Positions 1-64,000 of a DNA stretch of 64,000 nucleotides are shown one piece after another (within the stretch, counting starts at the first letter, position 1; every line of letters begins with the position of its first letter). The stretch is taken from positions 1,922,001 through 1,986,000 of the forward strand of contig CP018628.1 of NCBI GenBank assembly GCA_002271215.1, in the 5' to 3' direction. Source of the DNA: Lelliottia jeotgali. GTDB taxonomy: Bacteria > Pseudomonadota > Gammaproteobacteria > Enterobacterales > Enterobacteriaceae. The position numbers were made by a program, and so were the translations under genes. Under the pieces are notes generated by a model. The model worked only from the letters and a program-made list of their open reading frames with translations, had not been told where the DNA came from and ran no database searches.

Positions 1-1911
1 CTGGTGGCGGTGAAGCATGTGTTTGCCTCACTGTTTAACGACCGCGCGATCTCCTATCGCGTGCATCAGGGCTATGACCACCGTGGCGTGGCGCTCTCTG
101 CGGGCGTGCAGCGTATGGTGCGCTCGGACATCGGCTCATCCGGCGTGATGTTCTCTATCGATACCGAATCCGGCTTCGACCAGGTGGTGTTTATCACTTC
201 CGCCTGGGGTCTGGGCGAAATGGTGGTGCAAGGCGCGGTCAACCCAGATGAATTCTACGTACACAAACCGACGCTGGCGGCTAACCGTCCGTCGATCGTG
301 CGCCGCACAATGGGTTCCAAAAAAATCCGCATGATCTACGCCCCCAGCCAGGAACATGGCAAACAGGTGAAAATCGAAGACGTGCCGCAGGAGCAGCGCG
401 ATCGCTTCTCGCTGACCGATGCGGAAGTTCAGGAACTGGCGAAACAGGCCGTTCAGATTGAGAAACATTACGCTCGTCCGATGGATATCGAATGGGCGAA
501 AGACGGCCACACCGGCAAATTGTTTATCGTGCAGGCTCGTCCTGAAACCGTGCGTTCGCGCGGCCAGGTGATGGAGCGTTACACCCTACATGCGCAAGGC
601 AAAATCGTTGCTGAAGGGCGCGCGATTGGTCATCGTATCGGTGCCGGTCCGGTGAAAGTGATCCACGACATCAGCGAGATGGACCGTATTCAGCCTGGCG
701 ACGTGCTGGTGACGGACATGACCGACCCGGACTGGGAACCGATCATGAAGAAAGCGGCGGCCATCGTCACTAACCGTGGTGGACGTACCTGCCACGCGGC
801 GATCATCGCCCGTGAGCTGGGCATTCCGGCGGTTGTTGGCTGCGGCGACGCCACCGAGCGCATGAAAGACGGCGAGAAAGTCACCGTCTCCTGTGCCGAG
901 GGCGATACCGGCTACGTTTACGCGGATATCCTCGACTTCAGCGTGAAAAGCTCCAGCGTCGACACCATGCCGGACCTGCCGCTGAAGATCATGATGAACG
1001 TCGGTAACCCGGATCGCGCGTTTGATTTCGCCTGTCTGCCGAACGAAGGCGTCGGCCTGGCACGTCTGGAATTTATCATTAACCGTATGATCGGCGTGCA
1101 CCCGCGCGCGCTGCTGGAGTTTGACGACCAGACTCCACAATTGCAGAACGAAATCCGCGAAATGATGAAAGGCTACGACTCGCCGAAAGAGTTCTATGTT
1201 GGCCGTCTGACGGAAGGGATCGCCACTCTGGGCGCGGCATTCTATCCGAAACGTGTGATTGTGCGTCTGTCGGACTTTAAGTCCAACGAATACGCCAACC
1301 TGGTGGGCGGCGAGCGCTACGAGCCGGAAGAAGAGAACCCGATGCTCGGCTTCCGTGGGGCTGGTCGCTACGTGGCCGACAGCTTCCGCGACTGCTTCGC
1401 CCTCGAATGTGACGCGGTAAAACGCGTGCGCAACGAGATGGGGCTGACCAACGTCGAGATCATGATCCCGTTCGTACGTACCGTGGATCAAGCCAAAGCG
1501 GTGGTTGACGAGCTGGCGCGTCAGGGTCTGAAGCGCGGCGAGAACGGGCTGAAGATCATCATGATGTGCGAAATCCCGTCCAACGCCCTGCTGGCTGAAC
1601 AGTTCCTGGAACATTTCGACGGCTTCTCTATCGGCTCGAACGATATGACGCAGCTGACGCTCGGTCTGGACCGCGATTCCGGCGTGGTGTCTGAGTTGTT
1701 CGATGAACGTAACGAAGCGGTGAAAGCGCTGCTGTCGATGTCCATCCGCGCCGCCAAGAAACAGGGCAAATACGTCGGGATTTGTGGGCAAGGCCCATCC
1801 GATCACGAGGACTTTGCCGCATGGCTGATGGAAGAGGGGATCGACAGCCTGTCCCTGAATCCGGATACCGTGGTGCAAACCTGGCTGAGCCTGGCAGAAC
1901 TGAATAAGTAA
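1..1911 (+). CDS. ppsA: Phosphoenolpyruvate synthase, C-terminal part (5' end outside window)
   Basis: Converts pyruvate, ATP and water to PEP, AMP and phosphate for gluconeogenesis in the cytoplasm. About 636 residues are in the window; the E. coli enzyme has 792, so about the first 155 are missing, and the frame is open from base 1. The swivelling phosphohistidine motif [14 protein letters not shown] (bases about 778-819) and the C-terminal GICGQGPSD with the catalytic Cys (about 1780-1806) are present, so the visible part looks functional. After the stop, a short GC-rich stretch resembling the start of a REP element is cut by an insertion sequence at 1941. In E. coli, ppsA is followed on the opposite side by a different set of ydi genes, so this junction is rearranged. 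Confidence 0.97.
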
Positions 1912-1940
1912 GATAGATGCCCGGCGGTATGATACTGCCG

Positions 1941-3257
1941 GAGCCTGTCCCTAATTCTGTGTAACTGCCTCCATATTAAAGGTGGTCGCTCAGGCGATCA
2001 CCGAATTCGATAATAAAACGGCTCATCGCCAGCCGCCAGTTCTGGATCGGCATACTCCATTTTTTCGACGCATCCTTGATCGCCAGATAAATTACCTTTC
2101 GTACCGAGTCATCTGTCGGGAACAGCTTGCGCTTTTTAATGGCTGCACGGATCACGCTGTTCAGCGATTCAATTGCGTTCGTGGTATAGATAGCTTTACG
2201 GATATCCGGCGGATAAATGAACAGAGTATTGAGGTTTTCCCAGTGTGCGCGCCAGCTTTTGCTGATTTGCGGATATTTATCGTCCCAGATTTCCACGAAC
2301 GCATCCAGTGCCATCAGCGCTGCCTCTTCGGTCGCGGGGCCTGGTAAATCGCCTTCAGTCCGCTGGTGACGGCTTTGTAGTCCTTCTAGGCCACGTATTT
2401 CAGGCTGTTACGCACCATATGGATGATGCACAGCTGGACATGGGTCTGCGGGAAGACGCTGTTTATCGCATCCGGGAAGCCTTTCATACCGTCCACACAG
2501 GCAATCAGGATGTCCTGAAGGCCACGGTTTTTCAGTTCCGTCAGCACATTCAGCCAGAACTTTGCGCCTTCATTTTCGGCCAGCCACATGCCCAACAACT
2601 CTTTCTGGCCTTCGGTATTGATCCCCAGTGCCAGGAAGACGGCTTTGTTTATTACACTTCCATTATGACGAATTTTAACAACAATGTAGTCCATATAAAC
2701 AATGGGATAAAGCGCATCCAGCTGTCGGTTTTGCCATTCGGTGATCTGCTCTTTTAAGGCGTCGGTGACCTTAGATATCAGCGTAGGTGACACATCGGCG
2801 TCGTACATTTCTTTGAAGGTGGCGACGATTTCGCGGGTGGTCATGCCTTTGGCATTCAGGGATAAAATCTGGCTGTCCATCTGCGTAATGCGCGTCTGAT
2901 GCTTCTTAAACAGCTGCGGTTCGAAGGAGTTTTCACGGTCACGTGGCGTGTTCAGTTTTATCTCGTCGTCATCGCACAACAACGTTTTTGACGAGTAGCC
3001 ATTGCGGGTGTTTGAGCCTGTTTTGGGGGTATTTTTCTCATGCCCGAGATGGTCAGTCAGTTCCGCATTGAGCGCCGTTTCGACAGTTAATTTCGTCAGC
3101 ATACGGGAAAACTGATTGAGATCGGCCTCGGTTTTGAGTCCTTTAGCCAGTTCAGCCGCAAGGGCTTTAAGCTTCTTTTCGTCCATAATTTACCTGTCTC
3201 CATTGTTGGAGTGAACATATCAAAAACAGGCAATTACACAATTTTAATTACAGGCTC
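1941..3257 (-). mobile_element. IS256-family insertion sequence, degenerate
   Basis: Terminal inverted repeats are visible. The left end begins GAGCCTGT at 1941 and continues to TGTGTAACTGCC. The right end, read inward from 3257, begins GAGCCTGT and continues to TGTGTAATTGCC. Length is 1317 bp, normal for IS256 relatives. The transposase gene inside is broken. The flanks (TACTGCCG at 1933-1940, AGAAGGAA at 3258-3265) are not a target-site duplication. Either the element took part in a deletion or recombination after insertion, or the duplication has decayed. Confidence 0.88.
1976..3186 (-). pseudogene. IS256-family transposase, broken by a nonsense codon and a frameshift
   Basis: Mutator-type DDE transposase. 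The first 266 codons (3186 down to 2389) read normally from MDEKKLKALAAELAKGL, with the conserved DYIVVKIR and VDGMKGFPDAI segments. They stop at TAG (2386-2388), where relatives have Trp in KYVAWKDY. A second lesion near 2335-2345, a one-base loss around GCCCCGCGACC, shifts the frame. The last 112 residues (2314-1976), starting MALDAFVEIWDDKYPQ and including TTNAIESLNSVIR, lie in another frame. Two independent lesions make a programmed frameshift unlikely. The element cannot move unless a transposase acts in trans. Confidence 0.9.
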
Positions 3258-3275
3258 AGAAGGAAAGAACGTGTG

Positions 3276-3297
3276 AAAGAAGCCCCATAAGGGGCTT
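3276..3297. terminator. Hairpin terminator after hcp
   Basis: The stem AAGCCCC / GGGGCTT has a four-base loop. On the plus strand it is followed by a T-rich run; on the minus strand it lies just after the hcp stop and is followed by CTTTC. It probably ends the minus-strand effector-lipoprotein-hcp transcript and may work in both directions. Confidence 0.55.
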
Positions 3298-3303
3298 TTC
3301 TTG

Positions 3304-3795
3304 TCATTGTTTCTTCTCTTCTTTTTTCATCCATGAATCCCCGTATTTAATCATCCCTTCTAAATAAAACCACTCAATACCTCTAGACCTAAATGAAACA
3401 GTTTCGAGCATATTAGGATTGTTAGAGCCTGGGATATATGTATGATTTGCAGAGACGCCCATCACTACAACACTCTCAAGATTTATTCTATACACTTCAC
3501 GCTCGATACCAGCTTCATTAATTTCATAATACCTAATCTCTGCTTTCTGTAATCTTTTGCTTTCACAGACACACACAGCTAAATAAGGGCTTATTTTGTC
3601 AATCTGCTTATGAATTACAAAGGGGCTATGTTGTCTTGTTCCTGTCATGCTTCCTGTGTGGCTGTCTACATTCTGATGGACACCATAACTACTACTCATT
3701 ACTTCTATAGCACCCTCTCTACCTAAAGCTGTACATCCACCACTTACTAACATTCCATTTTCATCGTATAAAAACATATAAGCCGGTAATGACAT
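3304..3795 (-). CDS. Orphan Hcp-family type VI secretion tube protein
   Basis: A 163-residue protein resembling Hcp, which forms the inner hexameric tube of the type VI secretion system and can carry small effectors in its lumen. Features shared with enterobacterial Hcp proteins as I recall them: N-terminal MSLPAYMFLYDENG, GREGAIEVMSSSYGVHQ, the central TGTRQHSPFVIHKQIDK, and VVVMGVSANHTYIPGS near the C-terminus. The start at 3795 is preceded by AGGGAAA. It lies 29 bp downstream of a lipoprotein gene and is last in a three-gene minus-strand set. No other T6SS structural genes (tssB/C, vgrG, clpV) are in the window, so it would depend on an apparatus elsewhere. The local DNA is AT-richer than its neighbours, which suggests transfer. 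Confidence 0.8.
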   Translation of the reverse strand: MSLPAYMFLYDENGMLVSGGCTALGREGAIEVMSSSYGVHQNVDSHTGSMTGTRQHSPFVIHKQIDKISPYLAVCVCESKRLQKAEIRYYEINEAGIEREVYRINLESVVVMGVSANHTYIPGSNNPNMLETVSFRSRGIEWFYLEGMIKYGDSWMKKEEKKQ

Positions 3796-4182
3796 TTTTC
3801 ATTTCCCTGTAGTTAATGTTTTACTCATAATTTTATAGCATTCCCATCCGTATCAAGTATGAAGCTATAACGGTATTTAAGCCCATCTAAAATATATAGG
3901 GCTGTATACCTAACACCACTTTTAACATATACATTGAAGCAAGTATTAGGATATGACAAGTTAACAGGTGGATAACCTGAGCTTAGAACTATGTTAGGTT
4001 TATTCCCTTCATATGATTCGAGGTAATATGAAGTTAATACTTCCTTTTTATCTCCACTGTAGCACACTCTATTTCCATTAATACTAATCCAGCCGTCATT
4101 GTCATAAACTGTGACCTGCTCCCCGTTGATTAATACACCGCGATGTTAGTAATGTCTTCATAAGCCACATGAGGACATCCCC

Positions 4183-4446
4183 ATGAAGAAGCGTTTTTCC
4201 GACGAACAGATCATCAGTATTCTCCGCGAGGCCGAAGCCGGGGTTTCTGCCCGTGAGCTCTGCCGTAAGCACGCCATTTCCGACGCCACCTTTTACACCT
4301 GGCGTAAGAAGTATGGCGGTATGGAGGTGCCCGAGGTTAAGCGCCTGAAGTCGCTTGAGGAAGAGAACGCCAGACTCAAGAAGCTACTTGCCGAAGCCAT
4401 GCTGGATAAGGAGGCACTTCAGGTGGCTCTGGGGCGAAAGTACTGA
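4183..4446 (+). CDS. IS3-family transposase OrfA
   Basis: An 87-residue DNA-binding subunit. It begins [20 protein letters not shown], has a helix-turn-helix around residues 20-45 ([24 protein letters not shown]) and a leucine-zipper-like segment ([20 protein letters not shown], about residues 58-77). It recognises the ends of the element and is normally fused to OrfB by -1 frameshifting near the OrfA stop. The GCGAAAG sequence just before the TGA is a plausible slip region. Confidence 0.93.
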
Positions 4447-4478
4447 CGACAGACCAGAAGCGGGAAGCCGTTGAGTTT

Positions 4479-5303
4479 ATGTGTGATGCGACCGGTCTGT
4501 CGCAACGTCGTGCCTGCAGGCTTACAGGTTTGTCCCTGTCGACCTGCCGCTATGAGGCTCAGCGTCCGGCGGCTGATGCGCATTTATCAGGGCGCATCAC
4601 TGAGCTGGCACTGGAGCGCAGGCGTTTTGGCTACCGACGCATCTGGCAGTTACTGCGCCGTGAAGGCCTTCATGTTAATCACAAGCGCGTGTACCGTCTT
4701 TACCACCTTAACGGGCTGGGCGTAAAACGCAGACGACGTCGTAAAGGGCTGGCAACAGAACGTCTGCCGCTGCTCCGCCCGGAGGCGCCCAACCTGACCT
4801 GGTCGATGGATTTTGTCATGGACGCGCTGGCCACCGGTCGCAGGATCAAGTGCCTGACCTGCGTGGACGACTTCACGAAGGAGTGTCTGACAATTACCAC
4901 CGCATTCGGGATTTCAGGCGTTCAGGTCACGCGAATTCTGGACAGCATTGCACTGTTTCGCGGCTATCCGGCGACGATAAGAACTGACCAGGGGCCGGAG
5001 TTTACCTGCAGAGCACTTGACCAGTGGGCTTATGAGCATGGGGTGGAGCTGCGGCTTATCCAGCCGGGCAAGCCAACACAGAACGGATTTATTGAAAGTT
5101 TTAACGGACGATTCAGGGATGAGTGCCTCAATGAGCACTGGTTCAGCGATATCGTTCACGCGAGGAAAACGATTAATGACTGGCGGCAGGATTATAACGA
5201 GTGTCGTCCACATTCATCGCTGAACTACCAGACTCCGGCTGAATTTGCGGCGGGCTGGCGAAACGGGAAATATGAAGAAAAACCAACCGACATTACTAAC
5301 TGA
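4479..5303 (+). CDS. IS3-family transposase OrfB (DDE catalytic subunit)
   Basis: 274 residues from the ATG at 4479; the frame is open further upstream and lies at -1 relative to OrfA, so the natural product is probably an OrfAB fusion. It is a retroviral-integrase-type DDE domain. [10 protein letters not shown] contains the first Asp, [10 protein letters not shown] the second, and [20 protein letters not shown] the Glu region. The tail [21 protein letters not shown] is typical of IS3-family OrfB. The gene is full length and uninterrupted, so the element may be active. Confidence 0.93.
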
Positions 5304-5396
5304 AGGTTGTATCTAATCCTGGGGGCAGGTCAACTGCTCTATTACCTGAAGGGCAACCTGTCAGAATAAAACAAGCTAAAAGGGTAATAAGCTTTT

Positions 5397-5942
5397 TCAT
5401 TGCGGGAAACTTCCTAAAATCTTTAGATATAAGGGCACCAAATCACTTTCAGGAATAGAAGGGTCATAATCTCTATATTTGAGATTTGCTTTAGTGTTAA
5501 AGAATCCGTAGTGCTTTAATAGCCAGTAATCACTAACTATACAGGCTTGCTGTTCCATTGAATAATCACTGAGAGTAGCCTTATCTAAGCTATAAGTGTA
5601 ATCAGCAGCCCATGAGAAAGCGCCTCTAGTCTTTACCCACATACCCCTTTGCTTTTGCCAGACGTGCATCATTTCATGAAGAAACATGTGTTGCATATCA
5701 ATAGAGGCCATCGAAAAATCCCTTTCATAGACACCTTCCTGAAAATACATTTCCCCGTTAGGGGTCATAGCAGTCAGATTGTCCTGAAGGTTGAAAGGTA
5801 AGTAACTGCCTCTGTGAATCCATACCTGATTGTAATGAATGCTGAAGCTATAGAGAGAACTGGCTAGATTGATTTCACCTAGCTTTAAGAGGCGCATACC
5901 ACCTCTATCTATGCCTGTGTCTTTTACTATCCAGTCATACAT
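5397..5942 (-). CDS. HExxH metallopeptidase, candidate T6SS (Hcp-carried) effector
   Basis: 181 residues with no signal peptide. The start at 5942 has a strong ribosome-binding site (AAGGAGG, eight bases upstream). It carries a zinc-peptidase motif FLHEMMHVWQ (His89, Glu90, His93) and a downstream YSMEQQACIVSDYW in which Glu130 could be the third zinc ligand. It lacks PAAR, MIX or Rhs regions, so it would travel as free cargo. At about 21 kDa it is small enough for an Hcp lumen, and the orphan Hcp gene is in the same operon. The stop overlaps the start of the following lipoprotein gene. The effector call is inference from motif plus context; the target is unknown. The reading frame is intact although its presumed immunity gene is broken. 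Confidence 0.6.
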   Translation of the reverse strand: MYDWIVKDTGIDRGGMRLLKLGEINLASSLYSFSIHYNQVWIHRGSYLPFNLQDNLTAMTPNGEMYFQEGVYERDFSMASIDMQHMFLHEMMHVWQKQRGMWVKTRGAFSWAADYTYSLDKATLSDYSMEQQACIVSDYWLLKHYGFFNTKANLKYRDYDPSIPESDLVPLYLKILGSFPQ

Positions 5943-6146
5943 ATAAAACCCTCCTTAGTGAAGGGATATATTAGCACTGTGAGAGTATGGATCAATTATT
6001 TAGAAAATGAATGAATCAGGGAAATATATAAAAAGAAGTATCTTGAATGAAGGGGTAATTGTTGCTGGAACAACAGAACGGAAAAGCACGTTAATCATGC
6101 TAAACGTGAAAATAGAGAAGCGTTCCCCGTTAAAGGGCGATGAACC

Positions 6147-6253
6147 AAAAAAAAGCCCTTCGTGGGAGAAGGGCAAAGACTACACACAGCAATTCGTTGT
6201 TTCACTCAGGGGATTTCCATGCTTATAAATCAATGTGTTGATTCATAACCGTG
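6147..6253 (-). ncRNA. rprA: RprA small regulatory RNA
   Basis: The minus strand from 6253 reads ACGGTTATGAATCAACA and continues with the stretches GAAATCCCCTGAGTGAAACA and TGCTGTGTGTAGTCTTTGCC. It ends in a hairpin with arms GCCCTTC / GAAGGGC and eight T residues (6147-6154). This matches E. coli RprA almost base for base, including the region that pairs with the rpoS leader to activate its translation. In E. coli, rprA also lies beside ydiK. It depends on Hfq and is induced by the Rcs system. There is no protein-coding gene here; a 73-codon plus-strand frame crossing it is incidental. Confidence 0.92.
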
Positions 6254-6428
6254 AAGTAATAGTAGGTCATGCGACGTTTTAGCGTCGATCAGATTCGTCT
6301 CAATAGTTTAAGAACTATGAAGATTTTGCGAGGTGAATGGCGTGAAGATGCGGGGTGGGGCTGAGAAAAGTCCTAATACAGATTAGCTCGCCTTAAGTAT
6401 CAGGCGGGTTTCCCCGCCTGAGGATTAA

Positions 6429-7535
6429 TTACTGCTTATTCTTATCTTCAAGCTCATGCAGTACCACATCCGGGTCGGTTGCAGGCGCTGGGATTTCGTG
6501 AACCCACGCGGAGAACAGACGCCAGGTCACTGCCAGCAGTACAGGGCCGATAAACAGTCCGATCATGCCAAAGGCAATTAACCCGCCGATGACGCCGGAG
6601 AGGATAAGAATCAGCGGCAAATCTGCACCCATGCGAATCAGCATTGGACGGATAACGTTATCCATTGTTCCTACCACGCAGCTCCACACCAGCAGCACCG
6701 TGCCCCAGGTGGTATCGCCGCTCCAGTAGAGCCAGATAATGCAGGGAATGAGCACTAATAGCGGGCCAAGCTGGACCAGGCAGGTGAGGATCATGATGAC
6801 GGTGAGAATGGTTGCGTACGGCACGCCGGAGATCGCAAGCCCTATCCCGCCGAGAACCGCCTGCACCAGCGCTGTGACTACCACGCCCAGCGCCACGGCG
6901 CGCACGGCTTGCGCCGCCAGTAGCACTGCCGCATCACCGCGAGTCCCCGCGAGGCGCGTCGCAAAATGACGCACGCCATGCGCAACTTGTTCACCGCGCC
7001 AGTAAAGCAGGGCGCTGAAGAGCAGCATCAGGGTACAGTGCATCATAAAGTGGCCGATATTGGCCGCTTGGGCGATAAACCAGGTGGTTGTTGTGCCAAC
7101 GTACGGACGCACTTTCGCCATGATCGCACTGCCGCCCATCTCCAGCAAGCTATGCCAGCCGCTGTAAAGCTTGGCGCCGACCAGTGGAATGCTGTTGAGC
7201 CACGCCAGATCCGGCACGGTCATCTCACCGCTTGTTATCCCGCGGATCACCGGCCCGCTGGTATCGACCAGGCTGTTAACCAGCAGCGCAATCGGAATAA
7301 TGAAGACTAAAAAAAGCAGCAACGCCATCACCAGCACGGCGAGCGTACGGCGACCGAACAACAATTTCTGCAAGCGCAACAGCAGTGGCCAGGTGGCGAC
7401 GACCACCGTACCTGCCCACGCAAATCCAAGGATGAACGGACGAACTATCCATAGACACGCAATGATCATGATGGCTAAAAACAGCACCGACAGCAGTATT
7501 TGCGCAACGTCCCTGGGCTGACGAGAAGTGACCAT
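6429..7535 (-). CDS. ydiK: YdiK, AI-2E-family inner membrane transporter
   Basis: 368 residues, nearly identical to E. coli YdiK from the N-terminus (SRQPRDVAQILLSVLFLAIM). It is a polytopic membrane protein with about eight hydrophobic segments: a pair near the N-terminus (about 12-55), a central long loop, and a dense C-terminal cluster (about 150-340) including LLYWRGEQVAHGVRHFATRL. It belongs to the AI-2E exporter family (PF01594); the substrate of YdiK itself is not established. The start at 7535 has AAGGT upstream. It lies divergent from ydiJ with 202 bp between. A palindrome (CAGGCGGG / CCCGCCTG, about 6400-6421) just after its stop may end transcription. Confidence 0.95.
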   Translation of the reverse strand: MVTSRQPRDVAQILLSVLFLAIMIIACLWIVRPFILGFAWAGTVVVATWPLLLRLQKLLFGRRTLAVLVMALLLFLVFIIPIALLVNSLVDTSGPVIRGITSGEMTVPDLAWLNSIPLVGAKLYSGWHSLLEMGGSAIMAKVRPYVGTTTTWFIAQAANIGHFMMHCTLMLLFSALLYWRGEQVAHGVRHFATRLAGTRGDAAVLLAAQAVRAVALGVVVTALVQAVLGGIGLAISGVPYATILTVIMILTCLVQLGPLLVLIPCIIWLYWSGDTTWGTVLLVWSCVVGTMDNVIRPMLIRMGADLPLILILSGVIGGLIAFGMIGLFIGPVLLAVTWRLFSAWVHEIPAPATDPDVVLHELEDKNKQ

Positions 7536-7737
7536 AAATGAAATTTACCTTAAATGAAGACCAGACAGTCTGGCCAAAACTGAAAACCGCATCCCTTAAT
7601 CATTAGTGATTTCAGCGGTTTTTGACAGGCGAATTCTGCCCGTAATTCTGCTGGGCGTATAAGAAAAAAATGTGATACAACAATTCAAAGGCAAGTACAA
7701 CGCAAACGATAAACAACTCTAATTAGGGTCTTCCGTA

Positions 7738-10700
7738 ATGATCCCATTGATTTCTCAGGCACCCGGCGTCGTTCAGCTGGTGCTGACTTATTTGCAAGCA
7801 CTGGAGCAACAGGGTTTTACAGGTGATACCGCCACCAATTATGCCGACAGGCTGACGATGGCGACCGACAACAGTATCTATCAGTTACTTCCCGATGCCG
7901 TCGTATTTCCTCGCTCGACCGCCGATGTGGCGCTGCTTTCTCGTATTGCCGCCCAGGAGCGTTTCGCCTCGCTGGTCTTTACGCCGCGCGGTGGCGGCAC
8001 TGGCACCAATGGTCAGGCTCTGAATCAGGGCATCATCATTGATATGTCTCGTTACATGAACCGCATCATTGAGATAAACCCGGAAGAGGGCTGGGTGCGC
8101 GTCGAAGCGGGGGTGATTAAAGATCAGCTCAACCTGTTCCTGAAACCCTATGGTTACTTCTTTGCCCCGGAATTATCCACCAGCAACAGGGCGACACTTG
8201 GCGGGATGATTAACACCGATGCCTCCGGGCAGGGGTCGCTGGTGTACGGTAAAACCTCCGATCACGTGCTGGGCGTGCGCGCGGTTCTTTTGGGGGGTGA
8301 CATTCTCGATACTCAGGCGATGCCGGTGCAACTGGCCGAAACCCTCGGCCAAGACAACACGGCGGTCGGGCGCATCTATCGCAGCGTGCTCGACAGCTGT
8401 CGCGATAATCGCCAGCTGATTCTGGATAAATTCCCGAAACTGAACCGTTTCCTGACCGGGTACGATCTGCGCCACGTCTTCAATGACGATCTCAGCGAGT
8501 TCAATCTCACCCGCATTCTGACCGGCTCGGAAGGCACGCTGGCCTTTATCACCGAAGCGCGTCTGGATATCACCCGTCTGCCAAAAGTGCGCCGTCTGGT
8601 CAACGTCAAATACAACTCTTTCGATGCTGCCCTGCGCAATGCGCCCTTTATGGTCGATGCGCGCGCGCTGTCGGTGGAAACTGTCGACTCGAAAGTGCTC
8701 AACCTGGCGCGGGAAGATATCGTCTGGCATTCGGTGAGCGAACTGATCACCGACGTGCCGGATAAAGAGATGCTGGGCCTGAACATTGTCGAATTTGCAG
8801 GCGATGATGAGGAACTTATCGATTCACAAGTTCAGACACTCTGTGCTCGCCTGGACGAACTGATCGCTCAGGGTGAAGGCGGGGTGATTGGCTGGCAGTT
8901 GTGTAACGATCTCTCGGGTATTGAACGAATTTACGCGATGCGTAAAAAAGCGGTCGGCCTGCTGGGGAATGCCAAAGGCGCGGCCAAACCGATTCCGTTC
9001 GCGGAAGATACCTGCGTGCCGCCGGAACATCTGGCGGATTATATTGTGGAGTTTCGCGCGCTCCTCGACAGCCACGGCCTGAGCTACGGCATGTTTGGCC
9101 ATGTGGATGCGGGCGTGTTGCACGTGCGCCCGGCGCTGGACATGTGCGACCCACAGCAGGAGATCCTGATGAAACAGATCTCCGACGACGTGGTGGCGCT
9201 GACGGCAAAATACGGCGGCCTGCTGTGGGGCGAGCACGGAAAAGGCTTCCGCGCCGAGTACAGCCCGGCGTTCTTCGGCGAGCAGCTTTACGGCGAACTG
9301 CGCAAAATCAAAGCCGCGTTTGACCCGAAGAACCGTCTCAACCCCGGCAAAATCTGCCCGCCTGCAGGCGTGGACGATCCGATGATGCAGGTTGATGCGG
9401 TAAAACGCGGCACCTATGACCGTCAGATCCCGATTGCGGTACGATCATCATGGCGTGGGGCGATGGAGTGTAACGGAAACGGTCTGTGCTTTAACTTCGA
9501 CGTGAAAAGCCCGATGTGCCCGTCGATGAAAATCACCAGCAACCGTATTCACTCACCAAAAGGGCGGGCGACACTGGTGCGCGAATGGCTGCGTCTGCTG
9601 GCCGATCGCGGTGTCGATCCGTTGAAGTTAGAAAACGATCTGCCGGAAAAACGCGCCAGCCTGCGCACGCTGATCGAGCGCTCCAGGAACAGTTGGCATG
9701 CGAGTAAAGGCGAGTACGATTTCTCCCACGAAGTGAAAGAGGCGATGTCCGGCTGTCTGGCCTGTAAAGCCTGCTCGACGCAATGTCCGATTAAAATCGA
9801 CGTGCCGGAGTTCCGCTCGCGGTTCCTGCAGCTGTATCACTCCCGCTATCTGCGCCCGATACGCGATCATCTGGTGGCGACGGTTGAAAGCTATGCGCCA
9901 CTGATGGCGCGCGCGCCGAAGACCTTTAACTTCTTTATTAACCAGCCGCTGGTGCGCAAACTTTCCGAAAAACATATCGGGATGGTCGATCTGCCGCTGC
10001 TTTCAGCGCCTTCTCTGCAACGCCAGCTGGTTGGACACCGTTCGGCCAATATGACGCTGGAACAGCTGGAAGCCCTGAACGATGAGCAAAAAGCGAAAAC
10101 CGTGCTGGTGGTGCAGGACCCGTTTACCAGTTATTACGATGCGCAGGTAGTGGCCGATTTTGTTCGTCTGGTGGAGCGCGTCGGCTATCAGCCGGTGGTG
10201 CTGCCGTTCTCGCCTAACGGCAAGGCGCAGCACATTAAAGGCTTCCTTAATCGTTTTGCCAAAACGGCACAGAAAACGTCAGATTTTCTGAACCGCATCG
10301 CGCAGTTGGGTATGCCGATGGTCGGCGTCGACCCGGCGCTGGTGCTCTGTTATCGTGATGAGTACAAACAGACGCTGGGCGACAAACGCGGGGATTTCAG
10401 CGTTATGCTGGTTCACGAATGGCTGCCCGCTGCGCTGCAATCCGCCGCAGAGAAAGAGGTCAGCGGCGAAGCCTGGTATCTGTTCGGGCACTGTACGGAA
10501 GTCACGGCGTTGCCGGGCGCACCCGCACAGTGGGCGTCTATTTTCGCGCGCTTTGGTGCGAAGCTGGAAAACGTCAGCGTCGGTTGCTGTGGTATGGCCG
10601 GAACCTACGGCCACGAAGTGAAAAACCATGCTAACTCGCTGGGGATCTATGAATTATCATGGCATCAGGCGATGCAGCGCTTGCCGCGTAATCGCTGTCT

Positions 10701-10794
10701 GGCGACGGGGTATTCCTGTCGCAGCCAGGTGAAACGCGTTGAAGGCAGCGGCGTTCGCCATCCATTGCAGGCTTTACTGGAGATTATGGGATGA
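7738..10794 (+). CDS. ydiJ: YdiJ, FAD-linked D-2-hydroxyglutarate dehydrogenase with Fe-S domain
   Basis: A 1018-residue flavoprotein matching E. coli YdiJ. The N-terminal FAD-binding PCMH-type domain (about residues 40-270) contains [15 protein letters not shown]. An FAD-oxidase C-terminal domain follows. The last third is an iron-sulfur module: [12 protein letters not shown] (about 673-684) and a CCG-type motif [13 protein letters not shown] (about 949-961). E. coli YdiJ has been reported to oxidise D-2-hydroxyglutarate. Its stop overlaps the menI start by four bases (ATGA), so the two are translationally coupled. Confidence 0.95.
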
Positions 10795-11201
10795 TCTGGA
10801 AACGTACCGTCACGCTTGAGGCGTTGAATGCGATGGGCCAGGGCAATATGGTCGGCCTGCTCGATATTCAGTTTACACGCATTGGCGAAAACGACCTTGA
10901 AGCCACCATGCCAGTGGACAGCCGTACGCATCAGCCGTTTGGTCTGCTGCACGGCGGCGCATCGGTGGTGCTGGCCGAAACTCTGGGATCGGTGGCGGGT
11001 TATCTCTGTACCGAAGGCGAGCACAAAGTCGTGGGACTGGAGGTCAACGCCAACCACATTCGCTCCGTGCGCAGTGGGCGCGTGCGCGGTGTGTGTCGCG
11101 CACTCCACGCGGGAGGTCGTCATCAGGTATGGCAAATCGACATTTTCGACGAGCAGGAAAGGCTGTGCTGCTCGTCGCGTCTGACGACGGCGGTGGTTTA
11201 A
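10791..11201 (+). CDS. menI: 1,4-dihydroxy-2-naphthoyl-CoA hydrolase (hotdog thioesterase)
   Basis: A 136-residue 4HBT-type hotdog thioesterase equivalent to E. coli MenI (YdiI), which releases 1,4-dihydroxy-2-naphthoate from its CoA ester in menaquinone synthesis. The catalytic-helix motif [20 protein letters not shown] is near residues 46-65, with the conserved Glu in [26 protein letters not shown] follows. Translationally coupled to ydiJ through a four-base overlap. Length equals that of the E. coli protein. Confidence 0.95.
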
Positions 11202-11295
11202 ATTTCAGTAAACATCCGTGAGGAATTGTCTTTGGTCAAAAATTGGTCAGACGGAAGTGCTATACTGGTCAGGTTTTGTACATAGAGAGGATGTT

Positions 11296-11490
11296 ATGGA
11301 TACCGAAATGAACCCCACCCAACTGGCAGTAGAGTTTTTACGTCGCGATAAGAGCAACCTGTCTCCGGCGCAGTACCTGAAAAAGCTGAAACAGCTTGAA
11401 CTGGAGTTTGCCGATCTGCTCGCGCTCTCTTCAAACGAACTGAAAGAAGAGATCTACTTTGCCTGGCGGTTAGGCGTTCACGTCCATTAA
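11296..11490 (+). CDS. ydiH: YdiH, small conserved enterobacterial protein
   Basis: 64 residues, MDTEMNPTQLAVEFLRRDKS..., matching E. coli YdiH (62 residues), whose function is unknown. I chose the ATG at 11296 over an in-frame start 78 bp upstream because AGAGG lies five bases before it and it aligns with the E. coli start. Rich in Leu, Glu and Lys, predicted helical, cytoplasmic. Followed by a clear terminator at 11507. Confidence 0.9.
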   Translation: MDTEMNPTQLAVEFLRRDKSNLSPAQYLKKLKQLELEFADLLALSSNELKEEIYFAWRLGVHVH

Positions 11491-11506
11491 GACTTCCGCT
11501 TGTTGA

Positions 11507-11532
11507 AAAGGCCGCTAATGCGGCCTTTTTTG
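11507..11532 (+). terminator. Rho-independent terminator after ydiH
   Basis: The stem AAGGCCGC / GCGGCCTT has the loop TAAT and is followed by TTTTTTGTTTTT, a canonical intrinsic terminator 16 bases after the ydiH stop. Confidence 0.9.
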
Positions 11533-11601
11533 TTTTTGTCCTTTGTGAGTTCAAGGTCTTATAACCACAAATGGATAATGGTTTCTGAATTCCAATAACC
11601 C

Positions 11602-11607
11602 TATAAT
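11602..11607 (+). promoter_or_regulatory. Candidate -10 element for the fdnGHI-like operon
   Basis: TATAAT lies 42 bases before the fdnG-like start. No good -35 element is visible at 16-18 bases. I see no convincing FNR box (TTGAT-N4-ATCAA) and no clear NarL heptamers in the 11533-11648 gap, unlike E. coli fdnG. Confidence 0.4.
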
Positions 11608-11648
11608 CTCCATCCCTTTTCGAGTCTTAAGTTTAAGCTGGAGGATAA

Positions 11649-14600
11649 ATGGAGCTTAGCCGGAGGCAGTTCTTTAAGATCTGCGCGGGCGGTATGGCAG
11701 GAACCACTGTTGCATCTCTCGGATTTTTATCATCATTTTCTGCGCACGCAGAAGCCCGTCAATACAAACTCTTAAAAGCAAAAGAGACGCGTAATAACTG
11801 TACATACTGCTCAGTCGGCTGCGGCATGCTGATGTACAGCCTCGGCGACACCGCCAAAAACGTCACAGAAAGTATCTATCACGTCGAAGGCGACCCGGAT
11901 CATCCGGTCAGTCGCGGTTCCCTGTGTCCGAAAGGGGCCGGCGTGCTGGATTATATTCACAGCGACAACCGACTGTTGTATCCCGAATACCGCGCGCCTG
12001 GCTCTGATAAGTGGCAGCGAATCTCCTGGGATGAGGCGATCGAGCGCATCGCCCGGCTGATGAAAGCGGATCGCGACGCCAACTTCATCGAGAAAAACGC
12101 CCAGGGGCTGACGGTGAACCGCTGGACCACCACCGGCATGCTGTGTTCTTCTGCGGCCAGCAATGAAACCGGTATTCTCGACGGCAAATTTGCCCGCGCG
12201 CTGGGGATGGTCGCCATCGACTGCCAGGCACGCTTATGCCACGGCCCGACCGTCGCCGCGCTGGCCCCAACGTTCGGTCGTGGGGCAATGACCAACAACT
12301 GGGTCGATATCAAAAACGCCAACGTGGTACTGATCATGGGTGGCAACGCCGCCGAAGCGCACCCGGTCGGCTTCAAATGGGTTATTGAAGCGCAAACCAA
12401 AAATGACGCCACCGTAGTCGTCGTCGATCCGCGCTTTAACCGCAGCGCCGCGGTGGCGGATTTATATGCCCCGATCCGCGCCGGTTCCGACACCGCCTTT
12501 TTACTCGGCGCCATCCGCTATTTGATCGAACATGACGCCATTCAGCACGAATACGTGCGCGCCTACACCAACGCCAGCCTGATTATTCGCGACGACTATT
12601 CCTTTGATGACGGCCTGTTCAGCGGATACGACGCCGAAAAACGTCAGTACTACAAATCGAGCTGGTTCTACCAACTGGACGAGCAAGGGCACGCCCTGCG
12701 CGACGAGACGCTGAGCCATCCGCGCTGCGTCTGGAACTTGCTGAAAGCGCACGTTGATCGCTACACGCCAGAAATGGTCAATCGTCTTTGCGGCACCTCG
12801 ATCGATGACTTCAACCGCATCTGCGAGATCCTCGCCAGCACCAGCGTGCCGAATCGCACGGCGACCATTTTGTATGCGCTGGGCTGGACGCACCACTCGG
12901 CAGGCGCGCAGATCATCCGTGCCGCCGGAATGCTGCAACTCCTGCTCGGCAATATCGGCATGGCGGGAGGCGGGGTAAATGCCCTGCGCGGGCACTCCAA
13001 TATTCAGGGCTATACCGATCTCGGTTTGCTCTCCACCAATCTGCCGGGTTACATGCCGCTGCCGTCGGAAAAACAGCCGGATTATCAAACCTATATTTCG
13101 CAAATTACGCCGCCAGCGCTTGGTCTGAATGAGGTCAACTACTGGCAAAATACGCCGAAATTCTTTATCAGCATGATGAAAAGTTTCTGGGGCGATCGCG
13201 CGACGGCGGAAAACAACTGGGGCTACGACTGGCTGCCGAAGTGGGATCGTCTGTATGACGTGATGACCCAGGCGAAGCTGATGCTCGACGGCAAAATTAA
13301 CGGTTACATCGTGCAGGGCTTCAACCCGCTGGCGGCGTTCCCGGATAAGAACAAATCCGCGCGAGCGCTGGCGAAACTCAAGTACATGGTTGTGATCGAC
13401 CCGCTGGTGACCGAATCCTCGACCTTCTGGCAGCACCACGGCGAGATGAACGACGTCGATCCGAAAGAGATTCAGACCGAAGTGTTCCGCCTGCCATCGT
13501 CCTGTTTTGCAGAAGAGGACGGCTCGATCGCCAACTCCGGCCGCTGGCTGCAGTGGCACTGGGCGGCGGCGGAGCCACCGGGTGAAGCGATGCACGACGG
13601 CAAAATTCTTGGGCGTCTGTTTACGCGCCTGCGTGAGCTGTATCAGCAGGAGGGCGGGGCAAATCCTGAGCCGGTGCTGAACATGTCGTGGAATTATAAA
13701 AATCCACGTGACCCGCATCCGGAAGAGATCGCCCGCGAAGCCAACGGCGTAGCGTTAGCCGATCTGTATGACGACAAAGGTCAGCTGATCGCCAAAAAAG
13801 GCCAGCAGCTCAGCAGCTTTGCGCAGCTGCGTGACGACGGCACGACCAGCAGCTTCTGCTGGGTGTACTGCGGGAGCTGGACCGAGCAGGGCAATCAGAT
13901 GGCGAACCGCGACAACAGCGATCCTTATGGTCTGGGCTGCACGCCGGGCTGGGCGTGGTCGTGGCCCGCGAACCGCCGCATTCTCTATAACCGCGCGTCG
14001 GCGGATGTCGCCGGTAAACCCTGGGACCCGCAACGTGCCTTGCTGCACTGGGACGGTAAAAAGTGGTCGGGCATGGACGTGGCAGATTACAACGCCTCCG
14101 CACCGGGCACAAACGTCGGGCCGTTTATCATGAACCCGGAAGGGGTGGCGCGCCTGTTCTCCATCGACAAGATGAACGACGGCCCGTTCCCGGAACACTA
14201 CGAACCGCTTGAATCGCCGATTGGCACCAATCCGCTGCACCCGAATGTGATCTCCAGCCCGGTGGCGCGCGTGTTCAAGGAAGACGTTGCCAATATGGGC
14301 CACGCGGCCGACTTCCCGTATGTCGCCACCACTTACTCGATCACCGAACTGTTCCGCCACTGGACCAAACATGCGCGGCTCAACGCCATTGCCCAGCCCG
14401 ATCAGTTTATCGAGATGGGCGAAGCGCTGGCGCAGCAGAAGGGTATCGTCGCCGGAGACGTGGTGAAAGTGACCTCGAAACGGGGGTATATCAAAGCCAA
14501 AGCGGTGGTCACCAAACGCCTGCAAACGCTGACCATTGATGGGCGTCAGATCGACACCATTGGCATTCCGTGTCACTGGGGCTTTGAAGGGGCCACGCGC

Positions 14601-14699
14601 AAAGGCTTCCTGGCCAATACGCTGACGCCGTCCGTTGGCGACGCCAACTCGCAAACGCCTGAATACAAAGCGTTTTTAGTCAACATCGAGAAGGCGTAA
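11649..14699 (+). CDS. fdnG: Formate dehydrogenase-N type catalytic subunit, cysteine variant
   Basis: A 1016-residue periplasmic molybdopterin subunit that oxidises formate and passes electrons to the beta and gamma subunits. It starts with a twin-arginine signal, SRRQFFK (residues 4-10). A [4Fe-4S] site is formed by Cys51, Cys54, Cys58 and Cys93. Collinear with E. coli FdnG (1015 residues). The active-site residue is different: ARLCHGPTVAALAP has Cys197 (codon TGC, 12237-12239) where E. coli FdnG has selenocysteine encoded by TGA. The following His198 is kept. It is followed by the beta and gamma genes 12 bp downstream. Relation to FdnG rather than FdoG rests on remembered similarity, so the exact symbol is provisional. 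Confidence 0.9.
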   Translation: MELSRRQFFKICAGGMAGTTVASLGFLSSFSAHAEARQYKLLKAKETRNNCTYCSVGCGMLMYSLGDTAKNVTESIYHVEGDPDHPVSRGSLCPKGAGVLDYIHSDNRLLYPEYRAPGSDKWQRISWDEAIERIARLMKADRDANFIEKNAQGLTVNRWTTTGMLCSSAASNETGILDGKFARALGMVAIDCQARLCHGPTVAALAPTFGRGAMTNNWVDIKNANVVLIMGGNAAEAHPVGFKWVIEAQTKNDATVVVVDPRFNRSAAVADLYAPIRAGSDTAFLLGAIRYLIEHDAIQHEYVRAYTNASLIIRDDYSFDDGLFSGYDAEKRQYYKSSWFYQLDEQGHALRDETLSHPRCVWNLLKAHVDRYTPEMVNRLCGTSIDDFNRICEILASTSVPNRTATILYALGWTHHSAGAQIIRAAGMLQLLLGNIGMAGGGVNALRGHSNIQGYTDLGLLSTNLPGYMPLPSEKQPDYQTYISQITPPALGLNEVNYWQNTPKFFISMMKSFWGDRATAENNWGYDWLPKWDRLYDVMTQAKLMLDGKINGYIVQGFNPLAAFPDKNKSARALAKLKYMVVIDPLVTESSTFWQHHGEMNDVDPKEIQTEVFRLPSSCFAEEDGSIANSGRWLQWHWAAAEPPGEAMHDGKILGRLFTRLRELYQQEGGANPEPVLNMSWNYKNPRDPHPEEIAREANGVALADLYDDKGQLIAKKGQQLSSFAQLRDDGTTSSFCWVYCGSWTEQGNQMANRDNSDPYGLGCTPGWAWSWPANRRILYNRASADVAGKPWDPQRALLHWDGKKWSGMDVADYNASAPGTNVGPFIMNPEGVARLFSIDKMNDGPFPEHYEPLESPIGTNPLHPNVISSPVARVFKEDVANMGHAADFPYVATTYSITELFRHWTKHARLNAIAQPDQFIEMGEALAQQKGIVAGDVVKVTSKRGYIKAKAVVTKRLQTLTIDGRQIDTIGIPCHWGFEGATRKGFLANTLTPSVGDANSQTPEYKAFLVNIEKA

Positions 14700-14711
14700 G
14701 GGAGGCCGCGT

Positions 14712-15599
14712 ATGTCTATGCAATCACAAGATATTATCAAACGTTCGGCCACCAACGTCATGACTCCGCCGCCTCAGGCGCGGGATTTCAAAGCGGAAGT
14801 CGCGAAGCTTATCGACGTTTCGACCTGCATCGGCTGCAAAGGCTGTCAGGTGGCGTGCTCGGAGTGGAACGATATTCGCGACGAGGTCGGCGTGTGCGAG
14901 GGCGTATATGACAACCCGATGGATTTGAGTGCCAAATCCTGGACGGTGATGCGCTTTAGCGAAACCACGCAGAACAACAAACTGGAGTGGCTGATCCGCA
15001 AGGACGGCTGCATGCACTGCGCGGAGCCGGGCTGTCTGAAAGCTTGCCCGTCCGCCGGGGCGATCATCCAGTACGCCAACGGGATTGTCGATTTTCAGTC
15101 TGAGCACTGCATCGGCTGCGGATACTGCATCGCCGGGTGTCCGTTCAACATTCCGCGTCTCAATCCTGACGACAACCGTGTCTACAAATGTACGCTGTGC
15201 GTGGATCGCGTCAGCGTCGGTCAGGAGCCGGCCTGCGTCAAAACCTGTCCGACCGGTGCAATTCATTTCGGCACTAAAAAAGAGATGCTGGAGCTGGGCG
15301 AATCGCGTGTGATGCAGCTGAAAAAACGCGGCTACGCGCACGCGGGCGTTTATAACCCGCAGGGTGTGGGCGGGACGCATGTCATGTACGTGCTGCATCA
15401 CGCCGATCAGCCGGAGCTGTATCACAATCTGCCGACGGATCCGAAGATCAGTCTGCCGGTGGATCTGTGGAAGGGGATCCTCAAGCCGCTCTCTGCCGCC
15501 GGGTTTATCGCCACCTTCGCGGGGCTGATTTACCACTACATTGGCGTGGGGCCAAACAAGGAGACGGACGACGACGAAGAGGAGAATCCGCATGAGTAA
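14712..15599 (+). CDS. fdnH: Formate dehydrogenase iron-sulfur (beta) subunit
   Basis: A 295-residue protein that carries electrons through four [4Fe-4S] clusters from the catalytic subunit to the cytochrome b subunit. Four Cys-rich motifs are visible: [11 protein letters not shown] (about residues 38-48), [25 protein letters not shown], and [22 protein letters not shown] single C-terminal membrane helix (about 252-275, [19 protein letters not shown]) anchors it. Nearly identical to E. coli FdnH. The SD GGGAGG precedes the ATG at 14712. It overlaps the next gene by eight bases. Confidence 0.95.
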
Positions 15600-16224
15600 G
15601 AGCAAAATGATCCTGCGCACGAAGTTTATCGACCGCGCCTGTCACTGGACGGTGGTGATCTGCTTCTTCCTGGTGTCGTTATCCGGTATTGCGCTCTTTT
15701 TCCCGACGCTCCAGTGGCTGACGGAAACCTTCGGCACCCCGCAGATGGGGCGCATCTTGCATCCGTTTTTTGGCGTGCTGATCTTTTTCGCGCTGATGTT
15801 TATGTTTGTTCGCTTTGTGCATCACAACATTCCGGATAAGCAGGATCTGCCGTGGATCAAGGGCATTGTCGAAGTACTGAAAGGCAACGAGCATAAGGTG
15901 GCGGATGTCGGGAAGTATAATGCCGGGCAGAAAATGATGTTCTGGAGCATTATGAGCCTGATTTTCGTCCTGCTGGCGACGGGAGTGATCATCTGGCGTC
16001 CTTACTTTACCCACTACTTCCCGATCTGGCTGGTGCGCTGGAGTCTGTTAATCCACGCCACGGCGGCGATTGTGCTGATCCACGCCATTCTGATCCATAT
16101 CTATATGGCGTTTTGGGTGAAGGGATCGATTACCGGCATGATTGAAGGGAAGGTGAGCCGCCGCTGGGCGAAGAAACACCATCCGCGCTGGTATCGTGAG
16201 GTTGAGGCGAAAGAGGAAGAGTAA
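15592..16224 (+). CDS. fdnI: Formate dehydrogenase cytochrome b556 (gamma) subunit
   Basis: A 210-residue membrane subunit with four transmembrane helices (about residues 17-35, 53-71, 112-132, 150-172). It binds two b hemes and reduces menaquinone. Histidines fit heme ligands: DRACHWTVV near residue 18, ILHPFFG near 57, and [20 protein letters not shown] in helix four. I place the start at 15592, where ATGAGTAA overlaps the end of the beta gene as in E. coli; an upstream in-frame ATG would add 17 Arg-rich residues not found in the family. The C-terminus is basic, then acidic (EAKEEE). Confidence 0.93.
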
Positions 16225-16230
16225 AACGGG

Positions 16231-16407
16231 GTTGCCGGGTGGCGGCTGCGCCTTACCCGGCCTACGTTTGAGGTTCTTGTTGCCTGGTGGTGGCGATACC
16301 TTACCCGTCCAACGGTTGAGGTTCTTGTTGCCGGGTGGTGGCGATACCTTACCCGTCCAACGGTTGAGGTTTTTGTAGGCCGGGTAAGCGAAGCGCCACC
16401 CGGCAAT
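16231..16407. repeat. BIME-like block: three tandem 48-bp REP units plus an inverted REP
   Basis: Three consecutive 48-bp units (16231-16278, 16279-16326, 16327-16374) each contain a REP-type core (GCCGGGTGGYGGC...CTTACCCG) and end GGTTGAGGTTCTT or a close variant. An oppositely oriented REP (GGCCGGGTAAGCGAAGCGCC, from 16378) closes the block. Units two and three are almost identical, indicating recent duplication. It fills the gap between the convergent fdnI-like and fdhF-like genes and could act as a bidirectional transcript end or stabiliser. Confidence 0.85.
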
Positions 16408-16412
16408 ACAGG

Positions 16413-18563
16413 CTAAACGTTCACCGCATCAATCAACCTGGTTTTCATCGACTGATACGCCGAGGCGGCGTAATCTTCCGCCCAGCGCTGATCGTCGATC
16501 GCCTCCAGCTGCACCGCGCAGTATTTCGTTTCCGGCGTTTTTGACGTCGGGTCGAGATTATCCTGCGTCAGTTCGTTGCAAGCTCCGATCCACCACTGGT
16601 AGGTCATATACACAGCACCTGCGTTAATACGTTCGCTGATGTTCGCTCGGGTGATCACTTTCCCGCGACGCGAACGCACCCAGACCAGCTGCCCGTCAGA
16701 AACACCAAGCGCATCCGCATCAACCGGATTCATCTGCACGCGCCCCGGTTCATCGGCCAGGCTTTGCAGCGCGGCACAGTTGCCTGTCATTGAACGACAC
16801 GAATAGTGGCCGACTTCGCGCACCGTACACAGCACCAGCGGATAGTCCGCGTCCGGCACTTCCGCCGGCGCGCGCCATTCGGCGGCAAACAGCTGGCCTT
16901 TGCCGTTTGGCGTATCGAACTGATTGTCTTTGTACAGGTACGGTGTGCCGGGGTGATCCAACGTTGGGCACGGCCATTGAATGTGGCCCATTTCGCCCAT
17001 TTTTTCGTAGGTCACGCCGAAGAACAGCGGGCACAGATCGCGCATTTCGTCCCAGATTTGCTGGTTGGAATCGTAATGCATCGGATAGCCCATCGCGCTG
17101 GCGAGCAGGCTGATGATCTCCCAGTCACGCTTGACGTTCCCACTGGCCTCGATCGCTTTGCCGAAGCGCTGGAAGCCGCGGTCCGCGCAGGTGAAGACGC
17201 CGCCGTGCTCGCCCCATGAAGTGGCTGGTAGCAACACATCCGCCACTTCAGCCGTTTTGGTCATGAAAATGTCCTGGACGACCACGAAATCGAGCGCTTC
17301 AAAGCCACGGCGCACCAGGCCGAGATCGGCTTCGGTCTGGAGCGGATCTTCACCCATGATGTAATAGGCTTTGATTTTGCCTTCCAGCGCCAGATGCGGC
17401 ACTTCAGTGATGCGCGTCCCGACCTGGTCATCCATGTCGTTGACGTTAATTCCCCATGCATCGGCGAACTTCGCGCGCACGGCGGCGTCGGTCACATCCT
17501 GATAGCCGGGGAACATATTTGGCAGCACGCCCATATCGCACGCACCCTGGACGTTGTTTTGTCCGCGAACCGGGCCGACACCCACGGCAGGGCGGCCAAG
17601 ATTGCCGGTCAGTAACGCCAGGCTGGAAAGGCCTTTCACCACATCCACAGCCTGACCGAACTGAGTCACGCCCATGCCCCACATCACCGTCGCGGACGGT
17701 GCGGCGGCAAAGGTGCGCATCGCCTGACGCACATCCCGCGCCGAAACACCGGTCAGATGCTCGACCTTTTCAGGTGCATAATCGTTAACCGTCTGACGAT
17801 AGGCATCGAGGCCATCCGCGAATCGCGCGACGTAGTTTTTGTCGTACAGCTCCTCTTCCAGCAGGACGTAGCCAAAGGCATTGACCAGCGCCATATTGCT
17901 GCCGTTATTGAGCTGTAAATGCTGATCGGCGATGCGCGCTGTTTCAATACGGCGCGGATCGCAGACGATGATCTTCGCGCCATTCTGGCGGGCTTTAAGC
18001 ACCCGGCGCGCCACGATAGGGTGCGAATCCGCACAGTTATAACCAAACACCAACAGGCATTTTGAGTTCTCAATATCGTTAATCGAGTTACTCATCGCCC
18101 CGTTGCCCAATGTTTCCTGTAAACCTGCCACCGATGGCCCGTGGCAGACGCGGGCGCAGCAGTCCACGTTATTGGTGTTAAGGACACCGCGCGCAAATTT
18201 CTGCATCACGTAGTTGGTTTCGTTGCCGGTTCCGCGTGAGGAGCCAGTGGTCATAATGGATCGCGGGCCATGCTGTTCTTTGATCGCTTTCAGTTTGCTG
18301 GCGGTGTAGCGGATGGCTTCTTCCCAGGTGACAGGGGTGAATTTGTCGCCTTTGTGGTAGCGGATCATCGGCTGGGTGAGGCGAGGGGTGAGTAGACGGG
18401 TATCGTTAAGAAAGTCCCAGCCGTAAAAACCTTTCAGGCACAGGGTACCCTGGTTAGTGACGCCATCAGCGGCTTCGGCACGGATGATACGATTGTTCTC
18501 GACCACGAGATTTAATTTACAGCCTGCGCCACAGTAGGGGCAGACGCTTGCGATTTTTTTCAT
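16413..18563 (-). CDS. fdhF: Formate dehydrogenase-H type enzyme, cysteine variant
   Basis: A 716-residue cytoplasmic molybdopterin oxidoreductase collinear with E. coli FdhF (715 residues), the formate-oxidising part of formate hydrogenlyase. One [4Fe-4S] site: Cys8, Cys11, Cys15, Cys42 (CPYCGAGC and LCLKG). The active site DCCARVCHGPSVAG has Cys140 (codon TGC at 18146-18144) in place of E. coli selenocysteine 140, with His141 kept. I set the start at 18563 (MKKIASVCPYC) to match the E. coli start. The longer frame from 18605 would begin about at the expected transcription start of the sigma-54-type promoter upstream. No hyc/hyp hydrogenase genes are in the window. Confidence 0.9.
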   Translation of the reverse strand: MKKIASVCPYCGAGCKLNLVVENNRIIRAEAADGVTNQGTLCLKGFYGWDFLNDTRLLTPRLTQPMIRYHKGDKFTPVTWEEAIRYTASKLKAIKEQHGPRSIMTTGSSRGTGNETNYVMQKFARGVLNTNNVDCCARVCHGPSVAGLQETLGNGAMSNSINDIENSKCLLVFGYNCADSHPIVARRVLKARQNGAKIIVCDPRRIETARIADQHLQLNNGSNMALVNAFGYVLLEEELYDKNYVARFADGLDAYRQTVNDYAPEKVEHLTGVSARDVRQAMRTFAAAPSATVMWGMGVTQFGQAVDVVKGLSSLALLTGNLGRPAVGVGPVRGQNNVQGACDMGVLPNMFPGYQDVTDAAVRAKFADAWGINVNDMDDQVGTRITEVPHLALEGKIKAYYIMGEDPLQTEADLGLVRRGFEALDFVVVQDIFMTKTAEVADVLLPATSWGEHGGVFTCADRGFQRFGKAIEASGNVKRDWEIISLLASAMGYPMHYDSNQQIWDEMRDLCPLFFGVTYEKMGEMGHIQWPCPTLDHPGTPYLYKDNQFDTPNGKGQLFAAEWRAPAEVPDADYPLVLCTVREVGHYSCRSMTGNCAALQSLADEPGRVQMNPVDADALGVSDGQLVWVRSRRGKVITRANISERINAGAVYMTYQWWIGACNELTQDNLDPTSKTPETKYCAVQLEAIDDQRWAEDYAASAYQSMKTRLIDAVNV

Positions 18564-18614
18564 CAATAACAGACCTGTTAAGAGTGAATGAGCGTCATCT
18601 GACATCCTGCCTAA

Positions 18615-18631
18615 AGCAGGTTCTGTGCCAG
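18615..18631 (-). promoter_or_regulatory. Sigma-54 (RpoN) promoter for fdhF
   Basis: The minus strand reads CTGGCACAGAACCTGCT. The GG and GC dinucleotides are separated by exactly ten bases, as in the -24/-12 consensus TGGCAC-N5-TTGC. It lies about 52 bases before the chosen fdhF start, leaving a leader of roughly 40 nt. E. coli fdhF is RpoN- and FhlA-dependent, so the location fits. Confidence 0.8.
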
Positions 18632-18681
18632 AATTTCATTCTATTGATTTAACAGGTTTTATTGATTTTTGAGCCGCACGC

Positions 18682-18711
18682 TCGACATGACATTCGACAG
18701 AAGTGTCGACA
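18682..18711 (-). promoter_or_regulatory. Candidate FhlA upstream activating site: three TGTCGA repeats at 12-bp spacing
   Basis: On the minus strand TGTCGA occurs three times, at 18711-18706, 18699-18694 and 18687-18682, exactly 12 bp apart. They lie about 50-80 bp upstream of the sigma-54 promoter. TGTCG-type elements have been described in FhlA upstream sites of the formate regulon. The assignment to FhlA is inference. Confidence 0.5.
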
Positions 18712-18785
18712 AAATGAGAAGGCCAGTGAGAAACCGCTACGGTGGCAATAATCTCGTCTGGCCTGTCTGGCGGGAAATTGTGTTT

Positions 18786-19064
18786 TTAGATATCGTCCAT
18801 GGTATAGCCAACCACAATTTCCAGAGTCTTACGGATCACATCGGCGGTCACCACATCTTCGGTGGTTTCGAGCGCGGTGATCAGCCATAAAATAATGGCT
18901 TTATTGGTCAGATGTCCTTCTGACGCCATAATGCTGCTAACTGCGGTAGCAAAAAGGGCCGACTCTTCAGCCAGTCGGTCACCAGAATTACGGAAATACT
19001 CAGACAGAGGGTTGTCGTAAAAACCAGCATACAAAGCGGGTTGAACCTGAATATTTTGTCTCAT
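18786..19064 (-). CDS. ariR: AriR/YmgB-like small biofilm and acid-resistance regulator
   Basis: 92 residues. The C-terminal half (NKAIILWLITALETTEDVVTADVIRKTLEIVVGYTMDDI) closely follows E. coli AriR, and SEYFRNSGDRLAEESALFATAV aligns with its N-terminal part. AriR is a small all-helical dimer that, with YmgA and YcgZ, promotes colanic acid production through the Rcs phosphorelay. In E. coli these genes are repressed by BluR and released by blue light via BluF. Here it is last in a three-gene minus-strand set with ymgA- and ycgZ-like genes, divergent from bluF. No ymgC homologue follows. Confidence 0.8.
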   Translation of the reverse strand: MRQNIQVQPALYAGFYDNPLSEYFRNSGDRLAEESALFATAVSSIMASEGHLTNKAIILWLITALETTEDVVTADVIRKTLEIVVGYTMDDI

Positions 19065-19100
19065 TTATTCTCACCGTAAGGGGTTATTGATCGGTTGCTG

Positions 19101-19421
19101 TTAATGGATATTGTTTCTGCCGCCGGGCTTACCATCACCAAATAGCGGGAAAACGTTATCCTTCTGCTCACTTTTCATACCGCTCAGATCCCTCTGAGGA
19201 CGCACTTTTTTTCGCTGCGCAAACGGCGTATTGCTGGCGTTGATTTCCAGAATCACCGCCGCAAGCGCTTCACAACGGCGCGGATCGCTCTCCCGCGCTG
19301 CCATGTCCTGCAATCTCTTCACAAGAGATTGTTTACTGACAGGACCGTGCTCTTTTAAAAGAGACAAAACGGCCTCGCCAATGAGTTCATCTGTTAGTTG
19401 CTCTGTTTCACTTCTGTTCAT
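19101..19421 (-). CDS. YmgA-like small connector protein
   Basis: 106 residues. The N-terminal part (LTDELIGEAVLSLLKEHGPVSKQSLVKRLQDMAA) resembles E. coli YmgA in hydrophobic pattern and position, but identity is modest. The C-terminus is basic and low in structure, with KKVRPQRDL and a Gly-rich end. It sits between the ycgZ- and ariR-like genes exactly as in E. coli (ycgZ-ymgA-ariR), which is the main support. A function in the Rcs/biofilm branch is inferred from that order. Confidence 0.6.
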   Translation of the reverse strand: MNRSETEQLTDELIGEAVLSLLKEHGPVSKQSLVKRLQDMAARESDPRRCEALAAVILEINASNTPFAQRKKVRPQRDLSGMKSEQKDNVFPLFGDGKPGGRNNIH

Positions 19422-19590
19422 AACTGCATCTCTGATCGCCGCAGGTTGACGTCCCGCACTGCGGCATTAAGTCAGAACCCTTGCTTGGGGTCTGCTGAAG
19501 ATTGCCAGGTCTTACTGAAGCCTGAAACGTTCCTTCGTCAGAATTGACTTTAAAACCAGGTGATCTGTTAAATGGGTTTGCTATTGGGTC

Positions 19591-19830
19591 TTAGCGATCA
19601 AATAGCAAACCAATCAATGTGTGGTAATGGGTCTCTTCTTCCGGCCCTGATGCCGTATCGAGGCGGCTAAGAAGCTTGGTGCACAGGGTCTTACGATTCA
19701 GATTGCGGCCATCACTCAGGATCTCCACCACAATTTGTCCGAGCGTTTCCTGCTGTGTCGGCAGCGCGGCTTTCTCAAAATACTGGACAATGGCGTTGCC
19801 ACTGTCGGGAATGTAGCTGTTCTGACGCAT
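19591..19830 (-). CDS. ycgZ: YcgZ, blue-light/cold-responsive small connector protein
   Basis: 79 residues. IVQYFEKAALPTQQETLGQI and GRNLNRKTLCTKLLSRL match E. coli YcgZ closely, as does the end YHTLIGLLFD. The strong SD AGGAG precedes the ATG at 19830. First gene of the ycgZ-ymgA-ariR set. The 341-bp divergent region toward bluF holds two GTAC-type palindromes that I assign to BluR. A 169-bp gap to the next gene contains no visible gene. Confidence 0.85.
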   Translation of the reverse strand: MRQNSYIPDSGNAIVQYFEKAALPTQQETLGQIVVEILSDGRNLNRKTLCTKLLSRLDTASGPEEETHYHTLIGLLFDR

Positions 19831-19895
19831 GTATCACTCCTGTAAAATTAAGTAGTCAGCTAAGTTACAATTTAAGTTATACGTTTTTTTAAAAG

Positions 19896-20012
19896 CTGTA
19901 CATTTTTGGTGTACAGTTTTTAACGTTAATTTTGATCAAAAAGTGCTATTCATTTATTATCAGGTAGTTACAAGAAAAATCATCTCTTAACAGTACAGAA
20001 TATATTGTACAA
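19896..20012. promoter_or_regulatory. Candidate BluR operators between ycgZ and bluF
   Basis: Two sites. Site 1 (19896-19916) has perfect arms CTGTACA / TGTACAG around a seven-base spacer. Site 2 (19991-20012) is CAGTACAG...TTGTACAAG, with GTAC cores 14 bp apart. They lie 66-180 bp upstream of ycgZ and flank its likely promoter. MerR-type repressors bind such dyads. GTAC dyads recur before bluR, which supports a common regulator. The rest of the 19831-20171 gap is AT-rich with no gene. Confidence 0.6.
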
Positions 20013-20171
20013 GATGTTTCACTCTGAAAATGTGTCCTACACGGGAGGTGGAACAGCAGATTGCAGCTAAACTGACTGGGGTGTGAAATGTTTGTTAATT
20101 AATGTGGTATAACAACGACCTGGGCACTTCGTGTGTCAACGGCAACGCCCCTTTAAACTCCCGGAAAAACT

Positions 20172-21392
20172 ATGCTCACGACAATAATTTACCGCAGTCA
20201 TCTGTGCGAAAACGTTCCGGTAAAAGCGCTGGAAGAGATGGTCGCGGCGGCCAATATTAAAAACGGGGAATCCGATGTCACCGGGATTTTACTGTTTAAC
20301 GGCACCCATTTCTTTCAACTTCTGGAAGGCCCTGAAGAGAGCGTTTTCCGGATCTATAACAACATTTGTCATGACAAACGCCATTACAACCTGGTGGAAC
20401 TGCTGTGCGATTACGCTCCGTCTCGGCGCTTTGGCAAAGCAGGCATGGAGCTGTTTGATTTAAGAACCTATGAGCGGGAAGAAGTGCTCCAGCACGTTCT
20501 TGATAAAGGGACGACAAAGTATCAATTGACCTACAACGATCGCGCGCTGCAATTCTTCCGAACCTTTGTCGAAGCCACGGAAAAAGAGAATTACTACGAA
20601 ATACCTGACGGCAGCAGCTGGGATTTTATTGCGGACGACGACGCTAATCCGGCGCGTTCCATTGAGGTGGATGAAACGGCGGATTGCGGCTTTGCATTTC
20701 AGCCTATTGTTGACCCGTTCGCCCAGCAGGTCGTCTCCTTCGAGGCGCTGATCCGTACAGCAGACGGCGGCTCTCCGCAAGCGTACTTTAACGCGTTTTC
20801 CGGCAACGATATTTACGCAGCGGATCTCCAGAGTAAAAAGATGGCGTTTGCGATGGCGGGAAAATTGGGCCTGAAAGAACAGGCGTTATCCGTTAACTTA
20901 TTGCCGATGACGCTGGTGAATGTGCCCGGCGCGGTGGGCTTCTTGTTGAATGAGATTGAAGCCAACGGCCTGGTGCCTGAGCAGATCGTGGTCGAGTTTA
21001 CCGAGAGCGAAGTTATCTCGCGCTTTGATGAATTTAAAGACGCGGTCCGGCAGCTAAAAAGCGCCGGTATCAGCGTGGCTATCGATCACTTTGGCGCGGG
21101 ATTCGCAGGGCTTTTGCTGCTGGCACAATTTCAGCCCGACAGAATCAAAATAAATCGCGATCTGGTGGCGGACGTTCACCGCAGCGGGCCTCGTCAGGCG
21201 ATTATTCAGGCGATCATCAAATGCTGTTCTTCACTCGAAATTTTGGTGTGCGCGGTGGGTGTCGAAAAAGCCGAAGAGTGGATGTGGCTTGAGTCGGCAG
21301 GGATTTCTCAGTTCCAGGGACATCTGTTTGCCAGCCCGTGCTTCGCCGGAATACCGTCGATTGCGTGGCCAGAGAAAAAAGCGGGAATGTAA
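20172..21392 (+). CDS. bluF: BluF, BLUF photoreceptor with degenerate EAL domain
   Basis: 406 residues. N-terminal BLUF domain (1-95) binds FAD and senses blue light; Tyr7, Asn31 and Gln49 (MLTTIIYRSH; FFQLLEG) fit the flavin-interacting residues. An EAL-type domain follows (about 160-400) beginning EALIRTADGG, but catalytic motifs are changed: DHFGAG for DDFGTG, and VGVE for EGVE. As in E. coli BluF, it should not hydrolyse c-di-GMP but instead antagonise the repressor BluR in light. The E. coli protein has 403 residues. Convergent arrangement with nothing; bluR follows on the same strand 166 bp later. Confidence 0.92.
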   Translation: MLTTIIYRSHLCENVPVKALEEMVAAANIKNGESDVTGILLFNGTHFFQLLEGPEESVFRIYNNICHDKRHYNLVELLCDYAPSRRFGKAGMELFDLRTYEREEVLQHVLDKGTTKYQLTYNDRALQFFRTFVEATEKENYYEIPDGSSWDFIADDDANPARSIEVDETADCGFAFQPIVDPFAQQVVSFEALIRTADGGSPQAYFNAFSGNDIYAADLQSKKMAFAMAGKLGLKEQALSVNLLPMTLVNVPGAVGFLLNEIEANGLVPEQIVVEFTESEVISRFDEFKDAVRQLKSAGISVAIDHFGAGFAGLLLLAQFQPDRIKINRDLVADVHRSGPRQAIIQAIIKCCSSLEILVCAVGVEKAEEWMWLESAGISQFQGHLFASPCFAGIPSIAWPEKKAGM

Positions 21393-21413
21393 GCAACGCT
21401 AAACTCGAAACAG

Positions 21414-21499
21414 CTGTACAAAAAAACCAGCGTCAGGGAATCTTGTACAAAATGGGCTTGAACCCTGATGATTTGTTAGTTATACAATGAATTTGTACA
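21414..21499. promoter_or_regulatory. Candidate BluR autoregulatory sites before bluR
   Basis: GTAC cores occur at 21416-21419 (AGCTGTACA), 21445-21448 (CTTGTACAA) and 21495-21498 (TTTGTACAA). The last pairs with ATAC at 21482-21485 at the same 13-bp spacing as the best site before ycgZ. They sit 60-145 bp before bluR, suggesting autoregulation. Confidence 0.5.
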
Positions 21500-21558
21500 A
21501 TCTGCTAAAATTGAACAGGTTTGGTATGGACGTTTTGCGTTTAAGCATGAGGGAGTTA

Positions 21559-22290
21559 ATGGCCTTATACAGTATCGGCGAAGTCGCCGAACGATGCGGA
21601 ATCAACCCCGTCACACTCCGCGCCTGGCAGCGTCGCTACGGTTTATTAAAACCGCAGCGCAGTGAAGGGGGCCATCGTCAGTTTGACGAAGAGGATATCC
21701 AGCGCATCGAAGAGATCAAGCGTCTGATGAAAACCGGCATTTCCGTCGGCAAAGTCAAGGCACTGCTTGAGGTTGGCCCTCGTACGGTGGACAGCAACTG
21801 GATAGCATTCCAGGAAGAGATGATGACGGTCCTGCGTTACGCCAGCCCTGCGAAACTGCGCGCTAAAATTTCTGAATTCCGCCGCGACCACGCCATTGAC
21901 GCCATCATCGACCACATTTTCATTCCTGTTCGTCAGCGTTTAAGCCTGGATCACAATACCGCCCGCCATATGTCCAGCCTGTTGGACGGCGTGCTGATTG
22001 ATTTCATCGCCATGCTTCTGGCCGACGCGCGCAAAAAGCCGGGCAAAGAAGCATTGCTGATCGGCTGGGATACGGATGATCGCACACGTTTGTGGCTCGA
22101 AGCAGGGCGTTTGTCGCAGCAGGGATGGCATATTGATGTGATGGCGGAGCCGATTGACTCGCCAAAACCGGAGCTGTTCCCCGGTCAAAAACTCTTTGTC
22201 TGGACCGGCCTTGCGCCGTCAAGACGTCAGCAGGAACAGTTAGACCACTGGCGAGAACAAGGTTTCTCCGTCTCTTTCATCGAAGGCTAA
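21559..22290 (+). CDS. bluR: BluR, MerR-type repressor with cobalamin-binding-like domain
   Basis: 243 residues, the same length as E. coli BluR. The winged helix starts [20 protein letters not shown], followed by [20 protein letters not shown], nearly identical to E. coli. The C-terminal part (about 90-243) resembles a B12-binding fold as in MlrA/CarH relatives. I place the start at 21559 because GGGAG lies just before it and it matches the E. coli N-terminus; in-frame upstream ATGs would add 12-24 residues. It represses the ycgZ-ymgA-ariR genes until BluF is light-activated. Confidence 0.92.
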
Positions 22291-22310
22291 CCGTCCCGCT
22301 GATGCAGAGA

Positions 22311-22326
22311 AGGCCCTTTCGGGCCT
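22311..22326. terminator. Short hairpin between convergent bluR and the DUF883 gene
   Basis: AGGCCC-TTTC-GGGCCT forms a six-base stem 20 bases after the bluR stop. The T-run is weak on both sides, so termination may be partial in either direction. Confidence 0.5.
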
Positions 22327-22338
22327 GACTTAATTGAC

Positions 22339-22611
22339 TTATTTTCGGCCTACCAGTAAACCAATAATCAATCCAATCGCACCCGCTGCCATCAGCCCGG
22401 TCAACGGGTTATCGCGGACTCTGTCCGAAACTTCTGACGCGACATCGGATGCCTGCGCTGCGTATTTACGTGCCGCACCTTTCAACTGATGCTTCGGCGA
22501 ATCGACCACATCGCCAAACTGGTATTGCGCTTCACCCGCAACTTCATCAGCTTTATTCAGGGCTTTTTTCGCCAGGCGATCGGCTTCGTTTTGAAGGTCT
22601 TGTGATGACAT
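22339..22611 (-). CDS. ElaB/YqjD/DUF883-type membrane-anchored protein
   Basis: 90 residues. A soluble, charged, Ala-rich helical region (about 1-65) precedes a C-terminal glycine-zipper membrane tail, GLMAAGAIGLIIGLLVGRK, characteristic of the ElaB/YqjD/YgaM family. In E. coli, YqjD and ElaB bind ribosomes at the inner membrane in stationary phase. Strong SD AAAGGAGATAACC before the ATG at 22611. Which of the paralogues it represents cannot be decided here. Confidence 0.85.
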   Translation of the reverse strand: MSSQDLQNEADRLAKKALNKADEVAGEAQYQFGDVVDSPKHQLKGAARKYAAQASDVASEVSDRVRDNPLTGLMAAGAIGLIIGLLVGRK

Positions 22612-22778
22612 GGTTATCTCCTTTTGGTGTCCCCATAAAGTCTAGTCGCTGTACGCCTGAGCGCTGACGATTCGGTGTTTTCCTGGAAATTTCCAACCGA
22701 TTAAATAAATAGGTATTCCCGATGCATATTTTCCCCTTGCCCAAAAAATGCGAAATATGCTGGATAAATGTTTTAGAC

Positions 22779-22790
22779 ATCAATTAATTA
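22779..22790 (+). promoter_or_regulatory. IHF site in the suf promoter region
   Basis: ATCAATTAATTA fits the IHF core ATCAA-N4-TTA. It is 105 bp upstream of the Fur box. In E. coli an IHF site also lies between the OxyR and Fur sites of sufA and helps OxyR activation. A TTGACA-like -35 follows at 22798-22803 without a good -10. Confidence 0.55.
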
Positions 22791-22894
22791 AACAATTTTG
22801 ACATAGCCTAATGGCCTGCGTAGTAGGGTCTATGCTTAATAAAAGTAGCCAAAAAGGGCGGTTTAGGTGAAAGCCCCTGCTATCAGGGGGTTGA

Positions 22895-22913
22895 AGTGAT
22901 AATCGTTATCACT
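22895..22913 (+). promoter_or_regulatory. Fur box of the suf operon
   Basis: AGTGATAATCGTTATCACT is a 19-bp near-perfect palindrome resembling the Fur consensus GATAATGATAATCATTATC. It lies 45 bp before the sufA start. It indicates iron-replete repression, as known for E. coli suf. Nothing else gene-like lies in the 22612-22958 gap. Confidence 0.85.
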
Positions 22914-22958
22914 AACATGGTGTAATGCCCCTGGTGGCTTAATAGATGAGGTGGACCT

Positions 22959-23327
22959 ATGGAATTGCATTCAGAAACCTTTAATCCCGCTGATTTCGCC
23001 TGGCGTGGTTTGACGCTGACGCCAACGGCAGCGGCGCATATTCACGAGCTGATAGCGAAAAAACCGGACATTGTGGGTTTGCGTTTAGGTGTTAAACAGA
23101 CTGGCTGTGCCGGATTCGGCTATGTACTGGATACGGTCAGCGTGCCCGAAAAAGACGATCTGGTCTTCGAAACCGACGGCGCTAAGCTGTTTGTTGCGCT
23201 GCAGGCGATGCCGTTTATCGATGGCACTGAAGTCGATTACGTGCGCGAAGGCTTAAACCAGTTATTCAAATTCAATAACCCAAAAGCGCAGAATGAATGC
23301 GGCTGCGGCGAAAGCTTTGGGGTATAG
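22959..23327 (+). CDS. sufA: Fe-S cluster assembly scaffold/carrier SufA
   Basis: A 122-residue A-type Fe-S carrier that takes clusters from SufBCD to apoproteins. The three conserved cysteines are in [10 protein letters not shown] and the C-terminal [17 protein letters not shown] precedes the ATG at 22959. First gene of the complete six-gene suf operon, which serves under iron starvation and oxidative stress. Same length as E. coli SufA. Eight bases separate its stop from the sufB start. Confidence 0.97.
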
Positions 23328-23335
23328 GCGGTACT

Positions 23336-24823
23336 ATGTCTCGTAATACTGAAGCAACTGACGATGTGAATACCTGGAGTGGCGGGCACCTCAACTATAA
23401 AGAGGGCTTCTTCACCCAGCTGCAAACGGACGAACTGGCGAAGGGCATCAACGAAGAGGTGGTGCGCGCAATTTCGGCCAAACGTAACGAGCCGGAGTGG
23501 ATGCTCGAGTTCCGCCTGAGCGCGTTTCGCGCGTGGCTGGAGATGGAAGAACCGCACTGGCTGAAAGCCCATTACGATAAGCTTAACTATCAGGATTACA
23601 GCTACTACTCCGCGCCATCCTGCGGCAGCTGTGACGATACTTGCGCCTCCCAACCTGGCGCGGTGCAGCAAACTGGGGCTAACACCTTCCTGAGCAAAGA
23701 GGTCGAAGAGGCCTTTGAGCAGCTCGGCGTGCCGGTGCGAGAAGGGCGTGAAGTGGCTGTGGACGCCATTTTTGACTCCGTTTCTGTCGCGACGACTTAT
23801 CGTGGCAAGCTGGCCGAACAGGGGATCATTTTCTGCTCCTTTGGCGAAGCCATTCACGATCACCCGGAACTGGTGAAGAAATACATCGGTACCGTGGTCC
23901 CAAGCAACGACAACTTCTTTGCGGCGCTGAACGCGGCGGTCGCCTCCGACGGGACCTTCATCTACGTGCCCAAAGGCGTGCGTTGTCCGATGGAGCTCTC
24001 GACCTATTTCCGTATCAACGCTGAGAAAACCGGTCAGTTCGAGCGCACCATTCTGGTCGCGGACGAAGGTAGCTACGTGAGCTATATCGAGGGCTGTTCT
24101 GCGCCTGTGCGCGACAGCTATCAGCTGCACGCGGCGGTGGTGGAAGTGATCATCCACAAAGACGCCGAAGTGAAATACTCGACGGTGCAGAACTGGTTCC
24201 CCGGCGATGGCAACACCGGCGGTATTCTGAACTTCGTCACCAAGCGCGCGCTGTGTGAAGGCGAAAACAGCAAGATGTCCTGGACTCAGTCCGAAACCGG
24301 TTCAGCGATCACCTGGAAATACCCAAGCTGCATTCTGCGCGGCGATAACTCGATCGGGGAGTTCTACTCCGTGGCGTTGACCAGCGGCTATCAGCAGGCC
24401 GATACCGGCACCAAGATGATCCACATCGGCAAGAACACCAAATCGACCATCATTTCGAAAGGGATCTCCGCCGGACACAGCCAGAACAGCTATCGCGGGC
24501 TGGTAAAAATCATGCCGACGGCGACTAACGCGCGTAACTTTACCCAGTGTGATTCGATGCTGATCGGCACTGACTGCGGGGCGCACACCTTCCCGTACGT
24601 CGAATGTCGCAATAACAGCGCCCAGCTGGAACATGAGGCCACCACGTCGCGCATCGGCGAAGACCAGCTGTTCTACTGTCTGCAACGCGGTATCAGCGAA
24701 GAAGATGCGATTTCGATGATTGTGAACGGCTTCTGCAAGGACGTGTTCTCTGAACTGCCGCTGGAATTTGCCGTAGAAGCCCAAAAATTATTAGCGATCA
24801 GCCTTGAGCACAGCGTCGGTTAA
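23336..24823 (+). CDS. sufB: Fe-S scaffold complex subunit SufB
   Basis: 495 residues, the same as E. coli SufB, starting [14 protein letters not shown] at 23336; an upstream in-frame ATG inside sufA is not used in the family. Core beta-helix scaffold of SufBC2D, receives sulfur from SufE and assembles the cluster. The [10 protein letters not shown] motif is near residue 100, and the conserved [14 protein letters not shown] segment is near the C-terminus. Confidence 0.97.
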
Positions 24824-24832
24824 GGAAAAAAC

Positions 24833-25579
24833 ATGTTAAGCATTAAAGATTTACAGGTCAGTGTTGAAGATAAAGCGATCCTGCGCGGGCTGAACATTGA
24901 CGTCCGCCCAGGGGAAGTGCACGCCATTATGGGGCCGAACGGCTCGGGGAAAAGTACGCTTTCTGCAACGCTGGCCGGGCGTGAAGATTATGAAGTGGTC
25001 GGCGGTTCCGTCGAGTTTAAAGGCAAAGATTTACTCGAACTGTCGCCGGAAGACCGCGCGGGTGAAGGCATCTTTATGGCCTTCCAGTATCCTGTCGAGA
25101 TCCCTGGCGTCAGTAATCAGTTCTTCCTGCAAACCTCGCTGAATGCGGTGCGCAAATACCGTGGCGAGGAAGAGCTTGATCGCTTTGACTTCCAGGATCT
25201 GATGGAAGAGAAGATCAAACTGCTGAAAATGCCGGAAGATTTGCTGACCCGTTCCGTGAACGTCGGTTTCTCCGGCGGCGAGAAAAAGCGTAACGATATC
25301 CTGCAAATGGCGGTGCTGGAGCCTGAACTGTGCATTCTGGATGAAACAGACTCTGGTCTGGACATTGATGCGCTGAAAATTGTAGCTGACGGCGTGAACT
25401 CCCTGCGCGACGGCAAGCGCTCGTTCATTATCGTCACCCACTATCAGCGTATTCTGGACTACATCAAACCGGATTACGTCCACGTCCTGTATCAGGGCCG
25501 CATCGTGAAATCCGGTGATTTTACTCTGGTCAAACAACTGGAGGAGCAGGGCTATGGCTGGCTTACCGAACAGCAGTAA
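24833..25579 (+). CDS. sufC: Fe-S assembly ATPase SufC
   Basis: A 248-residue ABC-type ATPase of the SufBC2D scaffold. Walker A GPNGSGKST (about residues 34-42), signature FSGGEKKRNDILQM (about 143-156), Walker B CILDETDSGLD (about 165-175). Cytoplasmic; no membrane partner. ATP binding drives the SufB-SufD rearrangement. Starts nine bases after sufB, and its 3' end overlaps sufD by 26 bp. Confidence 0.97.
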   Translation: MLSIKDLQVSVEDKAILRGLNIDVRPGEVHAIMGPNGSGKSTLSATLAGREDYEVVGGSVEFKGKDLLELSPEDRAGEGIFMAFQYPVEIPGVSNQFFLQTSLNAVRKYRGEEELDRFDFQDLMEEKIKLLKMPEDLLTRSVNVGFSGGEKKRNDILQMAVLEPELCILDETDSGLDIDALKIVADGVNSLRDGKRSFIIVTHYQRILDYIKPDYVHVLYQGRIVKSGDFTLVKQLEEQGYGWLTEQQ

Positions 25580-26825
25580 CGCGCTGCAGCAGTGGCATCG
25601 CCTGTTTGAAACCCAGGGCGAAACGCGATCCGAACAGGCGCAACAGCACTTGCAACAGATGCTGCGTCTCGGCCTGCCGACGCGCAAGCATGAGAACTGG
25701 AAATACACGCCGCTGGACGGCCTGCTCAACAGTCAGTTTGTTACCCGTCTGGCGGAGGTCGCTCCGGCGCAGCGTGATGCCCTGGCGCTGAATGTGGACG
25801 CCGTGCGGCTGGTATTTGTCGACGGACGCTATCAGCCTGAACTGAGCGACAGTACTGAGACGAGCGGCTTTGAGGTCGAGATTAACGATCAGCGCCAGGC
25901 GCTGCCCGCGCCGGTACAGCCGGAAGTTTTCCTGCATCTGACAGAAAGTCTCGCGGCGAGCGTCACCCACATCCGCGTGAAGCGTAATCAGCGCCCGGCA
26001 AAACCGCTGCTGCTGTTGCACATCACCCAGGGGCTGGACGGCGAAGAGGTCAACACGGCGCATTATCGACACCATTTTGAGCTGGCAGAAGGCGCGGAAG
26101 CGACGATCATCGAGCACTACGTTAGCCTCAATGACACCAAACACTTTACTGGCGCGCGCCTGACCATGAACGTGGCGGCCAACGCCCAACTGCATCACAT
26201 CAAGCTGGCGTTTGAAAACCCGGTCAGCCATCACTTTGCCCATAACGACATTTTGATGGGGCCGGATGCGGCGGCGTACAGCCACAGTTTCCTGCTCGGC
26301 GGGGCGGTGCTGCGTCACAATACCAGCACCCAGTTGAACGGTGAAAACACCACGCTTCGCATCAACAGCCTGGCGATGCCGGTTAAGTCAGAAGTGTGCG
26401 ATACCCGAACCTGGCTTGAGCATAACAAGGGCTACTGCAACAGCCGTCAGATGCACAAAGTTATCGCCAACGACAAAGGTCGCGCGGTGTTTAACGGCCT
26501 GATTAACGTGGCGCAACATGCCATCAAAACTGACGGGCAGATGACCAACAACAATCTGCTGCTCGGGCGTCTGGCGGAAGTGGACACCAAGCCGCAGCTT
26601 GAAATTTATGCCGATGACGTCAAGTGTAGCCACGGGGCGACGGTAGGACGGATCGACGATGAACAGATGTTCTATCTGCGCTCGCGCGGGATCGACAAAC
26701 ACGCGGCGCAGAAAATGATCATCTACGCGTTTGCCGCAGAACTGACGGAAGCGCTACGCGATGAAACCCTGAAACAGCAGGTGCTGGCACGCATTGGCCA
26801 GCGTTTGCCAGGAGGCGAAGCATGA
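25554..26825 (+). CDS. sufD: Fe-S scaffold complex subunit SufD
   Basis: 423 residues, the same as E. coli SufD. Start [18 protein letters not shown] at 25554, inside the end of sufC; an alternative ATG at 25515 would add a foreign N-terminus. Forms a heterodimer with SufB; the C-terminal region contains the conserved [20 protein letters not shown]. Overlaps sufS by four bases (ATGA). Confidence 0.96.
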
Positions 26826-28042
26826 GTTTTCCCGTAGAGAAAGTGCGGGCGGATTTCCCCGTCCTGACCCGTGAAGTGAACGGTCTGCCGCTTGCCTATC
26901 TCGACAGCGCAGCCAGCGCGCAGAAGCCGAACAAGGTGATCGACGCCGAGGCGGAATTCTATCGCCACGGCTACGCGGCGGTGCATCGCGGCATTCACAC
27001 CCTGAGCGCCGAAGCGACGCAGCGCATGGAAAACGTGCGCACGCAAATTGCCGCGTTCCTTAACGCCCGCTCGCCGGAAGAGCTGGTGTTTGTGCGGGGT
27101 ACCACCGAAGGCATTAACCTGGTGGCGAACAGCTGGGGCAGCGCGCAGGTCCACGCGGGTGACAACATCATCATTACGCAGATGGAACACCACGCCAATA
27201 TCGTGCCGTGGCAGATGCTTTGTGAGCGCGTGGGCGCCCAACTGCGGGTGATTCCGTTGAATCAGGACGGTACCTTGCAGCTGGAGGTGCTGGATTCCCT
27301 GCTCGACGATCGCACGCGACTGGTGGCCATCACCCAGATTTCCAACGTGCTTGGCACCGAAAACCCGGTAGCGGAGATCATCGCCAAGGCCCATCAATCT
27401 GGCGCGAAAGTGCTGGTGGACGGCGCGCAGGCGATCATGCACCACACCATCGACGTGCAGGCTCTGGATTGCGATTTTTATGTCTTCTCCGGTCACAAAC
27501 TGTATGGCCCGACCGGGATTGGCGTGCTGTATGTAAAAGAGGATATTCTGCAGGCGATGCCGCCGTGGGAAGGGGGCGGATCGATGATCGCCACCGTTAG
27601 CCTGACGCAAGGCACCACCTACGCGAAAGCACCGTGGCGCTTTGAAGCAGGCACGCCGAATACGGGCGGGATCATCGGTCTTGGCGCAGCTATTCAGTAC
27701 GTGTCAGCCATTGGGCTGGACGCGATTGCGGAATATGAAGAGACGCTGATGCACTATGCGCTGGCGGAACTCGCCAGCGTGCCGGATCTGGCGCTTTACG
27801 GCCCGGATTCGCGTAAAGGGGTAATTGCCTTTAATCTGGGTAAACACCACGCCTACGACGTTGGCAGTTTTCTTGATAATTACGGCGTGGCCGTGCGCAC
27901 CGGGCATCACTGCGCAATGCCGCTGATGGCGTTTTACCAGGTCCCGGCGATGTGCCGCGCGTCGCTGGTGATGTATAACACAACGGAAGAGATCGACAGG
28001 CTGGTGACGGGGCTGAAACGCATCCACCACCTGCTGGGTTAA
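26822..28042 (+). CDS. sufS: Cysteine desulfurase SufS
   Basis: A 406-residue PLP enzyme that removes sulfur from cysteine as a persulfide on Cys364 ([11 protein letters not shown]) and passes it to SufE. The PLP lysine is Lys226 in [23 protein letters not shown] carries the His stacking on PLP. Same length as E. coli SufS. Translationally coupled to sufD and followed 14 bp later by sufE. Confidence 0.97.
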
Positions 28043-28056
28043 AAGAGAGGCAAGAC

Positions 28057-28473
28057 ATGGCCGCGTTGCCGGACAGAGATAAGCTGTTGCGTAACTTTAG
28101 TCGTTGCGCCAACTGGGAAGAGAAATACCTGTACATTATTGAGCTGGGCCAGCGTTTGCCTGCCCTCAGCGAAGAGGATCACAGTCCGGAGAATACGATT
28201 CAGGGCTGTCAAAGCCAGGTGTGGATCGTGATGAATCAGACCGACGGCGGCGTGATAGAACTGCAGGGCGACAGCGATGCGGCCATTGTTAAAGGGCTGG
28301 TTGCCGTTGTTTTCATCCTCTATCACCAGATGTCCGCTCAGGACATTGTGGCTTTTGACGTGCGTCCGTGGTTTGAAAAAATGGCCCTGACTCAGCACTT
28401 AACGCCTTCGCGTTCTCAGGGGCTGGAAGCGATGATCCGCGCAATCCGCAACAAAGCGTCCAACATTAGCTAA
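28057..28473 (+). CDS. sufE: Sulfur acceptor SufE
   Basis: A 138-residue protein that accepts persulfide sulfur from SufS on Cys51 ([11 protein letters not shown]) and delivers it to SufB. Same length as in E. coli. The SD AGAGAGG lies before the ATG at 28057. Last gene of the suf operon; a terminator follows at 28502. Confidence 0.96.
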
Positions 28474-28501
28474 ACTAAAAAGACTGCATTCATTCTGTTT
28501 C

Positions 28502-28530
28502 GCGAGGTGGCTCCCACCTCGCTGGTTTTT
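28502..28530 (+). terminator. Rho-independent terminator of the suf operon
   Basis: Stem GCGAGGTGG / CCACCTCGC with a three-base loop, then TGGTTTTT. It lies 28 bases after the sufE stop and before ldtE. Confidence 0.88.
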
Positions 28531-28570
28531 CGGCTTTCTGGCGTTCTGCCAGTGAATAAGGAATCTCAGT

Positions 28571-29596
28571 ATGAAGCGCGCGTCGATAATTACACTTTTA
28601 CTGCTTAGCACTTTTGGTGGTCTTAATTCTGCCAGCGCGATGGATTATCCGTTGCCGCCAGCGGGCAGCCGCCTTATTGGTCAAAATCAAACCTACGCCA
28701 TCCAGGAAGGGGACAAAAATTTACAGGCGATTGCCCGACGATTTAATACGGCGGCGCAGCTGATCCTCGAAACCAATAATACCATTGCCCCTATCTATCC
28801 CGCGCCGGGCACGGTGATTACCATTCCGTCGCAAATGCTGCTCCCGGATACGCCGCGTGAAGGCATTGTGGTGAACCTCGCCGAGCTGCGACTCTATTAT
28901 TTCCCGCCGGGCGAAAATATCGTGCAGGTCTATCCGCTCGGGATTGGTCAACTGGGGCTGGAAACGCCGGTGAGCACCACGCGTGTGAGTCAGAAAATCC
29001 CAAATCCAACCTGGACACCTACACCGGGCATCAGAGCGCGTTCTCTTGCGCAGGGTATCAAATTGCCGCCGGTAGTCCCGGCAGGCCCTAACAACCCGCT
29101 GGGGCGCTTCGCGCTGCGTCTGGGGATAGGTAACGGCGAGTATCTGATTCATGGAACCAGTGCGCCGGACAGCGTCGGTCTGCGCGTGAGTTCGGGCTGT
29201 ATGCGCATGAATGCGCCAGATATTAAAGCGCTATTCGAGCAGGCTCGCGTGGGGACACGCGTGCAGATCATCAATGAGCCGGTAAAATTCTCGGTTGAAC
29301 CTGATGGCAGAAGCTATGTGGAAGTGCATCGCCCGCTGGCGCAGGTCGAGGGCGAGAATCCGCAAACCACGCCAATCGTTCACAATGCCGATTTTACGTC
29401 ATTTGCCACGCGTGAAGGCACTGACAAAGTGCTGATTGATAAAGCGCTGTCGCGTCGTGCAGGCATCCCGGTTGCGGTCACAGCGGGAAACGGACCTTCC
29501 GCATCAGCCAATAATCCGGTGTTGTCGGTGCAGAACAGTCGCGCCTCAGCGGCGGTGGCGGAAAGTGAGAATGCGAAAGAGGTGGTGACGCAGTAG
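28571..29596 (+). CDS. ldtE: L,D-transpeptidase LdtE (YnhG)
   Basis: A 341-residue periplasmic enzyme making 3-3 (DAP-DAP) crosslinks in peptidoglycan. N-terminal signal peptide ([20 protein letters not shown], cleaved after about ASA), a LysM domain (about residues 44-90, [17 protein letters not shown]), then the YkuD catalytic domain with LIHGTSAP and SSGCMRM (catalytic Cys210). A low-complexity Ala/Ser tail (about 290-341) makes it a little longer than the E. coli protein. It lies beside lpp as in E. coli. Confidence 0.94.
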
Positions 29597-29616
29597 GGCG
29601 ATGGATGAGAGACAAA

Positions 29617-29646
29617 AAAAATGGCGCACAATGTGCGCCATTTTAT
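29617..29646. terminator. Bidirectional terminator between ldtE and lpp
   Basis: AATGGCGCACA / TGTGCGCCATT inverted repeat with poly-A on the left and TTTT on the right, shared by the convergent ldtE and lpp transcripts. It matches the strong lpp terminator of E. coli in place and form. Confidence 0.9.
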
Positions 29647-29658
29647 TAACAGGTACTA

Positions 29659-29907
<249 letters not shown>

Positions 29908-29932
29908 CTAGATTGAGTTAATCTCCATGTAG

Positions 29933-29972
29933 CGTTACAAGTATTACACAAAGTTTTTTATGTTGAGAATAT
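29933..29972 (-). promoter_or_regulatory. lpp promoter
   Basis: The minus strand carries AACATA as -35 and TAATACTT as -10 (29939-29946 on the plus strand) in an AT-rich setting, then a leader with GAGGGTATTAATA before the ATG. This is essentially the E. coli lpp promoter. The rest of 29896-30203 is AT-rich and contains the pykF terminator. Confidence 0.85.
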
Positions 29973-30152
29973 TTTTTTGATGGGAATACCCCTATTTTTG
30001 ATCGTTCGCTCAAAGAAACAACGAATCTGCCTCTTTTGCCTAAAAAGCCATGTTAAAAAAGACATTTTTCATCGGATTCGTCTTAGATAATTCACTCTTA
30101 AATAGAAAAACTCGATTTGCATTTTGAATAAAACTGGCTAATGCCATAAATA

Positions 30153-30181
30153 AAAAAAGCGCCCAGAGGGCGCTTTTTACG
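30153..30181 (-). terminator. Rho-independent terminator after pykF
   Basis: Minus strand: AAAAAGCGCCCTCTGGGCGC then TTTTTTT. GC-rich stem with a short loop, 20-odd bases after the pykF stop. Confidence 0.9.
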
Positions 30182-30203
30182 AAATTAATTCGTTTGAGAA
30201 TGA

Positions 30204-31625
30204 TTACAGCACGTGAACAGATGCAGTATTGGTCGTTCCGCTTGGTACCAGAGCACCAGAAACCATCACCACAACGTCACCTTTACGCGCCAGACCGCGA
30301 TCAACCAGCTGCAGAGCGACTTCTTTACCCAGACGGTAGAAATCGTCAGTAGAGGCGATCTCTTTTACCAGGTGTGGGATCACGCCTTTGCTCAGAACCA
30401 GCTGACGTGCAGTGGTTTCGTTGGTGGTCAGCGCCAGAATGGTCGCGTTAGGGAAGTATTTACGTACGGCTTTAGCGGATTTACCGCCCTGGGTTGCAAC
30501 CACGATCAGCGGGGCGTCCAGTTTCTCAGCAGTTTCAACGGCACCACGGCAAACGGCTTCGGTGATACGCAGTTTACGGCTGTCGTTGCTGTTATCCAGA
30601 CGGCTGGTCATCACGCGGTCAGTACGTTCGCAGATAGTCGCCATGATGGTCACAGCTTCCAGCGGGTATTTACCTTTCGCGGATTCGCCAGACAGCATCA
30701 CGGCATCAGTACCGTCGAGGATGGCGTTCGCCACGTCGCCAGCTTCAGCGCGGGTAGGGCGTGGGTTTTTGATCATGGAGTCGAGCATCTGCGTGGCAGT
30801 GATAACCACTTTACGTGCACGCACACATTTCTCGATCATCATCTTCTGAGCGAAGATCACTTCTTCAACCGGGATTTCAACGCCCAGATCGCCACGTGCA
30901 ACCATGATGCCGTCAGATGCTTCGAGGATTTCGTCGAAGTTGTTCAGGCCTTCCTGGTTTTCGATTTTGGAGATGATCTGGATCTTCTCGCCGCCGTGCG
31001 CTTTCAAGTGCTCACGGATTTCAGTCACGTCAGAACGTTTACGGATAAAGGACGCCGCAACGAAATCAACGCCTTGCTCGCAACCGAAGATCAGGTCTTG
31101 TTTGTCTTTTTCAGCCAGAGCTGGCAGAGCGATGGAAACACCTGGCAGGTTAACGCCTTTGTTTTCGCCCAGGTCGCCGTTGTTCAGCACTTTACAAACA
31201 ACGTTTTTGCCTTCGATGGCAGTCACTTCCATACCGATCAGGCCATCATCCACCAGAACGGTGTTGCCAACGGACAGGTCGGTGGTGAAGCCTTCGTAAG
31301 TCACAGCAACGATGTCGCTGTTACCGACAACAGTTTTGTCGGTGGTGAAGGTGAAGGTCTGACCCGCTTTCAGGGAAACGTCGTTTCCGCCTTCCAGTTT
31401 GATGGTGCGGATTTCAGGGCCTTTGGTATCAAGCAGGATGGCTGCTTTTTTACCGGTCTTGCTCATCACGTTGCGCAAGTTCTGAATACGCTGACCGTGT
31501 TCAGCATAGTCGCCGTGGGAGAAGTTCAGACGCATTACGTTCATGCCGGCGTCCAGCATTTTGCTCAGCATCTCTTCAGATTCGGTTTTCGGGCCGATGG
31601 TGCAAACAATTTTCGTCTTTTTCAT
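30204..31625 (-). CDS. pykF: Pyruvate kinase I
   Basis: 473 residues; converts PEP and ADP to pyruvate and ATP at the end of glycolysis; activated by fructose 1,6-bisphosphate in E. coli. [20 protein letters not shown] at the N-terminus, the active-site signature [16 protein letters not shown] and the [12 protein letters not shown] substrate loop are intact. It is three residues longer than E. coli PykF: near the C-terminus it reads [20 protein letters not shown] where E. coli has [17 protein letters not shown]. The codon pattern is that of a highly expressed gene. Confidence 0.97.
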
Positions 31626-31829
31626 GACAGTCTTAGTCTTTAAGTTGGAAAGGATATGGGAATCTCGCTCCGGGGGCGCACTGCCGCAGAGTCAAACCTG
31701 TGTAGCGAAATTTTGTATGACACGCACTAAGGATAGGTGACATCAAATGAGCGTGCAGAAGAAAGTGTGCCTGAGTGTTGGCCCAATGAAGGAGAGTTGC
31801 AGTTGTACGTTGTTTTTTGTATTCCAAGC

Positions 31830-31867
31830 GCTGAAACCATTCACCCAGGGATTAGGCGCGCATTATA
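31830..31867 (-). promoter_or_regulatory. pykF promoter with Cra (FruR) operator
   Basis: The minus strand has TATAAT (31867-31862). About 16 bases further on is GGTGAATGGTTTCAGC (31845-31830), a good match to the Cra consensus GCTGAAWCGWTTCAGC. Its position just downstream of the expected start site suits repression, as in E. coli pykF. The leader would be about 230 nt. The remainder of 31626-32002 shows no gene. Confidence 0.75.
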
Positions 31868-32002
31868 CGCTGATTTTCAGATAAAAGGAAAATGGAAACG
31901 GTGTTTCAAAAACATTCTGTGCAGTTTCACAAAGATTGTTATCAAGGCGTTAAGGCGAAATGGCATCTTGTTGCGGCAGACGCACGGTCTGCCGCAAATT
32001 GC

Positions 32003-33151
32003 TTAGTTTTTCAGCGCTTGCTCAAGGTCGGCAATTAAATCGTTCGCATCTTCAATCCCAACGGACAGACGAATCAGCTGCGGAACAATGCCATTGGCTA
32101 AACGCTGCTCAAGCGGAATAGACGCGTGGGTCATGCTGTACGGCTGGCTGACCAGGCTTTCAACACCGCCCAGGCTCTCTGCAAGAGTGAACAGTTTCAG
32201 CTTGCGGATAATGACGGTGGCCTGTTGCGCATCGCCTTTTACCACCACAGAAATCATCCCGCCCGGCAACGCCATCTGTTCACGTGCCAGCTGATAATGT
32301 GGATGCGATTCCAGCCACGGGAACCACACTTTTTCAACCTGTGGGTGCTGCTCCAGCCATTGCGCAATCGCCAGCGCATTGGCGCTGTGTTTTTCGACGC
32401 GCAAGGCGAGGGTGCGAATCCCGCGTAGCGTCAGGAAACTGCTGAAGGGGTCGAGCACACCGCCGACGGCGTTTTGCAGATAACCCAGCTGGTCAGCCAG
32501 TTCACTGTTCTCGCCTACTACCGCCAGGCCCGCCACCACATCAGAATGGCCGTTGAGATATTTGGTTGCAGAATGCACGACGATATCAAAGCCAAACTCC
32601 AGCGGGCGATGAATCACCGGCGAGGCAAAGGTATTATCCGCCACGCTGATGATGTTGTGGCGGCGCGCGATCTCAGCAATTCCGGCGAGATCCGCCAGTT
32701 TCAGCAGCGGATTGGTCGGCGTCTCTACCCAAATCATTTTAGTGTCGGGGCGAATAGCCGCCTCCAGTGCCGCCAAATCCCCCGGTTTTACCCAGCTCAC
32801 CTGCAGGCCGGTGCTGCGTTTGCGCACATTTTCGATCAGGCGATATGTGCCGCCATACACATCGTCAATGGCGACGATATGGCTGTCTTTGTCCAGCAGT
32901 TCCAGCACGGTGGAAATCGCCGCCAGACCGGATGCAAAAGCATATCCGCGCGTGCCGCTTTCCAGTTCAGCAATCGCCGTTTCCAGGGCGTGGCGCGTTG
33001 GGTTGCCGCTGCGCGAGTATTCGTAGCCCGTATGTTCGCCAGGTGCCGGTTGCGCAAACGTCGAGGTCGCGTAAATCGGCGGCATCACCGCCCCGTGCTG
33101 ATCGTTAAACTCGCCGCTGTGGACGCTAAGGGTTGCCAGGTTTTTCATCAT
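32003..33151 (-). CDS. mtcC: Cystathionine gamma-lyase (reverse transsulfuration)
   Basis: A 382-residue PLP enzyme of the Cys/Met metabolism family. GYEYSRSGNPTR, YGGTYRL, ADNTFASP and the PLP lysine in VHSATKYLNGHSDV (Lys197) are present. It follows a cystathionine beta-synthase gene by nine bases on the same strand. Together they would convert homocysteine plus serine to cystathionine, then to cysteine. Such a pair (mtcBC) was described in Klebsiella for methionine-to-cysteine recycling; E. coli K-12 lacks it. A gamma-synthase or beta-lyase role cannot be excluded from sequence alone, but the partner gene argues for gamma-lyase. Confidence 0.82.
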   Translation of the reverse strand: MMKNLATLSVHSGEFNDQHGAVMPPIYATSTFAQPAPGEHTGYEYSRSGNPTRHALETAIAELESGTRGYAFASGLAAISTVLELLDKDSHIVAIDDVYGGTYRLIENVRKRSTGLQVSWVKPGDLAALEAAIRPDTKMIWVETPTNPLLKLADLAGIAEIARRHNIISVADNTFASPVIHRPLEFGFDIVVHSATKYLNGHSDVVAGLAVVGENSELADQLGYLQNAVGGVLDPFSSFLTLRGIRTLALRVEKHSANALAIAQWLEQHPQVEKVWFPWLESHPHYQLAREQMALPGGMISVVVKGDAQQATVIIRKLKLFTLAESLGGVESLVSQPYSMTHASIPLEQRLANGIVPQLIRLSVGIEDANDLIADLEQALKN

Positions 33152-33160
33152 TATTGTTCC

Positions 33161-34531
33161 TTATTGTTGAAGACGGTTGCGCCAGACGGTGAGGACATCG
33201 CTGCGCGTAATCAGGCCGAGGAAGCGATTGCTGTCATTAATGACGGCCACCAGACCACGGTCAAAAATAGGTTTCAGCGCGCTCTCTGAGGCGTGTTTGT
33301 CGAGCACTTCGACGTTGCGGGTCATGGCTTGTGTGACGGGCAGGGCGAAGCGCTCACCGTCGCCTGCGATATGGCTGACCAGATCCCACTCGTCAACAAT
33401 CCCGACCACCTGACCGTTGTCCAGCACCGGCAGCTGCGAAATGTCGTACAGCCGCATACGCGCGAGAACGGTGGCGAGGGTGTCATCCGGGGCGGCGGTC
33501 ACGGTCGCGCCTTCGTCATGACGCAGGGCGATATAGTCAGAGAGATCGCCGGTTTGCGGGCGGGAGATCAGCCCCTGCTGGCGCATCCAGTCGTCGTTGA
33601 ACATTTTCGACAGATATTTGTTTCCGCTGTCGCAGGCAAAGGTGACCACGCGTTTAGGTGTGGTTTGCGCCTGGCAGTAACGTAACGCCGCCGCCAGCAG
33701 CGTGCCGCTTGAAGAACCCGCCAGAATACCTTCAGTTTTCAGCAGATCGCGGGCGGTGGTGAAGGCTTCGCGGTCGGTCACACGATACGCCTGATGAACC
33801 CCTTCGATACGTGCCAGCGGCGGAATGAAATCCTCGCCGATGCCTTCGACCAGCCACGAGCCCGCATCCTGATGACGACCCGATTCCACCTGATCCGCCA
33901 GCACCGATCCTGCCGGGTCTGCTAACACAAACTCAGTATGCGGGGAATGCTGCGCAAACCACGCCTGTAGCCCGCCGAGCGTGCCGCCGGAACCGACACC
34001 GACGACAATCGCGTCGATTTTGCCGTCCAGCTGTTCAAACAGCTCCGGTGCGGTGGAGGTGCTGTGCGCCAGCGGATTGGCCTCGTTATTAAACTGATCA
34101 ATATAGAAACTGCCCGGAATTTCCTGCGCCAGACGCTGCGCATAATCCTGGTAATAGGCCGGATGGCCCTTGTTGACGTCTGAGCGGGTCAGCACCACCT
34201 GAGCGCCCAGCGCGCGCAGATGGAAAATCTTCTCGCGGCTCATTTTGTCCGGCACCACCAGCACCAGCGTGTAACCTTTTTGCGCCGCAATCAGCGCCAG
34301 CCCCAGCCCGGTATTGCCTGCCGTGGCTTCAATGATGGTCCCGCCCGGCGCGAGCAGCCCTTTGCGCTCCGCTTCGTTAATCATCGACAGCGCCACGCGG
34401 TCCTTAATGGAACCGCCCGGATTCTGGTTTTCAAGTTTCAAAAACAGCGAGCACAGGCGTGTATCGAGCTTGTGCAACTGGATAATTGGCGTGCGGCCAA
34501 TCAGTTCGGTGACGGAATGATAAATCGCCAT
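33161..34531 (-). CDS. mtcB: Cystathionine beta-synthase with C-terminal CBS pair
   Basis: 456 residues from MAIYHSVTELIGRTPIIQL (start 34531, SD AAGGA). Fold-type II PLP domain (1-320) with Lys43 in NPGGSIKDRV, EATAGNTGLGLAL and GVGSGGTLGG. A CBS-domain pair follows (about 335-456: LARMRLYDISQLPVLDNGQV and VAVINDSNRFLGLITRSDVL), absent from the cysteine synthases CysK/CysM but usual in beta-synthases. The frame extends to 34573, but that start lacks an SD. First gene of the pair with the lyase, divergent from a methionine transporter. Confidence 0.85.
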   Translation of the reverse strand: MAIYHSVTELIGRTPIIQLHKLDTRLCSLFLKLENQNPGGSIKDRVALSMINEAERKGLLAPGGTIIEATAGNTGLGLALIAAQKGYTLVLVVPDKMSREKIFHLRALGAQVVLTRSDVNKGHPAYYQDYAQRLAQEIPGSFYIDQFNNEANPLAHSTSTAPELFEQLDGKIDAIVVGVGSGGTLGGLQAWFAQHSPHTEFVLADPAGSVLADQVESGRHQDAGSWLVEGIGEDFIPPLARIEGVHQAYRVTDREAFTTARDLLKTEGILAGSSSGTLLAAALRYCQAQTTPKRVVTFACDSGNKYLSKMFNDDWMRQQGLISRPQTGDLSDYIALRHDEGATVTAAPDDTLATVLARMRLYDISQLPVLDNGQVVGIVDEWDLVSHIAGDGERFALPVTQAMTRNVEVLDKHASESALKPIFDRGLVAVINDSNRFLGLITRSDVLTVWRNRLQQ

Positions 34532-34880
34532 GGTCTTTTCCTTAACAGGGACATGGCTGGATGATAGGACCATGAAAATTTCTCAAGAAAGAACGTTTCA
34601 CTGCCTTTTAGAACGGAAAGTAATATAAATGCCTTTTCTGGAAGTAAGGGCGGAAAGCCGTAAAGTGCTCCAGATGTGAGGATGGCTATATAAGGACAAA
34701 ATGCGGCAAAAATGACCATTTTTGCGCCTGAGGCGCTGCTGCATATCCATTTCACAGCTAATCATTGCTGAAAATAAGCTAATCGTCCTGCGCCCAGTCG
34801 GCACGCTTCATATTCCTCTGCGTTATAAGACATTCGATTTTGTTCATTTAAAACAGGATAACCTCTGATTACTATCGTTT

Positions 34881-34912
34881 GGACATCCATACTGCTAAAC
34901 CGCTATACGCGT
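34881..34912 (+). promoter_or_regulatory. Candidate MetJ operator: four tandem 8-bp met boxes
   Basis: Consecutive octamers GGACATCC, ATACTGCT, AAACCGCT and ATACGCGT each match the met box AGACGTCT at about five of eight positions. All keep AC at positions 3-4 in an exact 8-bp phase. They lie 18-49 bases before the metN-like start. Repeated weak boxes are typical of MetJ arrays. The remaining 34532-34880 region between the divergent operons is AT-rich with no gene or other strong site visible. Confidence 0.45.
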
Positions 34913-34929
34913 AACGGATAAGAAAAATA

Positions 34930-35952
34930 ATGATAGTTCTGAGGAATATTTCGAAGATTTTTGACAACGGAAAAGTGGCGTTAACCGCCGTGGATGACGT
35001 TAATTTGACGGTTGAGCAGGGGCAGATTTACGGGATTATCGGCTACAGCGGTGCCGGAAAAAGTACGCTGATTCGTTTGCTGAATGGGCTGGAAAAGCCG
35101 ACATCGGGCAGCGTGACCATCAGCGGCCAGAATATCTCTGCAGCCAAAGGCGAAGAACTGCGTCAGGCGCGCCTGAAAATCAGCATGGTGTTCCAGCACT
35201 TCAACCTGCTGTGGTCGCGCACGGTGACAGAAAACATCGCCTTCTCGATGCAAATCGCGGGCGTACCGAAAGCGAAAATTAAAGCGCGCGTTGCCGAACT
35301 GGTTGAGCTGGTCGGGCTTACGGGCCGCGAGAACGCCTATCCGTCGCAGCTCAGCGGCGGGCAGAAACAGCGCGTGGGCATCGCCCGTGCGCTGGCGAAT
35401 AATCCGGATGTGCTGCTGTGCGATGAAGCCACGTCTGCGCTCGATCCGCAAACGACCGATCAGATCCTCGATTTGCTGTTCGACATTAACCGTCGTTTCA
35501 AACTCACCATCGTGCTGATCACTCACGAGATGCACGTGGTGCGCAAAATCTGTGACCGCGTGGCGGTGATGGAAAACGGCAAAGTGGTGGAGGAGGGCGA
35601 TGTTCTGAGCGTCTTCACCCATCCACAAAAACCGATCACCCAGCAGTTTGTGCGCCAGGTCAGCCAGTACGCCGAGGAAGAAGCGTTTAACCCGGAACTG
35701 GCGAACGAACTGGAAGGCACTGTTATCCGCCTGACCTTTACCGGACACAGCACGCATAAGCCGATTGTCGGGGAACTGACCCTGCGCTACGGCGTGGCGT
35801 TTAACATTCTGCACGGCAAAATGACGCAAACCGCGCACGGCGTATTCGGCCAGTTATGGGTCCACGTGGTGGCATCTGAAGAGCAACTGAACAATATCCT
35901 CGCCGACCTGAAGCACAGCGATATTGAAGGCGAGGTGATTAAACATGCTTGA
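34930..35952 (+). CDS. metN: Methionine ABC transporter ATP-binding protein, second copy type
   Basis: 340 residues. Walker A GYSGAGKST (about residues 38-46), signature LSGGQKQRVGIARAL (about 140-154), Walker B VLLCDEATSALD (about 160-171), and a C-terminal NIL domain (about 265-340) that senses methionine in MetN. The gene set metN-metI-metQ is the usual order. The adjacent transsulfuration genes suggest uptake of methionine for conversion to cysteine. The canonical chromosomal metNIQ would be elsewhere in the genome. It overlaps metI by eight bases. Confidence 0.88.
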   Translation: MIVLRNISKIFDNGKVALTAVDDVNLTVEQGQIYGIIGYSGAGKSTLIRLLNGLEKPTSGSVTISGQNISAAKGEELRQARLKISMVFQHFNLLWSRTVTENIAFSMQIAGVPKAKIKARVAELVELVGLTGRENAYPSQLSGGQKQRVGIARALANNPDVLLCDEATSALDPQTTDQILDLLFDINRRFKLTIVLITHEMHVVRKICDRVAVMENGKVVEEGDVLSVFTHPQKPITQQFVRQVSQYAEEEAFNPELANELEGTVIRLTFTGHSTHKPIVGELTLRYGVAFNILHGKMTQTAHGVFGQLWVHVVASEEQLNNILADLKHSDIEGEVIKHA

Positions 35953-36613
35953 GAATCTTTTTCCGCATCTGAAAGTAGAGCAACTGTGGGCGGCGACGCT
36001 GGAAACGCTGTACATGACCGCGATTTCTGGTGTTGCGACCTTTGTTCTGGGGATTGTGCTGGGCCTGGCGCTGTTCTTAACCGCGCGCGGCGGGCTGTTC
36101 CACAACCGCACCGTCTACAGCGTGATTTCGATTGTGGTGAACGTTTTCCGTTCGATTCCGTTCATCATCCTGATTGTGTTGCTGATTCCGTTCACTAAAA
36201 CCATCGTCGGCACCATTCTTGGCGCTAACGCTGCGCTCCCGGCGCTGATTGTCGGCGCCGCACCGTTTTATGCGCGTCTGGTGGAAATCGCTCTGCGCGA
36301 GGTGGACAAAGGGGTGATCGAGGCGACGCGTTCGATGGGCGCACGTTTGAGCACCTTAATTTTTCGGGTATTACTGCCGGAATCATCACCTGCCCTGGTA
36401 TCAGGCATCACGGTCACGTTGATTGCACTGGTCAGCTACAGCGCTATGGCGGGGGTGATTGGGGCAGGCGGTTTGGGAAATCTGGCTTATCTGGAAGGAT
36501 TCCAGCGCAACCACGGTGATGTCACGCTGGTGGCAACGGTGACCATTTTGATCATCGTTTTCATCATCCAGTTCTGCGGCGATGTCATTACTTCACTGTT
36601 AGATAAACGATAA
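35945..36613 (+). CDS. metI: Methionine ABC transporter permease
   Basis: A 222-residue inner-membrane permease with about five transmembrane helices (about 20-45, 58-80, 88-105, 150-172, 190-213). The EAA-type loop EVDKGVIEATRSMGARLSTLI contacts the ATPase. The family (MetI) imports D/L-methionine. Overlaps the ATPase gene and precedes the binding protein by 26 bp. Confidence 0.9.
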   Translation: MLENLFPHLKVEQLWAATLETLYMTAISGVATFVLGIVLGLALFLTARGGLFHNRTVYSVISIVVNVFRSIPFIILIVLLIPFTKTIVGTILGANAALPALIVGAAPFYARLVEIALREVDKGVIEATRSMGARLSTLIFRVLLPESSPALVSGITVTLIALVSYSAMAGVIGAGGLGNLAYLEGFQRNHGDVTLVATVTILIIVFIIQFCGDVITSLLDKR

Positions 36614-36639
36614 AACTCATAACACACAGGAACCACATC

Positions 36640-37452
36640 ATGAAAAAGACACTGACACTGATTGCCGCCGCAACCCTGAGCGCCCTGAGCTTTGCCTCCT
36701 GGGCGGATACGTTGACCGTTGGCGCATCCAACACCCCGCACGCTGAAATTCTGGAGCAGGCGAAACCGATTCTGGCGAAACAGGGTATCGATCTGGAGAT
36801 CAAACCTTTCCAGGACTACATCCTGCCAAACACTGCGCTGGCGGGACGTGACATCGACGCGAACTACTTCCAGCACATCCCTTACCTGAACAGCGTGCTG
36901 AAAGACCATGCAGGCGACAAAGATTACGATTTCGTCAGTGCCGGTGCTATTCACATTGAGCCGATTGGTATCTACTCCAAAAAATACAAATCGCTGAAAG
37001 ACCTGCCAGAAGGCGGCAAAATCATCATGCGTGATGCGGTGTCTGAAGAGGGGCGTATTCTCTCTATCTTCGAGAAAGAGGGCGTGATTAAGCTCAAACC
37101 TGGCATCGACAAAGTGACCGCGCGCATCAGCGACATCGTGGAAAACCCGAAAAAACTGCAGTTCACCCCGAACGTCGAAGCCTCTCTGCTGCCGCAGATG
37201 TATAACAACGACGAAGGCGCTGCGGTGGTGATCAACGCCAACTACGCCATCGATGCCGGTCTCGACCCGGTTCACGACCCGATTGCGGTAGAAAGCGGTG
37301 AGAACAACCCGTACGCGAACATCATCACCGTGCATCGCGGCGACGAGAAGAAGAAAGATATCGTCGCGCTGGTGGACGTGCTGCACTCCAAAGAGATTCA
37401 GGACTGGATCCGCACCAAATACAAAGGCGCTGTGATTCCAGTCAATAACTAA
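36640..37452 (+). CDS. metQ: Methionine-binding protein of ABC transporter, NlpA/MetQ family
   Basis: 270 residues, NlpA family. The mature part follows MetQ: TLTVGASNTPHAEILEQAKP, DIDANYFQHIPYL, and the end KGAVIPVNN. The signal sequence is MKKTLTLIAAATLSALSFAS-WADTL, a type I signal; no Cys lipobox is present, whereas E. coli MetQ is a lipoprotein. So this protein is probably a soluble periplasmic protein. Last gene of the operon; a terminator follows at 37489. Confidence 0.88.
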   Translation: MKKTLTLIAAATLSALSFASWADTLTVGASNTPHAEILEQAKPILAKQGIDLEIKPFQDYILPNTALAGRDIDANYFQHIPYLNSVLKDHAGDKDYDFVSAGAIHIEPIGIYSKKYKSLKDLPEGGKIIMRDAVSEEGRILSIFEKEGVIKLKPGIDKVTARISDIVENPKKLQFTPNVEASLLPQMYNNDEGAAVVINANYAIDAGLDPVHDPIAVESGENNPYANIITVHRGDEKKKDIVALVDVLHSKEIQDWIRTKYKGAVIPVNN

Positions 37453-37488
37453 GCCCGGTCGATTCCCTCTCCTTTTGGAAGAGGGTTA

Positions 37489-37526
37489 GGGTGAGGGGAA
37501 ATCGCGGTTTCTCCTCACCCTTTTTT
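37489..37526 (+). terminator. Rho-independent terminator after metQ
   Basis: GGGTGAGG / CCTCACCC stem with a 16-base loop followed by TTTTTT. The arms belong to the widespread CCCTCACCCTAACCCTCTCCC-type enterobacterial repeat, used here as a transcript end. Confidence 0.75.
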
Positions 37527-37581
37527 GTATCCATTCTGTTAATCATTTAAGCTGCTCCTTTACAGCAATGGAGTGATAGCA

Positions 37582-37791
37582 ATGGGCAATGTGACTAAAG
37601 ACGACGCGCTGTATCAGGAAATGTGCCGGGTAGTCGGGAAAGTCGTTCTTGAAATGCGGGATTTAGGGCAAGAGCCGAAGCATATTGTCATTGCGGGGGT
37701 GCTGCGCACCGCGCTGGCGAACCAGCGCGTGAAACGCAGTGAATTGACGACAGAAGCAATGGAAACGGTGGTTAAAGCGCTGGCTGGTTAA
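37582..37791 (+). CDS. fumD: Fumarase D (YdhZ)
   Basis: 69 residues, MGNVTKDDALYQEMCRVVGK..., followed by VVLEMRDLGQEPKHIVIAGV, nearly identical to E. coli FumD (YdhZ), a very small protein reported to have fumarase activity. The start at 37582 matches E. coli; an ATG nine bases earlier is in frame. Its 3' end overlaps the convergent permease gene by 20 bp. Confidence 0.93.
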   Translation: MGNVTKDDALYQEMCRVVGKVVLEMRDLGQEPKHIVIAGVLRTALANQRVKRSELTTEAMETVVKALAG

Positions 37792-38458
37792 TGCGCCAGC
37801 GTTTAGCTGCCTGCTCAAGCCCACAGCAGAGCAGGTAATAGACCACGCCGGTAAAGATAAAAATGGCCGCCGGGTAAATCTGCACCCGGTTGTTCACCTG
37901 TCCGGCGACGGTCGTCAGCTCCGGCACGTTGACAATAAAGGCCAGCGACGTATCTTTCAGCAGGCTGATAAAAATCCCCAGCAGAGACGGCAGAATATTG
38001 CGTAACACCTGCGGCAGCAGGATCAGCCACAGCGTCTGCTGCGTGCCAAATCCTTGCGTTAATGCCGCCTCGTATTGTCCGTTGGGTAAGGCCCGAAGCC
38101 CGGCCAGCACCGAGTGCATCACCGCCGCCGCGGTAAACCACGCCAGCGCCAGCGTCACGGTCAACGCGCCGGGCAGGTCACCGCCAGTCAGCAGCGGCAG
38201 CAAATACCACATCCAGAAAATCACGAAGATCAGCGGGATACCGCGAATCAGCTCCGCCCACAGGAACAGCGTTTTGCGCACCATGCCCGGAAAACGCCAG
38301 GCCAGCGCGGCGAGGGCAATCCCACCCGGCAAAGCCAGCACCACAGCTCCCAGCGCCATCAGCAGCGTCAGCAACACGCCGCCTGGCTCGCCCGCAGACA
38401 TCCGGCCCCACAGCAGATAATCCAGATTTTCGGTAATCACGTTCAGTCCGGCGATCAT
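37772..38458 (-). CDS. Polar amino acid ABC transporter permease (second)
   Basis: A 228-residue HisM/GltK-type permease. The EAA loop ALTQGFGTQQTLWLILLPQV is near residues 130-150, and several hydrophobic helices flank it (VLLTLLMALGAVVLALPGGI; LIFVIFWMWYLLPLL). Its start overlaps the end of the first permease (38455) by four bases. Substrate not identifiable beyond polar amino acids. Confidence 0.85.
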   Translation of the reverse strand: MIAGLNVITENLDYLLWGRMSAGEPGGVLLTLLMALGAVVLALPGGIALAALAWRFPGMVRKTLFLWAELIRGIPLIFVIFWMWYLLPLLTGGDLPGALTVTLALAWFTAAAVMHSVLAGLRALPNGQYEAALTQGFGTQQTLWLILLPQVLRNILPSLLGIFISLLKDTSLAFIVNVPELTTVAGQVNNRVQIYPAAIFIFTGVVYYLLCCGLEQAAKRWRINQPAL

Positions 38459-39228
38459 GCGCGTTCACTCCCTGTATTGATGGCCGTTTGACGCGGGCGA
38501 CGTTTTGCGGTCGTTGGCCCCAGTTTTAACAGCAGCAATCCCAGCACCACGCCAGTCAACAAATACAGCACGGTGCCGACGGTAAAGGCCTCCAGCGCGT
38601 GGGCGTTGTAGCTCTCGATTTGCCGCACCTGATAGGTCAGCTCAGCAAAGCCAATGCCGCTTGCAAGCGACGAGAGTTTCATTAAGTTCAGATACTGGCC
38701 TACCACCGGTTGCCAGGCATTCGCCAGCCCCTGCGGCAGCAGGATGTAGCGGAACAGTTGCCAGGAAGAAAACCCCTGCGCCAGCGCCGCCTGCCGCTGT
38801 CCAGATGACACCGCCTGCAAACCCGAGGCGATCTCTTCGATCAAAAACGCCGACGTGAACACCCCCAGCCCCCAGGCGGAACAGAGAAACTCCGGCGTAA
38901 ACCACCAGACGTCACCCGGCAGAATCGACCAGCTGTGATCGGCGTTGATATAGTCGCGAAACACGCGTGGTAGCCCGTTCCAGGCGGCGAAATACCAGAA
39001 CAGCAGCTGGACCAGTAACGGCGTATTGCGAAACAGCGACACCCAGACCGCCACGATTGCGTTACCCGTTTTTCCGCCTGCCAGACGCAGGAGCAAAAAC
39101 AGAACGGCAAACGCGCTGGCGATAATCATGCCTGCGAGCGTCACCCACAGCGTGGTGAGAAAACCGGAAAAAATCCACTGCAAGGGCTGTCCGGAAAGCA
39201 CCCCTTGCCAGTCGAGGGCGGGCATCAC
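38455..39228 (-). CDS. Polar amino acid ABC transporter permease (first)
   Basis: A 257-residue HisQ/GltJ-type permease. N-terminal helix [23 protein letters not shown] loop [20 protein letters not shown] (about 145-165). Forms a heterodimer with the next gene product. Overlaps the ATPase gene (39225) by four bases, so all parts are translationally coupled. Confidence 0.85.
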
Positions 39229-40040
39229 GGCTGCTCCAGATGCAGCGGGTTAAGCACCTTTTGCAGGAACTGTCGGGCGCGTGGATGTTCCGGATGGCGG
39301 AAGAACTGTTCCGGCGGGGCGGTTTCCAGAATCTGCCCGCCGTCGATAAACACCACCCGGTCGGCAATTTCACGGGCAAACTGCATCTCGTGCGTCACCA
39401 CGATCATGGTAATGCCGCTGTGGGCTAGGGCTTTCATCACCTGCAACACTTCGCCAATCATCTCCGGATCGAGAGCTGATGTCGGCTCATCAAACAGGAT
39501 AATTTGCGGCGACGACGCCAGCGCACGGGCAATCGCCACGCGCTGCTGTTGCCCACCGGAAAGTTCTGCCGGGTAATGCTCCGCTTTCTCCACCATCCCG
39601 ACTTTTTCCAGCAGCGTCAGGGCGCGCTCCTGGGCCTGCGGCGCTTTCCAGCCGTGAACATGCTCCAGCGCCAGGCTGATGTTCTGGCTGGCGGTCAGAT
39701 GGGCATAAAGATTAAATTGCTGGAACACAAATCCTACCCGGCTGCGCAACTGGCGCAGGGCCGTGCCGGTTAGTTTGCCGGTGGGTTTGTTGTCGATCAG
39801 GATCTCGCCGCCGTTCAGCGACTCAAGCTGGTTAATCAGACGAATCAACGTGGACTTACCGGAACCGGACGGGCCGAGGATCGCCACCACTTCACCGGGA
39901 TTGATGCTGAGATTGATCCCTTTTAAAACCGAGTGATCGCCGTAGCGTTTAACCACCTCGCGGAACTCAACGCTTGCCTGGTCCAGATGTGAAAAATCCG
40001 CGGCACGGGCCGCGGAGCGTGAAAATAAACCTGAGAGCAT
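39225..40040 (-). CDS. Polar amino acid ABC transporter ATP-binding protein
   Basis: A 271-residue GlnQ/GltL-type ATPase. Walker [10 protein letters not shown] (about residues 55-63), signature [15 protein letters not shown] (about 160-174), Walker [16 protein letters not shown]. An N-terminal extension of about 25 residues ([17 protein letters not shown]) precedes the usual domain start, so the true start might be internal, but no better SD is apparent. Lies one base after the binding-protein gene. Confidence 0.88.
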
Positions 40041-40041
40041 A

Positions 40042-40872
40042 TTACTGGGCTTCTATTTTAAAGGCGCGAGGCTGAGGTGACTGGGTTTGTGGGCCGAACC
40101 AGACGTCATAAATTTTGGCCGCGTCGCCGGTTTTCTCCAGATTGACCAGCTCGTCGTTAACCACTTTCAGCAGCGCGGTTTCGCCTTTCTTCACCCCCAC
40201 GCCGATCTCTTCTTTACTGAGCAAGTCCGGCAGGATTTTGAAATCGGCTTTATCCGGAGCCTGTGCCAGCAGGCCAGCCAGAATGGTGCTGTCCTGGGTT
40301 ATCGCCTGCACGTTGCCGTTACGCAGGGCGGTTAACGCCAGTGGAATATCGTCGTAGGAGAGCACGCGAGACTGCGGGAAACGCTGATGCAGTGCTTGTT
40401 CGCCAGTGGTGCCTTTCACCGCGCCAATGCGCGCTTTGCCGTAATCATCCAGTTTATCCGCTGATTTTGCCGGAACCAGGAACTGCTGACCGGTGACAAA
40501 ATACGGCGTGGAGAAGTCAATCACCTGCGCTCGTTCCGGAGTAATGGTGATATCAGCGACGATCAGATCGGCTTTGCCCGACTGCAACAGCGGAATGCGG
40601 TTGGCCGGATTGGTGGCGACCAACTCCAGCTTTACGCCAAGTTTTTTAGCCAGCGCTTTGGCGAAATCAACGTCATACCCGACGATATCGTGGGTTTTGG
40701 CATCGATAGAACCAAACGGCGGGTTGGCATCAAAAGTGGCGACCTTCACCACGCCAGCGGCTTTGATATCCGCTAGTTGGTCGGCCTGAGCCTGCGCCGA
40801 TAAAAAGCCGCCTGCGGTCAGTAAACCCAATGCCAACGCCAGTCTGTGATAATGCTTTTTGTGTGTAGCCAT
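40042..40872 (-). CDS. Polar amino acid ABC transporter periplasmic binding protein
   Basis: 276 residues. Signal peptide [20 protein letters not shown]..., cleaved after about AQA; then an SBP_bac_3 domain: [37 protein letters not shown], the ligand-binding [20 protein letters not shown], and [11 protein letters not shown] use the start at 40872 because GAGGGAAC lies just before it; the frame extends 69 bp upstream without an SD. First gene of the operon. GltI/FliY-like, specificity unknown. Confidence 0.88.
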
Positions 40873-41116
40873 AGTTCCCTCAAAGTTCCCGTTGTTTTTG
40901 TTTTGTTCGAATACGCTCCCATAAGCGTTATGTATCGCCAAATAAGAAAATGTTCTTTGCTATATAGGAAAAGTTATTAGTGAACAGGGTGTTACGGGTA
41001 AGTGACGGGAAACGACGCATTTGCGGATTCTGACAATGGTCAGCTGATATTGGTATTTCCGTTACGTCGAGTTTGGGTTTTAACTGAGTTCAGACGCAAT
41101 CGAGAGGAGTCGGACC

Positions 41117-41284
41117 ATGCAAAACTGGGTGAATACGTTACGGCGGTTTTTTGTAGCCAAATCAGAAAGTGCGGAGAACAGCGCGCAACGTGTTATTGAA
41201 TCGGTGCTGCCGATTGCCAGTCTGTATGGCGTCGATGTGGCCAACATCGACCCGGAGTGGTTCCATGACAAAACACCACGCTGA
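41117..41284 (+). CDS. Small unrecognised protein, 55 residues
   Basis: MQNWVNTLRRFFVAKSESAE... with SD GAGAGGAG seven bases before the ATG. The composition is protein-like (helical, amphipathic; ends DPEWFHDKTPR), and the codon usage resembles the neighbours. A second short frame (41264-41363, MTKHHAELRRTRLTYWNELC) overlaps its end in another frame and could be coupled. I do not recognise either. It lies 130 bp before a sensor kinase gene on the same strand, so it may share its transcript. Confidence 0.45.
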   Translation: MQNWVNTLRRFFVAKSESAENSAQRVIESVLPIASLYGVDVANIDPEWFHDKTPR

Positions 41285-41414
41285 GTTACGGCGTACGCGC
41301 CTGACCTACTGGAACGAACTGTGCAGCCGATACCTGAACGTATCGGCATTTTTTTGTTCTTAATCCGCCAACCTGCTAAGGTCAAAGGCAAAAATCACCT
41401 CGCCTGAAGACCGA

Positions 41415-42740
41415 ATGACTAGCCAAAAATTAATCCGACGCGCTCTGACAGTCTGGATAATTGTCTGCCTGCTGAGCAGCGTGCTTCTGTATGCCGAACA
41501 GATTCGCCGCCAGTTCTGGGAACGCGATCGCGAGTTTACCGCGCTTTTTTCCAGCATCAGCGCGGTGTTGACCCAAAATGAATCTGTTTTGCCGCTACTG
41601 AACGGCGATGAAGATCTGATGGCGCTGCGTAAAAAATTCCCGCAGATCCTTGCCCTGGAAAAAACACACGACCGCGCGCTGGATGCCGCGCGCGTTGAGC
41701 CACTCGACGACGAACAATACTGGCTCTACAACCCGTGGCGGCAGATCCGGGTGCTTGTCGATCTGCGTCCGCTGCTCACAACGGCGCATGAATTTTCCCC
41801 TCTGCACATCAATCTGTCGGCAACGATTCCTGAAACTTCGACGGCATTCTGGCACTGGCAGCGCGATTTTCCCCAGCATACGCAGCCGTTCACTCTGAGC
41901 GCAGATGCCGAACCGCCCTGGCTGAACATCCGCTGGGTATTTTTCCCGCTGCTGTTCCTCGGCTGGGCGGGCATTGTCGCTGTGGGTGCGGGCGTGGTCT
42001 GGCAGCGATTGCAGCGACAAAACGCCGAACGTCGCGCCTGGTATTATCAGCACGCGCGCCTCAACACGCTGGGGGAAATCACCGCCGGGATTGTGCACGA
42101 GATCAATCAGCCGCTGACGGCGACGCAAACCTGGATTCAGGGCGCGCAGCGGCAGTTAGTGCAGGAAAATACGCAGGCGGCTAGTCATGCACTCGGCGCA
42201 GCGCTTACTCAAACTCAGCGCATCGGTGAACTGCTGACGCGCTTTCGTGAACATGTGGTTCAGGAAAAAGTCACGTTGAGCGAGATAGATTTGGCCGAGT
42301 GTTGGCAGCACGTGGGCAATTTGCTGGAGCATGAGCGCAGAAATGAGCATATCACCGTCAGCCACCATTTCCCGCCGCAGGCCGCGAGCGTGCAGGCGGA
42401 CCGGCTGTGGCTGGAGCAGGTATTGCATAACTTGCTCAGCAATGCCATTCAGGCGCAGCAAGAAAACGCGCGCGGCTGGGTGCACATCTCCAGCCAGCGT
42501 AAAAACGGGGTGACGGAAATTATCATGACTGACGGCGGGCCGGGGTTCAGCCCCGAGGCGTTGCAGAACGCGTTTATGCCGTTCTACAGCGGCAGAGAAA
42601 AGGGAATTGGCCTCGGAATGACGCTTACGGAATCATTGATGATGCGCATGAATGGCAGTATTACGCTCGGCAACGCGCCGCAGGGCGGGGCACAGATCGT
42701 ATTACAACTGGAACCGGGTAAAGGAGCCGCGCATGAGTAA
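41415..42740 (+). CDS. Membrane sensor histidine kinase of a FixL/FixJ-like pair
   Basis: 441 residues. Two membrane helices (about 10-27 and 174-197) bound a periplasmic sensor region of about 145 residues with no recognised PAS signature. The H-box EITAGIVHEINQPLTATQTW carries phospho-accepting His228. N-box NLLSNAIQAQ, G1 DGGPGFSPE and G2 GIGLGMTLTESL complete the catalytic domain. The H-box type resembles FixL/DctB-class kinases. The 3' end overlaps the response regulator by eight bases. The next gene encodes a secreted HbpS-like protein, a candidate input partner. Confidence 0.88.
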   Translation: MTSQKLIRRALTVWIIVCLLSSVLLYAEQIRRQFWERDREFTALFSSISAVLTQNESVLPLLNGDEDLMALRKKFPQILALEKTHDRALDAARVEPLDDEQYWLYNPWRQIRVLVDLRPLLTTAHEFSPLHINLSATIPETSTAFWHWQRDFPQHTQPFTLSADAEPPWLNIRWVFFPLLFLGWAGIVAVGAGVVWQRLQRQNAERRAWYYQHARLNTLGEITAGIVHEINQPLTATQTWIQGAQRQLVQENTQAASHALGAALTQTQRIGELLTRFREHVVQEKVTLSEIDLAECWQHVGNLLEHERRNEHITVSHHFPPQAASVQADRLWLEQVLHNLLSNAIQAQQENARGWVHISSQRKNGVTEIIMTDGGPGFSPEALQNAFMPFYSGREKGIGLGMTLTESLMMRMNGSITLGNAPQGGAQIVLQLEPGKGAAHE

Positions 42741-43344
42741 CGTGGTGTATTTGATCGATGACGACGCCGCCATCCGCGAGTCGATGGCGTTTCTGCTGTC
42801 GGGTATGAGCTGGGAGGTGCAAACCTTCGCCAGCATCGAGGCGTTTACGGCGGAACATGACGCGGAAAAAGCGCTGACCGGCTGTCTGCTGCTGGACATG
42901 CGCATGCCGGGCAAAGGCGGTCTCACCTGGCTGGAAGAGGGCGCGTGGCCGTGGCCGTTGCTGCCGGTGATTATCATGACCGGACACGGCAGCATCGATG
43001 CCTGCCGTCGCGCGTTTCACACCGGCGTGTTTGAATTTTTCACCAAGCCGCCGGACGCCGATAAACTCATCGAGACTCTCGCCCGCGCATTCGAAGAGAG
43101 CCAGCGCCGCACGGCCAACTGGCAGGAACTTAAGCGGGTGAAAGCGCTGTTTGAACAGCTGACGGCACGCGAGCACGAAGTGCTTTCAGAGCTGATGGAA
43201 GGGCGCAGCAATAAAGAGGTGGCGGCGCGGCTTAATTTGTCTCCCCGAACCGTCGAAGCGCACCGCGCGGCGCTGTTTGCCAAACTCGGCGTGAGAAGCC
43301 TGGTGCAGGCGATCCGCGAATACGATAAATTGCAATCCGTATAA
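42733..43344 (+). CDS. FixJ/NarL-type response regulator
   Basis: 203 residues from MSNVVYLIDDDAAIRESM. Receiver domain with acidic pocket Asp9/Asp10/Asp11, phospho-acceptor Asp55 in LLLDMRMPGKGG, and conserved Thr and Lys (MTGHGS; FTKPPD). A LuxR-type helix-turn-helix follows (about 140-200: LTAREHEVLSELMEGRSNKE and LSPRTVEAHRAALFAKLGVR). SD AAGGAG. Likely activates the next gene or its own operon, which is inference. Confidence 0.92.
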   Translation: MSNVVYLIDDDAAIRESMAFLLSGMSWEVQTFASIEAFTAEHDAEKALTGCLLLDMRMPGKGGLTWLEEGAWPWPLLPVIIMTGHGSIDACRRAFHTGVFEFFTKPPDADKLIETLARAFEESQRRTANWQELKRVKALFEQLTAREHEVLSELMEGRSNKEVAARLNLSPRTVEAHRAALFAKLGVRSLVQAIREYDKLQSV

Positions 43345-43432
43345 CTACCAGGTGGGCTGCGTCATCAACCGAATACCGCTCAGTCGCACATCCCGATAGC
43401 ATCGCCTTGTCTCCCACATTCGAGGAAATGCG

Positions 43433-43912
43433 ATGAAAAAGTTCATGACGGTCGCCGCGCTGGTGGCAGGAATGGTTTCGGTGTCAGCTCAGGCAGAAAC
43501 CCTGACCCAAAAAAATATCTCTCTGACCCAGGCGAATGCCCTGGCGAGCGCGGCGATTCAGGCCTGTAGCGCCAAAAATTATCAGGTGAGCGTGACGGTG
43601 GTGGATCGTGCGGGCGTGGTGAAAGCGGTTCAGCGCACCGATAACGCCGGTCCGCACACGGTGAAAGCCAGTGAAATGAAAGCCTTCACGGCGCTCAGCA
43701 CCAAAAATGCTTCCGGTAAAGTGATGGAATCCGCGCAGAGCAACGCGGGCGCGCAGAATATGCGTGACGTGCCGGGGTTCTTGTTGCTGGCGGGTGGTTT
43801 GCCGGTGAAAGAGGGCGATGAAGTGATTGGTGCGATCGGTATTGGCGGTGCGCCGGGCGGTCAGCTGGATGAGGCGTGTGCACAGCAGGCGCTGGATGGA
43901 TTGAAGAAGTAG
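43433..43912 (+). CDS. Secreted HbpS/GlcG-family (DUF336) protein
   Basis: 159 residues. Signal peptide MKKFMTVAALVAGMVSVSAQA; mature domain of the GlcG/HbpS family (PF03928): SLTQANALASAAIQACSAKN, VSVTVVDRAGVVKAVQRTDN, AFTALSTKNAS, GGLPVKEGDEVIGAIGIGGA. HbpS from Streptomyces reticuli binds heme and modulates the sensor kinase SenS. Here the gene lies 88 bp after a two-component pair. I infer a periplasmic accessory sensor or heme-handling role. A terminator at 43976 follows. Confidence 0.85.
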   Translation: MKKFMTVAALVAGMVSVSAQAETLTQKNISLTQANALASAAIQACSAKNYQVSVTVVDRAGVVKAVQRTDNAGPHTVKASEMKAFTALSTKNASGKVMESAQSNAGAQNMRDVPGFLLLAGGLPVKEGDEVIGAIGIGGAPGGQLDEACAQQALDGLKK

Positions 43913-43927
43913 TTTTGTGCGGTCTGG

Positions 43928-43996
43928 TGCCCTCACCCCGGCCCTCTCCCACGGGGAGAGGGAGAAAACACTAAAAACGGCAACTGCGTTGCCGTT
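43928..43996. terminator. REP-type repeat and terminator after the HbpS-like gene
   Basis: 43930-43963 carries a CCCTCACCCCGGCCCTCTCC-type repeat with inverted CTCTCCCACGGGGAGAG. At 43976-43996 AACGGCAAC / GTTGCCGTT forms a tight stem followed by TTGCTTTT, ending the plus-strand transcript and possibly the convergent small gene. Confidence 0.75.
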
Positions 43997-44030
43997 TTGC
44001 TTTTACCTTGCCGCCTCCCGGCAAAAAACC

Positions 44031-44171
44031 TCAGATCTTACACGCATCACCGCAATCATCGTCGGCAACCACTGCCTGCGCTTTCTTGTCTGCATCTTCC
44101 AGACGTTCCGCGTTGCGCTCTTGCGCTTCTTCCAGACCGTTAAACACCAGATTATCGAGATCAATTTCCAT
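44031..44171 (-). CDS. Small acidic protein with C-terminal Cys motif
   Basis: 46 residues, starting MEIDLDNLVFNGLEEAQERN and ending with DDDCGDACKI. SD AGGTG lies six bases before the ATG at 44171; another ATG is three bases upstream. Acidic, helical, with two cysteines spaced CGDAC near the end that could bind metal or form a disulfide. It is divergent from a metallo-beta-lactamase-fold gene with a zinc ribbon. I do not recognise a named family. The start is clear of hydrophobic signal features, so it is cytoplasmic. Confidence 0.6.
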   Translation of the reverse strand: MEIDLDNLVFNGLEEAQERNAERLEDADKKAQAVVADDDCGDACKI

Positions 44172-44298
44172 CATGCACCTGCTTTGTTCAGTTTTTGCTG
44201 TTGGCAGATTATAGGATAAAAAAGTCAGGGAAAGTACCTCACCGCACGTAACGCCAATCCCTGCCATACTCATTCTCGAACGGATAAGAGGAGGGAAA

Positions 44299-45081
44299 AT
44301 GATCACACTCTGCAAAACCTGCGGGACATCCTATGACTCTGCGCCTGCACGCTGCGCGATTTGCGAAGACGAGCGCCAGTATGTTCCCGTCAGCGGGCAG
44401 CAGTGGGTTGATTTTGAGACCGTTACACGAAGCCACACCAACAAATGGCAGCAGCTTGAGCCTGGTCTGTTAAGCCTCAAAACCGTACCCAAATTTGCCA
44501 TCAACCAGCGTGCATTATTGCTGACCACGCCGCACGGCAACGTGCTGTGGGATTGCATCGCCACGCTCGACCCGGCCACGTTAACGCTGATTAAGGCGCT
44601 GGGCGGAATCCACGCTATCGCCATTTCCCATCCACATTATTACACCACCATGCAGGACTGGGCGGCGGCGTTTGACGCCCCGGTCTATCTCCACGCCAGC
44701 GATCGGGAGTGGGTGATGCGCGACAGTTCGGCGCTGCATTTCTGGGACGGTGATGCTCTGGATATTTTGCCCGGCGTCCGGCTGCTGCGTCTGGGCGGGC
44801 ACTTTGCCGGTGGCACGGTACTGCACTGGACTAACGACAGCGGGGTTCTGCTGGCCGGGGATATTTTGCAGGTCACGCCCGGCGCGGATCGCGTGTCGTT
44901 TATGTGGAGTTATCCGAATATGCTCCCGCTGCCTGGAGCCACGGTAGAGGCGATCACCGACCGTCTGAACGCGGTGGCTTTCGAACGGTTGTACGGCGCA
45001 TTCGAAGGCCAAAACATCACTGAGAATGCTCATGAAATCGTCATGCAATCAGGGCGGAAATATATTTCTTGTATGAAGTAA
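44299..45081 (+). CDS. Metallo-beta-lactamase-fold protein with N-terminal zinc ribbon
   Basis: 260 residues. A zinc-ribbon-like head has Cys5, Cys8, Cys19 and Cys22 (CKTCGT...CAIC). The MBL-fold domain follows, but the first metal motif is degenerate: SHPHYYTTM replaces HxHxDH. LGGHFAGGTVLHW and LLAGDILQV keep other ligands. It may bind one metal or be non-hydrolytic. SD GGAGGGAAA precedes the ATG at 44299. Role unknown. Confidence 0.8.
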   Translation: MITLCKTCGTSYDSAPARCAICEDERQYVPVSGQQWVDFETVTRSHTNKWQQLEPGLLSLKTVPKFAINQRALLLTTPHGNVLWDCIATLDPATLTLIKALGGIHAIAISHPHYYTTMQDWAAAFDAPVYLHASDREWVMRDSSALHFWDGDALDILPGVRLLRLGGHFAGGTVLHWTNDSGVLLAGDILQVTPGADRVSFMWSYPNMLPLPGATVEAITDRLNAVAFERLYGAFEGQNITENAHEIVMQSGRKYISCMK

Positions 45082-45153
45082 AGCGCGGTGGGTAAACTCA
45101 GGAAGCGTGATCTTGATCATGCCTAAACTAAAACAGATAAAAGAGACATTGCT

Positions 45154-45789
45154 ATGCAACATATCATTGAAGGTTTTCTCAGCTTTCAAAAAGAGATTTT
45201 CCCGCAACGTAAAGAACTCTTCCGCAGTTTAGCGTCCAGCCAGAATCCCAAAGCGCTTTTCATCTCTTGCTCAGACAGTCGTCTGGTCCCAGAACTGGTG
45301 ACGCAGCAGGAACCGGGACAGCTCTTTGTCATTCGTAATGCTGGCAACATCGTGCCGCCGTTCGGTCCTGAACCGGGCGGTGTCTCTGCGACGATCGAGT
45401 ATGCGGTGGTGGCGCTGGGCGTGACTGATATCGTGATTTGCGGTCACTCTAACTGTGGTGCGATGAAAGCGATTGCCGACAACGCCAACCTCGATCCGAT
45501 GCCTGCGGTCTCCCACTGGTTGCGTTATTCCGACGCCGCCAAAGCGGTGGTTGAGAACAAAACCTGGGATACGCCGACCGACAAAGTGAACGCGATGGTG
45601 CAGGAAAACGTCTTTGCTCAGCTGAGCAACATCAAAACCCATCCATCCGTAGCGGTGGGCCTGCGCAATAACGCCATCCGCCTGCACGGTTGGGTTTATG
45701 ACATCGAAAGCGGCGCAATTCTGGCGCTCGATAAAGACAGCAAAACCTTTATCTCCCTGTCTGATAATCCGCAGGTTTACTTCGAGTAA
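45154..45789 (+). CDS. Beta-class carbonic anhydrase
   Basis: A 211-residue cytoplasmic zinc enzyme that interconverts CO2 and bicarbonate. Zinc ligands Cys39, His98 and Cys101 ([20 protein letters not shown]), with the catalytic Asp41-Arg43 dyad. Closest in length and motifs to CynT-like enzymes rather than to E. coli Can (220 residues); no cyanase gene is adjacent. Ends at a strong bidirectional terminator. Confidence 0.9.
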
Positions 45790-45796
45790 ACCCGCG

Positions 45797-45822
45797 TCAG
45801 GGCGGGAATTTCCCCGCCCTGA
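45797..45822. terminator. Strong hairpin between the convergent carbonic anhydrase and cupin genes
   Basis: TCAGGGCGGG / CCCGCCCTGA-type stem around AATTT, ten bases from both stops. There is no long T-run, but its position and GC-rich stem suit bidirectional termination. Confidence 0.6.
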
Positions 45823-45830
45823 AACGCTCA

Positions 45831-47000
45831 TTATCCCGGCATGACTTCCCGCTTCAGACCCGCCTTACGCGCCGTTACCGGCAGCAGATCCGCCGCCGCG
45901 ACGTACCCGTCCGGGTCGAGACAGCGGTTTAATTCCCGCGCTTTTGCCAGAATTTCTTCATCCCAGTAAACGCGTTTACGCTGATCGCCTTGCGTGGTGA
46001 GGATACATTCCACGTCGCCGTCGACGGCGCGATATTTTCGCCAGCTATTGGCCGGAACGGAAATCACCGAGCGCTCAGGCGCAATCACGCTGACTTCCTT
46101 GCCCGCCTGATTCCACGTCACCTCCAGCGTGCCTTTAAACACCATGATCACCTGCACGTCCGGGCACAAATGACGCCCGACCACATGCTCTGGCGCAAGG
46201 CGCAGCCATTCCACGGAGAACCCGTGCGGATTCACAATCGCTGGCGCGGCGTGGCGATCCTGCGAAATGCCGTAGCCAATCACCGGCGCAATTTCGCCAC
46301 CGTGACCCGGCAGCACGGAATCCAGCAGACCGTCAGCTGACCAGCGGCGTTCGTCCCCGGTCACCGCACGCTGGCGCATCTCTGCAACAGAATAGTGGCG
46401 CAGGGCGGCGATCTCTTCCGGCGGCAGCGGGGCTAACAGCTGTGACGCGTCCGGCAGCGTATCGCCCGTGTTGACGTCGAGCAGCATATTGTCTCTGCTC
46501 AGATACAGCCCGTATTCGCTGGCCGCCGCCAGAATCGACGGGTGCCAGATGATCCCCCCGGTGTTATTTCCGCCGAGCACCGTATAGACCATCCCGCAGG
46601 TCTCTTCTTTACTGACGTTGGTAAAGCCGCGGAAAATCCACGTCGGAACCGACAGAATGGCGGGCGCGCTGAACTCGGCTTCGTTTTCGCCGTTCGCCCC
46701 CCAGCGAAAACGCCACGTGCCTTCGTGAATCAAAAACACCTCCGCCGTGAAGTGCAGATGCAGGTTATTGGTCACGCCTTTCGGCATCGCCGCCGCGCCA
46801 ATGTTAAAGCCGTGTGGTTCAGGAATGTTCACCACCTGCGCCGATGACTGCGTCACGCCAGGCCCGATAAACGAGTAGTTCTGCTTCAGATGCGAGCCAG
46901 GCAGCTTGCAGTCAATGAACGCCAGATTGCAGGACACCATATCGTCCGGTGTGATAACGCGGGTTTTGGCCTGCGCCGGGGTAATCGATTGTACTTTCAT
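45831..47000 (-). CDS. Bicupin protein of a catabolic island
   Basis: 389 residues from MKVQSITPAQAKTRV (start 47000, SD AGGAG); the frame extends upstream into the aldolase gene but without support. Two cupin domains. The first has the metal motif LHLHFTAEVFLIHEGTWRF (HxH...E). The second, GRHLCPDVQVIMVFKGTLEV, has lost one His and is probably structural. It could be a dioxygenase, isomerase or decarboxylase. It is the last gene of a six-gene leftward operon with aldolase, hydrolase, SDR, HisD-like dehydrogenase and MFS genes, so it probably acts late in the same pathway. Confidence 0.75.
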   Translation of the reverse strand: MKVQSITPAQAKTRVITPDDMVSCNLAFIDCKLPGSHLKQNYSFIGPGVTQSSAQVVNIPEPHGFNIGAAAMPKGVTNNLHLHFTAEVFLIHEGTWRFRWGANGENEAEFSAPAILSVPTWIFRGFTNVSKEETCGMVYTVLGGNNTGGIIWHPSILAAASEYGLYLSRDNMLLDVNTGDTLPDASQLLAPLPPEEIAALRHYSVAEMRQRAVTGDERRWSADGLLDSVLPGHGGEIAPVIGYGISQDRHAAPAIVNPHGFSVEWLRLAPEHVVGRHLCPDVQVIMVFKGTLEVTWNQAGKEVSVIAPERSVISVPANSWRKYRAVDGDVECILTTQGDQRKRVYWDEEILAKARELNRCLDPDGYVAAADLLPVTARKAGLKREVMPG

Positions 47001-47011
47001 GTGTTCTCCTG

Positions 47012-47803
47012 TTAATAACCGGATGCACCCGTGGTCGGGGCGGATGTGCCGCGTGCCTGCGCGATGGCAACGCGTGCGGCACGGCCAAGCTGCATGACGT
47101 CGTTGGCGGGGGTGACAAACTGAAAACCTTGTTCGATGCGCAGTCGCGCCGCATCGCCGGAGGTGCAAAATATCCCCGCCAGTTTTTGCCTCTCGCGGCA
47201 GCGGTTGACCACCCGCTCAACGGCCGCGATCATGTCTGGATGCTGAGATTCTGCGCTGGCGCTGCCGGTAAGGGTGAGCGACAGATCGTTCGGCCCGATA
47301 AACACCCCGTCCAGCCCGTCGGTTGCCAGAATGGCGTCGAGATTTGCCAGCCCTTCGCGGGTTTCAATCATCGCCAGGGTCAGGATCGCCTGATTCGCGT
47401 GCTGCGGATAATCCGCACCGCCGTACAGCAAACCGCGTGCCGGGCCAAAGGAACGCACGCCGTACGGTGGATAGCGGCAGGCGGCGACAAAGTGCGCGGC
47501 CTGTTCGGCAGTCGAGATCATCGGGCAGATAATCCCGTACGCTCCGGCGTCGAGCATGCGCATGATCTGCGCCGGGTCGTTGTGCTGAACACGCACCAGC
47601 GGCACCGCCGGGGTGGCGGAGAGTGCTTGCAGCATCGTCAGGGCGCTGGCGAAATCGATCATCCCGTGCTGCAAATCCACGGTCACTGCGTCATAACCCT
47701 GATGGCCGACAATTTCCGCACTGTAGCTCGACGGTATCGCCAGCCAGCCGTTGATGATTGGCGTGTTTTCCTGAATCAACTCTTTGAGTTTATTACGTCG
47801 CAT
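47012..47803 (-). CDS. HpcH/HpaI-family aldolase
   Basis: A 263-residue class II (metal-dependent) pyruvate or oxaloacetate-type aldolase. GHQGYDAVTVDLQHGMIDF, QIMRMLDAGAYGIICPMIST, the metal-binding Glu in LAMIETREGLANLD, and FIGPNDLSLTL with the second acidic ligand are present. It would cleave a 4-hydroxy-2-oxo acid or the like to pyruvate and an aldehyde. Its 5' end overlaps the alpha/beta hydrolase gene by 11 bp, and the bicupin follows 11 bp later. Substrate unknown. Confidence 0.85.
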   Translation of the reverse strand: MRRNKLKELIQENTPIINGWLAIPSSYSAEIVGHQGYDAVTVDLQHGMIDFASALTMLQALSATPAVPLVRVQHNDPAQIMRMLDAGAYGIICPMISTAEQAAHFVAACRYPPYGVRSFGPARGLLYGGADYPQHANQAILTLAMIETREGLANLDAILATDGLDGVFIGPNDLSLTLTGSASAESQHPDMIAAVERVVNRCRERQKLAGIFCTSGDAARLRIEQGFQFVTPANDVMQLGRAARVAIAQARGTSAPTTGASGY

Positions 47804-48515
47804 TAAGAGACTCCTGAATCCACTGGCGCAGCGGCGGGGCGATTTCGTCGGGCGCTTCGAGCACCGCGAAATGTCCAGCGGTGTGCACGGTTATCCGTCG
47901 CGAGCGAACCGCACTTGCCGAGGCCAGTTGATGATGATGGGGCGTGCAGATCGGATCGTGCGCGCCGTTGATAATAATGATTGGGCATGAGAGCGCGGCT
48001 AGTGCCACGCGGTTATCCCGACGGGTGATGGCGATATCCGTTTGACTGGCAAAGGTATCGTGGCCGCTCTCTTCTGCCATCTGGCAGATAATTTCCCTGA
48101 GCGCCGGATCACCCAGGCGCTCGGGTGCAACATACTTATGCCACAAATTTGCAGACAGCCACGCCGTCAGCCCTTGTTCACGCGCAGCACTTACCGCGTC
48201 GCGTCGGGAAGGCGCATTTTCCGGCGCATCGGCGAGCGGATTCACCGAGATTAGCGCCAGTCCGGCCAGCCGCTCGGGGGCGTCGGCGGCCATTTGGAGC
48301 GCCACGATGGCCCCGAGAGAAAACCCGGCCAGCAGAAAACGCGGCGGCAGGTTTTGCAGCAGACGCCGTGCGGCCTGTGGTGCGGAATCTGAACCCGTCA
48401 GGCTGATACACATCACGCTGGAAAGCGCTAATTGTTCAACCAGCGGCTGCCATAGCCGGGCAGTGCAGAGCGTGCCGCCAATCAGCACCAGCGGCAGTTC
48501 GGTATTATCGAGCAT
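47793..48515 (-). CDS. Alpha/beta hydrolase
   Basis: 240 residues with the fold's typical order. Oxyanion strand LVLIGGTLCTARLWQPLVEQ, nucleophile elbow LLAGFSLGAIVALQMA (Ser in GFSLG), an acidic residue in IIINGAHDPICTP, and a late His in TVHTAGHFAVLEAP. Resembles 3-oxoadipate enol-lactonase/esterase types. May open a lactone or ester intermediate. Lies eight bases after the SDR stop. Confidence 0.82.
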   Translation of the reverse strand: MLDNTELPLVLIGGTLCTARLWQPLVEQLALSSVMCISLTGSDSAPQAARRLLQNLPPRFLLAGFSLGAIVALQMAADAPERLAGLALISVNPLADAPENAPSRRDAVSAAREQGLTAWLSANLWHKYVAPERLGDPALREIICQMAEESGHDTFASQTDIAITRRDNRVALAALSCPIIIINGAHDPICTPHHHQLASASAVRSRRITVHTAGHFAVLEAPDEIAPPLRQWIQESLNAT

Positions 48516-48523
48516 GACTTACC

Positions 48524-49288
48524 TCAGGTTGCCGTCCAGCCGCCGTCGACCAGCAGGGCGGTGCCGGTGATCATCGCCGCCGCGTCGGAGGCCAAAAACA
48601 CGACCGGCCCCATCACATCTTCGACGCGTCCGAGCCGCCGCAGCTTGATGTTCTCCAGCACGTAGCGGCGAAAATCGGGGTTATCCAGCGATTGTCGCGA
48701 CAGCTCGGTTTCGATAAAGGTCGGGCAGATCGTATTGACCCGAATCCCCGCATCGCCCAGCTCCAGCGCCATCGTTTTGCTCAATCCCTCCAGCGCAAAT
48801 TTTGATGCACAATAGACGCTGCGATTCGGGCCGCCGACGTGGCCCATTTGGGATGACACATGAATAATGGAACCGGCAATCCCTTCGTCGCGCATCCGCT
48901 GCGCCACCCGCTGGCTGATAAAGAAGGTGGCCCGCAGATTTAGCGTCATTACGGCGTCAAAATTATCTTCGCTCACCGTCAAGAAAGGCTCATGGCGGGC
49001 CAGTCCGGCGCTGTTCACCAGAATGTCAAAAGCGGGCAACTGCCCCAGCGCCGACTCGACGCTGGCGCTGTCGGTGATATCCAGCGCCAGCGGATGCAGC
49101 GTCAAACCACTTTCGCCCGCCAGCGCGGCGGCGTGTTCCAGCGTGAGGGGATCGCGCGCGGCAATCCACACCTGAGCGCCCGCCTGAGTGAGTGCCACGG
49201 CGCTGGCAAATCCCAGTCCTTTGGAGCCGCCGGTCACCAGCGCCCGTTTTCCCGTCAATGTGAATGAGGGTGTCTGCGGAAGCGTCAT
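48524..49288 (-). CDS. Short-chain dehydrogenase/reductase
   Basis: A 254-residue classical SDR. NAD(P)-binding GGSKGLGFASAVALT (about residues 20-34), LVNSAGLARHEPF, catalytic Ser in IHVSSQMGHVG, Tyr and Lys in VYCASKFALEGLSK. The FabG/gluconate-dehydrogenase-like C-terminus reads VVFLASDAAAMITGTALLVD. Likely oxidises or reduces a hydroxyl of the pathway intermediate. Starts three bases after the HisD-like gene's stop. Confidence 0.88.
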   Translation of the reverse strand: MTLPQTPSFTLTGKRALVTGGSKGLGFASAVALTQAGAQVWIAARDPLTLEHAAALAGESGLTLHPLALDITDSASVESALGQLPAFDILVNSAGLARHEPFLTVSEDNFDAVMTLNLRATFFISQRVAQRMRDEGIAGSIIHVSSQMGHVGGPNRSVYCASKFALEGLSKTMALELGDAGIRVNTICPTFIETELSRQSLDNPDFRRYVLENIKLRRLGRVEDVMGPVVFLASDAAAMITGTALLVDGGWTAT

Positions 49289-49291
49289 GAA

Positions 49292-50614
49292 TTACACCTT
49301 TTCCCGTACGGGCGCAGGCGTGGCGTAGGGCACGTCGGTATTTCCGTAACGACGCACGCGAATGTTGGCCTGTTCCGCATGTCCGGCAAATCCTTCCAGC
49401 AGTGATAAACGCGAGCAGTAGCTACCGATTTCGGCGGTCGCTTCGTCGCTGAGGACTTTTTGCCAGGTGCAGGTTTTCATAAATTTGCCGACCCACAGGC
49501 CGCCCGTGTAACGCGCTGCTTTTTGCGTGGGAAGGGTGTGATTGGTGCCGATCACTTTGTCGCCATAGGCCACATTGGTGCGCGGGCCGAGGAACAGGGC
49601 GCCAAAGTTGGTGAGATTTTCGAGGAACCAGTCGTCGCGGTCGGTCATCACCTGCACGTGCTCGGAGGCAATGCTGTCCGCTTCAGCCAACATTTCGTCG
49701 TAGCTGTCGCAGACAATAATTTCGCCGTAATCCTGCCAGGACTGGCGGGCCACGTCGGCGGTTGGCAGTTTCTCCAGCAGGCGCTCGATTTCTGTCAGCG
49801 TTTCTTTTGCCAGTTTTAGCGAGTTGGTCAGCAGAATGGCAGGCGTGGTGACGCCGTGTTCCGCCTGACCCAGCAGATCGGTGGCGCAGATTTCCGCATC
49901 GACGGTGTCGTCGGCAATCACCAGCGTTTCCGTCGGACCGGCGAACAGATCAATGCCGACGCGGCCAAATAGCTGGCGCTTGGCTTCGGCCACATAGGCG
50001 TTGCCCGGCCCGACCAGCATATCAACCGGGGCCAGGGTGTCGGTGCCGAGCGCCATCGCGCCAATCGCCTGAATCCCGCCGAGGGCGAAGATCTCCGTCG
50101 CGCCCGCCATTTTCTGCGCGGCGACGATCGCCGGAGCCGGTTCGCCGCCAAACGGCGGGGCGCAGCTGATGATGCGCGAACAGCCTGCGACGTTGGCGGT
50201 GATAATCGACATATGCGCCGAGGCCAGCAGCGGATATTTCCCGCCCGGCACATAGCAGCCAACGGCGTTTATCGGGATATTTTTATGGCCTAGGATTACG
50301 CCGGGGCGGGTTTCAATTTCCAGGTCACGCAGGCAGGCTTTTTGCGCGCGGGCAAAATTAAATACCTGCTCCTGAGCGAATTCGATATCGTGAATATCCT
50401 GACGACTGAGCCTTTTCATGCAGCTGTTTATTTCTGCGTCCGACAAGCGATAATCACGGCGGTCGTAATTGTCGAATTTAATCGATAATTCACGAATCGC
50501 TTTATTCCCGCGTTTTTCAATATCCGCCAGAATCAGCTCAACGGTTTCGCGTATTTGTCGCTGCGCTTCCTGACGTTCCTGCACCGGTTTACTCGATTTA
50601 AGTTGATAAGCCAC
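49292..50614 (-). CDS. HisD-like zinc dehydrogenase 1 (catabolic paralogue of histidinol dehydrogenase)
   Basis: 440 residues with a GTG start at 50614 preceded by AAAGGAG. All HisD catalytic positions are present: zinc ligands Gln250, His253 (GQAEHG), Asp352 (GDKVIGTNH) and His412 (GHAEQ), and the acid/base pair Glu318-His319 (SEHVQ). HisD oxidises an alcohol to a carboxylate with two NAD+. HpsN, a relative, oxidises 2,3-dihydroxypropane-1-sulfonate. Here there are no histidine-synthesis genes; the context is catabolic. A polyol or diol-like substrate is inferred. A second homologue lies in the opposite arm (55532). Confidence 0.85.
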
Positions 50615-50688
50615 GATGTTCTCCTTTCATATTTGAAATGACAGATGCCCTCCCGGCGAGCTGGGATAAATATCACTAAGCGGTTAAA

Positions 50689-51924
50689 TTATTCTCGCGC
50701 GGAGGCGAGGGAACGGTTTGCCGATATTTCTGCTGGCAGACTGGCTTTACGTGAATGAACCCAGCGCACCGAAAGCGGGGTGGCGATAGCGGCAATAATC
50801 GAAAGCCCCGCAATAAACAGATACCCGGATGAGAGATTAATATGCTGCATCATCACGCCCATGATCACTGGCCCGGCAAACATACCGCATGAATAAATGG
50901 TCTGGAATAATCCCATGCGGGTGGACTGTTCATCTGAAGAGGTGTTGACCACGCTCAGCGACATAAATGCCGCGAAAGCCATACCAAATGAGAAACCGGC
51001 CAGCGCCTGCAACAGATAAATCAGATACAGATTGCTGGTAAACGGAATGCCAAACGAGGAAACCACCTGCAGCAGAATGCCCAGCACGGCGGTTTTGACC
51101 AGCCCAAGCCGCTGATAAAACACCGAGCTGCACAGGGCAATTGCCAGAGCGTAGAAGATCAGGTGAATGTTACTCAGCAGAGTTAGAATGCCAGCCCGCG
51201 CGCCCAGCTGTTCAGCGTAGATAGGTGTGAGCGTGTCGCGGGTGGCGAACGGCACCAGAATCACGATGGTCGCCAGAATGCCAATCAGCCAGACGGAGCG
51301 GTCGGCCAGCTGGAGTTTCGCGCCTGCAATACAGGCTTTCAGAGACGGAGCCTTAACCGGATCGTGAACGTCGCGGATGCGGGTGGTCAGGAACAGGGCC
51401 AGCAGGGCGGACACACAGGAGACGAAAAATGCGATGTTGTTCGCAAAATAGTGAATCAACACGCCGCCGATGCAGTTGCCAAGAAACACCCCGATAGGGC
51501 CTGCCAGCGCCAGCAGAGCGACCGCTGCCGGGGCTTCTTTGCGATCAAAATAGCGGATAAACAGAATGTTATACAAAACCCAGGTGGCTGCGGTGACGCC
51601 ATCGGCGGCTTTCGCCAGATACAGGGTGATGGAATTTGGCTCCAGCCAGGCAATCGGCCAGGCGACAATCGGCAGCACCAGCGCTATCTGGATAAATATT
51701 TTGCGGCTCTTCACCACGTCAGAAATGATCCCCAGCGGGAAGCGAATCATCAGCGTCGCCAGACCGCTGGCGCCCATGATGATGCCCATCACCTGCGGTT
51801 CAATGCCCTGATTGATCATCATCGGGGCCAGAAACGCATCGATACTGTGAATACAGATATAAAACAACACGCTGATGATAAAAAACAGCCGGGCTTCCGG
51901 GCGGCGTAACAGTGCTCGAAACAT
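50689..51924 (-). CDS. Major facilitator superfamily transporter
   Basis: 411 residues from MFRALLRRPEARLFFIISVL (start 51924, SD AAGAGGT); an upstream in-frame ATG would add 16 residues. About 12 membrane helices. The MFS loop 2-3 region MIRFPLGIISDVVKSRKIFI is near residues 60-80. First gene of the leftward catabolic operon, 74 bp before the HisD-like gene; presumably imports the substrate. Confidence 0.88.
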   Translation of the reverse strand: MFRALLRRPEARLFFIISVLFYICIHSIDAFLAPMMINQGIEPQVMGIIMGASGLATLMIRFPLGIISDVVKSRKIFIQIALVLPIVAWPIAWLEPNSITLYLAKAADGVTAATWVLYNILFIRYFDRKEAPAAVALLALAGPIGVFLGNCIGGVLIHYFANNIAFFVSCVSALLALFLTTRIRDVHDPVKAPSLKACIAGAKLQLADRSVWLIGILATIVILVPFATRDTLTPIYAEQLGARAGILTLLSNIHLIFYALAIALCSSVFYQRLGLVKTAVLGILLQVVSSFGIPFTSNLYLIYLLQALAGFSFGMAFAAFMSLSVVNTSSDEQSTRMGLFQTIYSCGMFAGPVIMGVMMQHINLSSGYLFIAGLSIIAAIATPLSVRWVHSRKASLPAEISANRSLASARE

Positions 51925-52030
51925 GGTTGTGAACCTCTTAATAATTAATGGGTTATAACCAATCAAGTACAACGTTTACCGGTTCATTCCCTCTGGTGAC
52001 GACCCAATTCGCCCGGTACAATTGACGGTG

Positions 52031-52135
52031 TGCATACGTATTCAAAAATTGAAGTTACGAAAAGGTTTCAATTTTGTAAAGGTACAAGATCACCATTGTG
52101 AAAAAAATAATTTAGACGGTTGCATACGCATGCAA
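52031..52135. promoter_or_regulatory. Two LacI-type operators in the divergent promoter region
   Basis: TGCATACGTATTCA (52031-52044) and TTGCATACGCATGCAA (52120-52135) are palindromes sharing the core GCATACG, with a central CG typical of LacI-family sites. They lie 89 bp apart between the MFS and lacI-like starts, suited to loop repression of both arms. The remainder of 51925-52239 holds no gene. Confidence 0.75.
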
Positions 52136-52239
52136 AGATGGTGTAAGACTAAAAAGCACTCACTTTCCAGGCGCTCCTGACGGGGCGATTGTGATACAAA
52201 ACCTGAATGTGGCAGTGACAGGATAAGGAACCCAGGGTA

Positions 52240-53310
52240 ATGAAGCGTAAGACTTTTGCGGCGGTGACCAGCCAGCAGGTGGCACAGTTAGCAGGTGTAT
52301 CTCAGTCAGCGGTATCGCGGACTTTCACGCCGGGGGCGAGTATTTCGCCCGCCACGCGTGAAAAAGTGCTCAAGGCGGCACGCGAGCTGGGCTATCGGCC
52401 AAATGCGATTGCCCGGTCGCTCAATACCGCCCGGTCACGCATCATCGGCGTGGTGATCTCTTATTTCGATAATCAGTTTTACCCGCAGGTGCTGGAAGCG
52501 TTGGCGCAAAAACTGGATACCCTCAACTATCACTTGCTGTTGTTTGTCGGTGACAGGGACGGCAACGTGGACCGGATTTTTGACCAGATCATGCAGTACC
52601 GCGTGGATGGCATTGTGCTGGCGTCGGTCACGCTGTCGCTGGATCTCTCCCAGGAGTGTCTGGCCGCCGGCATTCCGGTGGTGCTGTTCAATCGCAGCGA
52701 AGAGAGCGGCATGGCATCGAGCGTCAACAGTAATAACGAAGCCGCTGCGCGCCAGATCGCAGAATTTCTGCTGGCCGGAGAGCACAAACGCTTCGCCTAC
52801 GTCGGCGGCGTGGCGGACTCGTCGGTGAATATCGCCCGTCAGCGCGGGTATCTTGAGACGCTCGCGGAACACGGCGTCACAGACGTACAGGTGGTGAATG
52901 GCAACTATGACGCGCAGCAAACCACGCGCGCGGCGTATTCTCTGTTCACTAACGCACCCGCACCGGACGCCATTTTTGTCGCCAACGACCATATGGCGGT
53001 GACGGTGATGGACGTGGCGCGTTACGAATTTGGTCTGCGGGTGCCGGAAGACGTGTCGATCATTGGTTACGACGATATTGGCCCGTCGGGCTGGCCGTCT
53101 TATGCCTTAACGTCGGCCTCCCAACCGGTGGAGGCGATGGTGACGGCAACGGTAGAGTTACTGATGAAGCAAATCGACAGCGGCAACATCGAGCCAGAAC
53201 AAATTACGCTGCCCGGTATGCTGGTGGTGCGCCACTCGGCGCGGCGTCCGCGCACCGGTGTTATCGAAAAAGACGGTTTATCTCTGTTCCAGCCTCAGGA
53301 GGTCAAATGA
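52240..53310 (+). CDS. LacI-family regulator of the catabolic island
   Basis: 356 residues. N-terminal helix-turn-helix TSQQVAQLAGVSQSAVSRTF (about 10-29) and hinge LGYRPNAIARSLNTARSRII, then a periplasmic-binding-like effector domain (about 65-330) with FVANDHMAVTVMDVARYEFG and VSIIGYDDIG. Likely represses both divergent operons until the pathway substrate or intermediate binds. Its stop overlaps the next gene by four bases. Confidence 0.92.
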   Translation: MKRKTFAAVTSQQVAQLAGVSQSAVSRTFTPGASISPATREKVLKAARELGYRPNAIARSLNTARSRIIGVVISYFDNQFYPQVLEALAQKLDTLNYHLLLFVGDRDGNVDRIFDQIMQYRVDGIVLASVTLSLDLSQECLAAGIPVVLFNRSEESGMASSVNSNNEAAARQIAEFLLAGEHKRFAYVGGVADSSVNIARQRGYLETLAEHGVTDVQVVNGNYDAQQTTRAAYSLFTNAPAPDAIFVANDHMAVTVMDVARYEFGLRVPEDVSIIGYDDIGPSGWPSYALTSASQPVEAMVTATVELLMKQIDSGNIEPEQITLPGMLVVRHSARRPRTGVIEKDGLSLFQPQEVK

Positions 53311-54278
53311 GCAGATTGCCGGGGTTCAGCCCCCAGTTCGACTCCATTCAGCAATTTATTTTGACTCTCACCCACGTGGTGTGGGAGCAAAAGGACATCG
53401 GCCAGCTGGCTGACTTTTACGCCACGCCAGTGGTGTTTATCACCCCGGAAAAACAGCTCACTGAACTGTCGCAATTTATGCGCCTGACGCTGGAGGCGAT
53501 GCACAGTTTTCCGCAACGCTCGGTGCTGACGGAAGATATTCTTTGCAGCCACACTCCGGGTGAAGAGTATTACGCCGCCCAGCGTACGATGGCCTCGATT
53601 CGCCACCAGGGGGAAGGGTTCTTCGGAGCGCCGACCGGGAACAATGTTTGGGTGCGCACCTGGGCTGACCGAATCTGCGCTGACGGCGTGGTTCGCCAGG
53701 AATGGTTGCTTCAGGATCGGGCGGCGATAGTGTCGCAGCTGGGATTGGATGTGCGCGAGTTTGCCCGCAATCTTGCCGCCACCCAGCAGCAGCTCGGCAT
53801 CCAGCCAGAAGCGGCGGAAACCCTTGACGCGCGCTGGTCGGGCGGGCCAGAAGGTGATGATATCGATGGGCCGCTGGCGGGCGTGGTTGAGCGCTATATG
53901 ACGATGTGGGCTGGCGGCAATGGCGGAACGGTGCCGGGGTTGTATCATCCCGCCGCCACGCTATACGCTCCGGGGCATCACGTCGCCACCGGCGAGCAGG
54001 AGATCGGTGCCTGGCTTTCCGGCTATCGCGCCTCGTTTGCGGACAGCGAAACCCAGCTCCACCATCTGATCGTGCGCAAAGACGTGAATGAACCGGTGCG
54101 CATTTCCCTGCGCTGGTCGCTGCTCACCTGGCATGACGGTTACGGTAAATTTGGTGCGCCGACCCGTAAACCGGTTTCAATTACCGGTATTACTCAGCTG
54201 GAATTACGCGATGGTTTAATTATTCGTGAATATTTAGGTATTGATGAATTAGCTATCTGGTCTCAGGTAGTGAATTAA
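53307..54278 (+). CDS. Tandem SnoaL/NTF2-like protein 1
   Basis: 323 residues containing two NTF2-like (SnoaL) folds. Repeat A (about 15-150) ends FFGAPTGNNVWVRTWADRIC...QEWLLQD; repeat B (about 195-320) ends KFGAPTRKPVSITGITQLEL...REYLGID. The shared motif GAPT...(D)G...(R/E)W/Y...D is the active-site wall of SnoaL cyclases and hydrolases. Translationally coupled to the LacI gene. It is 111 bp upstream of a second such protein. No signal peptide. Function unknown; could be an isomerase, dehydratase or epoxide hydrolase-type enzyme. Confidence 0.75.
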   Translation: MSRLPGFSPQFDSIQQFILTLTHVVWEQKDIGQLADFYATPVVFITPEKQLTELSQFMRLTLEAMHSFPQRSVLTEDILCSHTPGEEYYAAQRTMASIRHQGEGFFGAPTGNNVWVRTWADRICADGVVRQEWLLQDRAAIVSQLGLDVREFARNLAATQQQLGIQPEAAETLDARWSGGPEGDDIDGPLAGVVERYMTMWAGGNGGTVPGLYHPAATLYAPGHHVATGEQEIGAWLSGYRASFADSETQLHHLIVRKDVNEPVRISLRWSLLTWHDGYGKFGAPTRKPVSITGITQLELRDGLIIREYLGIDELAIWSQVVN

Positions 54279-54389
54279 TAAAGGGGAGGTTCGCCTCCCG
54301 TCACATTTTTATTAACGCTGTGTACGTTCATTTCTCCATCCATTCCGGGTGCGGGAACTTATTGTCTGAAAATAGATGCAGGAGGTCAC

Positions 54390-55532
54390 ATGTCTTCAAC
54401 TGAAGCAACAAATAAAGCTCCAGCCGTACCCGAGAAAAACAGCTCAAAACCTACGCGAGACGAACCGGTATTACAGGTCGAACGTCGCGACTTTATTGAT
54501 TTAGTGCCGGAAAAACGCCCGCGCGCCCAATCATTAAGAGGCTTCGACGACTGTTATACAGACATTGTCGATTATATCGTTCGCTGTACCCATAAAATTT
54601 GGGATGAGCGCGATGTGGGATTAATTTATACCCATTACACCCACAACTGTGTTTTATATAATGCGCTGGGAACGCTGTATAACCGCGAACAGGTGGTGCA
54701 GGATACGCTCCAGCGCTTAATTGCTTTCCCGGAACGTCGCGGCATGGCGACCCAGGTTATCTGGAACGGTAATGACGTCGATGGTTTTTACACTTCCCAT
54801 CTGGTGACCGGCAGCGGACGTCACACCCAGTTCAGTCATCTTGGCAAGCCGACCAATCGCACTTTCGTTACCCGTACCGTCGCCGACTGCATGATCCACG
54901 AGAACAAAATTTATCGTGAGTGGGTGGTGAGCGACAATATGTCGATGATGAAACAGTTGAGCCTGGACACCGATGAAGTCGCCTTTAACATGGCGAAAGA
55001 GCAGTTTGATAAAGGCTTCCGCGTCACCGATATCGGCGAGAATGGCCGGATGCTTGGCCAGTATCCGCCGGATGTGGCCTGCGATGTCTCTATCGCCCAT
55101 ACCGACACCGAAGAGCAGCTCCTGCGCTGGCTGCATGAGATTTATAACCGCCGGATGTTGGGCAAAATCAAAGAGATTTACGCCCCGAATGTGCAGTGGC
55201 ATGGCCCATTAATGAAAGAGCTGTACGGCACGGCGGCGGTGACGCACCAGACGCTGGCGCTGATTGGCATGATCCCGGATGGCGCGTGGCTCCCGCAGCA
55301 TATCTGCTCCAATCCGTGCGACGAGGGCGGCGTCAAAGTGGCGGTGCGCTGGATTATCGAAGGCCATCATCTGGGCTACGGCGAGCTGGGGAAACCGACC
55401 GGTGAACGCCTGTTCGTGATGGGGATGTCCCATTACCACATTATCAACGGCAAAATCGTCGACGAGTGGGTGGTGTATGACCATCTGGCGCTGCTGGCGC
55501 AGATCAAACTCGGCCAGATGGAGGACGCGTAA
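54390..55532 (+). CDS. Tandem SnoaL/NTF2-like protein 2
   Basis: 380 residues. A disordered N-terminus (about 1-50, rich in Lys, Pro, Glu) is followed by two SnoaL repeats. A (about 55-200) ends HLGKPTNRTFVTRTVADCMI...REWVVSD; B (about 235-370) ends ELGKPTGERLFVMGMSHYHI...DEWVVYD. The repeats are more alike than those of protein 1. SD GGAGGTCAC before the ATG at 54390. Its stop overlaps the second HisD-like gene's start by one base. Perhaps the two SnoaL proteins form a heteromer. Confidence 0.75.
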   Translation: MSSTEATNKAPAVPEKNSSKPTRDEPVLQVERRDFIDLVPEKRPRAQSLRGFDDCYTDIVDYIVRCTHKIWDERDVGLIYTHYTHNCVLYNALGTLYNREQVVQDTLQRLIAFPERRGMATQVIWNGNDVDGFYTSHLVTGSGRHTQFSHLGKPTNRTFVTRTVADCMIHENKIYREWVVSDNMSMMKQLSLDTDEVAFNMAKEQFDKGFRVTDIGENGRMLGQYPPDVACDVSIAHTDTEEQLLRWLHEIYNRRMLGKIKEIYAPNVQWHGPLMKELYGTAAVTHQTLALIGMIPDGAWLPQHICSNPCDEGGVKVAVRWIIEGHHLGYGELGKPTGERLFVMGMSHYHIINGKIVDEWVVYDHLALLAQIKLGQMEDA

Positions 55533-56842
55533 TGTCAGCTCAGTCTATTACCGAACAGGTGCGCTGGATCAAGCGTCCTCAGGGTCAGGACGCCCAGGCC
55601 GATCGCTCATTGACGGATAAAGTGAGCGCGATTATTGAGCGCGTGAAAGGTGAGGGTGACAGCGCGCTCAGGGCTTTTTCACAGCAGTTCGACAAAGTGG
55701 TGCCGGAGCAATTTGAAGTAACGGCGCAGGAGATTGAAACCGCGCTGAGGGAACTCGATCCGCAAACCCGACGCGACAGCGAATTTGCGATTGCTCAGGT
55801 GCGCCGTTTTGCCCAGGCGCAGCTGGCGACCATGCAGCCGCTGGAAATCGAAACCCTGCCGGGCGTGCATCTCGGGCATCGTATAATTCCGGTGCAAACC
55901 GTCGGATGTTACGTCCCTGGCGGGCGCTATCCAATCCTTTCTGCGCCGGTGATGTCGATTGTTCCGGCGACGGTAGCGGGCTGTGAGCAGATTATTGCCT
56001 GTCTGCCGCCGGGTGCACATCCGGCGATGATTGCGGTGTGTCATCTGGCGGGCGCACATCGAATTTTCAAAATTGGCGGTGCGCAGGCGATCGCGGCGAT
56101 GGCCTGGGGGACTGAAAGCGTTCCGGCGGTGGACAAAATTGTCGGGCCGGGCAATGCCTTCGTCAATGAAGCCAAGCGCCAGGTGTTTGGCAAAGTGGGC
56201 ATTGACGCCCTGGCCGGGCCGAGCGAAATCTTCACCGTGGCCGACGACAGCGCCGATCCGCGCATTCTGGCGGCAGATTTACTGGCGCAGGCCGAGCATG
56301 ACGTTCATACCCGCGTCGGGCTGGCGACCACCAGCCAGGCGATTGCTGAAGGTACGCAGAGGGAGATCCAGCGTCAGTTAAGCTCGTTGCCAACGGCGGA
56401 AACAGCAGGTGAGGCGTGGCGTCGGCAGGGTGAAATCGTGGTGTGTGACACGGAGGAGCAGCTGATTGCCTTCGCGGATCACATAGCGACGGAGCATCTG
56501 CAGGTACATACCCGCGATCCGCACGGCACGGCGGCGAAGATCCGCAACTACGGTTCGCTGTTTATTGGTCAGAACGCCAGCGTGGTGTTCTCGGATAAAT
56601 GCTGCGGGACCAACCACACCTTGCCGACAATGGCAGCGGCGCGTTACACCGGCGGACTGTGGGTGGGAGCGTATGTGAAAGTCTGTACTCATCAATGGAT
56701 TGACGAGCAGGGCATCGCAGCCATTGCAGAACCAGCGATTCGCCAGAGCCGCACCGAGGGTATGCAGGGACACCGCCGTGCGGCGGAAATTCGCCTCCGG
56801 CCAGGGGAGATTGATGCGATTACCTCGGGGATGAGAGACTAA
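55532..56842 (+). CDS. HisD-like zinc dehydrogenase 2
   Basis: 436 residues. HisD catalytic residues are conserved: Gln253 and His256 (AQAEHD), Glu321-His322 (TEHLQV), Asp355 (SDKCCGTNH), His414 (GHRRA). It shares the CYVPGGRYP, GGAQAIAAMA and VGPGNAFVNEAKRQVFG blocks with the paralogue at 49292, but is clearly diverged from it. It is last in the rightward arm. With the paralogue it suggests two sequential or alternative alcohol-to-acid oxidations. Confidence 0.85.
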   Translation: MSAQSITEQVRWIKRPQGQDAQADRSLTDKVSAIIERVKGEGDSALRAFSQQFDKVVPEQFEVTAQEIETALRELDPQTRRDSEFAIAQVRRFAQAQLATMQPLEIETLPGVHLGHRIIPVQTVGCYVPGGRYPILSAPVMSIVPATVAGCEQIIACLPPGAHPAMIAVCHLAGAHRIFKIGGAQAIAAMAWGTESVPAVDKIVGPGNAFVNEAKRQVFGKVGIDALAGPSEIFTVADDSADPRILAADLLAQAEHDVHTRVGLATTSQAIAEGTQREIQRQLSSLPTAETAGEAWRRQGEIVVCDTEEQLIAFADHIATEHLQVHTRDPHGTAAKIRNYGSLFIGQNASVVFSDKCCGTNHTLPTMAAARYTGGLWVGAYVKVCTHQWIDEQGIAAIAEPAIRQSRTEGMQGHRRAAEIRLRPGEIDAITSGMRD

Positions 56843-56859
56843 GTTTTGTAGGCTGGGGG

Positions 56860-57030
56860 CTGTTTCCCCTCACCCTAACCCTCTCCCACAGGGAGAGGGG
56901 ACTGTCCGGAGGGAGAGGGGACTGCCCGGAGGGAGAGGGGACTGTCCGGAGGGAGAGGAGACTGTTCGGAGGGAGAGGAAACTTGACCACCCTCTCCCTG
57001 TGGGTGTACGGTCCGGGGTGAGGGCATCAG
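56860..57030. repeat. Hairpin-flanked 20-bp tandem repeat
   Basis: Left arm CCCTCACCCTAACCCTCTCC (56869-56888) and right arm CACCCTCTCCCTGTGGG...GGGGTGAGGG (about 56988-57023) are the usual enterobacterial repeat in inverted order. Between them lie 4.9 tandem copies of a 20-bp unit, GGGAGAGGGGACTGTCCGGA, starting at 56891, 56911, 56931, 56951 and 56971. Later copies drift. It sits between two convergent genes. Confidence 0.85.
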
Positions 57031-57044
57031 GCCGCACTTGTTTG

Positions 57045-58655
57045 TCACTCTTCCAAAAACGGCAATCGACGACGCGCGCGCGACGCACGTTGCGTTATCG
57101 CTTTCGCCATCGCTTCACCGATTTCTGCGCACACGGTCAGACCCTGAACGAAGGGCTGATCGTGCATCAGATAGGGCAACGCGCCGAAAGCGATGCGTCC
57201 ACGCACGCTGTCGGGCGCAAGCAGCGTGTAATCTTCGCTGACGTCCGGGATCTCATCCCCGTTTTCCTGTAACTGATGGCGCAGGGTCGGGAACGGCAGG
57301 TCTTTCGTTTTCAGCGGTTTTTGCCCTCTGGCATCAATAAACAGATCAAATTCAACCTTTTTACCGTCGAAGACAATCACCGTCCGGTTCTCCTGCACGT
57401 CCATTTCATACTCTGCCCCCAGCGACAGGACGCTAATAATCCCCGCTTCGCGCAGCGCCAGCAGACGACGAATCGACTGAGAAGGAATGGCCGCGTAGTT
57501 GTCGATGAAAATACGGGAAAGCCCGCCGTCGAAGCGCTTTCGATCCTTGTCGGTCAGATGCGGAACAATTTCCTGCACCACTTCATGCATTCGCAGAATG
57601 GTGTAGCGCCACGGCACCGTGCGTTTGTCGCGCTTGTTGCGCTCGACTTCATCGAGATTGGTTTGCGCCCAGCTGAAGGGATCATGTTTGTGGCGTTCGG
57701 CGAAGTAGGCGTCATGGAAACTGTCGGCGTCCAGCGCTGTTAAGGCGATGGAGGCGCTCCACTGCGGATCAGCGAGCTCAAGTTCCTCAGCCATCAGGCT
57801 GAAAACGCGATCCAGCAGGCCGTCCGACCCGGCGGTAATCTCTTTTTCGATCGCCCGTTCCGTTAAGATGCTTAAAGGTTCATAAGGCAGTGGGCAGTAA
57901 AAATCCGCTTCCGGCAGAATGCCCGAGCGGGACATCAGCACCATGTTGAGCGCTTCGCTACCTTCGTCGAGCCTGAATTCAACGGGCTGGTTTTCCGGCT
58001 CGATAAAGTCACCGTGCTGAATGGCGACCGCCATTGCCGCGTCCAGTCCGCTAAGCGAGGTGCCCATAATGCCGATACGACAAGCGTCGATTTTGGCTTC
58101 CATCAGCCCTGACCACGGGCTTGGGAAGTATGAACGGGTCGACTCGTCGTCGTCCGGCCAGACGTGCCCGGTAGCTATCACGGTGAGATCGTAAATTGCG
58201 GGTTTCGCACGGTTCTTCGCCCAGACGCTGACGCCTTCGGGCGTAGCTTCCAGATCTGTGACCTGGCAGGATTCCTGCACGTTGACGTCAAAACCGAGCT
58301 GTTTTGCCTGACCGATCAGCTGCAAAAACTGGTCGCGATAATACTCGCCTAACAAAATGCGCGGCAGGAACTGACGGTCGTGAAGCGAGGATTTCTCCAC
58401 GCCGTAGCGGGCCAGATGCGCGCTGCTTTGGGTGCGCAGCCAGTCGAGGTAAGTGGAAAAGAGTGGGGGAATTTCGATACTGGCAATATTCGCCAGCATC
58501 ATCCGCGAGTTGTCTTCATCGCTGTAGGGCATTCCTACGCCAGCCTCTTCGGCCTGCTCGTAGATATCGATACTAAATGGCGTCTTATTTTTTAGCAGCG
58601 AGAAAAGGGTGTAAATCCCCGTAGGTCCGGCGCCGATAATCGCAATTCTTTTCAT
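57045..58655 (-). CDS. FAD/NAD(P)-binding protein
   Basis: 536 residues. N-terminal dinucleotide motif IAIIGAGPTGIYTLFSLL (residues 3-20), and a second GIMGTSLSGLDAAMAV (about 196-211) typical of FAD/NAD(P)-binding proteins of the NAD_binding_9 type (HpyO-like). The C-terminal end contains DARGQKPLKTKDLPFPTL. Substrate not identifiable. It faces the catabolic island across the repeat and is followed upstream by a regulator gene, so it may belong to either module. SD AGGGAACG. Confidence 0.75.
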   Translation of the reverse strand: MKRIAIIGAGPTGIYTLFSLLKNKTPFSIDIYEQAEEAGVGMPYSDEDNSRMMLANIASIEIPPLFSTYLDWLRTQSSAHLARYGVEKSSLHDRQFLPRILLGEYYRDQFLQLIGQAKQLGFDVNVQESCQVTDLEATPEGVSVWAKNRAKPAIYDLTVIATGHVWPDDDESTRSYFPSPWSGLMEAKIDACRIGIMGTSLSGLDAAMAVAIQHGDFIEPENQPVEFRLDEGSEALNMVLMSRSGILPEADFYCPLPYEPLSILTERAIEKEITAGSDGLLDRVFSLMAEELELADPQWSASIALTALDADSFHDAYFAERHKHDPFSWAQTNLDEVERNKRDKRTVPWRYTILRMHEVVQEIVPHLTDKDRKRFDGGLSRIFIDNYAAIPSQSIRRLLALREAGIISVLSLGAEYEMDVQENRTVIVFDGKKVEFDLFIDARGQKPLKTKDLPFPTLRHQLQENGDEIPDVSEDYTLLAPDSVRGRIAFGALPYLMHDQPFVQGLTVCAEIGEAMAKAITQRASRARRRLPFLEE

Positions 58656-58692
58656 TCATCGTTCCCTTGTCCGATTCCTTAGGATGCTGACG

Positions 58693-59337
58693 CTAATATT
58701 TGGCCGGGAGCTTATTCACTTTAATCAATCTGCCCTCGTTCATTTCAACATATCCCCCCGTTTTCAGCTCTGCCAGTATTTTTAAGATCCCGCTGCGGGA
58801 TAAATTTGTTTTTGCACGGATATATTTTTCAACAGTAGTGCTGGCGCGAAATTCTTCGGTTTCGGTCATCAGAACCTGCAACTGATAACGAATAATTTCA
58901 TAGGCAGAAGGAGCGCTGTTCAACAGATTGTGATTATAAACCTTACCAAAGATGCCGCTGATATGAGTGACCAGCGTCTCCATGAGGTTTTGCTCACGAA
59001 TGATGTCATAAGCACGCTCAACCTCTAAACAGGCGACTTGACACATTTCCAGCGTTTCTATCCAGGAATCGCGAATAGTGGGCTGATGCATGTCAGCTAA
59101 CCCAACGACGGCCGGCGCGTAGATTCGGGTCAGTATCAAACCGTCGGAGCTACGGTGAAATTCCGTGGTGCCTTCAAGCAGAAGATAACAGACAGATACG
59201 CCCTCAATTTGCAGATAAAGCCTTTGCTTTGGAGGATACGTTTGCACAGTTGTGTACGGAAGTAAGGCATCAATTAATTTCTCGGACACAGGAGAGGCGC
59301 GGTTAAAGGGAGTCGGTGGCTTATCAGTGTTACTCAT
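58693..59337 (-). CDS. IprA/YaiV-type winged-helix regulator 1
   Basis: 214 residues. A cNMP-binding-like beta-roll N-terminal region (about 20-110, QRLYLQIEGVSVCYLLLEGT), a connecting helix, and a C-terminal winged helix (about 165-210) ending GYVEMNEGRLIKVNKLPAKY. It resembles E. coli IprA (YaiV), which ends GNYIEMNKGKLISINRLPSEY. No CRP-type cAMP-binding motif is evident. About 57 bp separate it from a paralogue upstream. May regulate the FAD gene, fimbriae or both. Confidence 0.78.
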   Translation of the reverse strand: MSNTDKPPTPFNRASPVSEKLIDALLPYTTVQTYPPKQRLYLQIEGVSVCYLLLEGTTEFHRSSDGLILTRIYAPAVVGLADMHQPTIRDSWIETLEMCQVACLEVERAYDIIREQNLMETLVTHISGIFGKVYNHNLLNSAPSAYEIIRYQLQVLMTETEEFRASTTVEKYIRAKTNLSRSGILKILAELKTGGYVEMNEGRLIKVNKLPAKY

Positions 59338-59393
59338 TATCGTGTCCTGTCTTCAATGCCGGATGACCCGTACATCAGAGAGTATACACGCTG

Positions 59394-60056
59394 TTAATAT
59401 TTCAATGGCAGATGGCGAATCTCAATCAGAATGCCCTTATCCATAATGATGTAACCGCCGGTGCGTAGCTCGGACAATATACGCATCGTTCCGCTTCGCG
59501 ACAGATAGCTCCTGTCGATGATGTAGTTTGCTGCGGTGATGTGCAGGCGAATATTGTCCGGTTCGCCGATTAATTCCATCAACTGGAAACGAATGATGTC
59601 ATAGGCCGACATTTGGGTAATCGCCATGCAATGGTCGTATACCCGCCCCGTGGTATATATCACCAGATGCGAAAGACTCTCCCAAAGATCGTCTTTGGCA
59701 ATAATTTCATTGGCGAGTGCCAGCGGCACCTGGCCCACGCAGCATTCGTCGAGGGTGCGGATATACATATGCTCTTCGTTTGAGAGCTGGTTACTGATTC
59801 CGAAAACAAACGGGGTTGATTCAGAATTCAAAACCATTCCGTCGCCGCGACGGTGCAGGGCGACACTGCCTTTATAAAGCAGGAAGCAGTAGCGAATATT
59901 TTCTTCTGTGTAACGAATAACGGCACCTTTGGGATACATCACTTCTGTCGAGAAAGGCTGGAGATGTAGCAAGATCCTTTCTATGTGGTTCAAGGGCTTA
60001 TGCGTTGAAAATGTATAGCCGCTGGCAAGCCCATCGAGAGACATACGCGTATTCAT
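59394..60056 (-). CDS. IprA/YaiV-type winged-helix regulator 2
   Basis: 220 residues, paralogous to the preceding gene product along its whole length: KGAVIRYTEENIRYCFLLYK, SAYDIIRFQLMELIGEPDNI, SYLSRSGTMRILSELRTGGY. SD AGGTG. Lies divergent from the fimbrial operon, with a 488-bp palindrome-rich region between. I infer it controls the fimbrial genes and itself. Confidence 0.78.
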   Translation of the reverse strand: MNTRMSLDGLASGYTFSTHKPLNHIERILLHLQPFSTEVMYPKGAVIRYTEENIRYCFLLYKGSVALHRRGDGMVLNSESTPFVFGISNQLSNEEHMYIRTLDECCVGQVPLALANEIIAKDDLWESLSHLVIYTTGRVYDHCMAITQMSAYDIIRFQLMELIGEPDNIRLHITAANYIIDRSYLSRSGTMRILSELRTGGYIIMDKGILIEIRHLPLKY

Positions 60057-60135
60057 ATTTAATTACACCTGCGAGGATGATTCATTGAGACCATTAATTA
60101 TTGCTACTGCAAACATTTTTAAAAGTAGTTAATAC

Positions 60136-60498
60136 GGTCTAAGTGTAGACCGAGAAAATGCTTGAAAAGAGGAAGGGAGTTGTGACTTGTCAATAACTTT
60201 AGTGTGGTCAATCAATTATTGATCGCGGAAGGGCCTTAAAACACAGAATTTTCGCAGGTTAGTTTATAGTCTACAGATAGACCCAGAAAAAAATTGAGTA
60301 ACCTAATATGTTTCTATAAATTACTGTTCAGCAAAACAACGTCAGGCAGTACGAATATATCGATAATGTATTATCGATATGCGCACCGCAATATTTAATA
60401 GCCACTTCAGTGGCAATAAAGATGATGATAGTTGTTTGTGCTTTACATTGAAGTAGGAAAAAGCTAACCGCAATAAATTAATTCAAATTAATTTGAAT
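60136..60498. promoter_or_regulatory. Palindrome-rich control region between regulators and fimbrial operon
   Basis: Five dyads: GGTCTA-N4-TAGACC (60136-60151); GTCTA-N4-TAGAC (60269-60282); an 11-bp-arm perfect palindrome ATATCGATAAT-GT-ATTATCGATAT (60357-60380); GCCACT-TC-AGTGGC (60401-60414); ATTCAAAT-TA-ATTTGAAT (60481-60498). The first two share one motif and are probably operators of one regulator. The region is AT-rich. I see no fimS-like 9-bp inverted repeats or recombinase gene, so no evidence of phase inversion. Confidence 0.7.
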
Positions 60499-60544
60499 GG
60501 TTTTCTATTCCGGTGAGCAATTAATACTATATTTTAAGGAATTT

Positions 60545-61081
60545 ATGATGAAAAAGAATCTGATCGTTGCTGCTTTTGCTGTTACTGCTGCTGTGTCTAT
60601 GTCTAACGTGTTTGCTGCTGCTGGCACCGTGAACTTCACCGGTGAAATTCTGGAGAACGCCTGTAACGTTGATGTGGCTTCTCAGAACCAGACCGTTGAC
60701 CTGGGCCGCTACAACAAAACTGAATTCAACAATCTGGCAGGCAGTAAAACTGCGGCTAAAGATTTCAACATCGTGCTGAAAAACTGCCCGGCCAGCGTCT
60801 CTGCGGCAAAAGTACGTTTTGACGGTACGCCAGAAGTCACAGACTCTACGTTACTGGCCATCGACAGCACCACCGCTGGTGCGGCAACCGGCGTGGCTAT
60901 CCACCTGATGTCAGCTGATAAAGGTGACTTACCGCTGCATGGTCAAAACAACTACACCTACATGCTGAGCTCAACTCAGGATAACACCCTGAAATTCTAC
61001 GCACAGTATCAGTCTACTAATGCAACTGTGACTGCAGGTCCAGCAAACGCCGTTGCCAGCTTCTCTGTTGTATACAACTAA
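60545..61081 (+). CDS. Type 1-like fimbrial major subunit
   Basis: 178 residues. Signal peptide MMKKNLIVAAFAVTAAVSMS... with cleavage after about VFA. Pilin domain with the disulfide cysteines in ENACNVDV and LKNCPASV, N-terminal donor strand GTVNFTGEIL, and the C-terminal penultimate Tyr (SVVYN). The start is one of two tandem ATGs (60545/60548) after AAGGAA. An earlier in-frame ATG at 60497 has no SD. First gene of a chaperone-usher operon. Confidence 0.92.
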   Translation: MMKKNLIVAAFAVTAAVSMSNVFAAAGTVNFTGEILENACNVDVASQNQTVDLGRYNKTEFNNLAGSKTAAKDFNIVLKNCPASVSAAKVRFDGTPEVTDSTLLAIDSTTAGAATGVAIHLMSADKGDLPLHGQNNYTYMLSSTQDNTLKFYAQYQSTNATVTAGPANAVASFSVVYN

Positions 61082-61104
61082 TTTTCCTTTTTAAGGAAAA
61101 GAGT

Positions 61105-61130
61105 ATGAGGTCGTTAATCGGCCTCATTTT
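61105..61130 (+). terminator. Intra-operon attenuator after the pilin gene
   Basis: ATGAGG / CCTCAT stem with an 11-base loop, followed by TTTT, between the pilin and chaperone genes. Partial termination would give more pilin than chaperone and usher, a common feature of fimbrial operons. Confidence 0.65.
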
Positions 61131-61145
61131 TAATTGAGGTATAAA

Positions 61146-61823
61146 ATGAACTTTCTTCGTAAGACTTTTATTGTCGGCGCATTTGTCGCGGCAGGAATTT
61201 CTGCAGCCCACGCCGGAGTAATTATTGGCGGCACGCGTGTTATTTATGATGGCAATAAAAAGGAAGCCTCTATTAGCGTTAATAACCCGGATGCCACGCC
61301 TTATTTAATTCAGTCCTGGGTCGAAACGCAAAATGGAGGGGCTGAGAAAGCTCCTTTTGTTATTACCCCGCCGCTTTATCGCCTCGATAAAGATCAGCAG
61401 AACGTTGAGCGTATTATGCTGACGGGAGCGTTACCTCAGGATAAAGAAAGTCTTTACTGGCTCAATATTAAAGCCATCCCTTCGGCACCAAAAAAAGATA
61501 ATAGCCTGCAAATTGCCATTAAAACGCGAATTAAGCTGATCTATCGTCCTGCGGGATTAAAAGGCACGTTGCCCGAAGAACTCGCGGAAAAGCTGACCTG
61601 GAGTCGGTCTGGCAATCGAGTCAGCGTCAGCAATCCAACGCCCTACGTCATGAACTTCAGTCAGATCAGCGTCAATGGTAAGGAACTGGAAGAGGTGAGC
61701 TATGTCATGCCGGGAGCGACCGCTCAGTTTGCGTTACCGAATGGGGTGAGCGGTGGCGCCCTGAAATTCAAAGTGATCAATGACTACGGTGGGCCGGGGA
61801 AAGAGCATAACGCCAGTATCTAA
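61146..61823 (+). CDS. Periplasmic fimbrial chaperone
   Basis: 225 residues from MNFLRKTFIVGAFVAAGISA (SD GAGGT); a TTG in frame at 61134 is less likely. FimC/PapD family with signal peptide, two Ig-like domains, the edge strand QQNVERIMLTGALPQDKESLYWLNIKAIP and basic residues for subunit C-terminus binding. Caps pilin subunits and delivers them to the usher. Spacing to the usher gene is 34 bp. Confidence 0.92.
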   Translation: MNFLRKTFIVGAFVAAGISAAHAGVIIGGTRVIYDGNKKEASISVNNPDATPYLIQSWVETQNGGAEKAPFVITPPLYRLDKDQQNVERIMLTGALPQDKESLYWLNIKAIPSAPKKDNSLQIAIKTRIKLIYRPAGLKGTLPEELAEKLTWSRSGNRVSVSNPTPYVMNFSQISVNGKELEEVSYVMPGATAQFALPNGVSGGALKFKVINDYGGPGKEHNASI

Positions 61824-61857
61824 AAAATGACCGCAACGTAAGACGGACTTCTGGTTA

Positions 61858-64000
61858 ATGATGATGACAAAACAAAAACAACACTTTAAACCTGCCAGGC
61901 TTGCGCTTTTTATTGCGGTCGCGCTGGGGACGATAATACACGATGCCGGGGCGCGGGATTTTTTTAACCCTGAACTGCTTGAGGTGGGCAATCCCGGCGC
62001 GGGTAAGACCGATCTGTCGATGTTCGAAGCTGGTTCACAGGCTCCGGGTGTTTATCACGTTGATATTCTTATTGGCGATCAGACGGTGGATACCCAGGAC
62101 ATTGAGTTTGCGTCGGTGAAAGATAAAGACGGCGATTCGGTGTTACAGCCGTGTCTCAGTCTGGAGCAGCTGAAAAGCTGGGGCGTTCGCACCCACCTGT
62201 TCCCTAATCTGGCCTCCAGCGGGAAGTGCGTGGATCTGTCTGCGATCCCTCAGGCTGCGGCCGATTTTCAGTTCAGTACCCAGCGTCTGCTGATCAGTAT
62301 TCCGCAGGCGGCGTTGGAACCTCAGGCGCGCGGATATGTGCCGCCTGAACAGTGGGATGAAGGCATCAATGCGGCGATGCTTAATTACAGCCTGAGCGGT
62401 GCTAACAACTGGCAGCGTGGCAACAACGGTCGTGCCGACAATGCGCAGTATGCCAACCTGCGTCCTGGTGTGAATATCGGGCCGTGGCGTTTGCGCAATT
62501 ACACCACCTGGAGTCGTGACACACATGGTCAGGACAAATGGGATACGGTCTATACCTACGCTCAGCGTGATGTGATCCCGCTGAAAGCGCAGTTCACTGC
62601 GGGCGATAGCAGTGCGCCAAACGATGTGTTTGACAGTATGCCGTTCCGGGGCGGGCAGCTGGCATCCGACGACGATATGCTCCCGGACTCGCTGAAAGGC
62701 TATGCGCCTGTGGTGCGTGGCATTGCCCGAACCAACGCGCAGGTCACGATTCGCCAGAATGGGTATCAAATTTATCAGAGCTACGTTTCACCGGGTGCCT
62801 TTGAAATTACCGATATGTACCCGACCGGCGGGGCGGGCGATCTGCAGGTCACGGTAAAAGAGGCCGACGGCAGCGAGCAGCACTATACCGTGCCGTTTGC
62901 CTCTTTGCCGGTGCTCCAGCGTGAAGGCCGTCTGAAATTTTCCGTCACCGGCGGACAGTATCGTTCCTATGACAGCAGCGTAGACAAAACGCCGTTTGCC
63001 CAGGGCACCGCGATTTATGGTCTGCCACACGGCTTTACGATTTACGGCGGCGTGCAGGAATCGAGTAAATATCAGTCGCTGGCGAGTGGCGTCGGTAAAA
63101 ATCTGGGTGATTTCGGTGCGCTTTCAGCCGATGTCACCCAGGCCTGGTCAACGCCGCAGGATGGTCTGAAAACCGACGGCCAGTCATGGCGTGCGCGTTA
63201 CAGCAAAAACGTGCTGGAAACGGGCACCAACTTTGCCATTGCGGGTTATCGCTATTCGACCAGCGGCTATTACGGCATGCAGGAAGTGCTGGACACTTAT
63301 AGCGACACATCTGGGCTGGTCGAGCGACGCCGAAATCGCATGGAGCTGACTATGAGTCAAACTCTTGGACAGGATTTAGGCACCCTGATGCTGAGTACGG
63401 TTCGTGAGGATTACTGGAATTCAGGCCGCACGATGGCCTCCTGGAGCCTGGGTTACAACAACGGCTGGCGTGGGATTAACTACGGCCTGACCTATACCTA
63501 CAGTAAAAACGGATCATCCACCGGGCGCGGCGAACAAACGTATTACGACAAAGATCAGCAGTTGGCACTGACCATCAGTATTCCTCTGGATAAGTTCCTG
63601 CCGCAAACCTGGGCTAACTACAGCATGAACGCCAGCAGGCAAAGTGGCACCACCCATTCTGTGGGTTTAAGCGGGATGGCGATGGAGAACAACGCGCTGA
63701 ACTGGAACGTCCAGCAGGGCTACGGCACCAACGACGTGGGCTACACCGGCGCGATGAATGTCGATTATCGTGGCACCTACGGCGAAGCGACAGTCGGATA
63801 TGGCTACGACAAAAACAGCGATCGCATGAACTATGGCGTACAGGGTGGGATTTTAGCCCACGCCGACGGCGTGACCTTCAGCCAGCCGTTGGGTGAAACC
63901 AACGTACTCATCAAAGCACCGGGCGCGAAAGGGGTCAGCATTCAGAACCAGACCGGCGCGAAGACTGACTGGCGGGGCTATACCACGGTGAGCAACGTCA
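61858..64000 (+). CDS. Fimbrial outer membrane usher (runs off window)
   Basis: Open from 61858 (three consecutive ATGs: 61858, 61861, 61864) to the window edge: 714 codons with no stop. Signal region KPARLALFIAVALGTII..., then the N-terminal domain RDFFNPELLEVGNPGAGKTD, with CLSLEQLKSWGV and GKCVDLSAI. The beta-barrel contains the plug-domain region YAPVVRGIARTNAQVTIRQN. FimD/PapC type; full proteins have about 850 residues, so about 140 residues are outside. It forms the secretion pore for the pilus. Confidence 0.93.
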   Translation, partial: MMMTKQKQHFKPARLALFIAVALGTIIHDAGARDFFNPELLEVGNPGAGKTDLSMFEAGSQAPGVYHVDILIGDQTVDTQDIEFASVKDKDGDSVLQPCLSLEQLKSWGVRTHLFPNLASSGKCVDLSAIPQAAADFQFSTQRLLISIPQAALEPQARGYVPPEQWDEGINAAMLNYSLSGANNWQRGNNGRADNAQYANLRPGVNIGPWRLRNYTTWSRDTHGQDKWDTVYTYAQRDVIPLKAQFTAGDSSAPNDVFDSMPFRGGQLASDDDMLPDSLKGYAPVVRGIARTNAQVTIRQNGYQIYQSYVSPGAFEITDMYPTGGAGDLQVTVKEADGSEQHYTVPFASLPVLQREGRLKFSVTGGQYRSYDSSVDKTPFAQGTAIYGLPHGFTIYGGVQESSKYQSLASGVGKNLGDFGALSADVTQAWSTPQDGLKTDGQSWRARYSKNVLETGTNFAIAGYRYSTSGYYGMQEVLDTYSDTSGLVERRRNRMELTMSQTLGQDLGTLMLSTVREDYWNSGRTMASWSLGYNNGWRGINYGLTYTYSKNGSSTGRGEQTYYDKDQQLALTISIPLDKFLPQTWANYSMNASRQSGTTHSVGLSGMAMENNALNWNVQQGYGTNDVGYTGAMNVDYRGTYGEATVGYGYDKNSDRMNYGVQGGILAHADGVTFSQPLGETNVLIKAPGAKGVSIQNQTGAKTDWRGYTTVSNV

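Follow-up and report, generated by a model that had tools for sequence, protein, structure and literature searches.

A divergent, putatively catabolic gene island of Lelliottia jeotgali with two HisD-like dehydrogenases and a recurring three-gene core

Gene layout and candidate operators

Which compound might be broken down by the divergent gene island at 45831..56842 of the window (the whole 64,000-nucleotide stretch analysed; Lelliottia jeotgali, CP018628.1), and do its two arms serve one pathway? The initial annotation described ten genes in two divergent arms, with coupled or closely spaced starts in both. This description holds: the ORF list bore out the coordinates, all ten ORFs are intact, and their Pfam families match the names given (Cupin_2, HpcH_HpaI, Abhydrolase_6, adh_short, Histidinol_dh and MFS_1 in the left arm; LacI, SnoaL/SnoaL_2 twice and Histidinol_dh in the right). 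We set the cupin start at 47000 and the MFS start at the ATG at 51924, not the TTG at 51972. The features are:

45831..47000, minus strand: bicupin, 389 aa, core gene (ORF; Cupin_2 31 bits; H81-x-H83-x3-E87 in the N-terminal cupin)
47012..47803, minus strand: HpcH/HpaI aldolase, SwHKA type, core gene (Pfam; 46% identity to Swit_5035)
47793..48515, minus strand: alpha/beta hydrolase, weakly PcaD/BioH-like, core gene (Abhydrolase_6)
48524..49288, minus strand: SDR dehydrogenase, companion of HD1 (SDR match in 23/24 HD1 loci)
49292..50614, minus strand: HD1, HisD-like dehydrogenase 1, GTG start (motif G-K-Y-P-L; Glu-His and Asp-Lys kept)
50689..51924, minus strand: MFS transporter, 411 aa from ATG 51924 (MFS_1; Pantoea dispersa orthologue 1239 bases)
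51948..51963, no strand: third palindrome, ATGGGTTATAACCAAT, partly conserved (sequence)
52031..52044, no strand: operator-like palindrome O1, TGCATACGTATTCA (sequence, conservation)
52120..52135, no strand: operator-like palindrome O2, TTGCATACGCATGCAA, 90 bp from O1 (sequence, conservation)
52240..53310, plus strand: LacI-family regulator (ORF, Pfam)
53307..54278, plus strand: SN1, double SnoaL/NTF2-domain protein, 323 aa (SnoaL 21-145, SnoaL_2 194-307)
54390..55532, plus strand: SN2, double SnoaL/NTF2-domain protein, 380 aa (Pfam; predicted model)
55532..56842, plus strand: HD2, HisD-like dehydrogenase 2 (motif G-R-Y-P-I; 47% identity to HD1)

Gene spacing is operon-like in both arms, with gaps from -11 to +111 (left: bicupin-aldolase +11, aldolase-hydrolase -11, hydrolase-SDR +8, SDR-HD1 +3, HD1-MFS +74; right: LacI-SN1 -4, SN1-SN2 +111, SN2-HD2 -1).

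The near-identical palindromes O1 and O2 are located between the arms. The exact motif TGCATACGNATNCA, with zero mismatches, occurs in the whole 4.60 Mb genome just at these two sites; with one mismatch it has 15 genome matches versus 7 for a reversed control, and a two-mismatch search within the window did no better than chance. In 21/30 Enterobacterales-type loci the region upstream of lacI carries two copies spaced 88-90 bp, and in 26/30 it carries at least one. The palindromes are conserved candidate operators to which the LacI-family regulator may bind, in line with the suggestion that both arms share this regulator and two operators.

The annotation of two tandem SnoaL genes stands by Pfam; each protein, however, comprises two SnoaL domains. 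SN1 and SN2 are only 23% identical. Pfam assigns SN1 to the SnoaL/NTF2 fold. For SN2 the same fold is predicted by a model (mean pLDDT 84.7) in which the order of helices and strands is repeated twice, and which matched IdmH, SnoaL2 and ChaU with target-normalised TM scores of 0.70-0.82; the 50 fold matches listed were just general SnoaL and limonene-epoxide-hydrolase folds.

Distribution and the smallest recurring unit

We searched the ten-gene neighbourhood in Enterobacterales and beyond. All ten genes were present in 21 of the 30 Enterobacterales-type loci; the other nine include one on a short contig (L038) and two that end at the locus edge (L055/L056). In a genus sample of 30 genomes, HD2 was found in 8/8 with an HD1 match of at least 90%. 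A draw of 394 genomes from the order (E<=1e-20 for both proteins) contained 16 genomes with SN2 relatives, all of them among the 18 with the bicupin; neighbourhoods were taken for 10/18 (the others being G000, G342, G112, G140, G238, G268, G316 and G361). For the class and phylum draws every genome not already met was taken. Most of the set was also found in Alphaproteobacteria, other Gammaproteobacteria and one Deinococcus, and a collection of one genome per species (84,980 species) yielded 315 stretches with confirmed SN2 relatives. No match was obtained when 49292-53310 was compared by megablast with 20,395 E. coli records. Much of the gene set is present in soil, plant and marine bacteria.

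Among 50 further loci, mostly alphaproteobacterial and with proteins clustered at 40% identity, we counted the HisD family in 46, LacI in 38, the bicupin and SDR in 28 each, a UgpC-type ABC ATPase in 20, and amidase and RraA-like proteins in 18 each. Transporters swap between loci (MFS, UgpC ABC, TRAP, SSF) while the enzymes stay.

These comparisons do not support one indivisible ten-gene unit: the arms are modular. It is conceivable, though we think it unlikely, that they are separate pathways for two substrates with just the regulator in common. Klebsiella michiganensis has the left arm without the right, L051/L052 carry the right arm plus MFS with the rest of the left arm missing, and HD2 and SN2 occur without HD1 in the stretches taken of L070, L080 and L085. 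Against such a separation, both arms occur in the 21 complete loci and also together, though differently ordered, in Devosia and Rhizobium loci, and relatives encode hydrolase-SN2 fusion proteins of 625-655 aa, which link the proposed right-arm front end with the core. In 13/30 Enterobacterales-type loci an amidase gene lies next to the set; the L. jeotgali genome lacks it, apart from one 36% partial match.

The smallest recurring unit consists of three genes, encoding the bicupin, the alpha/beta hydrolase and the pyruvate-type aldolase of the SwHKA kind. In the bicupin, H81, H83 and E87 are invariant in 24 sequences while the usual fourth His ligand is not conserved, so that even the reaction class is not fixed. 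Its AlphaFold model (mean pLDDT 86.8) has a bicupin fold, the nearest matches among those listed being oxalate decarboxylases, vicilins and the quercetinase YxaG. The island protein is about 9-12% identical to YxaG (quercetin 2,3-dioxygenase) and oxalate decarboxylase, and differs from them in its family's lack of a conserved fourth His. With just general bicupin matches among those listed, the fold alone is not decisive for a quercetinase-type dioxygenase. No acetylacetone dioxygenase was among the 50 fold matches listed, which we do not count against such an activity.

The aldolase is closer to SwHKA of Rhizorhabdus wittichii RW1 (E ~1e-67) than to HpaI/GarL (1e-48 or weaker), and scores far below the curated cut-offs for HpaI (191 against 369 bits), GarL (164 against 407) and 2-keto-3-deoxy-L-rhamnonate aldolase (138 against 441). 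A final retro-aldol step is what it would share with these enzymes and with the RraA-like aldolases, which we take to be of the HMG/CHA family and which stand in for HpcH/HpaI in many loci. On R. wittichii plasmid pSWIT02, Swit_5033-5036 encode an SDR, a hydrolase, the SwHKA-like aldolase (Swit_5035) and a bicupin, the same neighbours as in the island; unlike the island, the 24 kb stretch there has no annotated HisD, SnoaL or LacI. The accessible text on SwHKA treats it as a biocatalyst and names no natural pathway (PMC10099721). The hydrolase weakly resembles the methyl-ester esterase BioH (47 bits, cut-off 207), and in 5/24 HD1 loci the stretch taken lacks a hydrolase.

The HisD-like dehydrogenases and the exclusion of HD1 and OtnK in the loci sampled

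Alignments confirmed that the catalytic residues are intact in both dehydrogenases, as annotated: HD1 and HD2 retain two residue pairs of HpsN, the catalytic Glu-His and Asp-Lys (Glu318-His319 and Asp352-Lys353 in the accessible text of PMC11382572). NAD- and Zn-dependent four-electron oxidation of an alcohol to an acid would therefore be expected of both. Asp-Lys was found in 162/167 HD1/HD2-type sequences (duplicates included; the other five were not read). The motif G-[KR]-[YF]-P-[LIM] is present in 165/170 distinct sequences of this type, the exceptions being three incomplete frames, the biosynthetic HisD and one HisD-like protein of 37% identity. The genome has a separate biosynthetic hisD at 2856423 (G000:C1; motif G-G-S-A-P-L); HD1 and HD2 both differ from the biosynthetic motif G-S-A-P-L.

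The initial annotation had also pointed to HpsN, the DHPS-3-dehydrogenase of Cupriavidus pinatubonensis, in which His126 of the motif G-R-Y-A/S-H reads the sulfonate (PMC11382572, accessible text). HpsN (8v35) is the closest solved relative of both HD1 and HD2, and the island SDR belongs to PF13561, the family of HpsO, whose structure 8wwf was the last of 60 SDR matches listed. However, the diagnostic His is replaced by Leu/Ile/Met, preceded by Pro, and neither a sulfolyase nor a PF00107-type gene was recognised by Pfam in the ten-gene set. That these enzymes are DHPS dehydrogenases in a sulfonate-degrading island is thus very improbable, and we rejected it on the motif. HD1 and HD2 instead probably represent a third subfamily of HisD-like dehydrogenases, set apart by a third motif. 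HD1-type enzymes (~70% identical) also occur apart from the triad, beside arylsulfatase/acyl-CoA, GMC/TPP or enolase-like/ABC genes, or a permease plus an AmpC-like gene, so the HD1 sequence alone cannot fix the substrate.

Among 45 bicupin loci, 24 had HD1 only, 6 had OtnK only, none had both and 15 had neither (Fisher p 0.007, for loci that are not independent). The last class speaks against the route proposed below; it includes L165, with a 37-39% HisD-like protein carrying another motif, and L176-L179, with weak half-length cupins and no other core genes. In Roseomonas OT10 (L143, outside the 45), HD1 and the triad are ~6.5 kb apart, on either side of the plasmid record start, so this locus does not exemplify a triad lacking HD1. 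OtnI-OtnK-OtnC constitutes a threonate/erythronate pathway (PMC12540250, accessible text). In Thioclava, Ensifer and Vibrio pelagius the triad adjoins otnK and an otnC-type aldolase gene, whereas OtnK is absent from the L. jeotgali genome and from 24/24 HD1 loci. HpcH/HpaI occurs in 6/6 OtnK loci and RraA-like proteins in none; the 24 HD1 loci have RraA-like proteins in 12 and HpcH/HpaI in 9, one locus having both and four neither in the stretch. OtnI is found in 5/6 OtnK loci, which points to 2-oxo-tetronate, not directly to 3-oxo-tetronate, and counts against the route proposed below.

A proposed route and its possible substrates

We lean slightly towards a LacI-repressed, substrate-induced catabolic regulon with a line-like central arm plus a front end; every reaction, the step order and the inducer are inferred. 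A hydroxyl-rich, sugar- or cyclitol-like compound of the LacI type would enter via the MFS carrier, and SN1, SN2 and HD2 (with the amidase in other hosts) may trim a larger, probably nitrogen-bearing precursor. HD1 would oxidise a hydroxymethyl (branch) beside a C-OH to a carboxylate, the SDR would adjust a second hydroxyl, the bicupin might open or isomerise an enolised dicarbonyl, and the hydrolase might cut an ester, lactone or beta-diketone. The aldolase would then split a 4-hydroxy-2-oxo acid into a pyruvate-type acid and a second carbonyl compound. With the branch oxidised by HD1, that fragment would be an oxaloacetate-like, TCA-type acid; where HD1 is absent the CH2OH would remain, leaving 3-oxo-tetronate that needs OtnK/OtnC. 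Apart from the HpsN/DHPS link, the route first suggested (import, primary-alcohol oxidation, SnoaL steps and aldolase cleavage) fits the comparative data.

The substrate could instead be unbranched (a sugar acid, a polyol or an aryl-glycerol), although we find this rather doubtful: HD1 would produce an aldonate, which the SDR would convert into a 2-oxo-aldonate for cleavage by the aldolase into hydroxypyruvate and an aldehyde. LacI and the UgpC-type ABC transporter fit sugars, and the nearest solved DctP proteins (4p47, 7bbr, 4p9k/4pak, 4pdh, 4nq8) are, we assume, binders of sugar acids, erythronate or pantoate. However, the SnoaL proteins, bicupin, MetE-like protein and amidase would have no obvious part in such a route, and the RraA-like replacement of HpcH/HpaI presumably points to a ketone product, not an aldehyde. 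We rejected pantothenate and classical sugar pathways, which we take to leave most island enzymes without use. SwHKA does convert pyruvate analogues including hydroxypyruvate (PMC10099721, accessible text), as the sugar-acid route would require.

A more speculative candidate, which we hold to be unlikely, is the gadusol/4-deoxygadusol/mycosporine family, which would make this the first genetic system for sunscreen breakdown, mycosporine-like amino acids included. The SnoaL proteins and amidase would strip amino-acid parts, HD1 would oxidise the ring CH2OH beside a tertiary OH, the bicupin, acting like a beta-diketone dioxygenase, would open the methoxy-enolone to a methyl 2-oxo-ester, and the hydrolase would release methanol; the aldolase would yield pyruvate and oxaloacetate or, from gadusol without HD1, pyruvate and 3-oxo-tetronate. 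This would explain the HD1/OtnK exclusion, the RraA-like substitute and the TRAP carriers (for an acidic enol). It is also consistent with two to five SnoaL-family matches in 22/24 HD1 loci, MetE-like genes in 16/24 as possible demethylases, and the BioH likeness of the hydrolase. Mycosporine-glutaminol, with its alcohol and amide groups, might be matched by the pair of HisD-like enzymes and an amidase. That compound is fungal (PMC10057719), and the one bacterial conversion described is that of shinorine and porphyra-334 by Vibrio harveyi (review, PMC3083659; accessible text of both). Some bicupin-match hosts came from a red alga (Roseibium algicola) or a coral (Ruegeria sp. SCSIO 43209); hosts are mixed, however, with Sinorhizobium the largest group on plasmids (15/52 records). 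The scheme is purely chemical inference, and we know of no enzyme of such a route. It leaves OtnI without explanation, the island has no glucosidase, and LacI regulators usually sense sugars. MetE-like proteins and the hydrolase often occur together, so a methyl-esterase role is not needed everywhere.

No published pathway with the island's gene set was found in the literature searched, which covered few subscription papers; the main text of a LacI-family regulon study has no occurrence of histidinol, SnoaL or HpcH (PMC4052901). Together with the wide spread of SN2 relatives, this suggests that enterics, rhizobia, Devosia, Rhodobacterales and Deinococcus may consume a natural compound by a new breakdown route. 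Were that compound of the gadusol/mycosporine family, the island would break down substances that protect algae, corals, fish eggs, fungi and cyanobacteria from UV light, and feed pyruvate and oxaloacetate (or 3-oxo-tetronate) into central metabolism. Through the comparison the crystallised aldolase SwHKA gains genomic partners that are conserved as a set, HisD-like dehydrogenases gain what is probably a third subfamily, and the question of the substrate becomes open to direct tests.

Gene content and layout

The genome of Lelliottia jeotgali is one contig of 4.60 Mb. All ten genes of the two-armed island were found in the window as the initial annotation had them, with intergenic spacing inside both arms of -11 to +111 bases.

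Genes and operator-like palindromes of the island (window positions)
45831-47000, leftward arm, bicupin
47012-47803, leftward arm, HpcH/HpaI aldolase
47793-48515, leftward arm, alpha/beta hydrolase
48524-49288, leftward arm, SDR
49292-50614, leftward arm, HisD-like dehydrogenase 1 (HD1)
50689-51924, leftward arm, MFS transporter
52031, between the arms, palindrome O1, TGCATACGTATTCA
52120, between the arms, palindrome O2, TTGCATACGCATGCAA
52240-53310, rightward arm, LacI regulator
53307-54278, rightward arm, SnoaL protein 1 (SN1)
54390-55532, rightward arm, SnoaL protein 2 (SN2)
55532-56842, rightward arm, HisD-like dehydrogenase 2 (HD2)

The two tandem SnoaL proteins described initially are both present, but each holds two SnoaL domains (for SN2 also by a predicted model). 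The island is slightly richer in GC than the window (0.576 vs 0.545). Proteins recorded under Lelliottia aquatilis match its bicupin at 98% identity. No NCBIfam match at E<=0.001 was found for the bicupin, SN1 or SN2; for the other seven proteins, the sole model above its cut-off among the matches listed (for the SDR, the best 25 of 232) was the broad TIGR00069 hisD. A carbonic anhydrase gene (PF00484) lies on the left flank, within 45154-45789. The right flank (57045-60056) holds a gene for an FAD-NAD(P)-binding protein (PF13454), together with a tandem pair of similar regulator genes on the minus strand, the first matching PF15977. At the same position L. nimipressuralis (L029) encodes a protein related to the 536 aa flank protein.

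Distribution of the gene set and its palindromes

Relatives of SN2 numbered 1278 proteins at E<=0.001, from 3473 candidates, and were confirmed at 315 stretches of genome_contigs, the best 80 of which served as SN2-anchored loci for comparison. The complete ten-gene set was present in 21 of 30 Enterobacterales-type loci (L029-L057 and L062); those without it are L037, L038, L041, L051, L052, L054, L055, L056 and L062. A Pantoea dispersa megaplasmid carries all ten genes in matching order plus an amidase, a gene that sits beside the set in 13 of these 30; in the window's own genome the sole amidase hit was a 36% partial match. Klebsiella michiganensis lacks SnoaL and HD2 genes but carries those for LacI, HD1, SDR, MFS, hydrolase, aldolase and cupin. 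Within the genus, which holds more than 30 species and may be drawn wider than usual, HD1 and HD2 co-occurred in 8 of 30 genomes, HD2 was found alone in one fragmented genome, and one genome had a 66% HD1 relative. A 394-genome draw of the order gave the bicupin in 18 genomes and SN2 relatives in 16, all within those 18.

Some of these loci are irregular. L051 and L052 share a near-identical right arm plus the MFS gene (SN2 87-88%), the rest of the left arm being absent; judging by their contig labels (Chryseobacterium sp. 18061 for L051, Citrobacter sp. 18056 for L052), the assemblies look mixed or misnamed. In the stink-bug symbiont Pantoea sp. Eser (L062) the island is there, with several genes split or missing in the ORF calls, and looks like a decaying copy.

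The palindromes O1 and O2 are 90 bp apart. A search of the window allowing two mismatches gave 4 matches against 1.93 expected, which is chance level, since 16 of 100 shuffles reach 4. Across the whole genome, O1 and O2 were the sole matches to the pattern TGCATACGNATNCA at zero mismatches, and one mismatch gave 15 matches against 7 for the reversed control. Of the 30 Enterobacterales-type loci, 21 have a palindrome pair 88-90 bp apart 5' of lacI and 26 have at least one site; a third palindrome, at 51948, is conserved in part. We infer that O1 and O2 are putative sites for LacI binding.

In 50 further loci, mostly from Alphaproteobacteria, the island families recur in a different gene order, with UgpC-type ABC transporters, an amidase, an RraA-like aldolase and a MetE-like protein as additions. 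Elsewhere in the order, loci of other families, whose genomes are probably marine, combine HD1, SDR, LacI, bicupin, hydrolase and HpcH/HpaI aldolase with two to five SnoaL-family proteins, along with SSF or TRAP carriers, MetE-like genes and some TonB receptors. Their HisD-family genes are just HD1 and the biosynthetic HisD, except in G269 (one more HisD-like gene) and G282 (short fragments). Genomes of one family (f241), taken for Rhodobacteraceae from likeness to named loci, show a recurring order: ABC, short SnoaL, HD1, SnoaL, SDR, LacI, SnoaL, bicupin, MetE, hydrolase, RraA. The Deinococcus sp. QL22 locus combines HD1, LacI and SDR with four ester cyclases, sugar ABC genes, a cupin, a hydrolase and an aldolase. 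Among the 120 SN2 relatives listed were also proteins of 625-655 aa in which an alpha/beta hydrolase is fused to the double-SnoaL protein SN2 (P0008, P0009, P0018, P0057, P0097 and others).

The HisD-like dehydrogenases

HD1 and HD2 are 47% identical to each other, and the closest solved structure for both is HpsN, a DHPS 3-dehydrogenase. According to the portion of PMC11382572 consulted, a loop motif tells HpsN (G-R-Y-A/S-H) from HisD (G-S-A-P-L). We found G-[KR]-[YF]-P-[LIM] in 98 of 100 distinct HD1-type and 67 of 70 distinct HD2-type sequences, the five exceptions being three incomplete frames, the biosynthetic HisD and a HisD-like protein of 37% identity (L165). The Asp-Lys pair is retained in 162 of 167 sequences, the remaining five being unread. 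Because this pair is kept and the new motif replaces the HpsN loop, both enzymes should retain the metal, NAD and acid-forming chemistry of HpsN while lacking its sulfonate grip.

HD1-type enzymes (~70% identical) also sit in unrelated gene runs (L007, L008, L136, L137 and L138), with neighbours that include a permease and an AmpC-like gene, GMC and TPP genes, arylsulfatase and acyl-CoA genes, or an enolase-like gene and a branched-chain ABC transporter. The subfamily therefore probably serves several pathways, as judged from gene context.

The core triad and the proposed chemistry

The island aldolase is 46% identical to Swit_5035 of Rhizorhabdus wittichii, which from organism, family and length we infer to be SwHKA itself, a hydroxyketoacid aldolase that, in the excerpts consulted of PMC10099721, acts on pyruvate analogues, hydroxypyruvate among them. 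The bicupin has retained H-x-H-x3-E and lacks the fourth His. These two proteins and the alpha/beta hydrolase form a core triad that occurs, without HD1 in the stretch examined, as Swit_5034-5036 on pSWIT02 of R. wittichii and, with TRAP, in G054 and G207. In Thioclava, Ensifer and Vibrio pelagius it stands together with otnK and an otnC-type aldolase.

We tabulated HD1 and OtnK across 45 bicupin-bearing loci other than the window and the SN2-anchored ones; they came from draws at order, class and phylum level and from five named plasmids. HD1 alone was present in 24, OtnK alone in 6, both in 0 and neither in 15 (p 0.007, with close relatives not independent). OtnK was looked for in the window's own genome and was absent. 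The aldolase was of HpcH/HpaI type in all six OtnK loci; in the 24 HD1 loci it was RraA-like in 12 and HpcH/HpaI in 9, with both in one and neither seen in four. G1077 and G1079 each carry an OtnK-type cluster and, elsewhere in the genome, an HD1/MetE-type cluster (L160/L161 and L158/L159, respectively), and this co-occurrence suggests two related substrates. Since the DctP of an HD1 cluster (L124) shares 54% and 52% identity with its counterparts in two triad clusters (L133 and L134), their carriers may import a similar acid.

We propose that HD1 would oxidise a CH2OH on an OH-bearing carbon, so that the end product of retro-aldol cleavage would be an oxaloacetate-type acid instead of 3-oxo-tetronate. 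Loss of 3-oxo-tetronate as a product would be the reason that the OtnK/OtnC module, which converts it to DHAP (PMC12540250, in part), is met solely without HD1. This mechanism does not account for OtnI, which is present in 5 of the 6 OtnK loci. RraA-like enzymes as aldolase substitutes would fit a tertiary-alcohol substrate. As substrate class we put forward gadusol/mycosporine as a tentative proposal, in which the C(OH)CH2OH branch, enolised diketone, O-methyl and amino-acid parts would all fit, although the hosts of the relatives are mixed; the portions of the literature searched, reviews included, yielded no paper on bacterial genes for gadusol/mycosporine catabolism. Altogether, the island first noticed from the sequence is confirmed, and it is apparently an undescribed catabolic regulon, widely shared and built of known families.
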